The position numbers and the translations under genes are program-made. From positions 1 through 36,077 of IMG/VR virus record IMGVR_UViG_3300044237_000179: a stretch of DNA of 36,077 nt; one strand, written 5' to 3'. Under the pieces are notes generated by a model. It worked only from the letters and a program-made list of their open reading frames with translations, searched no databases and was not told the origin of the DNA. This stretch comes from a virus. Of the stretch, positions 1 to 36,077 are shown one piece after another (the stretch's first letter is position 1; every line of letters begins with the position of its first letter).

Positions 1-213
1 AACAGCGCCAAGTTCTAAAGCCTCTAAAGGGTGCATGTCGCTGCGGATGATCCACGTCTGCACCATGTCGCCTGTTTTGACATTGGAAGACTTGAGCGTA
101 GCGATAACGGCTATTGGTGCTCCATCAAGTACGCTTGGGCCTTCGTACAGTACAACACCGTTAACCTTGGGTGCTGATTTAACTTTTACTTTTGCGCCTA
201 GTAGTTTTGCCAT
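1..213 (-). CDS. N-terminal part of the Cys-rich conserved protein (split by contig end)
   Basis: Reading leftward from the ATG at 213 gives MAKLLGAKVKVKSAPKV and continues open to base 1, where the contig ends. The upstream sequence contains AGGATC about 5 nt before the ATG, a fair ribosome binding site. Bases 3-128 are the same DNA as 35952-36077, so this is the start of the 35404-36077 gene and not a second gene. Base 2 disagrees with its counterpart 35951 and changes the last codon from Asp to Val. That looks like a contig-end error, since the other copy continues into a long conserved frame. Confidence 0.85.
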   Translation of the reverse strand, partial: MAKLLGAKVKVKSAPKVNGVVLYEGPSVLDGAPIAVIATLKSSNVKTGDMVQTWIIRSDMHPLEALELGAV

Positions 214-255
214 GATTGATCCTGTTTTGTGTTGTAATTGGCTAATGCTGCCACT

Positions 256-281
256 GATGGCCCCTGTATGCAAGGGCCATC
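256..281 (-). terminator. Perfect 8-bp hairpin between two leftward genes
   Basis: GATGGCCC (256-263) and GGGCCATC (274-281) form a perfect stem around a 10-nt loop, starting 10 nt past the stop of the 291-704 gene. There is no T-tract on the leftward strand, so it may be an RNA-processing site, attenuator or 3' end protector rather than a classical terminator. Confidence 0.45.
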
Positions 282-290
282 TATGGGGCA

Positions 291-704
291 CTATTCCTTT
301 GTTGTCTCTGTTACTTGCTGAATCATAAGAATGCGTTTACGGCTCTTACAATCCGCTGCCCAGTCTTCTAGGACACCATCGCGCACGCAACTAATGTGGC
401 CCCTTGTATGTAACAAAAATGTTCCTGTTTTTGGCAGTACCCTAGTTGCTGTGGCTAAGGTCTTGGGCCAAGGGTGGTGCATAGATACCCAAGGATTATG
501 CTTATAACCTAAGTCTCTAAGGACTGAGTAAGTCCACACTTGATTAGTGCCCTTGCCTTGCTTGCGCCCTTTCTTATGTAGCAAACTACGGGCCTTGCCG
601 AAGGGTACTCGCGCCGCTACTGATACAGCAATGACAGCACAATAGCCTTCCTCTCTTGGGTAATACTTTCGCGCTACCCTTGATAGTTCTTCATAAGTGA
701 ACAT
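291..704 (-). CDS. Putative papain/C39-like cysteine peptidase
   Basis: This 137-aa protein carries what looks like a Cys-His-Asp arrangement. Cys22 lies in EGYCAVIAVSVAARVPF at the start of a predicted helix, His103 in TRGHISCVRDGVLEDW, and Asp109 or Asp114 follows. Short phage proteins with the order (D/G)C-helix, GTF(L/I)hhxxGH and DGVhhDW are common and are usually assigned a papain-like fold, but I know of no demonstrated substrate. The start is well supported by GGAGG six nt before the ATG. It is the first gene of the leftward arm, next to the iteron region, so it is probably expressed early. A role in modifying a host protein is a guess. Confidence 0.6.
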   Translation of the reverse strand: MFTYEELSRVARKYYPREEGYCAVIAVSVAARVPFGKARSLLHKKGRKQGKGTNQVWTYSVLRDLGYKHNPWVSMHHPWPKTLATATRVLPKTGTFLLHTRGHISCVRDGVLEDWAADCKSRKRILMIQQVTETTKE

Positions 705-822
705 GTCAAACCTCCGCTATAACTTACTGCTAACCTCTATCTCTAAAGGCTACCAGTAAGCCTTGCCGTAATGCTTGAGACCTTAGCACCGGCTCACAAG
801 AAGCCTTCTCGGTCTACTAGAT

Positions 823-840
823 AAGCCTACGGCTAGGCTT
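823..840. other. Perfect hairpin (AAGCCTA/TAGGCTT)
   Basis: AAGCCTA at 823-829 and TAGGCTT at 834-840 form a 7-bp stem with the 4-base loop CGGC. It lies in the non-coding segment upstream of the leftward arm, so it could be in the 5' leader of that transcript. Neither side has a T-tract. Confidence 0.5.
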
Positions 841-945
841 TGGAAGTCTTTGCTAGTATCTTGCCGCTGCGCGCCCCGTCCTAGGCCAGTGTATTGCGTG
901 TCGCTTTAAGGCTATGCAAAGAGTCAGAAGCGTTGGCGTTTCTTG

Positions 946-984
946 GCTTGCCCCTTATCACGACCCTAGGATCGTAAGGCAAGC
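946..984. other. Long imperfect hairpin
   Basis: GCTTGCC (946-952) pairs with GGCAAGC (978-984). Inside it, TTA/TAA and CGA/TCG pairs flank a CCTAGG-centred core. Together with the 823-840 hairpin it suggests a structured leader or small RNA in this region. Transcription has not been shown. Confidence 0.4.
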
Positions 985-1073
985 TAGGTATTGATCCCGA
1001 AGGCTTCAACCTCTGACTTGGGATAAACTTTGCCAGCGTCTTAACACAAACGCAAGGATCTAAAGACAACACA

Positions 1074-1093
1074 AGTTAGACAGTAGTTAGACA
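1074..1093 (-). repeat. Two inverted copies of the iteron core AGTTAGACA
   Basis: AGTTAGACA occurs at 1074-1082 and again at 1085-1093, an 11-bp period. Its reverse complement contains GTCTAACT, the core of the four iterons at 1184-1293, so these are the same box in the opposite orientation. Confidence 0.65.
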
Positions 1094-1130
1094 TAGTTAT
1101 GCACTTATTGGGTACTATATAGACTCTCAC

Positions 1131-1160
1131 ACTCTCAAGTTCTCTCAAGTCCACTCAAGC
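1131..1160 (+). repeat. Three 10-bp-phased CTCAAG repeats
   Basis: The decamers ACTCTCAAGT, TCTCTCAAGT and CCACTCAAGC follow each other directly. The 10-bp period puts each CTCAAG on the same face of the helix. A similar array of CTAAAG decamers sits upstream of the ssDNA-binding gene at 33911-33950. Confidence 0.65.
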
Positions 1161-1183
1161 AAACCATTAGACTACCTCGCGCC

Positions 1184-1293
1184 CCTAAGTCTAACTGTTG
1201 TACTCTTTAGCGTACCTAAGTCTAACTGTTGGGCTTAGTGGTACGCCTAAGTCTAACTGTTGTACTCTGTTGTGCGCCTAAGACTAACTGTTG
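1184..1293 (+). repeat. Iteron array: four 17-bp repeats with exact 31-bp period
   Basis: CCTAAGTCTAACTGTTG is found at 1184-1200, 1215-1231 and 1246-1262. A fourth copy with one change (CCTAAGACTAACTGTTG) is at 1277-1293. The start-to-start distance is 31 bp every time, close to three helical turns, while the 14-bp intervals differ in sequence. Such arrays are typical binding sites for replication initiators or cooperative regulators. The array lies just before the AT-rich stretch and about 270 bp before the first structural gene. Confidence 0.8.
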
Positions 1294-1408
1294 GGACATG
1301 GGGCTAACAATAAAGGTACGGGGGGCCGCTGGCGCTGCTGTTAATTATTGTAGTAGGCACTCAGGTTCTCAAAAGTAAAAATTAGAAAACTACAGTAAAA
1401 TAATAAAA

Positions 1409-1453
1409 AAGTAAGTAATTACTAACTTATGTAACCTCTTGAATACACAAGAG
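1409..1453. promoter_or_regulatory. Two palindromes in the AT-rich stretch upstream of the first rightward promoter
   Basis: AAGTAAGTAATTACTAACTT (1409-1428) is a 20-bp palindrome broken at one symmetric pair. CTCTTG (1436-1441) and CAAGAG (1448-1453) form a perfect inverted repeat around AATACA. Both are about 45-90 bp upstream of the -35 box at 1499, a fitting place for operators of a dimeric regulator. Confidence 0.45.
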
Positions 1454-1498
1454 AAATAGAAACTTAGATCAAGTCAAGAAAATAACAGTAAAAAGTAC

Positions 1499-1527
1499 TT
1501 GACAAATGCTAAAAAATATGCTATAAT
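1499..1527 (+). promoter_or_regulatory. Consensus sigma70-type promoter of the rightward arm
   Basis: TTGACA (1499-1504), a 17-bp spacer and TATAAT (1522-1527) match the bacterial housekeeping consensus in full. It points at the small terminase gene (ATG at 1565). Its surroundings (CTTGACAAAT before, ATAGGT after) are shared with the promoter at 7344-7372. Confidence 0.85.
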
Positions 1528-1564
1528 AAATAGGTATTCTTAGATAGCTTAAGGTAAATACATT

Positions 1565-1957
1565 ATGGATAATCAAGATGATCCTCCTAAGCGTAAGCGA
1601 GGTAGACCAAGGAAAGATGAGGTAGTTAAGAAAACTACTGGCTCTAGAGGTAAGGTAGGTAGACCTAAAGGTGATGCTTCAATTATCAATGAGTATAAAG
1701 CTAGGATGTTAGCTAGTCCTAAGTCTCGTAGAGTACTAGATAGTATATTTGATGCAGCACTAAATGATGACCATAAGAATCAAGCAGCAGCTTGGAAGCT
1801 AGTTATGGATCGTATGCTGCCCTTGAGTTACTTTGAGAAAGATAGTGCCGGTGGGCGCTCAGCAGTATCCATTACAATCTCAGGTATAGGTAGTGGCTCA
1901 GTTGAGACTGATGTTACACCTAATGACCCTATAGAAGGAGAATACACAGATGTTTAA
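1565..1957 (+). CDS. terS: Putative terminase small subunit with two AT-hooks
   Basis: This 130-aa protein would be the DNA-recognition subunit of the packaging motor. Residues 10-40 contain two AT-hook-like cores (KRGRPRK and KVGRPKG), which bind the minor groove of AT-rich DNA. The central segment LDSIFDAALNDDHKNQAAAWKLVMDRMLPLSYFEK, described here only by its ends LDSIF and YFEK, resembles the helical part of small terminases in related podoviruses. Position supports the call: it is the first gene of the structural arm and lies 485 bp before the large terminase start. The start is preceded by AAGGT, and the gene overlaps the endolysin by 8 nt. The assignment is by pattern and context, not by a proven motif. 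Confidence 0.65.
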   Translation: MDNQDDPPKRKRGRPRKDEVVKKTTGSRGKVGRPKGDASIINEYKARMLASPKSRRVLDSIFDAALNDDHKNQAAAWKLVMDRMLPLSYFEKDSAGGRSAVSITISGIGSGSVETDVTPNDPIEGEYTDV

Positions 1958-2300
1958 GTACTTTAGTAGGGATGAGTTTGTATGTAAAGAAACAGGTGAG
2001 AATGAAATTGAGGATGAGCTAATCTTTGCCTTAGATGAGCTTAGAGAGCACTGTGGTTTTCCTTTTGTAATCACAAGTGGCTATAGATCACCTGACCATC
2101 CTATTGAACTAAAGAAAAAAACTCCCGGTACACATGCACAGGGTATTGCAGCAGACATAGCTGTATCCTCTGGGCTACAAAGGTACACTATAGTAAAGAA
2201 TGCTGTTAAGTTAGGCTTTACTGGTATTGGTGTAGCTGGTGGCTTTGTGCATGTAGATATTAGGGCTACTGATGCACCTGTAATGTGGACGTATAGTTAA
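1950..2300 (+). CDS. M15-family peptidase, phage endolysin
   Basis: This 116-aa protein is a single-domain zinc peptidase of the D-Ala-D-Ala carboxypeptidase/L-Ala-D-Glu endopeptidase type that cuts peptide cross-links in the cell wall. SGYRS (43-47), His62 and Asp69 in GTHAQGIAADI, and His101 in FVHVDIR give the zinc-ligand set of the family. It is complete for a one-domain enzyme of this kind and has no signal peptide, so it should need a holin for access to the wall. AAGGAG nine nt before the ATG supports the start. Its position between the terminase genes, far from the holin, is known in podoviruses. Confidence 0.85.
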   Translation: MFKYFSRDEFVCKETGENEIEDELIFALDELREHCGFPFVITSGYRSPDHPIELKKKTPGTHAQGIAADIAVSSGLQRYTIVKNAVKLGFTGIGVAGGFVHVDIRATDAPVMWTYS

Positions 2301-2450
2301 ATGTTAGTGAGTACTAACAAAGACTACCTAAAGACTTTAGCACAACAAGAAGATCTAAACTGGGACGGTGATCCTGAGTTAGACGTAGAGTATGAGTGTG
2401 TAGAGGAAAAAGATCTTGATGAGTATGTAGTCAAGTGGTTTTATGACTAA
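2301..2450 (+). CDS. Small acidic protein, unknown function
   Basis: An ATG directly after the endolysin stop opens a 49-aa frame, MLVSTNKDYLKTLAQQEDL onward, that is strongly acidic and ends VKWFYD. It fills the gap exactly and overlaps the large terminase start by 8 nt, as expected for a coupled gene. There is no clear ribosome site, so it would depend on reinitiation after the endolysin. No family is recognised. Confidence 0.5.
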   Translation: MLVSTNKDYLKTLAQQEDLNWDGDPELDVEYECVEEKDLDEYVVKWFYD

Positions 2451-3693
2451 TCTTAACATACAACTACTGGATTGGCAAAAGGAAGTCTGGTCATCCGACA
2501 CCAGATTCAAGATTGTAGCTGCCGGTAGACGTACAGGTAAGTCCAGACTAGCAGCATGGATGTTGATAGTCAATGCTCTACAGGCAGACAAAGGCCATGT
2601 GTTCTATGTAGCTCCAACACAGGGACAGGCCAGAGACATCATGTGGCAAACACTATTGGAGCTAGCGCACCCTGTTGTAACCTCTAGTCACATTAACAAC
2701 CTACAGATTAAACTGGTCAACGGTGCAACCATAAGCCTCAAAGGTGCCGATAGACCTGAGACCATGCGCGGTGTATCACTAAAGTTCCTAGTGATGGACG
2801 AGTACGCAGACATGAAGCCAGAGGTTTTTGAGCAAATCCTTAGACCTGCCTTGGCTGACCAAAAGGGCGCTGCGCTGTTTATTGGTACGCCTATGGGACG
2901 TAATCACTTCTACGACCTGTACAAATACGCAGAGCTAGGTGACGATGAGTCCTATGAGTCATGGCACTTTACAAGCTATGACAACGAGTTGTTAGACCCA
3001 GACGAGATTGACCTAGCTAAAAAGTCTATGTCATCCTATGCCTTCCGTCAAGAGTTTATGGCATCCTTTGAAGCTAGAGGCTCAGAGATGTTTAAGGAAG
3101 ACTGGGTTGTGTTTGATGAAACACCTGACATAGGTGACTACTACATCAGTATTGACTTGGCTGGCTTTGAGGACGTAAGTAAGAAAAGAACTAAAAACTC
3201 TAAGCTGGATGAATCTGCAATTGCAGTAGTGAAGGTCAATGAAAACGGCTGGCACTTAGAGAACATCATACACGGTAGGTGGGACTTAGCGGAGACAGCT
3301 AGGAAGATATTTGAGGCTGTGCGGGACTACAGGCCCATCAGCGTAGGGATAGAGCGTGGTATTTCTAAGCAAGCTGTCATGTCACCATTGATGGACATGA
3401 TGAAGCAGTACGGTAGATTCTTTGTTGTAGAAGAACTAACCCACGGCAACCGTAAGAAAACAGACAGAATCATGTGGGCACTACAGGGTAGATTTGAGAA
3501 CGGTCAGATTACCTTGGGCAAGGGTGAGTGGAACAGTAAGTTTTTAGATCAACTGTTTCAGTTTCCTGACCCCTTGACACATGATGACCTTGTGGATGCT
3601 TTTGCGTACACAGACCAACTAGCTAAAGTAGCCTACAGTTATGACTTTGAGATTGATGATCTTGAAGTCTTGGACGTTGTAACAGGATATTAA
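2443..3693 (+). CDS. terL: Terminase large subunit (packaging ATPase and nuclease)
   Basis: This 416-aa motor protein translocates DNA into the capsid and cuts it. The N-terminal ATPase has the Walker A AGRRTGKS (residues 27-34), Walker B FLVMDE (115-120) and coupling motif IGTPMG (147-152). The C-terminal RNase H-like nuclease has Asp238 in SIDLAG, Glu304 in VGIERG and the Asp cluster of HDDLVDAFAY (380-389). The length is compact compared with T7 gp19 (about 590 aa) and similar to other short podoviral terminases. The start overlaps the upstream small ORF and has no strong ribosome site, which suggests coupled translation. Confidence 0.95.
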   Translation: MTNLNIQLLDWQKEVWSSDTRFKIVAAGRRTGKSRLAAWMLIVNALQADKGHVFYVAPTQGQARDIMWQTLLELAHPVVTSSHINNLQIKLVNGATISLKGADRPETMRGVSLKFLVMDEYADMKPEVFEQILRPALADQKGAALFIGTPMGRNHFYDLYKYAELGDDESYESWHFTSYDNELLDPDEIDLAKKSMSSYAFRQEFMASFEARGSEMFKEDWVVFDETPDIGDYYISIDLAGFEDVSKKRTKNSKLDESAIAVVKVNENGWHLENIIHGRWDLAETARKIFEAVRDYRPISVGIERGISKQAVMSPLMDMMKQYGRFFVVEELTHGNRKKTDRIMWALQGRFENGQITLGKGEWNSKFLDQLFQFPDPLTHDDLVDAFAYTDQLAKVAYSYDFEIDDLEVLDVVTGY

Positions 3694-3694
3694 C

Positions 3695-3883
3695 ATGCCT
3701 ACAAAACCTAAATCTAAGTCAAGAGTCAATGAAGCCGGTAATTACACCAAGCCCACTATGCGTAAGAACCTATTTAATAAAATCAAAGCAGGTGGCAAGG
3801 GTGGTAAGCCCGGACAATGGAGTGCGAGAAAAGCCCAGATGCTTGCAAAAGAGTACAAAGCCAAAGGTGGAGGATACAAATAA
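3695..3883 (+). CDS. Small basic protein, DUF5872-like N-terminal half
   Basis: This 62-aa, very basic protein has the block GGKGGKPGQWSARKAQ followed by LAKEYKAKGGGYK. From memory, this block (G[QK]WSARKAQ...YK.KGGGYK) is the first half of a DUF5872-type protein found in large eukaryotic DNA viruses and various phages. No function is known. Its charge suggests nucleic-acid contact, perhaps in the capsid. It starts 2 nt after the terminase stop, and its stop overlaps the next ATG by one base. Confidence 0.75.
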   Translation: MPTKPKSKSRVNEAGNYTKPTMRKNLFNKIKAGGKGGKPGQWSARKAQMLAKEYKAKGGGYK

Positions 3884-4047
3884 TGAAGGGTGTATCACAC
3901 TATACCAAAGAAGGCAAAGAATGGAAAGGCAATACTCACAAGATGCCAAACGGACAATTGCATACGCATAAGTCTCATGGCAAGACAAGCCAACGCCTGT
4001 ATCACTTCAAAGAACTAAGCAAGACTGCACAAAAGAGAGCTAAATAA
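3883..4047 (+). CDS. Small basic His-rich protein
   Basis: The ATG at 3883 overlaps the preceding stop (TAATG) and has GGAGG about 10 nt upstream, so it is preferred over the longer frame opening at 3817. The 54-aa product starts MKGVSHYTKEGKEWKGN and contains GQLHTHKSHGKTSQRLYHF and LSKTAQKRAK. The H-G-K-T-S-x-R-L-Y-H-F run looks like a conserved motif of small viral proteins, but the role is unknown. It sits between the two parts of the DUF5872-like pair. Confidence 0.75.
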   Translation: MKGVSHYTKEGKEWKGNTHKMPNGQLHTHKSHGKTSQRLYHFKELSKTAQKRAK

Positions 4048-4298
4048 TGGCTCTTTCTAAGTCACAACAGTCCTTAAAGAAGTGGACTAAGCAGAAGTGG
4101 CGTACAAAGTCAGGAAAACCTAGCACTCAAGGCTCAAAAGCTACAGGTGAGCGTTACTTACCAGAAAAAGCAATCAAGTCTTTGTCGGCTAAAGAGTACG
4201 CAGCTACCACCAGAAAGAAAAGAAAAGACACAAAAGCCGGTAAACAGCACAGTAAGCAGCCTAAACGCATTGCTTCTAAGACTAAACGCTCACGTTAA
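4047..4298 (+). CDS. Small basic protein, DUF5872-like C-terminal half
   Basis: This 83-aa, lysine-rich protein contains LKKWTKQKWRTKSGKPS, ATGERYLPEKAIKSLSAKEY and GKQHSKQPKRIA. I recall the same blocks in the same order in the second half of DUF5872-type proteins of large eukaryotic viruses. Here the two halves are separate genes with the 3883-4047 gene between them. Function is unknown; nucleic-acid binding is plausible from charge alone. The gene begins at the last base of the previous stop and precedes the portal gene by 11 nt. Confidence 0.75.
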   Translation: MALSKSQQSLKKWTKQKWRTKSGKPSTQGSKATGERYLPEKAIKSLSAKEYAATTRKKRKDTKAGKQHSKQPKRIASKTKRSR

Positions 4299-4309
4299 GG
4301 GTAAACAGT

Positions 4310-6307
4310 ATGGATTATGGCGACAACGATGTTCTATCTAGCGATGAACACCTAGAAAACTGGGTAATGGCTAAGTGTGACTCGTGGAGAGACCACTATG
4401 AGTCTAATTATGCGGAAAGATTTGAAGAATTTTACCGTTTGTGGCGTGGAATCTGGGCAGCAGAGGACATGGAGCGCAAAAGTGAGCGTTCACGTATTAT
4501 TTCCCCTGCATTACAGCAGGCGGTAGAGTCTAGTGTAGCTGAGATTGAGGAGGCCACCTTTGGTAGAGGCAAGTATTTTGATATTACGGACGAACTTGGC
4601 GATGCTGAGTCGCAAGATGTCGTGTATTTACGGCAAAAACTGCATGAAGACTTTGAAAAAACACAGATTCGCAAGCAAGTAGGCGAATGTTTGATTAACA
4701 GTGCAGTATTTGGCACTGGTGTAGCTGAAGTAGTGCTAGAGGAAGTCAAAGAAATGGCTCCTGCTACACAGCCTATCATGGATGGACAGCTACAGGCAGT
4801 AGGGGTAAACGTCACAGACCGCACAGTAGTCAAGCTGCGCCCTGTAATGCCACAGAACTTCTTGATTGATCCTGTAGCAACCACCATACAGGACGCTGTA
4901 GGAGTCGCTGTAGACGAGTTTGTGCCACGACATAAGGTACAACAGCTACAGGAAGAAGGTGTCTACAGGGACGTGTACGTAGGTCAGGCGGCTAGTGACT
5001 ATGACCTAGAGCCAGACCAAGACCTTACAAGCTACGACGAAGACAAGGTACGCCTAACTAAGTACTACGGTCTTGTACCTCGCTACCTCTTGGAGATTGG
5101 CGAAAAGGAAGCAATGCTTGACGATGATGAAGACATTGCAGACATTGAAGTAGAGGAGCCAGAGAAAGACGAAGATGCAAGCTATTACGTCGAAGCTATT
5201 GTGGTTGTGGCTAATGGAGGCATCCTGCTAAAAGCAGAAGCTAATCCGTACATGATGCAGGATCGTCCTGTAGTGGCCTTTCCTTGGGATGTAGTTCCCG
5301 GTAGGTTCTGGGGCCGTGGTGTGTGTGAAAAAGGCTACAACAGCCAGAAGGCGCTTGATACAGAGCTACGGGCACGTATTGATGCCCTAGCCCTAACCGT
5401 GCATCCAATGATGGCTATGGACGCTACACGGCTTCCTAGAGGCTCTAGGCCAGAGGTGCGCCCCGGTAAGATCATCTTAACCAATGGCGACCCTAAGACT
5501 GTGCTTAATCCATTCAACTTTGGTCAAGTCAGTCAGATTACTTTTGCACAGGCAGCAGAACTACAGAAAATGGTTCAGATGTCTACAGGCGCTATTGACT
5601 CCGCTGGTATTCCCGGCAGTATCAATGGTGACGCTACGGCTGCTGGTATTAGCATGTCCCTTGGTGCAATCATCAAGCGTCACAAGCGCACCTTGATTAA
5701 CTTTCAACAGTCCTTCCTGATTCCATTTGTTAAAATGGCTGCTTGTCGTTACATGCAGTTTGATCCTGAGAACTATCCTGTCAAAGACTACAAGTTTAAC
5801 ACTACGTCTACCTTGGGCATCATTGCTCGTGAGTACGAAGTAACACAACTTGTGCAACTGTTGCAAACCATGCCAGCAGAGTCTCCATTGTACAACACGC
5901 TAATTCAGTCAATCATTGACAACATGAACCTGTCTAACCGTGAAGAACTAATGGCTAAGCTACAGCAGGCAGAGCAAGCATCACAGCCTACAGCTGAGCA
6001 ACAGCAGATGCAACAAGCGGCTGCACAGGCACAGATGGCTTTCCAGCAGTCTCAGACAGCAGCACTTAACGGTCAGGCACAGGAATCTGAAGCCAGAGCG
6101 CAGAAGATTGCTGTAGAAACACAGCTTGCACCACAGGAGCTACAGATTGACCAGATTAAGGCAGTCACAGCTAACCTGAAGGCAGGAGACCAAGAGGACA
6201 AGGAGTTTGAGCGTCGAATGAAGATTGCTCAGACATTCTTGAAAGAAAAAGAGATTGACTTAAAGAATCAACCTCAACAGCAACCCCTCCAACTGAGACA
6301 AGGATAA
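4310..6307 (+). CDS. Portal protein (head-tail connector)
   Basis: This 665-aa protein forms the dodecameric ring at the capsid vertex through which DNA passes. The acidic N-terminal part with WRxxYE- and FYRLWRGIW-like aromatic segments, the central block PVVAFPWDVVPGRFWGRG (about residues 327-344), the NSQKALDTELRARIDAL helix and the Q/A-rich C-terminal coiled tail are typical of T7-like connector proteins of marine podoviruses. Its place between large terminase and scaffold fits. AAGGGTA precedes the ATG by about 7 nt. The length exceeds T7 gp8 (about 535 aa), mostly because of inserted acidic loops and the Q-rich tail. Confidence 0.9.
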   Translation: MDYGDNDVLSSDEHLENWVMAKCDSWRDHYESNYAERFEEFYRLWRGIWAAEDMERKSERSRIISPALQQAVESSVAEIEEATFGRGKYFDITDELGDAESQDVVYLRQKLHEDFEKTQIRKQVGECLINSAVFGTGVAEVVLEEVKEMAPATQPIMDGQLQAVGVNVTDRTVVKLRPVMPQNFLIDPVATTIQDAVGVAVDEFVPRHKVQQLQEEGVYRDVYVGQAASDYDLEPDQDLTSYDEDKVRLTKYYGLVPRYLLEIGEKEAMLDDDEDIADIEVEEPEKDEDASYYVEAIVVVANGGILLKAEANPYMMQDRPVVAFPWDVVPGRFWGRGVCEKGYNSQKALDTELRARIDALALTVHPMMAMDATRLPRGSRPEVRPGKIILTNGDPKTVLNPFNFGQVSQITFAQAAELQKMVQMSTGAIDSAGIPGSINGDATAAGISMSLGAIIKRHKRTLINFQQSFLIPFVKMAACRYMQFDPENYPVKDYKFNTTSTLGIIAREYEVTQLVQLLQTMPAESPLYNTLIQSIIDNMNLSNREELMAKLQQAEQASQPTAEQQQMQQAAAQAQMAFQQSQTAALNGQAQESEARAQKIAVETQLAPQELQIDQIKAVTANLKAGDQEDKEFERRMKIAQTFLKEKEIDLKNQPQQQPLQLRQG

Positions 6308-6311
6308 ACTG

Positions 6312-6446
6312 ATGGTAGTTACACGCACAGAGCTAATGCAGATTGTAGATCAAGTTAACAAGAAGTTTGAAGAACTAGAGTCTAAAATCAAAGAGCTAGA
6401 AGCCAAGAAGCAGCCGGTTAAAAAGCCAGCACCAAAGGCGGCATAA
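6312..6446 (+). CDS. Small coiled-coil protein
   Basis: ATG at 6312, with AAGGA 7 nt upstream, opens a 44-aa frame starting MVVTRTELMQIVDQVNKKF. The middle has heptad-like FEELESKIKELE and the end is KKPAPKAA, a basic Pro/Ala tail. The ORF fits tightly after the portal stop and before the next ATG. No family is recognised. A small head-associated protein is possible from context. Confidence 0.65.
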   Translation: MVVTRTELMQIVDQVNKKFEELESKIKELEAKKQPVKKPAPKAA

Positions 6447-6448
6447 TT

Positions 6449-6745
6449 ATGGCAACACGACGAGCAAAACCTATACGCAAGACTACAGGCAAAGGCGGTA
6501 ACTATCGTTCTACTAAGTCTGGCGCAGGCATGACTGAGAAAGGCGTTAAGGCTTACAGAGCCGCTAACCCCGGCAGTAAGCTAAAGACTGCTGTTACAGG
6601 TAAAGTTAAAGCAGGTAGTAAAGCTGCTAAGCGACGTAAATCTTACTGTGCTAGGTCACTAGGGCAGCTAAAAAGAAGTTCCGCTAAAACTAGGAACGAT
6701 CCTAACTCTAGAATTAGACAAGCTAGACGCAGGTGGAAATGTTAA
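6449..6745 (+). CDS. Basic phage protein, DUF6321-like
   Basis: This 98-aa, strongly basic protein contains the block MTEKGVKAYRAANPGSKLKTAVTGKV, whose central PGSKLKTAVTGKV continues to GSKAAKRRKSYCARSLGQ and ends RRRWKC. This pattern (KGV.AYRR.NPGSKLKTAVTGKV...RRKS.CAR...ALRRWKC) is a conserved family of unknown function seen in many phages and large viruses, and I associate it with DUF6321. Like the basic proteins before the portal, it may contact packaged DNA, but nothing here proves it. It starts 2 nt after the preceding stop. Confidence 0.75.
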   Translation: MATRRAKPIRKTTGKGGNYRSTKSGAGMTEKGVKAYRAANPGSKLKTAVTGKVKAGSKAAKRRKSYCARSLGQLKRSSAKTRNDPNSRIRQARRRWKC

Positions 6746-6766
6746 TTGTCTACAGGAGAGATTATT

Positions 6767-6871
6767 ATGCCCGGATACGGTATGGGATACGGTAAAAAAA
6801 CAATGGGCGGCAAAAAGAAAAAGAAGCCGATGACTCAACAGAAACGCACAGGTACTCGTAGAGGCCGATAA
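6767..6871 (+). CDS. Tiny Gly/Lys-rich basic protein
   Basis: A 34-aa frame MPGYGMGYGKKTMGGKKKKK followed by a basic KRTGTRRGR end. AGGAG lies about 8 nt before the ATG. The stop overlaps the next ATG (TAATG). The Gly-Tyr-Met N-terminus with a poly-Lys stretch is a pattern seen in tiny podovirus proteins of unknown function. Confidence 0.65.
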   Translation: MPGYGMGYGKKTMGGKKKKKPMTQQKRTGTRRGR

Positions 6872-7335
6872 TGATAATTGAATCGGTTGCAGCCGCTTCA
6901 GCCATCTTGTCGAGTTTGAATAAACTCATAAGGACAGCTAATGAGTCTGGGCAAGGTATCCAGCAGCTTATGGGTACTATTAGTGACTTTGGTGAAGCCC
7001 TAACAAACTTTGAAGTAAAGCGTAAGGCTAGTACATTCAAGCCTCTTAGTCAGAGTGAGATTTTGAAGCTCACCCAGATTAAAAAAAGCTATGAAAGATA
7101 CTGGAAGGACGTTCACGATCTACTTCTTGTAGCAGACCCTGAGACTTTAGAAGCCTTCAAAAGAGCTAAGGAAGAACAAGAGCAAGCTAGACAGCAGCAC
7201 TTGCGCCTTATAGCTCGTAAGAAGAAAGAAAGAGAAATACTAATGCAGCAAGTTGCAATAGGCTCTCTTGTGTTTGTAGTAGGCGCTGCGATTGCAATTG
7301 GTGCATTATCTATAGTAATAAAAACATTTAGTTAA
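6871..7335 (+). CDS. Membrane-anchored coiled-coil protein
   Basis: This 154-aa protein begins MIIESVAAASAILSSLNKL, an alanine-rich amphipathic helix, followed by long charged helices (about 50-125) and one C-terminal transmembrane segment, GSLVFVVGAAIAIGALSIVI, reached after the charged block RKKKERE. The predicted topology is a cytoplasmic coiled coil with a C-terminal anchor. I do not recognise a defined family. Similar proteins appear near the portal in related phages. It ends the first rightward cluster, and a new promoter starts 8 bp after its stop. Confidence 0.7.
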   Translation: MIIESVAAASAILSSLNKLIRTANESGQGIQQLMGTISDFGEALTNFEVKRKASTFKPLSQSEILKLTQIKKSYERYWKDVHDLLLVADPETLEAFKRAKEEQEQARQQHLRLIARKKKEREILMQQVAIGSLVFVVGAAIAIGALSIVIKTFS

Positions 7336-7343
7336 AAAAACGC

Positions 7344-7372
7344 TTGACAAATACGAAAAAGTATGATATAAT
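7344..7372 (+). promoter_or_regulatory. Consensus sigma70-type promoter upstream of the capsid cluster
   Basis: TTGACA (7344-7349), a 17-bp spacer and TATAAT (7367-7372) match the consensus perfectly. The flanks GCTTGACAAAT and GTATAGGTG resemble the promoter at 1499-1527. A leader of about 40 nt separates it from the ATG at 7421. It would boost scaffold and capsid transcription. Confidence 0.85.
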
Positions 7373-7420
7373 GTATAGGTGCTTTACGTACAAAGTATTC
7401 TTTAACAAAGGTAAAATACA

Positions 7421-7687
7421 ATGACTCAAGAGTTAGAAACTTACTTCAACAATTACTTTGCGATGTTTCGTTCAGAAGGCTGGAAACAGCTAATCTCTGA
7501 TTTACAAGGTAATGTTGCACAGATCAACTCAGTAGAATTGACTACGGATAATGATAACTTGAACTTTCGCAAAGGACAGTTAGCTATCCTAGCAACAATC
7601 TTTAATCTTGAAACACAAATTGATAACGCTCATGCAGAAGCAGAATCAGGTGAAGACACTGAGGAAGCTCTAGATGAGGCTGTTTGA
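7421..7687 (+). CDS. Small acidic conserved protein
   Basis: This 88-aa, acidic protein starts MTQELETYFNNYFAMFRSE and reads GWKQLISDLQGNVAQIN, then a hydrophobic LAILATIF helix and an acidic tail (AESGEDTEEALDEAV). The upstream AAAGGTAAA is a modest ribosome site. It is the first gene after a strong promoter, and proteins of this size and composition often precede the scaffold gene in T7-like marine phages. Its function is unknown. The gene overlaps the following zinc-ribbon gene by 14 nt. Confidence 0.75.
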   Translation: MTQELETYFNNYFAMFRSEGWKQLISDLQGNVAQINSVELTTDNDNLNFRKGQLAILATIFNLETQIDNAHAEAESGEDTEEALDEAV

Positions 7688-7898
7688 CTTTAGATGTCCT
7701 TGTGGACAACTGTTTGAAGATTTAGTAAAGTCTGATGTCACAACTTCTAGGTGCAGTTGTGGCTTAGACGCAAAGCGTGTAATTTCTCCAGTACGCTCTA
7801 ATTTAGAAGGTATCAGTGGTGACTTCCCTGATGCACATGCTAAGTGGGCTAGAAAGAGAGAATCACACATGGCATACGAAAGAAGGCAATCCTCCTAG
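7674..7898 (+). CDS. FmdB-type zinc-ribbon protein
   Basis: This 74-aa protein opens MRLFDFRCPCGQLFEDLV and has a second knuckle CSCG near residue 27, which is the layout of FmdB-like single zinc-ribbon proteins (Y/FDF.C..CG..FE.L). The knuckles are C-x-C (Cys8/Cys10 and Cys27/Cys29) rather than C-x2-C. The C-terminal part is basic (HAKWARKRESH). In phages such proteins are small and of unknown role, possibly regulatory or structural. Confidence 0.75.
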   Translation: MRLFDFRCPCGQLFEDLVKSDVTTSRCSCGLDAKRVISPVRSNLEGISGDFPDAHAKWARKRESHMAYERRQSS

Positions 7899-7921
7899 AG
7901 AACCTTCATAATAAAGTTCTC
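7898..7921 (+). other. Small hairpin between zinc-ribbon and scaffold genes
   Basis: GAGAAC (7898-7903) and GTTCTC (7916-7921) pair around a 12-nt AT-rich loop immediately downstream of the preceding stop. It has no T-tract, so it may be an mRNA processing or stability element. Confidence 0.3.
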
Positions 7922-7947
7922 CACAATACTAAGGTACGGAGTTAATA

Positions 7948-8727
7948 ATGGCTAAGATTATTGAACCTGAGCGTCAACAGGATAACCAAGACGAACAACA
8001 ACTAGAAATGTTTACTGAGGAGCAACAGGAAACTCCTGAACCACAGGAACCTGAGATTCCCGACAAGTACAAAGGCAAGTCTGCTGAAGAACTTGTACAG
8101 ATGCACCAAGAAGCTGAAAAGCTATTGGGCCGACAAAGCTCTGAAGTAGGTGAGTTACGTAAGGTTGTTGATACGTATATCCAGACTCAACTCACTCAAG
8201 ATCAACAAGAAGCACCCCAACAAGTCGAAGAAGTAGATTGGTTTACAGACCCTGATAAGGCTGTAGATAGGGCGATTCAAAACCACCCTAAGATTAAGGA
8301 AGCTGAAGCACTCACTCAGCAATACAAGCATAGTACTGCTATGTCGGAGCTACAACGTAAGCACCCTGACATGCAGCAGATACTACAAGATGCTAACTTT
8401 GCTGAATGGATCAAAGCCTCTAAGGTCAGGACTAGACTGTTTGTAGCAGCAGACCAACAGTACGATCACGAAGCCGCCGATGAGTTATTTAACTTATGGA
8501 AAGAGCGACAAAACATCGTACAACAGACTGCCGCTGTAGAGCAACAAGCTCGTAAGCAATCAGTTAAGACAGCCTCTACTGGTAATGCCAGTGGTAGCAC
8601 TGAGTCAGCCCCTAAGAAGATCTACCGACGCGCAGACATTATTAACCTTATGAAAACAGACCCTGACCGCTACGCTGCCTTACAACCTGAAATTATGAAG
8701 GCATATGCGGAGAAACGGGTCAGATAG
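7948..8727 (+). CDS. Capsid scaffolding protein
   Basis: This 259-aa, Gln/Glu-rich, mostly helical protein guides capsid assembly and is absent from the mature head. The acidic N-terminus (ERQQDNQDEQQLEMF), the PDKYKGKSAEELVQMHQE block (about 40-57), the long helical middle and the basic C-terminal end (DRYAALQPEIMKAYAEKRVR), which normally contacts the coat, fit scaffolds of the T7/N4-type podoviruses. It precedes the major capsid gene by 22 bp. There are no cysteines, as is usual for the class. Confidence 0.88.
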   Translation: MAKIIEPERQQDNQDEQQLEMFTEEQQETPEPQEPEIPDKYKGKSAEELVQMHQEAEKLLGRQSSEVGELRKVVDTYIQTQLTQDQQEAPQQVEEVDWFTDPDKAVDRAIQNHPKIKEAEALTQQYKHSTAMSELQRKHPDMQQILQDANFAEWIKASKVRTRLFVAADQQYDHEAADELFNLWKERQNIVQQTAAVEQQARKQSVKTASTGNASGSTESAPKKIYRRADIINLMKTDPDRYAALQPEIMKAYAEKRVR

Positions 8728-8728
8728 T

Positions 8729-8744
8729 ATATCTTAGGAGATAT
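8729..8744 (+). promoter_or_regulatory. Hairpin that holds the capsid-gene ribosome site
   Basis: ATATCT (8729-8734), TAGG loop (8735-8738) and AGATAT (8739-8744) form a perfect 6-bp palindrome. The capsid gene's Shine-Dalgarno AGGAG (8736-8740) lies in the loop and the first part of the 3' arm. The weak stem could modulate initiation at ATG 8750. Confidence 0.5.
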
Positions 8745-8749
8745 TTATT

Positions 8750-9715
8750 ATGACTGATTCCACATATCCCGCAACTGGCGGGTTCGTTGACAACACTAGT
8801 GCAGCTACTTTCATTCCAGAAATTTGGAGTGACGAGATTATTGCTGCATATCAGAAGAACCTTGTCTTGGCAAACCTTGTCAAGAAGATGTCTATGGCTG
8901 GCAAGAAGGGCGATACGATCCATGTGCCTAAGCCTGTCCGTGGTGATGCACACGCTAAAGCAGAGAACACTGCTGTAACGGTACAGAACGCTACGGAAAG
9001 CGAAGTTCAAATCTCAATCAACAAGCACTTTGAATACTCTCGCTTGATCGAAGACATCACCGACGTACAAGCTCTGGCTTCACTGCGTCAATTCTACACG
9101 GAAGATGCTGGCTACGCTTTGGCTAAGCAAGTTGACACTGACCTGCACTCTTTGGCTACTGGCCTTGGTACTTCAGGTACGTCCTCTACAACTTACCTAA
9201 ACAATGCTGGTACGTTCTTCGTAGATGCCTCTAGTGGCCTGTCTACCTACACTGCTGACACGGTTGTTCCTGCTGACGTATTCACCGACGCTGGTTTCCG
9301 TGGCATCATTCAGAAGCTGGACGATGCTGACGTACCAATGGAAAACCGTTGCTTCGTCATTCCTCCTTCAGTTCGCAACACCATCATGGGTATTGATCGT
9401 TACGTAAGCTCTGACTTCGTAAACAACGGTCAAGTCACTAATGGTCAGATTGGTCAACTGTACGGCATTGACGTATTTGTTAGCACCAACTGCCCTGTTG
9501 TTGAGACTGCTGCTGATAACTCTGCTTCTGCTGTAGACTCTCTGGGTGCGCTGTTGTTCCAGAAGGATGCAATTGTAATGGCTGAGCAACTGGGAGTACG
9601 TTCTCAGACTCAGTACAAGCAAGAGTTTCTTGCTAACCTGTTTACCTCAGATACTCTGTATGGCGTTGCTGTACTGCGTCCTGAGTCAGGTCTGACCTTG
9701 GTTGTTCCTAAGTAA
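8750..9715 (+). CDS. Major capsid protein
   Basis: This 321-aa coat protein opens MTDSTYPATGGFVDNTSAA with FIPEIWSDEIIAAYQKNLV, then GDTIHVPKP and a Thr/Asn-rich centre, matching HK97-fold coat proteins of marine podoviruses. Synonymous codons shift toward faster-read forms (many C-ending codons) compared with neighbours, as expected for the most abundant product. It follows the scaffold and is followed directly by a strong terminator. The start has AGGAG about 9 nt upstream inside a small hairpin. Confidence 0.93.
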   Translation: MTDSTYPATGGFVDNTSAATFIPEIWSDEIIAAYQKNLVLANLVKKMSMAGKKGDTIHVPKPVRGDAHAKAENTAVTVQNATESEVQISINKHFEYSRLIEDITDVQALASLRQFYTEDAGYALAKQVDTDLHSLATGLGTSGTSSTTYLNNAGTFFVDASSGLSTYTADTVVPADVFTDAGFRGIIQKLDDADVPMENRCFVIPPSVRNTIMGIDRYVSSDFVNNGQVTNGQIGQLYGIDVFVSTNCPVVETAADNSASAVDSLGALLFQKDAIVMAEQLGVRSQTQYKQEFLANLFTSDTLYGVAVLRPESGLTLVVPK

Positions 9716-9724
9716 CAACTGTTT

Positions 9725-9760
9725 AGCTGGGGGCTGCTACGGTGGCCCCTAGTTTTATTT
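9725..9760 (+). terminator. Rho-independent terminator after the capsid gene
   Basis: AGCTGGGGGCT (9725-9735) pairs with GGCCCCTAGTT (9744-9754), with two or three G-U pairs, around an 8-nt loop, followed by TTTTATTT. It lies 10 nt beyond the capsid stop and probably gives a capsid-rich transcript with partial read-through to the holin and tail genes. Confidence 0.85.
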
Positions 9761-9774
9761 ATAAGGAGAGTATC

Positions 9775-10122
9775 ATGTGGCAAGCGTTAATTGGGCCTGT
9801 TTCTAACTTAGTCGGTACGTTCCTTAAAAATAAAGCTGCTGAAAAACAAGCAGTACATGAGTCTAAGATGCGCCGTATTGAAGCGGATGCAGACTGGGAG
9901 ACTCAACAAGCTGCTGCTTCACAGTCCTCTTGGAAGGACGAATGGTTCGCTATAATACTCAGTTTGCCTCTAATAGGTGCTTTTATTCCCAGCATGGTGC
10001 CCTATGTACAAGAAGGTTTTATTGTTCTTGGCTCTATGCCTGATTACTACAAAGGTTTCCTAGCGGCTGCTATTGCTGCTAGCTTTGGCATCAAGAGCGT
10101 ATCTGCTTGGGGTAAGAAGTAA
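9775..10122 (+). CDS. Holin, GTA_holin_3TM-like
   Basis: The ATG at 9775 with AAGGAG (9764-9769) 5 nt upstream is chosen over a longer frame from 9742 that begins inside the terminator. The 115-aa protein has an amphipathic N-terminus, a charged middle (residues 18-55) and two hydrophobic segments (about 57-73 and 92-107). SSWKDEWFAIILSLPLIGAF and PDYYKGFLAAAIAASFGIKS match the pattern of the GTA_holin_3TM family. Such proteins permeabilise the inner membrane so that the endolysin (1950-2300) reaches the wall. The alternative is a membrane-bound structural protein. Confidence 0.75.
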   Translation: MWQALIGPVSNLVGTFLKNKAAEKQAVHESKMRRIEADADWETQQAAASQSSWKDEWFAIILSLPLIGAFIPSMVPYVQEGFIVLGSMPDYYKGFLAAAIAASFGIKSVSAWGKK

Positions 10123-12675
10123 GTGGCAGAGTCTTACTTTGACATAGATCTTAGTCAACTGCCCGTTGGCCTTGCTCCTCCACGCCCAAGAATTACTAGC
10201 GGCACAAGACCTACAGTTACCTCTGCGCCTTCAGTTAGTCAAATATCTCAAGGCTACGCACGTTTAGGGAGTGCTATAGATAGCTACCAGAATGCTTTGT
10301 CATCAGGTGCTGACTACTTTGACATTGATGATGTTGATTTAGTTGACCAGTACTACGATGATATTTTTAGAGATACGTTACGTACTGAGTCTGGCATTTT
10401 TTCTGACTTTGATATTGTAGGCGGAGAAGCAGGTATAGCTGGTGGGCCTCCACCTTCCGATACAATACGTGTTGATAGAAACACATATTTTTCTCAAGTA
10501 GATGCTCCTGATTACCTAAGAAACTTTAGAGCACCTGCAACACAGGAATCTGCTGTTTCTGCTTACTCAAGCATTGCTAATTTACAAAATACATCTGATA
10601 TTGCTTCTGCCCTTAGTAATTACTATGGGTATGAAATAACACCTGCTGAACAAAACTTAGGCAGGTTTGGAGGCAATCTTCAATCACACACAGGCACATC
10701 TAAAGCTCGCTTAGCGGAGTTTCATTCTCTTGTCGAGCCTATACTGTCTGAGCAACTACCCTATCTACAGACAGTAGAAGGACTAAGCTACGAAGATGCT
10801 CTAATAGAGTCTTACAAGCGTGACCCTATGCTACAGTCTTTGTATGCTAAGTACGATGTAAGCCCTATAAGACAAACTAAAGATGGATCTACATATCTTT
10901 ATGATCCGTTTACTTTTGGTGAGATTAGAACACTAGAAGTAAAAGATCCCAGTATTGGTGATATTGCTAAAAGTGTTTTACCTACGCTAGCATTATCAGC
11001 AATTTTAGGGCCAGCGGCTAGTGGAATTGTAGGGGGTTTAGGAGCTAAAGGAGCTACAGCTAACATACTGTCTAGCGCACTTACTAGTGCAGCATCGGCA
11101 GGAATACAGGGTGCTGACCTTGAGGATGCTCTAAAGGCAGGATTAATTAGTGGCGGCTTAACCTTTGCTGGCGATACTATTTCAGGATTACGCGAAGGAG
11201 GACAAGCAGGCGCTATAGACCCTAGTGCTCCAGAGTTAACTTTTGACCCTAGAGACCCTACTGTCCCTACTTCTGTGTCTCGTGATGTTATTGACACTGT
11301 TACTGGCACACTAACTGGTGGGGAAGTCGCTGATGCTTTAAGCCCTGTTTATGAGTTATACGATCAAGTAATTCAAGAGGTGGGTTTAGATACTTTTAAC
11401 AGTCCTGATTTTAACGTAGGTGCTTATCTAGCAGCCAGAGGAAGGCCAGACCTTCTTAATTTAGGCTTAGCATCTGCAACTCAAGAGGCTTTTTTATCAG
11501 GGAATCCTTTACGCACAGTAGAAAATTTAGAAAGATATGGCACAACTGGAGACTTACTTTCTCAAAGTCAAGCCACTCCTCCCGGCGGCATGGAGCTAAC
11601 CACTCAACAGTTTCCTGCAAGAACAACAACTGTTAAAGCAGATTTAGAGACTTTAGTTAAACCTGAACGTATTACAGAACGTCCTATTAGACCAACACAA
11701 ATGCCCGGAGGTGGCGGTGGAGCATCAGGTGGGGCAGCATCAGCACCAGCAACATCTGTAGTATCTCCTTCTGCCCCCAGCGCAACGGTAACACCTGTTG
11801 TACCGCAGCCTACATTTGCTGCACCGGGGTCAATTACTAGCTCTTTGTTTTCTAGTTTTGTTCCTGCATTAGCAGCAGCAGTAGCAGTAGCTCCACAACC
11901 TACAGTAGCTCCACCAATTACACCTGTAGCTACTACTGCCCCTACAAGCGAGCCTACCCCTCCTACGACTACACAACCTACGGACATTTTGGAGGACACT
12001 ACTGCTGAAGACACTACTGCCCAGATGGAGGCAGAAGCTGAAGCACAGAGACAAGCAGAAGCTGAAGCACAAAGGCAAGCTCAAGAAGAAGCACAGAGAC
12101 AAGCTCAAGAAGAAGCACAGAGGCAGGCACAAGCTGAAGCAGCACGTTTAGCTGAAGAAGCTAGAAAAGCAGCAGAAGCTAGGGCCGCAGCAGAGGCTAA
12201 AGCAGCAGCAGAGCAAGAAGCTATTGCTCAAGCAGAAGCTAGGGCAGTAGCAGCGGAAGCACGTTTAGCAGAACAACAAGCACAGGCTCAAGCTGATGCA
12301 GCCGCTGCTGAAGCTGCTAGGGCAGCAGATGCTCAAGCTCAAGCAGATGCTTTAGCAGAAGCTGTAGCTGCTGGAGAAGCTAGATACGGAGAAGCTGTAG
12401 CTGCTGGTGAAGCTCTAGGAGAGCAACGGTTTGGTGAAGGCAGGGGCCAAGGCAGAGGTGAAGGTGCTGGCGCAGGTATAGGTGCAGGGCTAGGCTTAGG
12501 TCTTCTTGCTGGCATGGGTGGGGGCGCTGGAGGCACTGGAGGCTATACACCACCTGACTTTGAGGACTATGACTTTAGAAAAACATATCAAGCCCCTGAG
12601 TTACTAGAGCTAGCGCCACAATACGAAAGTTATAAAGCCCCTACACTACAAGGGTTATTTAGAGGATTCATATGA
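10123..12675 (+). CDS. Large repeat-rich virion-like protein (GTG start)
   Basis: This 850-aa protein has a GTG start joined to the holin stop. Its parts are an Asp/Tyr-rich N-terminal half, hydrophobic Gly/Ala helices at about 280-360 (SVLPTLALSAILGPAASG), a Pro/Thr-rich linker (about 525-630), an Ala/Gln/Glu coiled coil with TolA-like octads (EAQRQAQE, about 635-770), and a Gly-rich segment before YTPPDFEDYDF. Membrane-active stretches and long coils suggest an ejected internal protein or tail-associated factor. I recognise no enzymatic motif. The following tube gene overlaps its end by 4 nt (ATGA). Function is inferred from context. Confidence 0.7.
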   Translation: MAESYFDIDLSQLPVGLAPPRPRITSGTRPTVTSAPSVSQISQGYARLGSAIDSYQNALSSGADYFDIDDVDLVDQYYDDIFRDTLRTESGIFSDFDIVGGEAGIAGGPPPSDTIRVDRNTYFSQVDAPDYLRNFRAPATQESAVSAYSSIANLQNTSDIASALSNYYGYEITPAEQNLGRFGGNLQSHTGTSKARLAEFHSLVEPILSEQLPYLQTVEGLSYEDALIESYKRDPMLQSLYAKYDVSPIRQTKDGSTYLYDPFTFGEIRTLEVKDPSIGDIAKSVLPTLALSAILGPAASGIVGGLGAKGATANILSSALTSAASAGIQGADLEDALKAGLISGGLTFAGDTISGLREGGQAGAIDPSAPELTFDPRDPTVPTSVSRDVIDTVTGTLTGGEVADALSPVYELYDQVIQEVGLDTFNSPDFNVGAYLAARGRPDLLNLGLASATQEAFLSGNPLRTVENLERYGTTGDLLSQSQATPPGGMELTTQQFPARTTTVKADLETLVKPERITERPIRPTQMPGGGGGASGGAASAPATSVVSPSAPSATVTPVVPQPTFAAPGSITSSLFSSFVPALAAAVAVAPQPTVAPPITPVATTAPTSEPTPPTTTQPTDILEDTTAEDTTAQMEAEAEAQRQAEAEAQRQAQEEAQRQAQEEAQRQAQAEAARLAEEARKAAEARAAAEAKAAAEQEAIAQAEARAVAAEARLAEQQAQAQADAAAAEAARAADAQAQADALAEAVAAGEARYGEAVAAGEALGEQRFGEGRGQGRGEGAGAGIGAGLGLGLLAGMGGGAGGTGGYTPPDFEDYDFRKTYQAPELLELAPQYESYKAPTLQGLFRGFI
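12034..12160 (+). repeat. Degenerate 24-nt repeats coding for EAQRQAQE octads
   Basis: Variants of GAAGCACAGAGACAAGC recur at about 12050, 12065, 12089 and 12113, giving an Ala/Gln/Glu heptad-like coil within the 850-aa protein. Such repeats can change in number by slippage. Confidence 0.6.
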
Positions 12676-13325
12676 GTACGCAATATCTAACAATAGTAAA
12701 CGAGGTACTGCGTCGGCTACGTGAAGACGAAGTATCTGCTGTAGCTAACACAGCTTACTCTAAAATGGTAGGTGACTTTGTAAACGATGCTAAGCGTATT
12801 GTAGAAGATTCACATGACTGGTCTACGTTACGAACAACTATTGTTGTCCCTACGGTAGCCGATACTACAGAATATAGCTTGACAAACGCTGGAGAACGTG
12901 TTAAAATATATAGTGCTATCAATGACACATCAAACTTTTTTATGCGCTATGAGTCACCTAACTGGTTTAATAACGCATATTATATCTCTGGTGAAGTCAC
13001 AGGCACTCCAGACTCCTATACGTTCAGTGGTATAGACAGTAATGAAGACACTAAGGTACAGGTGTATCCTAAGCCTGACGCAGTGTACTCTTTGCGCTTT
13101 GACCTTATTGCAAGAGAAGCTGAGTTATCTAACGATACAGACACTACAGTGTTACCTAAGAACGCTATTATCCACAATGCTGTAGCTTTGTTGGCTAGAG
13201 AGCGTGGTGAGACAGGCGGTACTACTGCACAGGATTATTTCTTAATTGCAGACAAGCATTTATCGGATGCTATTGCAATAGATGCCTACAAGAATCCTGA
13301 AGAATTTATCTACAGAGTACCCTAA
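12672..13325 (+). CDS. Tail tube protein A-like (adaptor)
   Basis: This 217-aa protein corresponds to T7 gp11/P22 gp4-type adaptor proteins that join the portal to the nozzle. The N-terminus MSTQYLTIVNEVLRRLRED followed by VGDFVNDAKRIVEDSHDWSTLR is the characteristic start of the family. The C-terminus AVALLARERGETGG...FLIADKHLSDAIA fits as well. Length is close to the usual 190-220 aa. It is coupled to the upstream gene by an ATGA overlap, and its stop overlaps the nozzle start (TAATG). Confidence 0.92.
   Translation: MSTQYLTIVNEVLRRLREDEVSAVANTAYSKMVGDFVNDAKRIVEDSHDWSTLRTTIVVPTVADTTEYSLTNAGERVKIYSAINDTSNFFMRYESPNWFNNAYYISGEVTGTPDSYTFSGIDSNEDTKVQVYPKPDAVYSLRFDLIAREAELSNDTDTTVLPKNAIIHNAVALLARERGETGGTTAQDYFLIADKHLSDAIAIDAYKNPEEFIYRVP
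12879..12907 (+). promoter_or_regulatory. Possible promoter inside the tail tube gene
   Basis: TTGACA (12879-12884), a 17-bp spacer and TAAAAT (12902-12907) lie within the coding sequence. The flanks CTTGACAAA and ATATATAG mirror those of the promoters at 1499 and 7344. It could add transcripts for the nozzle, fibre and internal proteins. This is based only on sequence similarity. Confidence 0.45.
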
Positions 13326-14845
13326 TGGCTGAGCAACGTCAAAACATATACATAGGTGCTCCCGGCTTCAAAGGTCTTAACACACAGGACTCTCCTGTAA
13401 CACAAGACCCTGCTTTTGCGTCTATCGCTGAAAATGCTGTTATTGACAAGTTCGGCAGGATTGCAGCGCGTAAGGGTCTAAAGAAGCTAACAAGCAGTGC
13501 TACACCTTTAGGGTCTAGTATTGGCATAGAGACTATCTTTGAATACGTCAAGAGAGATGGCACTAAGATAGTATTCTCTGCTGGTAACAACAAGATATTT
13601 ACAGGTACAAGCACACTATCTGAAGTAACGCTACCCGGAGGTTACTCTATTTCAGCTAACAACTGGAAGATAGTTAGTTTTAACAACGACATTTATTTCT
13701 TTCAGCGTGGTCATGCAGCATTAGTAAGTGTTGCAGGTAGCACTACACTTGTAGCTGTAACTGACGGTGGAACCGCAGCACCAGCAGGTAATGAAGTATT
13801 AGCAGCTTTTGGTAGGCTCTTTGTAGCAGATGTAACAGACAATAGTTATACTTTATCTTTTTCTGATCTACTAGACGGAGATGATTTTCACGGAGGTTCA
13901 TCAGGCTCACTAGACTTAACTACTGTGTTCCCTGAAGGATTTGATGAGATAGTAGCACTTAGAGAGTTTAACAACTTTTTAGTTATCTTCTGTAAAAGAA
14001 GTATCTTACTGTACTCTGGTGCATCTTCTCCTGCGAGCATGACGTTAGCTGATGTTATTACTGGTATTGGCTGTATTGCTAGGGACAGTGTACAGGCAAT
14101 AGGTACAGACTTGATCTTCCTGTCTGACTCTGGACTGCGTAGCTTAGGTAGAGTTATACAAGAAAAGTCTAACCCTATAGGTAACGTGTCTAGGAATGTA
14201 AGAGACACAATGATGCTCGCTGTTAACAATGAGACAAACAACATCAAGTCTGTTTACAGCCCAGAAGAATCTTTTTATCTTTTGTTCTTACCAACGTCCT
14301 TAGAAGTTTATGTGTTTGACATGAGAGGAACACTAGAAGACGGTAGCTACAGAGCAACTATATGGGCAGGTATAACTGTACTTTCTGGCGCTAGACTTGC
14401 AGACGGTACTTTGTATTTAGGCAATGATAAAGGTATAAACGAGTACGATGAGTTTCTGGATGACACAGATACTTACGTAATGAAGTACTTTACTAACCCT
14501 ATGTCTTTTGGCGATCCTTCCAGAATTAAGATGTTGAAGGAAATATCGTTTACAGTCATAGGCGGCTCAGGTAGTCAAGTAGTTGGCAACTGGGCTTATG
14601 ATTATACGGAAGGTTACAGTAAACAGGCGTTTACAGTAGCCACAAGTTTAATTGCTGAGTATGGTGTCTCTGAGTACAATGTTAGCACATCGGAATATAG
14701 TGCAACTATTGTTATTGACGTAGCTAGAGTAAAAGCTACAGGCTCAGGTAAAGTCGCTACTATCGGTATTGAAGCAACAATTAACGGTGGTGCTTTATCC
14801 ATTCAAGAGTTAAACACTGAAGCAATTTTAGGTAGACTAATTTAA
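13325..14845 (+). CDS. Tail nozzle protein (tubular protein B position)
   Basis: This 506-aa, beta-rich protein opens MAEQRQNIYIGAPGFKGLNT with DSPVTQDPAFASIAENAVID and FGRIAARKGL, a signature of phage tail nozzle/gp10-like proteins of podoviruses. Repeated blade-like segments follow (e.g. NNWKIVSFNNDIYFFQRG and GSDLIFLSDSGLRSLG-type strands). It is shorter than T7 gp12 (about 790 aa), as in P22-type nozzles. Start and stop each overlap neighbours by one base. Confidence 0.85.
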   Translation: MAEQRQNIYIGAPGFKGLNTQDSPVTQDPAFASIAENAVIDKFGRIAARKGLKKLTSSATPLGSSIGIETIFEYVKRDGTKIVFSAGNNKIFTGTSTLSEVTLPGGYSISANNWKIVSFNNDIYFFQRGHAALVSVAGSTTLVAVTDGGTAAPAGNEVLAAFGRLFVADVTDNSYTLSFSDLLDGDDFHGGSSGSLDLTTVFPEGFDEIVALREFNNFLVIFCKRSILLYSGASSPASMTLADVITGIGCIARDSVQAIGTDLIFLSDSGLRSLGRVIQEKSNPIGNVSRNVRDTMMLAVNNETNNIKSVYSPEESFYLLFLPTSLEVYVFDMRGTLEDGSYRATIWAGITVLSGARLADGTLYLGNDKGINEYDEFLDDTDTYVMKYFTNPMSFGDPSRIKMLKEISFTVIGGSGSQVVGNWAYDYTEGYSKQAFTVATSLIAEYGVSEYNVSTSEYSATIVIDVARVKATGSGKVATIGIEATINGGALSIQELNTEAILGRLI

Positions 14846-17232
14846 TGACTAATTATACAAAGACAACAAACTTTGCAACTAAAGACACTCTGCCTTCCGG
14901 CAATGCCAATAAGATTGTTAAAGGCACAGAGATTGATACAGAGTTTAATAACATTGCAACTGCTGTAGCAACTAAGGCAGACACTGCTGGCCCTACGTTT
15001 ACTGGTACTACAACTATACCAACTGTAGATATAAACGGTGGTGCTATAGACGGCACTACTGTAGGTGCATCTACTGCTGCTGCTATTACAGGAACAACTA
15101 TTGTAGCTAACACCAGTATTAACATTGCGGGTGATGGTGCTACTGTAACTGGTATTAAAGATGAAGACGATATGTCTTCTAACAGTGCAACTAAACTAGC
15201 TACACAACAGTCAATTAAAGCCTATGTAGACTCTCAGGTAACTGCACAAGACTTAGACTTCCAAGCAGACTCCGGTGGTGCTCTAAGCATTGACTTAGAC
15301 TCAGAGACACTTACGTTTACTGGCGGCACTGGTGTAGACACTAGCGGCTCTGGTAACGCTGTAACCTTTGCTATTGACAGCACTGTAGTGACTCTCACAG
15401 GCTCTCAGACGCTAACCAATAAAATACTTACATCGCCTACACTTAACACACCTACTATTGGTACTTCGTTTACTATTGGCTCCGCTACAATTACTGAAGC
15501 AGAACTAGAGATTCTGGATGGTGCTACAGTAACTACAGCAGAGCTAAATATCCTAGATGGTGTTACAGCTACTGCTGCTGAACTAAATATCCTAGATGGT
15601 GTCACTAGCACTACAGCAGAGCTAAATATCCTAGATGGTGTTACAGCTACTGCTGCTGAACTAAATATCCTAGATGGTGTCACTAGCACTACAGCAGAGC
15701 TAAATATCCTAGATGGTGTCACTAGCACTACAGCAGAGCTAAATATCCTAGATGGCGTTACTGCTACCACCGCAGAATTGAACTACCTTGATGGTGTTAC
15801 TTCAGCAGTCCAGACCCAGTTAGATGCTAAGGCACCTACAGCTAATCCCACATTCACTGGTTCTTTTACCTCGCCCGGTATTGATGACAACGCAGATGCC
15901 ACGGCGATTACTATTGATAGTTCTGAGAATGTCGGTATTGGCACTAGCAGTCCTACTTTTGCCGCTGGAGGAGGACTTCAAGTACAAACTGACACTTTTT
16001 CATCAGTTCGTGTTACGGAAACAGGAAATACAGGACTTGATATAGCTCAAGCATCTGATGCAAAAGGTTATGTTTATTTGCGAGACAATGCTGATTTGCT
16101 GTTCGGTACAAACAATACAGAACGCATGCGCATCGACGCAAGCGGGAATGTTGGTATTGGTACTACGCCAGCCCATAAATTACACGTTGCGGATGCTACA
16201 ACTCCAGAAATTATTGTTGAAGATACCACTAATAATGTAAAAGCAGTTTTGGGTGCAGACAACTCTGTAGGTCGCATAGGCACTGACACTAATCATCCTG
16301 TTACCTTTAGAACCAACGACACAGAACGCATGCGCATCGACTCTAGCGGCAATGTCAAAATATCCACATCTAATTCTGGCAACGACGTTGAGTTACGCAT
16401 ACAGAACAGTGCTGTATCTAGCGGCGACACAGCAACACTACGTTTTTCTGTTACATCTAACTCAGCATTTGATTCTGCATTTGTTGGCTCAGATAGAAAT
16501 AATGCTTTGATTTTAGGCTCCAATGCCGCAGAACGCATGCGCATCGACTCTAACGGCAATTTTTTGGTGGGTGACACGTCGGCTACTTTCAATGACACAG
16601 CAAAAACTGTAATACGCCCTTCTTCTGATAACTGGGTTATCAAAGCAGCTGTTTGTACTAGCTTTAATCGCACAGCCTCAAATGGAGACATTTTAGAGTT
16701 TTATCAGGGGTCTTCGACCAAAGTCGGTAGTATTGGTAGTAGGGGCAGCAGTGACTCTTACATCTTATTAGGCGGCGCAGGTTTAACGGGATCAGTCACA
16801 AGCACTGGCGCATTGCTGCCCACAAAAACAGCAAATAGTTTTGACGATGATGTAATCGACTTAGGTTTTAGTGGCGCTAGGTTCGATGACATCTACGCAA
16901 CCAACGGCACTATCCAGACATCAGACCGCAATGAGAAGCAAGACATTGAAGCACTCTCTGACGCAGAGCAACGTGTCGCTGTAGCGGCTAAAGGTTTACT
17001 ACGCAAGTTCAGATGGATTAGCAGCGTTGAGGAGAAAGGCGACGATGCTCGTATCCACTTTGGAATCATCGCACAAGACCTACAGGCAGCATTTGAAGCT
17101 GAAGGTTTAGACGCTGGACGTTACGCAATGTTTATCAACTCAACATGGACTGACGAAGAAACTGGTGAGGAACGTAGCCGCATGGGTGTGCGCTACTCTG
17201 AACTTCTAGCCTTCATCATCGCAGCAATCTAA
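14845..17232 (+). CDS. Tail fibre with 13-aa repeats and S74 chaperone domain
   Basis: This 795-aa receptor-binding fibre has an N-terminal attachment region (about 1-60, NKIVKGTEIDTEFNNIA), a shaft with eight 13-aa AELNILDGVTxTx repeats (219-322), three ERMRIDxxGN segments, and a C-terminal Peptidase_S74 intramolecular chaperone from about residue 690. The S74 Ser-Lys dyad is visible as Ser693 and Lys698 in TSDRNEKQDI, so the domain should cleave itself off after trimer folding. The C-terminal GVRYSELLAFIIAAI is typical of the domain. The ATG overlaps the nozzle stop by one base. Confidence 0.93.
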   Translation: MTNYTKTTNFATKDTLPSGNANKIVKGTEIDTEFNNIATAVATKADTAGPTFTGTTTIPTVDINGGAIDGTTVGASTAAAITGTTIVANTSINIAGDGATVTGIKDEDDMSSNSATKLATQQSIKAYVDSQVTAQDLDFQADSGGALSIDLDSETLTFTGGTGVDTSGSGNAVTFAIDSTVVTLTGSQTLTNKILTSPTLNTPTIGTSFTIGSATITEAELEILDGATVTTAELNILDGVTATAAELNILDGVTSTTAELNILDGVTATAAELNILDGVTSTTAELNILDGVTSTTAELNILDGVTATTAELNYLDGVTSAVQTQLDAKAPTANPTFTGSFTSPGIDDNADATAITIDSSENVGIGTSSPTFAAGGGLQVQTDTFSSVRVTETGNTGLDIAQASDAKGYVYLRDNADLLFGTNNTERMRIDASGNVGIGTTPAHKLHVADATTPEIIVEDTTNNVKAVLGADNSVGRIGTDTNHPVTFRTNDTERMRIDSSGNVKISTSNSGNDVELRIQNSAVSSGDTATLRFSVTSNSAFDSAFVGSDRNNALILGSNAAERMRIDSNGNFLVGDTSATFNDTAKTVIRPSSDNWVIKAAVCTSFNRTASNGDILEFYQGSSTKVGSIGSRGSSDSYILLGGAGLTGSVTSTGALLPTKTANSFDDDVIDLGFSGARFDDIYATNGTIQTSDRNEKQDIEALSDAEQRVAVAAKGLLRKFRWISSVEEKGDDARIHFGIIAQDLQAAFEAEGLDAGRYAMFINSTWTDEETGEERSRMGVRYSELLAFIIAAI
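15499..15810 (+). repeat. Eight tandem 39-bp repeats in the fibre gene
   Basis: Units start at 15499, 15538, 15577, 15616, 15655, 15694, 15733 and 15772. The pair 15538-15615 is identical base for base with 15616-15693, so a 78-bp two-unit block was duplicated recently. The outer units are more diverged. Each unit codes AELNILDGV plus four residues, a triple-helical or beta-helical shaft motif. Confidence 0.9.
16118..16548 (+). repeat. Three dispersed 20-bp repeats coding for ERMRID
   Basis: CAGAACGCATGCGCATCGAC occurs exactly at 16118-16137, 16322-16341 and 16529-16548. Each marks the start of an ERMRID(A/S)(S/N)GN shaft segment. It contains the palindrome ATGCGCAT. Flanking sequence is diverged, so identity is concentrated in these cores. 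Confidence 0.8.
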
Positions 17233-17243
17233 GGAGAACTAAA

Positions 17244-17564
17244 ATGGCTACATGGACTATTGCAACACTTGAACGCAACACTGACTCAGACCAAGGGGTA
17301 ATCGTAGCCCACTGGCGAGTTACTGAAACTGAAACTGTGGGTACTGGAGATGACGCTGTGACCTACACTGCTTCATCCTATGGAACCTGTGGATTCACCC
17401 CAGACCCCTCCTCAGAGGATTACATAGCTTATGATGACCTAACCGAAGCTGATGTGATTGGCTGGGTGCAGGGTGAGTTAGATGTTGAGGCTATTGAAGC
17501 ATCACTACAAGCGAATATCGACGGGCAAATTACACCAGCTACGGCTAAGGGTGTGCCTTGGTAA
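17244..17564 (+). CDS. Small conserved tail-fibre-linked protein
   Basis: This 106-aa acidic protein opens MATWTIATLERNTDSDQGV and has VAHWRVTETETVG, an SSYGTCGFTPDP segment, and WVQGELDVEAIEASLQANI near the end. This pattern (hhWRhx..D.......YG...h...F..Y..L.E..VI.WV) recurs in phage proteins directly downstream of fibre genes, listed as DUF7936 as far as I recall. The role is unknown; a fibre assembly chaperone or accessory tip protein is suggested by location. AAGGAG about 9 nt before the ATG supports the start. Confidence 0.75.
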   Translation: MATWTIATLERNTDSDQGVIVAHWRVTETETVGTGDDAVTYTASSYGTCGFTPDPSSEDYIAYDDLTEADVIGWVQGELDVEAIEASLQANIDGQITPATAKGVPW

Positions 17565-17791
17565 TGAAACAAGAGCAAACGCAAACACTTGACTTAGCTT
17601 TAGAAGCACTAGAAAAGATTGCTCAACACGAGAAAGAATGTGGTGAGCGGTGGGGTGAAGCTACGGCAGAGCTACGGCAGCTTAGAGAAATGGCAGCAGC
17701 CCATGCTCGCAAGTGGGAGCGTCTTGCTTGGCTTGTTGTTACTGTTGTAGTAACAGGGGCAGCTTCTGTAATAACAACAGTATTGACATAA
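17564..17791 (+). CDS. Small coiled-coil membrane protein, XhlA-like layout
   Basis: The ATG at 17564 overlaps the previous stop (TAATG) and is preferred over a TTG at 17558. The 75-aa protein has an N-terminal charged coil (about 1-50, MKQEQTQTLDLALEALEKIA) and one C-terminal transmembrane segment (WLVVTVVVTGAASVITTVL). This layout is that of XhlA-type proteins and of some holin partners or spanin-like proteins. It may assist the holin at 9775-10122 in lysis, but its location among virion genes leaves other membrane roles open. Confidence 0.65.
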   Translation: MKQEQTQTLDLALEALEKIAQHEKECGERWGEATAELRQLREMAAAHARKWERLAWLVVTVVVTGAASVITTVLT

Positions 17792-17801
17792 GAGAATAAA
17801 G

Positions 17802-19337
17802 ATGATAGGATTACCTTTAGTAGCATCACAGATACCCGTAATGGGCGCACAACAGGACACTGGCGAAAGTGGGGGCTTCTTTAATAATCTTCTAACAGGC
17901 ATAGGTAACTTACCTCTTAGTGGCATTGCACAAACAGGCTTGTCCTATGCAGCCTTAGACGATGTAATGGACAGACTTAGTTCTGTAGGCTCTGGTCTTG
18001 CTACAGGCGCACAGCGTATTGGTGAAGAAGCAGCAGCAGGCACTGCCTTTAGACCCTTTACAGTGTCCACAGGCTTTGGTGGTGTCACCACTACACCTGA
18101 AGGTGGCTTTACTACTTCATTGTCTCCTGCACAAGCTGCACAACAACAGCAGCTACAAGCTATTACTAGTGGCTTGCTTGGCGGCATGGGTGGCATGGGT
18201 GGAGGCTCAGCTCCTATTAGGCCTTCTTATAAGCCTCAGTTTAGGACTGGCAATCGTGATGGCACACCGCAAGACAGATCTTCTGAATTTGCAAATTTAA
18301 CTCCTGAACGACTACAGAAAGCTGAAGAAGAAAGACAAAAGTATTTACAAGAAAGGGGAGGTGAAGATCCTCTTAACCTTGCTGGAGACATATATAATTT
18401 TGTAGCAAGACAACCCGGAGACATTGGATATGTGACTAGTGGGCCTGTAAGACCACCTACACAGTTAGACCCTTTTATGATCCCTCGTGGGGGACGAGAG
18501 TTTGATAGGGCACGAAAGTCTGAAACAGGATCGACTCCCCCAATGATGGACGCGAGCCAATACCGCAGAACAGACCAGCCGATGGCCCCTGTTACAGGAG
18601 GTTTTGGTTCAGGTATACCAGATGTATCAGGTATCACTGGACAGGCGTTAGGAGGCTTATCAGGCGCTCTCACAGGGCTTATGGCTCCTATGGGTCAAAG
18701 GGAAGCTGATGTATACGAAAGAATACGTGCTGTCCAAAGACCAGAGGAAGAACGTGCTAGACTTGCACTTGAAGAAAGACTACAATCACAGGGACGTACG
18801 GGATTACGTACAGCACAGTTTGGTGGTGCTCCAGAGCAACTAGCGTTAGCACAGGCACAAGAGGAAGCTAAGGCTAGAGCATCTCTAGGCGCATTAGAGC
18901 AAGCACAAGCAGAGCAAATGCAACAGCTAGGGCTTGCACAGGGACTCTTTGGACTAGGCTCCGGTGCTGCTGCATTACCTGCTTCGCTACAAGGCGCACA
19001 GTTAGGCAACATTGGCGCTGCTATGGGCTTACAGTACTTGCCAGAGCAACAATTGCTTTCTTCGCTTACTCCTGCTATTAACTTGGCTAACATTGCTGGT
19101 ACAGGTCAACGACAGGGTGCAGGTTATCTTGCTGAAGCAGGCATAAGTGGACTAGAATCACAAGCACAAACTGAACTAGCTAGAGCTAACTTGCTTGGTC
19201 AGATATATAGTTCTATGTTAGGTGCTGCTGGTGCTACAGGCGCTGCTGAAGCTGGTGCAGGTAGTACAAATGATTTAATTGGTAGCATCTTTGGTGGAGA
19301 AACTTTAGGTGGTTTGTTCAGCAGTATCTTTAATTAA
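17802..19337 (+). CDS. Internal virion-like protein 1
   Basis: This 511-aa, Gly/Ala/Gln-rich protein has Gly-Met tracts (GLLGGMGGMGGG, about 125-135), a Pro/Arg-rich mid part and C-terminal Ala/Gly/Leu helices (from about 290). It lacks recognisable enzymatic motifs. It occupies the slot after the tail fibre where podoviruses encode ejected core proteins, and is followed by two larger proteins of similar type. Low-complexity, membrane-active composition fits an ejection protein. The upstream ribosome site is weak (AAGAGAATAAAG). Confidence 0.7.
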   Translation: MIGLPLVASQIPVMGAQQDTGESGGFFNNLLTGIGNLPLSGIAQTGLSYAALDDVMDRLSSVGSGLATGAQRIGEEAAAGTAFRPFTVSTGFGGVTTTPEGGFTTSLSPAQAAQQQQLQAITSGLLGGMGGMGGGSAPIRPSYKPQFRTGNRDGTPQDRSSEFANLTPERLQKAEEERQKYLQERGGEDPLNLAGDIYNFVARQPGDIGYVTSGPVRPPTQLDPFMIPRGGREFDRARKSETGSTPPMMDASQYRRTDQPMAPVTGGFGSGIPDVSGITGQALGGLSGALTGLMAPMGQREADVYERIRAVQRPEEERARLALEERLQSQGRTGLRTAQFGGAPEQLALAQAQEEAKARASLGALEQAQAEQMQQLGLAQGLFGLGSGAAALPASLQGAQLGNIGAAMGLQYLPEQQLLSSLTPAINLANIAGTGQRQGAGYLAEAGISGLESQAQTELARANLLGQIYSSMLGAAGATGAAEAGAGSTNDLIGSIFGGETLGGLFSSIFN

Positions 19338-19348
19338 GGTGATTGATA

Positions 19349-20824
19349 ATGGCTAGAGGAAACATAAGATTTACTCCCGGTTTACTAACACAACTGGGTA
19401 GCTTTGGTCAAGGGCCAGCAAATCAACAGGGCGCTGCTGGCGCTTCTATGCTGCCACCTGCACAACAGTTTGGCCCTAGTGGTCTTGGTGGCATGTTTGC
19501 TAGAAACCTTGGTGGTTTGCTTGGGATGGACATGAGGACTCCCGGTGAGAAACTACAGCAAGAACTAAAGCAAGTTAAAGACCCTTTGTCTCCTGAAGGT
19601 TTATTACAACGCGCTCAAATTATAGCGGCTAATGCTACGGATGCTCAATCTTTACAAGTAGCTGCTGCGTTAGCTACTGAAGGTAGGCGGCTACAGACAG
19701 CAAGAACTACTAAAGAAAGGACAGAAAAAGGCAGGGCAGGGGATATAGCCTTCTTAAAAGAAAACCCTGAGTATGCAGAGTATGTAGATGACTACGAAAG
19801 TTTTGCTATTGGCCCTGAGTTTGTGGCTAAACTTAGACAAGAACAAGTAGCAGAAGCTGCGGCTGAAAGAGCTGCTGGACTAAGCAGAAAACAACGTACC
19901 CGTACTTACGCTACATTAGGTAAACTTTATGATGTTCCAGAAGAAACTCAAGCATCTATTGAAGCTGGTGAATTATCTTATTTAGATGTAGACCAGTTTA
20001 AGGAACTTTATAAGCCTGAGAACCAAAAGGCAGAGACTGTTAACTTTGAAGTCTATATTGACCCTAATGATAAATCAAAAGGCACAAAAATAATAGCTCT
20101 TAATCAACGTGATGATGGTAAGGTATTAGACCCTACAACTAGGGAGTGGAAAGAGCTTTATGATGTTGGTGGTATAAGAGAAACAAGAGCAGTAGAGACA
20201 GCAGAAGGTAAAGCCCCTACTACTAAAGAAACTTTAAGAACTACAGCAGCAGGAAGTGTAAAAAACTTTGCCAAGCAACTATCTGGTTTATCTGGTACAA
20301 GTGAACGAGGCGCTGTGTTAGGTCTTGTAGAAGCTCCTACGGCTAGGATGGTGGGCGGCTTCTTTGACTCTGATGTAAGTAAAAGAGCTAATCAGATTAA
20401 GATAGCTAAGGACGCTATAGCACAGTCTGTAGGTAGAGACTTGTCTGGTGGACAGATAAAAGAACAGGAAATGAAAGACTTTAGAGTCCAGTTAGTTCCT
20501 ACTTTTACAGATTTTACTGACAATGATGCTATCTTTACTAAATTAGTAAACACTTCTTTAGGATTATCTATAGCGGCTAATACTGCTTTAGATAGAGGCG
20601 CTAAAGCTAATGAGCAAGGTGTTGTTCCTTTTACCGGACAAGAACTTAATCAAGCATTGGCGAAGATTGCAGCGACGCCTATAACTCCTCAAATACAAAA
20701 ATTAGTTGATGAAGGTAAGTTTGATGAAGCTATTGAAGCCAGAGTAAATCAAGTGTTAGGCAGAAGTAGACAAGAAGAATCAAAAGAAGAAAGACTAGCT
20801 CGTATCATAGCGGAAAATAAGTAA
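19349..20824 (+). CDS. Internal virion-like protein 2
   Basis: The ATG at 19349 with AAGGTG 8 nt upstream is preferred over TTG 19343. The 491-aa protein begins MARGNIRFTPGLLTQLGSFG, has helical charged segments (residues 75-215), a small strand-rich section around 225-260 (NFEVYIDPNDKSKGTKIIAL) and a helical C-terminal half ending in acidic and basic charge (EESKEERLARIIAENK). No enzymatic motif is recognised. It is encoded between two other large virion-like proteins and is probably part of the ejected internal core. Confidence 0.7.
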   Translation: MARGNIRFTPGLLTQLGSFGQGPANQQGAAGASMLPPAQQFGPSGLGGMFARNLGGLLGMDMRTPGEKLQQELKQVKDPLSPEGLLQRAQIIAANATDAQSLQVAAALATEGRRLQTARTTKERTEKGRAGDIAFLKENPEYAEYVDDYESFAIGPEFVAKLRQEQVAEAAAERAAGLSRKQRTRTYATLGKLYDVPEETQASIEAGELSYLDVDQFKELYKPENQKAETVNFEVYIDPNDKSKGTKIIALNQRDDGKVLDPTTREWKELYDVGGIRETRAVETAEGKAPTTKETLRTTAAGSVKNFAKQLSGLSGTSERGAVLGLVEAPTARMVGGFFDSDVSKRANQIKIAKDAIAQSVGRDLSGGQIKEQEMKDFRVQLVPTFTDFTDNDAIFTKLVNTSLGLSIAANTALDRGAKANEQGVVPFTGQELNQALAKIAATPITPQIQKLVDEGKFDEAIEARVNQVLGRSRQEESKEERLARIIAENK

Positions 20825-20836
20825 CAGGAGTCTTAA

Positions 20837-23632
20837 ATGTCTCAAGCACAGATAAAAGAGTTAGAAGACTTACTCCTTAGGATGGATGAAAACAATGCTC
20901 CTTCTGAAGATATAAGATTTATTGTATCAGAGTTAAATGCTCTAACTAGCCTAGAAACACCGGAAACTCCTGCTGCAAGAAAACCTAGAGGCCGTGGTGA
21001 AATAGCTCAAGCTAAAAAACAAGAGGCTATAGACAACGTAAGCCAGCAGGCTCGTATTGACCCTATGGGTACTTTAGGAGCTATATCTCAAGGTGTTAAT
21101 AAAGGTATATTTAACCTACTTGATCTTCCCGGTGATGTAGTTAACTTAGCTATTGATGGAGTTAACTCACTAGCTGGGGGTTCTTACATCCCACCACAGA
21201 TGAATGTAACTGATGCTGTTGATTTAGCTACTGAATTTCTCACAGGCACTCCTGTTGTTACTGCGGCTGAAGCACCCATAGCAGAGATTGACACTGCTTT
21301 TGAACGTATCCTAAGTAAAGGTGCTGAATACGCCACAGAAGGCGCTGTGGGCGCTGCTGTTTTAGGGCCAAGGCTAGCTCAAGCAGGAGCTACAATGATT
21401 GCGACTAGGCCAGCAGCTTCTACTGTAGCCGCTGAAACAGCTTTAGGTGCATCAGCAGGCACAGGCGCTGGCGTAGCTAGAGAAATAGCTCCAGAGTCAG
21501 CAGCAGGAGAACTTGTGGGTGCTTTAGCTGGAGGATTAACACCTTCTGCTGCTAATAAACTAAAAGAAGTTGTTGTAAAACAGGCTGAAGATGCTTATTT
21601 ACCTTTAACTGAAGCAGGTGTTTACAGACGTACAGCAGAGACTTTTCAAGAAGTAGCGGCTGACCCTGAAACTGTTATATCTAACATAGAGAGAAACAGG
21701 TTAATTTTAGAAGATGCTGGTGTTGACCCTAGCACAGTAACTACTGCACAGCTTGTAGAAGACCCTGCCTTATCAGCAACACTAAGAGCATTATCTTCTG
21801 ACTACAATGCTGTTAACAACGCTATTGCTAGAGGTAGGGCAGATAACACTCAGCTTATTGTTAACAACTTAAAGAAAGAAATACCTAAGTCAAAGACAGG
21901 TGTTGATGTAGTCACTTCCGCTAACAAGTACGTAACCAGTGCTGTCAATGACTTAAATGACCAGATTGATTTAGCTAGAAATGAGCTAGACAGGTTGCAA
22001 GGGGAAGGTAGAGACTTTGCTACTGATGAAGAATCATTAAAGTTTGTAGCAGCTACACAGGAAGCCTACGATGCAGCTAAGAAGACTGAGAACGAAATGT
22101 GGTCTGCTGTTGGCAAGAAAGAGCCTTTAAACTTACAGCCCCTAAAAACAGCTATAACTAAACTAGAACGTGCTGCACGTAAAGAGGCTATCCCTGACGC
22201 ACAGGTTCCTTCAGGCATCTATAAGCAAAAAGCTAAAATGGGCACTAAGAAGGTAGACGGTAAAACTGTACAACTTAGGAATGACTTTGGTTTCTTAAGT
22301 GGTTATAGAAGCTCTGTCTTACAGGACATGAGAGCCGCTAGAGCCGCAGGCGAAAGTAACAAACTTAGATTATTAAGTGAAGTAGAAAAAGAAATATCTA
22401 AATTTATTGACAAAGCAGGAAGTAAAGACGCTTACAGGGCTGCTTCTGCATACACTAGAGCTATTAGAGATAACTTTAACAAAGGCACCCTTGGGCGATT
22501 ATTGCAAGTTAACGTAGATCAAGAGGCTAGACTAGCTCCTGAAGCAGCGTTAGAAACTATAGTTAAAAGGGGCGGTAAAGGTGCGGCAGAAGCTGAAAGG
22601 GTACAGCGTTTAGCTACAGGAAGATCGACTACAGGAGTTGAGTTACCTGCTGCACCAGCTACGGCAGAGCTAACTGCGGAAGCTCTACGTGACAAGTTCT
22701 ATGGTACTACACGTAAAGAGTCTTTCTTTAAGGGTTATGGCCCTATGTTAAGACAATTTCCGGGTTTAAGCACAGAATTAAGAACTGTAGCTGACGCTAT
22801 TGAAACTGTTGCTCAAGACATAGCTAGTAAAGAAGGCAGGATAGCTTCTTTAACTGACAAAAATAAAACTTCAGTAGCTGCGCTGCTTAATGCTGACCCT
22901 GAAAATATATATCCTGTTGTCAGCGGTATGACTAGAGACGATATACGAAGGTTAAATCAAGTTGCTACAGTAGATGGTGTAGAACAAGGCTTACAGGCAG
23001 TAGTGTTAGATGAGTTTTTAACTAAGCTAAGAACACGTACAGCGTCAGACTGGGCTGAAGGATTTAAGTCTTTAGACTTTGTTATAGAAACAGACTTAGG
23101 CTTTAAAAAACTGTTTGAAGAAGTGCTAACACCTGCACAGCAGGAATCTCTACGTAGGTTAGATAAGATAGCTGAAATTTCTTTCAAAGATCCTACTAAA
23201 GGCTTTACTGATAAAGAAGCTGCTGAAGTAGCTGCTAGTCCTCTTGTAGAAGGTTTAGCTTCTATGTTAGCTCTTAACATTACAGCTAAGTTTACTTCAG
23301 GTGCTGGAGCACTAGCGGTGGCTAATAGGTCTTCTAAAGCTGCTAGGGATGTTCTAAACAAGTTAACTCGCACACAATCTCAAAGATTAATAGAACAAGC
23401 TCTGTTAGACCCTGATGTACTCATAGGTCTGCTTAGGTCACAGGCTAAAGCTAAGACTCCTGAAGCCGCTGCTAATCAAGTTAGAGCATACTTACTTACG
23501 GCTGGTATAGATGTAGGACAGGAAGCAGAAAAGGCTCCAGAAGTAACTCAGGAGCCTGTGGTGCGTAATGTTCCCATGGGTGGTCAAGGCTCTAGACAAC
23601 AAAGACAGGCAGGAATGTTAACAGGACAGTAG
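20837..23632 (+). CDS. Internal virion-like protein 3 (largest protein)
   Basis: At 931 aa this is the longest product of the window. It opens MSQAQIKELEDLLLRMDEN (a coil), has hydrophobic Ala/Gly segments at about 165-245 (GAVGAAVLGPRLAQAGATMIA; ETALGASAGTGAGVA), then long helical regions (about 250-850) and a Gln/Gly-rich end. It resembles ejected T7 gp16-type proteins in size and place, but I see no lysozyme motif. Another possibility is a tape-measure-like protein. It is the last rightward gene, with AGGAG 9 nt upstream and a terminator right after the stop. Confidence 0.75.
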   Translation: MSQAQIKELEDLLLRMDENNAPSEDIRFIVSELNALTSLETPETPAARKPRGRGEIAQAKKQEAIDNVSQQARIDPMGTLGAISQGVNKGIFNLLDLPGDVVNLAIDGVNSLAGGSYIPPQMNVTDAVDLATEFLTGTPVVTAAEAPIAEIDTAFERILSKGAEYATEGAVGAAVLGPRLAQAGATMIATRPAASTVAAETALGASAGTGAGVAREIAPESAAGELVGALAGGLTPSAANKLKEVVVKQAEDAYLPLTEAGVYRRTAETFQEVAADPETVISNIERNRLILEDAGVDPSTVTTAQLVEDPALSATLRALSSDYNAVNNAIARGRADNTQLIVNNLKKEIPKSKTGVDVVTSANKYVTSAVNDLNDQIDLARNELDRLQGEGRDFATDEESLKFVAATQEAYDAAKKTENEMWSAVGKKEPLNLQPLKTAITKLERAARKEAIPDAQVPSGIYKQKAKMGTKKVDGKTVQLRNDFGFLSGYRSSVLQDMRAARAAGESNKLRLLSEVEKEISKFIDKAGSKDAYRAASAYTRAIRDNFNKGTLGRLLQVNVDQEARLAPEAALETIVKRGGKGAAEAERVQRLATGRSTTGVELPAAPATAELTAEALRDKFYGTTRKESFFKGYGPMLRQFPGLSTELRTVADAIETVAQDIASKEGRIASLTDKNKTSVAALLNADPENIYPVVSGMTRDDIRRLNQVATVDGVEQGLQAVVLDEFLTKLRTRTASDWAEGFKSLDFVIETDLGFKKLFEEVLTPAQQESLRRLDKIAEISFKDPTKGFTDKEAAEVAASPLVEGLASMLALNITAKFTSGAGALAVANRSSKAARDVLNKLTRTQSQRLIEQALLDPDVLIGLLRSQAKAKTPEAAANQVRAYLLTAGIDVGQEAEKAPEVTQEPVVRNVPMGGQGSRQQRQAGMLTGQ

Positions 23633-23637
23633 AAAAA

Positions 23638-23656
23638 AGGGGGCATTGCGCCCCCT
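23638..23656. terminator. Bidirectional terminator between converging arms
   Basis: AGGGGGC (23638-23644) and GCCCCCT (23650-23656) pair around the loop ATTGC. On the leftward strand the stem is followed by TTTTTT, giving a strong intrinsic terminator for the reductase operon. On the rightward strand only CT-rich sequence follows, so termination should be weaker. Confidence 0.9.
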
Positions 23657-23664
23657 AGTCTTCT

Positions 23665-24636
23665 CTATCCTACACTAGCAAACCTAACCTTACCAACGTC
23701 ACCCCTGAGTCCAGCCTTCATGTAGGTAGTAGCACGTCCTTCAAAGAAGTTCTGATGCTCTACACCAAGCACATCATCAAGCCAGTTTAAGGGGTTCTCT
23801 TTAACCTCGTAGTTAGGCTTGAGTCCTAGCTGTAGCAGCCTACGGTCAGCAATGTACCTTATGTACTGTTGCATTTCTGCTTTGGTTAGGCCGGGAATGT
23901 CACCTTGCTCAAACACCAAGTCCAAGAACCTATCCTCTAGGTCAACCATTTCACGACATGCCTGATATATCTCCTTCTTGAAGTCATCAGTCCACAGGTC
24001 TATGTTCTCTTTGATAAACTCCCTGAACAACTTGGTCATTGCCTCTACGTGCATGGACTCGTCACGTATACTGTAGGTAATGATCTGTCCCATGCCCTTC
24101 ATCTTACCGAAGCGTGGGAAGTTCAGCAGGATGATGAAGCTAGAGAACAACTGTAGCCCTTCAGTAAATCCTGAGTATATCGCCAGTGCCTTAGCTATAG
24201 ACTTCTTGTCGCCCTTAGTGACCTTCACAGCGTTGATGTACTCGTGCTTGTCAGCCATAGCCTCGTACTCTGCAAACGCCTTATACTCCACCTCCGGCAT
24301 CCCTACGGTGTCCAATAGCAGGCTGTAGGCATGTTGGTGTATTGACTCCATGTTAGCGAAGCTAGACATCATCATACGTGCCTCTGGCTTCTTGAAGATA
24401 CGCATGTAGCGGTCTACGTACCCAGCACCTACGTCTACATCTGACTGTGTGAACAAGCGGAAGATCTGAGTCAGTAGGTTCTTCTCCTCGTCAGTCATCG
24501 TCTGCCAGTCTTTCACATCATTGTGCAGCGGTACATCCTCTGGGAACCAGTGCATTTGATTCTGTTGTGAGTAATAGTCGAACATCCAAGGATGGTCAAA
24601 TGGTTTGTAGTAGTCTCTGGTATCTAATAAACTCAT
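23665..24636 (-). CDS. nrdB: Class I ribonucleotide reductase, small subunit
   Basis: This 323-aa diiron protein makes the tyrosyl radical used by the large subunit to reduce ribonucleotides. Metal ligands are visible as Glu97 and His100 (ESIHQHAY), Glu159 (GFTEG), Glu193 and His196 (RDESMHVEAM), plus an Asp at 66 or 68. The radical Tyr104 is in the expected E-x6-Y position. Length is slightly shorter than E. coli NrdB (376 aa). GGAGG seven nt before the ATG supports the start. It overlaps the upstream small ORF by 4 nt and closes the leftward arm. Confidence 0.96.
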   Translation of the reverse strand: MSLLDTRDYYKPFDHPWMFDYYSQQNQMHWFPEDVPLHNDVKDWQTMTDEEKNLLTQIFRLFTQSDVDVGAGYVDRYMRIFKKPEARMMMSSFANMESIHQHAYSLLLDTVGMPEVEYKAFAEYEAMADKHEYINAVKVTKGDKKSIAKALAIYSGFTEGLQLFSSFIILLNFPRFGKMKGMGQIITYSIRDESMHVEAMTKLFREFIKENIDLWTDDFKKEIYQACREMVDLEDRFLDLVFEQGDIPGLTKAEMQQYIRYIADRRLLQLGLKPNYEVKENPLNWLDDVLGVEHQNFFEGRATTYMKAGLRGDVGKVRFASVG

Positions 24637-24854
24637 TCAGCGTCCTCCGCAAGTCCATTCATTTCAAACTCATGCTCTTTCAGGTATCTTTTACACGCTT
24701 TGTACATAAGAATGTGTGAGTAACCTACCGCCTGTGTAAAGCAGCTAAAAAACTCCATAAGTTCATGTATGTCCACTCCGTTACTTATATTCATTTCTAC
24801 AGAGTAATCATTTGAGAATCCAGAATCGTTTGCATTACTTGTGAATTTAATCAT
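24633..24854 (-). CDS. Small protein, unknown function
   Basis: This 73-aa protein opens MIKFTSNANDSGFSNDYSV and contains DIHELMEFFSCFTQAVGYS, giving a strand-then-helix profile. AGGAG lies about 8 nt before the ATG. Its stop overlaps the nrdB start by 4 nt and its start overlaps the MazG-like gene by 4 nt, so it is translated as part of the reductase operon. No family is recognised. Confidence 0.75.
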   Translation of the reverse strand: MIKFTSNANDSGFSNDYSVEMNISNGVDIHELMEFFSCFTQAVGYSHILMYKACKRYLKEHEFEMNGLAEDAE

Positions 24855-25156
24855 CCTACATCTCCTTCCTTAATAAAGACACCATGAGTATTCATGTGTC
24901 CCTTCCTATCTTTAATATCATCATACGCTACCTTCAGGCATTCCTCTAGGGTAGTGTCGTTCATTATGGCTAAGGTGTTTAACACCACCAAGCAGTCACC
25001 AATGTCATCAGTCACGTCACGCTCCTTGGCTATGTTATCCCCTAGCTCTCCTATCTCAGACACAAGTTTAGCAAACTGCGCTAAAGGTGTGCTGTTGTTA
25101 ACTATACCACGCTTCATGGCCCAAAGGCTTATGAGATGTATTAGTTCATCACTCAT
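24851..25156 (-). CDS. MazG-like nucleotide pyrophosphohydrolase
   Basis: This 101-aa protein has the all-alpha NTP pyrophosphohydrolase pattern: EIGELGDNIAKE (an ExxE-type motif, about residues 34-45) and TDDIGDCLVVL (second acidic motif, about 49-59), with LEECLKVAYDDIKDRKG near the end. It would hydrolyse nucleoside triphosphates to monophosphates, possibly supporting nucleotide turnover beside the reductase genes. Related phage MazG proteins are thought to alter host (p)ppGpp or dNTP pools; which substrate applies here is unknown. Its start overlaps the preceding gene by 8 nt. Confidence 0.85.
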   Translation of the reverse strand: MSDELIHLISLWAMKRGIVNNSTPLAQFAKLVSEIGELGDNIAKERDVTDDIGDCLVVLNTLAIMNDTTLEECLKVAYDDIKDRKGHMNTHGVFIKEGDVG

Positions 25157-25331
25157 GCCGTTCCTCTTGTACCTTATCCTCTAAGTAATCTTTCATTAGT
25201 CTCTCAAAGCCCACCTGTATTAGGAAGGACACAGCCTCTGGCTCTAGGTGTAGGTCTACATTTGCAGAGCCATCTTCGTTCTCCGTGATAGCCCCTACGA
25301 CTATCTTAGGTAGCATTTCGTCTACTATCAT
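25149..25331 (-). CDS. Small acidic protein, unknown function
   Basis: This 60-aa protein opens MIVDEMLPKIVVGAITENE with NVDLHLEPEAVSFLIQVG and a charged end (DYLEDKVQEERHE). The strand, strand, helix profile resembles small phage proteins found in nucleotide metabolism operons. It overlaps both neighbours (4 and 8 nt). No function can be assigned. Confidence 0.7.
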   Translation of the reverse strand: MIVDEMLPKIVVGAITENEDGSANVDLHLEPEAVSFLIQVGFERLMKDYLEDKVQEERHE

Positions 25332-25543
25332 TCTACTTCATGTCCTGCCATAATAATTGCTTGTTTGAATACCTCTATCAGGTAAATTATCTCTTTCATG
25401 TCCATAGACGTTGTGGATTTAGCTGTCAGAGCATCGTCAGGAGTCCAGCCGATAACTAGTACATGCTCAAAGTCACCTTTACATTCCTCTAGCACTTCGT
25501 TAGCGGTAGCTTCCGTAGGCATTAAGTTTATCACATTACTCAC
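25328..25543 (-). CDS. Small conserved protein (GTG start)
   Basis: The GTG at 25543, with GGAG about 10 nt upstream, gives a 71-aa protein MSNVINLMPTEATANEVLEE. This start is preferred over ATG 25564, because SNVINLMP is a common beginning of such proteins. The core DFEHVLVIGWTPDDALTAKS followed by a helix (EIIYLIEVFKQAII) recurs in small phage and bacterial proteins of unknown function. It overlaps the upstream gene by 8 nt and the downstream gene by 4 nt. Confidence 0.65.
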   Translation of the reverse strand: MSNVINLMPTEATANEVLEECKGDFEHVLVIGWTPDDALTAKSTTSMDMKEIIYLIEVFKQAIIMAGHEVE

Positions 25544-25739
25544 TGAAGTGTGTCTCCAATACAATTAGTTTATCTTCTGCTTCTGCAATCTTAGCAACAA
25601 GGTTATCCATAGTCTCAATCAAGTTACCATGCTCTCCTACGCCCACAGGGTTGTCTAGATAGTTCTGCACCTCTGCCTTGTAAACATCTATCTCAGCGTT
25701 GTATAGCTTCTTCATGGCTCTAATCTTTTGGTCTATCAT
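25536..25739 (-). CDS. Small coiled-coil protein
   Basis: This 67-aa, almost entirely helical protein opens MIDQKIRAMKKLYNAEIDV and ends AEDKLIVLETHFSE. AAGGA precedes the ATG by about 5 nt. It overlaps both neighbours (20 and 8 nt). No family is recognised. Confidence 0.65.
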   Translation of the reverse strand: MIDQKIRAMKKLYNAEIDVYKAEVQNYLDNPVGVGEHGNLIETMDNLVAKIAEAEDKLIVLETHFSE

Positions 25740-25980
25740 TGAATCCTTCCTCTAACAGTTTTGTGTATTTATCGACATAATCTCTGTAGCTCAATGGCGC
25801 TTCACGCCTTTTGCATTTGTCGTCCATGTAGCTTGCCCACATCTGAGAGCAATAGTAACTGTACAGCCAGAATTGCTCATCTAAGTCATTGTAGTAATCT
25901 AGGTACTCTTTCCATGATACAGACTTTTTTAGCTCTGGTATATAAAATTTAGCCCTGTAGACAGGGTGTTCATCCTTCAT
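25720..25980 (-). CDS. Small aromatic-rich protein
   Basis: The ATG at 25980, with AAGGA a few nt upstream, is preferred over 26007. The 86-aa product opens MKDEHPVYRAKFYIPELKKS and is rich in Tyr and Trp (WKEYLDYYNDLDEQFWLYSY). The closing LSYRDYVDKYTKLLEEGF repeats the SxxxYxDY pattern of the first half, which suggests an internal duplication. Function is unknown. Confidence 0.65.
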   Translation of the reverse strand: MKDEHPVYRAKFYIPELKKSVSWKEYLDYYNDLDEQFWLYSYYCSQMWASYMDDKCKRREAPLSYRDYVDKYTKLLEEGFNDRPKD

Positions 25981-26075
25981 GCTTCCTTCTCCAAGTCCCA
26001 CTTGCAAATGTTCTTACTGCTACTGCTACGTTTAGACTTGAAACGCATGAACCATGCTCTAATTCTATCCTTCAC
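25977..26075 (-). CDS. Tiny basic protein overlapping the nrdA end
   Basis: A GTG inside the last nrdA codons opens a 32-aa frame MKDRIRAWFMRFKSKRSSSS ending WDLEKEA, with its TGA overlapping the ATG at 25980. GGGGAG lies about 10 nt upstream. It fills the only gap in an otherwise gapless operon, which supports translation, but it is very short and could be chance. Confidence 0.4.
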   Translation of the reverse strand: MKDRIRAWFMRFKSKRSSSSKNICKWDLEKEA

Positions 26076-27948
26076 AGCTTAGGCACTCCCCGTCTTCAAG
26101 GTTGATTCTTGGGATTTTAACATTAACATTCTCTGTATTTCTAGCCGCCGTAGTTCGCAGGTAATACATAGATTTGAGTTTGTTAGCTCCTGTCCAATGT
26201 ACGTGATTAACGTACTCCAAATACTCATTGTGTACCTCCTGTGGTGCTGTAGCCGGTGGTGGCTCAAAAAACAGGTTTACTGACTGCGCTTGGCAGATGT
26301 GCTTCTGTCTCTGATAGGCGTGTTCGATGACCCATCGCTGGTCAAGTTCAGGTGCTGTCTTAAATATCTCCTTTTCTTCTTCTGTGAGTTTCTCCAAGTC
26401 TTTAACAGAGCCTTCAGCAGCAGCAATATCTTTCCACGTTTGTTCGTTGTTAATACCTTTCTTCTCAAGCAATTCCTCCAGATACTTATTCTTTACCTTG
26501 TATGATCCTGTCAAAGTCTTGTGCGTAAATACGTTAGCCCTAGTTGGCTCAATTGAAGGACTCGTTCCACCGCATATAATACTACTAGAGGCATTAGGAG
26601 CAATAGCAAGCAGGTGAGAATTACGAAGGTTCCCATTAGCCATATCAGGTGCTTCAGTACGTTCAGATGCAAGAACACTAGAAGCTGATGTGGCTCTATC
26701 TTTAATGTGCTTGAATGCTCTGTTATTGAAACTGGCAGCGTACATACCTTCAAAAGGTATACCATTGCGTTGTAGGTAGCTATGAAAGCCCATTGCTCCA
26801 AGGCCGATTGCGCGTTCTCTATATGCACTATAAGCGGCTTTTGCAAAGCCTGTTTTATCTGGCTGAACATATTTACTAAACTCCCTAAAGGTGTCATTAA
26901 AGTGCCACGCATGTTCCCCATGTGTAGCGTTGTCAATAAAGTGTTCTATCACGTTGTCAAGCATTGTGATTAGATCACTGATGAATAACTCATCGTCCTT
27001 CCATTCGTCAAAGTACTCTAGGTTCACACTAGATAAGCAACAGACTGCTGTACGCTCCTCGCTAGTCGCTAAGGTAATCTCAGAGCATAGGTTACTCTGG
27101 CGTACCTCTAGCCCCATGTTCTTCTGTGTCTCCGGTAGAGCCTCATTACAGCGGTCTAGGTTAACAATGTAGGGTTCCCCTGTCTCTGCCCTAGTGTGTA
27201 TTAGCTGCCACCACAAGTCCCTTGCCGATACAGTCTTGATGGCCTGCTTAGACTTAGGGTCAATCAGTCTCCACTGGTCATCATTCTTAACGGCTGTAAG
27301 AAAATCGTCAGTAATAGTGATACCGTTATGCAGATTAAGACACTTTCTATTAAGATCACCTCCAGTAGTCTTCCGCATGGCAATAAATTCTTCAACCTCT
27401 GGATGGCTGATGTCCATGTAGGCCGCATATGATCCTCGTCTAGTTACTCCTTGATTAAACGCCAGCATCTGACTGTCAACTACGTGCATGAATGGAATGC
27501 TACCAGTAGACTGACTACCGTTAGAAGTTGAAACGCCATTACTTCTAACAGCACCCCAATATCCACCCAAGCCTCCACCTCCACTTGCCAGCCATATGTT
27601 CTCATCATAATGGTCAGATAAACCACGCCTTGAATCTGGAACATAATTGAGAAAACAGCTAATAGGTAAACCACGAGTGGTTCCCCCGTTGCTAAGTATA
27701 GGAGTGCTAAAACCGAACCAGCCCTTGCTTGCGTAGTCGTAAAGTCGCTGTGCAAGATTGTAGTCAGTATGGCCTTGATACGTTGCGCTATAGACCGATG
27801 CTCTTGCGAAGGCTTCTTGTGCATGGGTTTCATCCTCCCAGAAGTATCTGTCCTTTAGTGTCTCTAGTGAGAATACACTAAGGTCTTTCTCTCTATCATA
27901 GTCAATCTGTATACCTAAGTAGTCCTGTGTGCCTGTCTTATTTGTCAC
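26065..27948 (-). CDS. nrdA: Class I ribonucleotide reductase, large subunit
   Basis: This 627-aa catalytic subunit reduces ribonucleoside diphosphates. Catalytic residues are visible: Cys98 (LPISCF), Asn286, Cys288 and Glu290 (NLCSEI), and a Cys pair partner near 303 (VCCLSS). Tyr-Tyr for radical transfer is in SMYYLRT, and the C-terminal shuttle cysteines are in CLSCEG. The N-terminal ATP-cone of E. coli NrdA (761 aa) is absent, so dATP inhibition is probably lost. GTG 27948 is preferred over ATG 27972 because GGAG lies 7 nt upstream. It overlaps the DUF3310 gene by 11 nt. Confidence 0.95.
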   Translation of the reverse strand: MTNKTGTQDYLGIQIDYDREKDLSVFSLETLKDRYFWEDETHAQEAFARASVYSATYQGHTDYNLAQRLYDYASKGWFGFSTPILSNGGTTRGLPISCFLNYVPDSRRGLSDHYDENIWLASGGGGLGGYWGAVRSNGVSTSNGSQSTGSIPFMHVVDSQMLAFNQGVTRRGSYAAYMDISHPEVEEFIAMRKTTGGDLNRKCLNLHNGITITDDFLTAVKNDDQWRLIDPKSKQAIKTVSARDLWWQLIHTRAETGEPYIVNLDRCNEALPETQKNMGLEVRQSNLCSEITLATSEERTAVCCLSSVNLEYFDEWKDDELFISDLITMLDNVIEHFIDNATHGEHAWHFNDTFREFSKYVQPDKTGFAKAAYSAYRERAIGLGAMGFHSYLQRNGIPFEGMYAASFNNRAFKHIKDRATSASSVLASERTEAPDMANGNLRNSHLLAIAPNASSSIICGGTSPSIEPTRANVFTHKTLTGSYKVKNKYLEELLEKKGINNEQTWKDIAAAEGSVKDLEKLTEEEKEIFKTAPELDQRWVIEHAYQRQKHICQAQSVNLFFEPPPATAPQEVHNEYLEYVNHVHWTGANKLKSMYYLRTTAARNTENVNVKIPRINLEDGECLSCEG

Positions 27949-28288
27949 TTGGGTGCTCCAGCATGTAGGCAATCAATCGTTCTTCGTACCATCGTGCTTT
28001 GCGTAAGTCTTCTATGGGCTGGCCTTTGTAGCGGCAGCGCCAGTTATACTTGAGTGCATTACCACGAAGATAACCAATATACTCATCGTGTGTGAGCATA
28101 CCGTGAATGGCATCAATACATTCCATTTTACCATTGTTGTAGTGTGCTGGACGGTTCACCATGTCCGGTTTGTTGTCCGGTTTATCTCCAAAGAAAGGGT
28201 GGTCATTACTAACTTCTTCCATCCACTCCCACTCTTTCTTCCTGTTTACTTTGTTCCATTCTTCTGGGGTTGCGTCATCAATACTCAT
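27938..28288 (-). CDS. DUF3310 protein
   Basis: This 116-aa protein contains the DUF3310 hallmark: NRPAHYNNGKMECIDAI (mid-protein), then LRGNALKYNWRCRYKG and IEDLRKARWYEERLI. The family is often annotated as a nucleotide kinase-like protein in phages, though its reaction is not established. It neighbours the reductase gene, consistent with a nucleotide-metabolism link. ATG 28288, with AAGG 9 nt upstream, is preferred over ATGs at 28294 and 28306. It overlaps the acidic protein by 11 nt. Confidence 0.85.
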   Translation of the reverse strand: MSIDDATPEEWNKVNRKKEWEWMEEVSNDHPFFGDKPDNKPDMVNRPAHYNNGKMECIDAIHGMLTHDEYIGYLRGNALKYNWRCRYKGQPIEDLRKARWYEERLIAYMLEHPSDK

Positions 28289-28475
28289 CTTCATCTGCCT
28301 TGTCATCCTCTAGTTCTCCGTCTACATCTTCTTCAAAGAAGGCTAAACGATTAATAAATTTATCTTCAAACCTGTCAAGTAGTTCCTCGGACGTTATGTC
28401 CAAGGCTTCTAACAAGTCTTCTGCGTCGTATCTCGCTAAGACACGTTCTCTGACTTCATCCATTGTTAGTGACAT
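28278..28475 (-). CDS. Small acidic protein, unknown function
   Basis: This 65-aa protein opens MSLTMDEVRERVLARYDAE with DLLEALDITSEELLDRFED, then an acidic tail (EEDVDGELEDDKADEDEY). The pattern R(Y/L)D..(D/T)LLE.L.I.SE.L...F.D is common among small phage proteins whose role is unknown. It overlaps endonuclease I by 20 nt. An internal ATG at 28463 is an alternative start. Confidence 0.75.
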   Translation of the reverse strand: MSLTMDEVRERVLARYDAEDLLEALDITSEELLDRFEDKFINRLAFFEEDVDGELEDDKADEDEY

Positions 28476-28845
28476 GATCTACATACTCATCAACTGTGTA
28501 AAACTCAAAGCCTTCCTTGTGGCACCATTGCCCCATTGTAATCTTAGAACCTTTCCTGACCTTCTTGTTAGGGTCAGACAGGACAAAAATTAACTTAGTG
28601 GGTGCAATACTATCACGTATTGAGGTGTACTTTTGGGTATCTCCTGTCCTAAAGAAACCTTTAGTCTCTATGTAGTCGCCTGTCTTCTTGTCAACAAAGT
28701 CTGGCTTGTACTTCCTGTGCATCACGTATGGTACATCATATGGCTCATACAGGTATCTACGTTTTGGCACTAGCTGAGCAAACTTCTTTTCAAGGCCAGA
28801 CCTGTAGATACTAGCCCTACGTAATCTCTTGGACTTTAGGCTCAT
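28456..28845 (-). CDS. T7-type endonuclease I (Holliday junction resolvase)
   Basis: This 129-aa enzyme of the T7 gp3 family resolves branched DNA before packaging and helps degrade host DNA. The PD-(D/E)XK active site is complete: Glu19 (SGLEKKF), Asp49 (KPDF), Glu60 and Lys62 (ETKGF). Size compares with 149 aa in T7. The start region MSLKSKRLRRASIYRSGLE has a basic N-terminus. It overlaps the exonuclease by 29 nt, consistent with coupled synthesis of recombination enzymes. Confidence 0.93.
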   Translation of the reverse strand: MSLKSKRLRRASIYRSGLEKKFAQLVPKRRYLYEPYDVPYVMHRKYKPDFVDKKTGDYIETKGFFRTGDTQKYTSIRDSIAPTKLIFVLSDPNKKVRKGSKITMGQWCHKEGFEFYTVDEYVDHVTNNG

Positions 28846-29680
28846 TCACCACCTCCGTTAAGAACCTTGGCCCTGTTGAGTACAAGAATGTACGTAGCTC
28901 AGGATAGCAAGCATGTTTGAAGTGACAGTAAGAGCAACCTGTAGCCAGCTTCATGTTGCCTGACTTACCATCAGGTACAGGCTGATGACATAGTTCAGGG
29001 GGTTCTTCCTGCTGTACCATCTCCTTTACGTGGATGATGCGCTCTGTAATGTCCTTCTTTAGAACCTCGTAGACAGGAGCCTGTGTATCCTCTAGGTCAT
29101 ACTTTAGGTAAGTCAAGTGACCGTTAGCTTTGTCCATAGCCAGCCAGCCTACTTGTGTCTCACCTTCAGACTTAGCGTATCCTTTGATTTGATCTATGTA
29201 CCCAAAGGGGTCATCAAATGCAAGCGTAGCATCTTTGAACTTCTTGAAGCCATAGCTGCTGGCTGACTTAACGTCAGTCACTATGCCATCAATTTTGCAG
29301 TCCATGCTACCTGAGATACCTTCTACGGTGGCCTGTGCTTGCTCATGTGTCACTGTATGACCAGCTAGACGCGCAAACAGGAGCAACATTTCCTCAATCA
29401 AATGACCGTACATAAACTTTACAAGCGTATGTGGCTGCATTTTCTCCTTCGGCCCCACATTGTTGTAATGGTTCCACAGGTATCTGTCGTCCTTGCCTAT
29501 GTTGGACATACGCAACTTGCGCCCATCAAAGCTACCACGACTGGTAAACTCTTTACGCATAAGGTCTTTACATGCTTCACCAAAGTCATCTATGATTTGT
29601 TCAGCGTCCACTGACCTATCCGGTGTTTTAGTTTTCACCAAAGCATAAATGTCATCTATCAGGGTGTTAGTTGTCTTCAT
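28817..29680 (-). CDS. RecB/Cas4-like PD-(D/E)XK exonuclease with Cys cluster
   Basis: This 287-aa protein is probably the DNA exonuclease of the phage, filling the place of T7 gp6. Residues are visible in the order His93 and Glu96 (YGHLIEE), Asp131 (CKIDG), Asp136 and Lys138 (DVKSAS), followed by a Q-containing helix, which is the PD-(D/E)XK layout. Cys231, Cys249, Cys252 and Cys258 (GCSYCHFKHAC) suggest a Cas4/AddB-type iron-sulfur cluster. ATG 29680 is preferred over 29692 since it limits overlap with the upstream gene to 14 nt. Neither start has a strong ribosome site. Confidence 0.85.
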   Translation of the reverse strand: MKTTNTLIDDIYALVKTKTPDRSVDAEQIIDDFGEACKDLMRKEFTSRGSFDGRKLRMSNIGKDDRYLWNHYNNVGPKEKMQPHTLVKFMYGHLIEEMLLLFARLAGHTVTHEQAQATVEGISGSMDCKIDGIVTDVKSASSYGFKKFKDATLAFDDPFGYIDQIKGYAKSEGETQVGWLAMDKANGHLTYLKYDLEDTQAPVYEVLKKDITERIIHVKEMVQQEEPPELCHQPVPDGKSGNMKLATGCSYCHFKHACYPELRTFLYSTGPRFLTEVVNEPKVQEIT

Positions 29681-30215
29681 TGAAGTATCCATCTAGTATT
29701 TCTTTAGCTACTGGGGCAGAGATTACAAACCATTCGTTCTTACTGGCATGAGTTTTCCTCAGTAACTCATGTATCTCACTCTCTGCTTTACGCCTGTCAT
29801 CAGTGTCATAAGCCTTTATCAAGATGTAATCCCTGTATGGGCTACCTGTTTGAAATTGCTTGAGCCTGTCCTCTGCGTCCACTGCCATGCCTATCTTAAC
29901 CCAGCTAGGGTAAGCAGGGCTGTACAGGATGTACACTTGTCCTTGCTTTGAAGTCTTGTAGTTATCTAAAGACTCAAAGGCTGCATCACCAAAGGACTTG
30001 TAGCGTCCGGGTTTGTGCAATGGATGATTTTTAGATATATATTTGCCATTGACATACATTCTATTTGGATTATGTATTTTTCTATTAGGATTACAACAAT
30101 TTTTACATTGTGTTCTGTTGATTTTTTTCCAAGAAAGATTCCAATTAGTATCTGTTAGTTCCACACCACACGTATTACAATTTTCTTTAATGTGTTTCTG
30201 CCCAACTACTTCCAA
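29667..30215 (-). CDS. GIY-YIG (T5orf172/MUG113-type) nuclease with zinc finger
   Basis: The protein has an N-terminal Cys4 finger (CNTCGVEL ... TQCKNC) like that of free-standing homing endonucleases. It is followed by a GIY-YIG domain of the T5orf172 type: VYILYSPAYPSWVKIGMA, LKQFQTGSP, AESEIHELL and EWFVIS. The C-terminus is acidic. It probably cuts DNA, perhaps as a mobile endonuclease. TTG 30215, preceded by AGGAG at nine nt, gives 182 aa and a 29-nt overlap with the polymerase. The open frame extends to ATG 30341, but that would overlap the polymerase by 155 nt. The start is uncertain. Confidence 0.8.
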   Translation of the reverse strand: MEVVGQKHIKENCNTCGVELTDTNWNLSWKKINRTQCKNCCNPNRKIHNPNRMYVNGKYISKNHPLHKPGRYKSFGDAAFESLDNYKTSKQGQVYILYSPAYPSWVKIGMAVDAEDRLKQFQTGSPYRDYILIKAYDTDDRRKAESEIHELLRKTHASKNEWFVISAPVAKEILDGYFNEDN

Positions 30216-31902
30216 CTTTGTAGTCTCCTGTGAGCTTACAGTTAAGCCCAAGTTCAATTCCTGCTGCTTCCAAGCAGGATACTGCGAGTCTTCCGTACTT
30301 GTCTGCTTGGTCTGATCTAACTTCTGCTTGTACTTCATCATGGATGTTCCCTACAAAGTAGTAATCAAGACCCCATAGTTTAGCATACTCTTGTAACAAG
30401 CACAAGGCTTTTTTCATTACAATTGCACCCGCACTTTGGAGTAAGGTGTTCAAGGCTGCATGTTCTGACCTGATGTGTAGTAGCCTACCATCTAGTCCAT
30501 TGATCCGACCCTGTACTGCCTCTTGACTAATTCTTCCTTTAAGATCTGCATATGCTGGGAGATTAGACATAAATCGCTCTCTAAGCAGTCTACCAGCACT
30601 TGCGCCTCCTCCCGCCACCGTACCAAGTTTTGCGTCTCCAGCACCGTACAGCAGCGCGTAGATGAAAGTTTTTGCTGAATCTCGTGATTCAAGTCCCGCA
30701 AGGTGCTGGTTAGCAGTATGGATGTCTCCTCCAATGACTTCATTCGTATAGTCCTCGTCGTTCATGTAATGGGCCAACATGCGTAGCTCTAGGCCACTAG
30801 CATCAAAACCTACAAGTTTATAGCCGTCTCTAGCAATCCAGCACTGTCGGCATTCTTTGCCATACGGTGAGTATCCTGCCGGTACTTGGGCTAAGTTAGG
30901 TTTAGAGTGCGTCATCCTGCCGGTTACAGCGCCGTTGGTGTTAACGTAGCCATGCACTCTATCTGTCTCTGGGTCAGCTTCATCAACCCAGGACTGTACC
31001 TGTGCTACACGTTTTTGTAACATCAGGTACTCAGCAATCAATGCTGCCTGTGGTATGTCCTTGACAGTAGACAGCACTGCTTCGTCTACCATTGGTTGAC
31101 CTGTAGGCGTTAGCTTGCAAGGCTCCCATCCAAAGTCAATCAAGTACTCGCCTATCTGCTGTCTTGATCCAAGGTTAAATGGCTTCAATGCTCTACGCAT
31201 AAAGGGAGACCTATCGCCTGACTGTTGTACCTGTTGGTATTCATCGTCGGTGAGTCCAACTTTAGACAAGCTGCCATCTTTTTTAGTCTTCGGCACTACC
31301 TGTTTAACGTCAACCCACTTAGGCTTGAATACTTTGTGTACTTCGTCCTCGACAACCAGCTTACGCTCCTTTAGGGTAGCAAGCAAGTCCATAGCATGTC
31401 GCATGTCCAAGAGCCAGCCATTGCGTATTTGCTCCTGCATGATCCACTGTACTTCATGTTCAAGGTCAATGGATTCCTGCTTAAACTTACGTAGCTCTAG
31501 CTTTAGCTTGTTGTATGCCTTAGCTGTCACATGAACATCCTGCACACAGTAGTCAACCATTTCCTTTGACAGGCATGTCCAGTCATCATGGTCTCCTTTG
31601 CCGCCCCATACTGCTAGCTTATGTCCACCTTCACGTTGGGGATTAGCAAGTCTTGATAACACCAAGGTGTCCCTGACTCTGCTTCTGTCCACTGTGATGT
31701 GCCATAGCTTATCCAGCACTGGTAGGTCAAAGCCTATCAGGTTGTGCCCTACTACAGGGAAGTTACCTGTGAGAGCCTGTGAGAGACTGTCACGATCATA
31801 GTGAGCATGTACTACATCGTCCTGCATAGTCACAGCTACCCATATGGTATCAGGGTCAAGACCATTCGTCTCTATGTCAAGGAACATAGGCTTATAGCTC
31901 AT
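30187..31902 (-). CDS. Family A DNA polymerase (T7-like)
   Basis: This 571-aa replicative polymerase has a 3'-5' exonuclease domain (Asp9 and Glu11 in FLDIETNGL, HNLIGFD at 53-59, YCVQDV at 118-123) and a complete polymerase domain: TGRMTHSKPNLAQVP (about 327-341), motif A VGFDASGLELR (Asp367), motif B AKTFIYALLYGAG, motif C HDE (521-523). The end SWAETH is typical of the T7 group. It is shorter than T7 gp5 (704 aa). ATG 31902 is preferred because AAGGAGG (31912-31918) lies 9 nt upstream, whereas it touches ATG 31911. Confidence 0.96.
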   Translation of the reverse strand: MSYKPMFLDIETNGLDPDTIWVAVTMQDDVVHAHYDRDSLSQALTGNFPVVGHNLIGFDLPVLDKLWHITVDRSRVRDTLVLSRLANPQREGGHKLAVWGGKGDHDDWTCLSKEMVDYCVQDVHVTAKAYNKLKLELRKFKQESIDLEHEVQWIMQEQIRNGWLLDMRHAMDLLATLKERKLVVEDEVHKVFKPKWVDVKQVVPKTKKDGSLSKVGLTDDEYQQVQQSGDRSPFMRRALKPFNLGSRQQIGEYLIDFGWEPCKLTPTGQPMVDEAVLSTVKDIPQAALIAEYLMLQKRVAQVQSWVDEADPETDRVHGYVNTNGAVTGRMTHSKPNLAQVPAGYSPYGKECRQCWIARDGYKLVGFDASGLELRMLAHYMNDEDYTNEVIGGDIHTANQHLAGLESRDSAKTFIYALLYGAGDAKLGTVAGGGASAGRLLRERFMSNLPAYADLKGRISQEAVQGRINGLDGRLLHIRSEHAALNTLLQSAGAIVMKKALCLLQEYAKLWGLDYYFVGNIHDEVQAEVRSDQADKYGRLAVSCLEAAGIELGLNCKLTGDYKVGSSWAETH

Positions 31903-33541
31903 TGACTGCATCCTCCTTTGGCTTGCTGGTCTCTGCCATTCTACCAGTAAAGTTATCGTACTTTAGGTAGCAACAAGCCCCTGTCAAACCTGAGTACCGA
32001 TTCTTGAGAACACGCACTGTGGTTGTATTGCGTTTCTCAGGGTTATCGTCCTGCTGGTCACGTTCCAAGCCTATCACCATGTCGGATAGCTGAGCGATAG
32101 CCTGTGAGCCTCTTAGTTCACTTAGGCTAATCTGCCCACCGTCCTCGTGTGCTTTGCCTTGGGTACGCTTTAGGTGTGACACAAGGAACAAACCTACGCC
32201 TAGCTCCTGCACCAGTGACCGTAGCTTGGTCATAATAGCGTCAATGGCTTTGCGCTCATCGGCGTTATCCTGTGCTGACACAACAATGGACAGGTGGTCT
32301 AGGAAGATCCACTTGCAGTCCAAAGCCTTAGCCATATACCTGACCCTAGCCAACAGATTGTCCTCGCTGGTGCTGCCCCAATGGTCAAACAAGTAGTACC
32401 TGCCTGTGCCTAGAGTTTCCTCCCAGATAGGAAATGCCATGTCAGTGTCTAAGTCTTCCTCAAGGTGCAATGGGCAGTCAGCGTGTACCGACATGATTCC
32501 CAGTGCTGTCCTCGCTACATCTTCCTCCAATGCTAGGATTCCAATGTTGTCCTCTGTGGCGTTTAGTAGGTAGTACTCTAACTCCCGCACCATCTGGCTT
32601 TTGCCCATGCCTGACCCTGACGTTATCGTCACTAGCTCATATGGTCTAAAGCCTTTGGTGTAGACGTTCAAGCCCTGCCAAGGGTAAGGTATTGACTTTA
32701 CCTTAATCTTGTTGGTCAAGGCATCCCATGTGTCACTACCCTGAACAATGCCGTCAGGTTGATACACCTTGGCATTCCACCATGCGCCGGTAAAGTCTCG
32801 CACCTTGTTGGCTACTAACATTTCGTTAGCGTCCTTCAAGGGTAGCTTTACTATCTTCAGCTTGCTTGGTGAGAACAAGTCCTTGATGTCATCCACGGCC
32901 TGTTGGCCTGCCTTGTCACCATCAAAGCAAACAACCACGTTGTCGTAACCTTCGAGGAAGTCTAGGTTTTCCTTTATCTCCTTGGCTGCTGATGATGCAC
33001 CGTTACGCAATGAGACCACATCCCACTTACGCTCGAACATTTCAGACACGCTGAGAGCGTCTACCTCGCCTTCTGTGATGGTTATGTACTTACCCTTACC
33101 TTTGCACGTCTGTTGACCAAATAAGCCCACATTGGTGGTTATATCGCCTGTAACGTGAAAGTCTTTGGTTTTCACATGGCGAATCTTTGTGGCCTTTAGT
33201 TCGTCACTGTCGGTGCTGTAGTAGGGGTATATGTGCTTTGCTATCTCACCGGCAGCGTTGTACTCCACCATGACACCGTACTTTCTACACGTCTCTTGGC
33301 TAAGTCTTCTGTCGGGTATAGCTGCAACAACACCTGATGATGTCATATCTTCCAATGGCCTCCTTGGTTGGGGCTGTAGTGTTACTACATTGCCATTTGA
33401 TTGTTCGTGATGACCGCAACCTGCTGAAAAGCAATGCGCTGACCCGCTGCTATAGCGAGCCAGTGCATCTTTAGAACCACACTGGGGGCATGGTTCATGC
33501 CTTACAAACGGATCATCCTTGCCGTGGTTATAGCTCTGCAT
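31892..33541 (-). CDS. Bifunctional primase-helicase (T7 gp4-like)
   Basis: This 549-aa protein unwinds the fork and makes primers. It has an N-terminal zinc ribbon (Cys18, Cys21, Cys37, Cys42), a TOPRIM primase domain (Glu157 in TEGEVDAL; Asp207 and Asp209 in CFDGDKAG) and a RecA-like helicase domain with Walker A GSGMGKS (309-315), LALEED (336-341) and Walker B WIFLDHLS (411-418). Length matches T7 gp4A (566 aa). It overlaps the ssDNA-binding gene by 14 nt and contains the polymerase ribosome site in its last codons, so the three replication proteins are coupled. Confidence 0.96.
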   Translation of the reverse strand: MQSYNHGKDDPFVRHEPCPQCGSKDALARYSSGSAHCFSAGCGHHEQSNGNVVTLQPQPRRPLEDMTSSGVVAAIPDRRLSQETCRKYGVMVEYNAAGEIAKHIYPYYSTDSDELKATKIRHVKTKDFHVTGDITTNVGLFGQQTCKGKGKYITITEGEVDALSVSEMFERKWDVVSLRNGASSAAKEIKENLDFLEGYDNVVVCFDGDKAGQQAVDDIKDLFSPSKLKIVKLPLKDANEMLVANKVRDFTGAWWNAKVYQPDGIVQGSDTWDALTNKIKVKSIPYPWQGLNVYTKGFRPYELVTITSGSGMGKSQMVRELEYYLLNATEDNIGILALEEDVARTALGIMSVHADCPLHLEEDLDTDMAFPIWEETLGTGRYYLFDHWGSTSEDNLLARVRYMAKALDCKWIFLDHLSIVVSAQDNADERKAIDAIMTKLRSLVQELGVGLFLVSHLKRTQGKAHEDGGQISLSELRGSQAIAQLSDMVIGLERDQQDDNPEKRNTTTVRVLKNRYSGLTGACCYLKYDNFTGRMAETSKPKEDAVNEL

Positions 33542-33899
33542 CTATCCCACTGCTGTCCTCGGCTACCTCTACTACCCTAATAGCATTCAGGTATGTAGGC
33601 GTGCCGTGTACAGGGTGCGGAGTGCCTGTCTTATAGCTTAGGCGTACCACAGAACCCCGTGGGATGTTACCCACAAAAGGCTGATCGTTAGCGTCAATCA
33701 CCTTGACGTTGAACTTACTAGCAAACTTGCGTTGCTTGTCTCCATTGTAGTCCTTCAGCTTTACACCTTGTTCAGACAAAATCTGTGCGTTTTCATCGTC
33801 CAAGGTTACAGTTAGGGTATACCGTCCTGTGTCCTGTCCGTTATACACCTCTGTGCTGTCCAAGTGAGCGAATGCTGCTTTACCACTTACTACTGCCAT
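33528..33899 (-). CDS. ssDNA-binding protein (T7 gp2.5-like)
   Basis: This 123-aa OB-fold-like protein should coat single-stranded DNA at the fork. The start MAVVSGKAAFAHLDSTEVYN and the middle GRYTLTVTLDDENAQ, NVKVIDANDQPFVG and GSVVRLSYKTG fit gp2.5/DUF2815-type proteins. It is much shorter than T7 gp2.5 (232 aa). The C-terminus EVAEDSSGIDAEL is only mildly acidic and lacks the terminal aromatic residue of T7. AGAGGT 7 nt before the ATG is the ribosome site, preceded by an unusual 10-bp repeat array in the leader. Confidence 0.85.
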   Translation of the reverse strand: MAVVSGKAAFAHLDSTEVYNGQDTGRYTLTVTLDDENAQILSEQGVKLKDYNGDKQRKFASKFNVKVIDANDQPFVGNIPRGSVVRLSYKTGTPHPVHGTPTYLNAIRVVEVAEDSSGIDAEL

Positions 33900-33910
33900 G
33901 TTATCTACCT

Positions 33911-33950
33911 CTAAAGTTTACTAAAGTTAACTAAAGAGAACTAAAGATAT
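33911..33950. repeat. Four 10-bp direct repeats (CTAAAG) in the leader of the ssDNA-binding gene
   Basis: CTAAAGTTTA, CTAAAGTTAA, CTAAAGAGAA and CTAAAGATAT follow without gaps. They lie in the 5' leader of the leftward replication operon, directly upstream of its ribosome site. A strict 10-bp period suggests either phased DNA binding or repeated RNA binding sites. Confidence 0.8.
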
Positions 33951-33991
33951 ATCATAATGATTAACATAATGTTTACCTTTGTTCTCTTTAG
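33931..33991. promoter_or_regulatory. 11-bp inverted repeat in the replication operon leader
   Basis: CTAAAGAGAAC (33931-33941) is the perfect reverse complement of GTTCTCTTTAG (33981-33991). The 39-bp AT-rich loop contains two direct CATAATG copies (33953-33959 and 33965-33971). It lies between the likely promoter and the ssDNA-binding start codon. Confidence 0.6.
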
Positions 33992-33997
33992 AGTACT

Positions 33998-34024
33998 AGT
34001 ATATCATTATTTTCCTTGTGTCAA
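33998..34024 (-). promoter_or_regulatory. Likely leftward promoter of the replication operon
   Basis: On the leftward strand TTGACA (34024-34019) is followed after 15 bp by TATACT (34003-33998). The spacing is short, and TACTAG at 17 bp is a weaker alternative -10. The -35 overlaps the end of the preceding zinc-finger ORF. It would drive ssDNA-binding protein through the reductase genes. Confidence 0.55.
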
Positions 34025-34183
34025 CCTCCTTACCTCTAAAAGTTTGTTATACAATTCTTGGACATCGTTATCCTGCACCTTTTGCTCTGGGAATCTAGCT
34101 TTGATTGACTCTACGTTGCACGGGTGACATAGATCACCTTTATCTGTGTCTTCCATGAGTGCATTACATGCCTTGCATCGCAT
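34007..34183 (-). CDS. Small zinc-finger protein
   Basis: ATG 34183, with GGAGG 9 nt upstream, gives a 58-aa protein starting MRCKACNALMEDTDKGDLCH. Two C-x2-C knuckles (CKAC and CHPC) form a likely zinc ribbon, followed by a charged helix. Longer translation from ATG 34207 is possible but has poorer initiation signals. The function is unknown; DNA or protein binding is plausible. Confidence 0.7.
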   Translation of the reverse strand: MRCKACNALMEDTDKGDLCHPCNVESIKARFPEQKVQDNDVQELYNKLLEVRRLTQGK

Positions 34184-34184
34184 G

Positions 34185-34424
34185 TCAATGTACCTCCTGT
34201 GACTCATTGCCGACCAATTGCGCGTATAAGGACTCTAATTCGTCCGTAGGGCGACTTTCAAGGTCTTGTGATAGGTAAGCACTGCACATGGCTAACATTT
34301 CGCTAACGGCCATCACGTTGAGTCTGTACTCACTCAAGGTTTGCACTATCATGTCGCGCCTTTGTTGCTCTGGGTCTGGTTCTTGGTCATCCGTCACGTC
34401 TTCCTGCCAATATGTTGTGCTCAT
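34185..34424 (-). CDS. Small acidic helical protein
   Basis: This 79-aa protein opens MSTTYWQEDVTDDQEPDPEQ and then forms helices (RDMIVQTLSEYRLNVMAVSEM). GAGGTG lies 5-6 nt before the ATG. It overlaps the upstream ORF by 4 nt. Its stop lies 2 nt before the zinc-finger ATG at 34183. No family is recognised. Confidence 0.7.
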   Translation of the reverse strand: MSTTYWQEDVTDDQEPDPEQQRRDMIVQTLSEYRLNVMAVSEMLAMCSAYLSQDLESRPTDELESLYAQLVGNESQEVH

Positions 34425-34585
34425 TTCACCACCTCAGTCAGTCCATGCCAATCATTAATCTTCAAGCCTGCCAGCTTCCTGTCATGTGGTATATACCATG
34501 ATCGTAAGCCAAGGTGCAAGCCAGTATAACAGCGGCCCCTTGTGAGGCCATAACGGGTTTTTTCTTTGCGTAGTCTGTAAATCAT
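34421..34585 (-). CDS. Small basic protein, unknown function
   Basis: ATG 34585, with AAGGA 9 nt upstream, opens a 54-aa frame MIYRLRKEKTRYGLTRGRCY followed by TGLHLGLRSWYIPHDRKLAG. Starts and stops overlap neighbours as ATGA on both sides, which supports translation. It is rich in Arg, Gly and aromatics. No family is recognised. Confidence 0.65.
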   Translation of the reverse strand: MIYRLRKEKTRYGLTRGRCYTGLHLGLRSWYIPHDRKLAGLKINDWHGLTEVVK

Positions 34586-34716
34586 TGCTTTTTTTCCTTA
34601 CGGGTTGTTTTCTTTTTGCCTGTGTAGCATGAGACGCACTGTAGCGCCCCGGCATCTTTTGCTAGTAGTTCTGCGGGTTTGAGTGTACCACAAGTGTTGC
34701 ACGGTTGCACTGTCAT
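34582..34716 (-). CDS. Tiny zinc-ribbon protein
   Basis: ATG 34716 opens a 44-aa frame MTVQPCNTCGTLKPAELLAK with a second knuckle CVSC and a basic end (KKKTTRKEKK). The two C-x2-C pairs are 18 residues apart. ATGA overlaps join it to the genes on both sides. Function is unknown. Confidence 0.65.
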   Translation of the reverse strand: MTVQPCNTCGTLKPAELLAKDAGALQCVSCYTGKKKTTRKEKKQ

Positions 34717-34967
34717 AGTTCAATTACTCTCTCTATGTCGTATATAATTTTCGATAGCTTGTTTGCACGCTCTATCAAAGACTGCACAAACAATACAGCC
34801 TCTTTTTCGTTAACCGCTGACACTGTAAGTTCTACAGTTACGCCATAGTCTTTTAATTCAGGTTCATATAGTTCATCCTGTAGCGCCTCAATTGCGCTAG
34901 TGTCTGCGCGTTCTCGTGCTGTGTCAATGCCGCCAATGACTTGCCCTAGTGTATTGAATAAATCCAT
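34713..34967 (-). CDS. Small helical protein, unknown function
   Basis: This 84-aa protein opens MDLFNTLGQVIGGIDTARER and has a strand-rich middle (YGVTVELTVSAVNEKEAV) and a long C-terminal helix (LIERANKLSKIIYDIERV). AAGGAG about 10 nt before the ATG supports the start. It is one of the run of small early ORFs. No family is recognised. Confidence 0.7.
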   Translation of the reverse strand: MDLFNTLGQVIGGIDTARERADTSAIEALQDELYEPELKDYGVTVELTVSAVNEKEAVLFVQSLIERANKLSKIIYDIERVIEL

Positions 34968-34981
34968 CTTTTTTTTGCTCC

Positions 34982-35137
34982 TTAGTTAGTGAGTCCGATT
35001 AGCATAACCCAGACAATCCAAACAAACAAGACCCCAGACAGCATGACGCTACCGTTTGTTGTTGCTCTATAGATTGCTTCCTGCCTTCTTTCTTCTTCTC
35101 TTTCTTCTCTTATGGTCTTTGTGTAGTCTTTTCGCAT
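34982..35137 (-). CDS. Small single-span membrane protein
   Basis: ATG 35137 overlaps the preceding stop by one base and has GGGGAG about 10 nt upstream. The 51-aa product has a highly charged N-terminal helix (MRKDYTKTIREEREEERRQE) and one transmembrane segment (VMLSGVLFVWIVWVMLIGL). The layout is that of small early phage membrane proteins that interfere with host functions, but this is only analogy. Confidence 0.7.
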   Translation of the reverse strand: MRKDYTKTIREEREEERRQEAIYRATTNGSVMLSGVLFVWIVWVMLIGLTN

Positions 35138-35382
35138 TATTTTAGGTCTCCCCTAGTGAATCCAAAGCGAGCCAAAGACTGCACAAGGTGACGTTCTAAA
35201 ACCTCGGCCTCGCTTATTTCTTCCTTTGTCCTTCGTTCTATGTCGCTGTGTGCTATCTGTAGGCGCATGTCGGGCAATTCTTCGCGGAAAAGTCTAACGT
35301 TAAAGAATGGCCCAGAGGCGCTGTCTACTGTCTCAATGGTGGCGAATGTGTCGCCTGTGGTGTTTGTTGCGGTTCTTATCAT
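35137..35382 (-). CDS. Small early protein, unknown function
   Basis: This 81-aa protein opens MIRTATNTTGDTFATIETVD and has FFNVRLFREELPDMRLQIA (strands), then a charged helix (RRTKEEISEAEVLERHLVQS) and FGFTRGDLK. AAAGGAG lies about 10 nt before the ATG. It follows the Cys-rich protein by 21 bp. No family is recognised. Confidence 0.7.
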   Translation of the reverse strand: MIRTATNTTGDTFATIETVDSASGPFFNVRLFREELPDMRLQIAHSDIERRTKEEISEAEVLERHLVQSLARFGFTRGDLK

Positions 35383-35403
35383 GGTGCTATTGCTCCTTTG
35401 TTG

Positions 35404-36077
35404 TTAAATGTTAACCACTGGCACCAGTGCCGTGTTGAAGTTTGCTGCTCGTTTACCGTGTACCGTAATCGCTACGGATTGCTTTTTACCATCACACAAG
35501 CCACATTGCAAGCACGACAGACCTTGGCTATCTGCTAGGCATTCAATCTCACCGGACATGAGAGAATCACCAGCCATTGCTACCCTGAAAGTCTGAAAGC
35601 CTTGTTTCTGGTACTTGGTGGCCTGTCGTGGGCTATCGGCGCTGACCATGCACAATGTAGCAATGCGAGCATCGAAAGCCTTGTGCCTAGCTTGGTGAGT
35701 GTATCCAGTGTGACCGATGCACAAGTCAGTGATTGTCTGCCATACGGTAAACGGTGCCGCTGCAGGGTCGCCATATGCGCCGAGGCGTACCTTGCGACCG
35801 GCAAACAATGCCGCATGATCTGCTAAGTTGAATGCTGGATATTTACCGGCTTTGTATGTCCGATATACCGCTGCCGGTGCTTGGTGCACTGTAACGTAAC
35901 AAGCGCCGCCTGTGCTTTGTCGGTGAACACAATTGCCGCAGATAGAGGAATCAGCGCCAAGTTCTAAAGCCTCTAAAGGGTGCATGTCGCTGCGGATGAT
36001 CCACGTCTGCACCATGTCGCCTGTTTTGACATTGGAAGACTTGAGCGTAGCGATAACGGCTATTGGTGCTCCATCAA
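35404..36077 (-). CDS. Cys-rich conserved phage protein (main part; gene crosses contig ends)
   Basis: This is the C-terminal and central part of a gene whose first codons lie at the other end of the contig (ATG at 213). Joining complement 35404-36077 to 129-213 gives one uninterrupted 252-aa frame. The protein has clustered cysteines: ICGNC, ACYV about 13 residues later, and a C-terminal set in ECLADSQGLSCLQCGLCDG. These suggest a bound metal or iron-sulfur cluster. The segments RLGAYGDPAA and GHTGYTHQ match, from memory, a widespread phage and plasmid protein of unknown function. No catalytic assignment can be made. It follows the cysteine peptidase-like gene and precedes a small ORF (35137-35382) in the same leftward transcription unit. 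Confidence 0.85.
   Translation of the reverse strand, partial: DGAPIAVIATLKSSNVKTGDMVQTWIIRSDMHPLEALELGADSSICGNCVHRQSTGGACYVTVHQAPAAVYRTYKAGKYPAFNLADHAALFAGRKVRLGAYGDPAAAPFTVWQTITDLCIGHTGYTHQARHKAFDARIATLCMVSADSPRQATKYQKQGFQTFRVAMAGDSLMSGEIECLADSQGLSCLQCGLCDGKKQSVAITVHGKRAANFNTALVPVVNI
35952..36077. repeat. Terminal direct repeat of 126 bp (copy of 3-128)
   Basis: Bases 35952-36077 equal 3-128 exactly. The overlap falls inside a coding gene whose frame continues smoothly when the ends are joined. Its length is near common assembler k-mer sizes, so it most likely marks a circularised assembly of a circularly permuted or terminally redundant genome, rather than the true packaging repeat. Confidence 0.95.

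Follow-up and report, generated by a model that had tools for sequence, protein, structure and literature searches.

The phage lambda origin carries four iterons (Stx phages have six) beside an AT-rich tract and is subject to transcriptional activation by RNA polymerase (PMC3985674, PMC7466680). The chromosomal DnaA unwinding system is built from a DnaA box, a GC-rich spacer and DnaA-trios (PMC8287927). Related phages can also differ in how they replicate – mycobacterial extrachromosomal prophages carry different replication systems, RepA-based or RNA-based (PMC7157519).

We analyzed an array of four 17-bp boxes in IMG/VR virus record IMGVR_UViG_3300044237_000179 (the window; all 36,077 bp), together with the slot that this array occupies in related genomes. 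Some relatives carry the same boxes (type A), and others fill the slot with sigma54-type promoter elements (type C) or DnaA boxes (type D). The lambda origin is similar in its four (to six) direct repeats of 17–19 bp beside an AT-rich tract and in the host RNA polymerase transcription nearby. Unlike the lambda iterons, which are more closely packed and lie inside the initiator gene O, the boxes of the window are intergenic and spaced ~31 bp, and the window has no recognised O- or P-like gene. Iteron plasmids of the P1/F/RK2 type likewise have direct repeats and an AT-rich region; the window differs from them in its ~31-bp period and in having no recognised Rep gene. The kinship to plasmid iterons proposed in the initial annotation was not supported by a search against 72,556 plasmids, which returned no match to the array (E ≤ 1), and a search against named phages returned only three weak matches to Vibrio phages, inside RNA polymerase genes (E 0.5).

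Type-D relatives resemble bacterial oriC in that their DnaA boxes, at 11-bp steps, precede a G-rich stretch and then AT-rich DNA. In contrast, the exact DnaA box TTATNCACA is absent from the slot of the window and from those of all 32 distinct type-A regions; the single exact copy in the window genome lies at 13168. Sigma54 -24/-12 promoters fill the same slot in type C with GG-N10-GC spacing, but the boxes of the window are unlike the sigma54 consensus, and TTGGCAYG-N4-TTGCA, the sigma54-type element, does not occur in the window. The modules of the mycobacterial prophages serve prophage maintenance and include an initiator protein or RNA encoded by the phage, whereas here it is the binding sites that switch.

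Genomic context of the array

The assembly is circular – positions 35950–36077, the final 128 bases, repeat positions 1–128 with one mismatch, and a leftward gene matching phrog_2554 crosses the record junction. The array is housed in an 860-bp gap between a leftward early arm and a rightward packaging and structural arm, limited on one side by an ORF at 291–704 (-) and on the other by a putative small terminase gene starting at 1565 (+). This gene (1565–1957, +; 130 aa) is the first of the rightward arm and precedes the large terminase gene (2443–3693, +; phrog_2, E 8e-43). Its product has a Pfam AT_hook match above the cut-off and no terminase family match, and we name it from its position and the AT hook. 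The rightward arm also has endolysin-type peptidase, portal, capsid and tail genes. Two ORFs of the window contain internal repeats, an 850-aa ORF with Ala/Glu-rich repeats at 12031–12494 and a 795-aa ORF, possibly a tail fibre, with 39-bp repeats at 15498–15801.

The leftward arm encodes a T7-type primase-helicase (31892–33541, -; phrog_239), a weakly matching Gp2.5-like single-stranded DNA-binding protein (SSB; 33528–33899, -), a DNA polymerase, an exonuclease, an endonuclease and a class-I ribonucleotide reductase. A different protein takes the place of the SSB-like gene in the type-C relative G004. Between the exonuclease and DNA polymerase genes, a T5orf172/MUG113 (GIY-YIG-type) ORF at 29667–30341 overlaps the polymerase ORF and varies among relatives. 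In agreement with the initial annotation, no RNA polymerase was recognised among the scanned proteins, which comprised part of the ORFs and included several large (structural) ones without a family match.

Positions 1–24000 of the window had zero megablast matches in a collection of named phages, and hundreds of close relatives are present in IMG/VR. We also sought the host through relatives of the large terminase in 84,980 genomes; this approach was set aside, as the matches lay on short contigs binned to unrelated phyla.

A four-box array beside the least stable 200 bp of the genome

Three boxes are exact copies of CCTAAGTCTAACTGTTG (1184–1200, 1215–1231 and 1246–1262, all +) and the fourth, CCTAAGACTAACTGTTG (1277–1293, +), differs from it by one change. 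These are the sole matches in the 36,077 bp at up to three mismatches on either strand; dinucleotide-shuffled sequences gave a mean of 0.23 matches and never reached four. The four copies described in the initial annotation are thus borne out, and TRF also recovered the array (1184–1293, period 31, score 114). A possible degenerate box in the same register lies 31 bp before box 1 (1153–1169, +; about 9 of 17 positions identical), and in some relatives a box can be recognised further upstream within the array. Left of the boxes, at 1073–1091, two copies of AGTTAGAC – the reverse complement of the box core GTCTAACT – lie 11 bp apart, and the same is seen in several type-A relatives.

To the right of the boxes follows a conserved core (1312–1375, +) with a G-run (GGTACGGGGGG) and, after it, TTATTGTAGTAGGCACT...CAAAAG. 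Most regions of types A, C and D have the G-run, TAGTAG-CAC and then CAAAA...AAAATTAG directly right of the array. The TAGTAG run is suggestive of DnaA-trios, for which it is a candidate by sequence.

The claim that an AT-rich stretch follows the array also held. This stretch, a candidate unwinding element at 1373–1572, has the lowest duplex stability of any 200-bp window in the genome (-1.095 kcal/mol per step, against a genome mean of -1.341 and a standard deviation of 0.056), and it starts ~80 bp right of the last box. The same stretch is the least stable in 8 of 11 genomes (the window, G001–G004, G007, G015 and G016) and the second lowest in the other three (G005, G006 and G008), starting about 170–200 bp before the terminase start. 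Elsewhere in the window, the gap at 33911–33990, upstream of the SSB gene of the leftward arm, is very AT-rich, contains 10-bp repeats (CTAAAGTTAA-like) and includes the genome's lowest-stability 100-bp window; it is a possible second control site or origin.

Inside the least stable window lies a perfect sigma70 promoter for the rightward arm (1499–1527, +; TTGACA-17-TATAAT with TG), a relaxed form of which is present in 22/22 type-A, 22/22 type-C and 8/10 type-D regions. A second near-perfect sigma70 promoter (TTGACA-17-TATAAT, 7344–7372) is found in the gap preceding the ORF at 7421, within another very AT-rich spot that is kept in relatives. For the leftward arm, the candidate early promoter region (1109–1170, -) has TATATAGT at about 1117–1124 with TTGAGA-like elements upstream and no standard sigma70 match. 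DNA conservation among type-A genomes stops at 1111–1113, near the expected leftward start point. We rejected a leftward sigma70 match within the core (TTGAGA-17-AATAAT, 1372–1344), whose -10 appears, by eye, to be unconserved between array types.

The array in type-A relatives

The same boxes occur in 32 distinct regions, giving 111 distinct units with the consensus CCTWAGTCTAACTGTTR and the core TAAC.GTT. The AAC and the TT near the end are invariant, and most box positions exceed 1.6 bits while the intervals drift. The array keeps the same offset from the putative small terminase gene in more than 30 distinct relatives. Most arrays contain 3–5 boxes, and across 33 arrays the spacing was 31 bp (60 times), 29 bp (15), 32 bp (14), 37 bp (5), 43–44 bp (6) or 68–71 bp (2). 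The spacing thus stays near three helical turns and is inexact across relatives.

The intervals are mostly variants of a few recurrent modules (TACTCTNTNGNGNN, GGCTTAGTGGTGCG and GCGCCAGGTGGTGCG), which points to duplication, shuffling and turnover of units rather than to independent sequences held to one length. The initial annotation, in which intervals of differing sequence but constant length implied selection on the spacing, therefore overstated the case, since period and copy number vary and the intervals are related. Comparison with relatives showed that the position of the array is kept, but the exact 31-bp period, though real in the window genome, gives way to 29, 31 or 32 bp among them.

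Other arrays in the same slot

Type-D slots, seen in 12 distinct regions, hold 3–11 DnaA boxes (TGTGGATAA/TTATGCACA), often at 11-bp steps, with the last box beside the G-run and the AT-rich core beyond. They thus present clustered DnaA boxes beside AT-rich DNA, as expected of a DnaA-dependent origin. Deep branches of the phage family likewise have DnaA arrays next to the same G-run. Tandem DnaA-box arrays were in addition seen in many IMG/VR contigs (L225–L279), some of which have no detectable relative of the terminase, helicase or polymerase of this phage family.

Type-C slots (23 distinct regions) hold 2–8 AGTTGGCAYGNNNNTTGCATG elements that correspond to the sigma54 -24/-12 consensus with GG-N10-GC spacing and match E. 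coli sigma54 sites such as that of pspG (TTGGCATGATTCTTGTA). Most lie on the leftward strand, toward the early genes, and several type-C relatives have elements in both directions. In the slot upstream of the small-terminase gene, L185 and L201 carry sigma54-type elements both ways, at ~47–57-bp steps in one orientation. Background frequencies in the right arm were 0.0055 DnaA boxes and 0.0018 sigma54-type elements per 360 bp, with at most one in any right-arm window, and in the complete type-C genomes G004–G007 sigma54-type elements are confined to the slot. None of the three motifs was present in number in 34 of the 108 distinct regions.

Switching of array types

On a tree of the right arm (FastTree, 124 regions), the array types A, C and D changed at least 14 times in a sample biased by the fetching of part of the contigs by array motif. 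Of the pairs that differ in type, the closest is L061 (D) with L063 (C): the first 2.1 kb of their right arms are 97.6% identical, and their large terminases are identical. This similarity stops at -217 from the small-terminase start, next to the G-run, which lies at -208. Between the window (A) and G004 (C), DNA is shared from 1312 rightwards, making the left edge of the core a recombination boundary; leftwards from 1312, no similarity is detectable as far as the helicase gene (33353). It follows that the array travels with the left arm, and the core with the right. In other pairs, detectable similarity starts further right, by up to ~160 bp.

Candidate binding proteins

Consistent with the earlier statement that no plasmid-type Rep is visible, we found no Rep, O or helix-turn-helix match above the cut-off among the early proteins scanned. 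The zinc-ribbon ORF at 34007–34207, put forward as a specific binder, lost its appeal because its homologues accompany all array types. A 54-aa protein (34421–34585) was also rejected, being present in the type-C genome G004 and giving a poor structure model.

Within the set examined, early-gene clusters at 34582–34716, 34982–35137 and 35137–35382 were limited to type A, an association between protein and array that comprises only 2–3 independent switches. The last of these encodes an 81-aa protein (35137–35382, -) found only with type-A arrays in that set, in 15 of 17 type-A regions. Its model has a beta4-alpha fold (pLDDT 88.5), for which the best fold matches (PUR repeats and LEF-3) were not significant (Foldseek E ≥ 0.1, Z < 5), and we regard it as a weak candidate for the array binder. 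The binder is possibly host-encoded, because no phage initiator gene is recognisable and the two alternatives that occupy the slot are both made up of host-protein sites.

Possible functions of the slot

Our main reading, to which we give about an even chance, is that the array is the initiator-binding (iteron) array of an origin and control hub, comparable to a DnaA-box array or the lambda O iterons and recognised by a protein that may come from the host. One sequence-specific DNA-binding protein would occupy the boxes side by side, and the resulting complex would strain and open the AT-rich stretch at 1373–1572. The phage primase-helicase and DNA polymerase would then load at the opened stretch, and host RNA polymerase at the 1499–1527 promoter may assist. 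Protein binding, strand opening and origin activity at the array are all predicted here from the arrangement of the DNA: several direct repeats of one binding-site length with adjacent AT-rich, easily melted DNA, as in iteron origins. Tandem DnaA boxes are a hallmark of replication origins; the type-D arrays beside AT-rich DNA look like origins, and the type-A array fits the same role by analogy. The leftward arm, which starts at this region, contains the replication genes. An origin of the T7 type, fired by a phage polymerase, seems unlikely, as no RNA polymerase was recognised among the proteins scanned.

Some observations temper the origin reading. Sigma54-type promoter elements make up the third type of array, and these suggest transcription rather than initiation. 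The strong promoter inside the AT-rich stretch could alone explain its low stability, and the AT-rich stretch at 33911–33990 with its 10-bp repeats could be the origin instead. The GC-skew check advised in the initial annotation did not discriminate either way – the sign changes at ~23.6 kb, where gene orientation changes, and not at the antipode of the array at ~19.2 kb, and skew that tracks gene orientation cannot locate an origin. Of the iteron-origin layout first described, the conserved position, the DnaA boxes in the slot of relatives and the adjoining least stable duplex stand in its favor; the plasmid kinship and the exact period do not.

The main rival, possible but on the doubtful side, is that the boxes serve the leftward early promoter as activator or repressor sites, which would make the slot a switch that adapts early transcription to the host. 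The early genes would be turned on or off by a regulator, from the host or from the early phage genes, bound at roughly -60 to -180 relative to the early start; sigma54 elements would serve in one group of relatives, DnaA would act as a transcription factor in a second, and some other regulator would do so here. This would account for the sigma54-type elements of type C, which point mostly toward the early genes and, in the complete genomes, keep to the slot, and for the end of type-A conservation near the leftward transcript start. Several type-C relatives have these elements both ways, however, unlike a simple early promoter, and left of the array we found no clean sigma70 -35/-10 for the leftward arm. 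Clusters of 7–11 DnaA boxes are typical of origins, and DnaA-regulated promoters normally use far fewer. Origin and transcription roles may coincide in the slot, just as transcription assists the lambda origin.

A location 240–380 bp upstream of the putative small terminase gene might instead make the array and G-run a cos or pac region in which the boxes are small-terminase binding sites, and a family-wide conserved G-run core would suit a cleavage site. We consider this very unlikely because terminase genes do not follow array type: the arrays switch while the terminases barely change (as in the L061/L063 pair), and neither DnaA boxes nor sigma54 elements are sites for a terminase. Contig ends show no pile-up at the core and full-length contigs break at scattered places, although ends of metagenome contigs are weak evidence. 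Scarcely any probability attaches to a selfish or neutral tandem repeat whose units grow and shrink in number through slippage and recombination and which has no function. Variable copy number and intervals made of shuffled modules do indicate ongoing duplication, but a repeat of this kind would not be expected to hold most box positions above 1.6 bits in 111 units while its intervals drift, or to keep its place next to the core when the slot of other relatives is occupied by sites of known proteins.

Returning to the reading of the array as part of an origin and control hub, we can extend it to an abundant, uncultivated family of aquatic phages with a fixed 'adapter slot' beside the origin core that repeatedly swaps site arrays for different host starters: DnaA, sigma54 holoenzyme and, in type A, a third protein of the host that has so far not been known to act as an initiator for phages or plasmids. 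We offer this extension as speculation that is unlikely to hold in full. If true, it would bear on how infection begins in T7-like phages without an RNA polymerase of their own. The recognition step would be a small exchangeable cassette in phages whose packaging genes, structural genes and core DNA are nearly identical. Array type should then predict the host factor used, giving a handle on host range, and the type-A box provides a ready bait for the initiator or regulator that recognises it.
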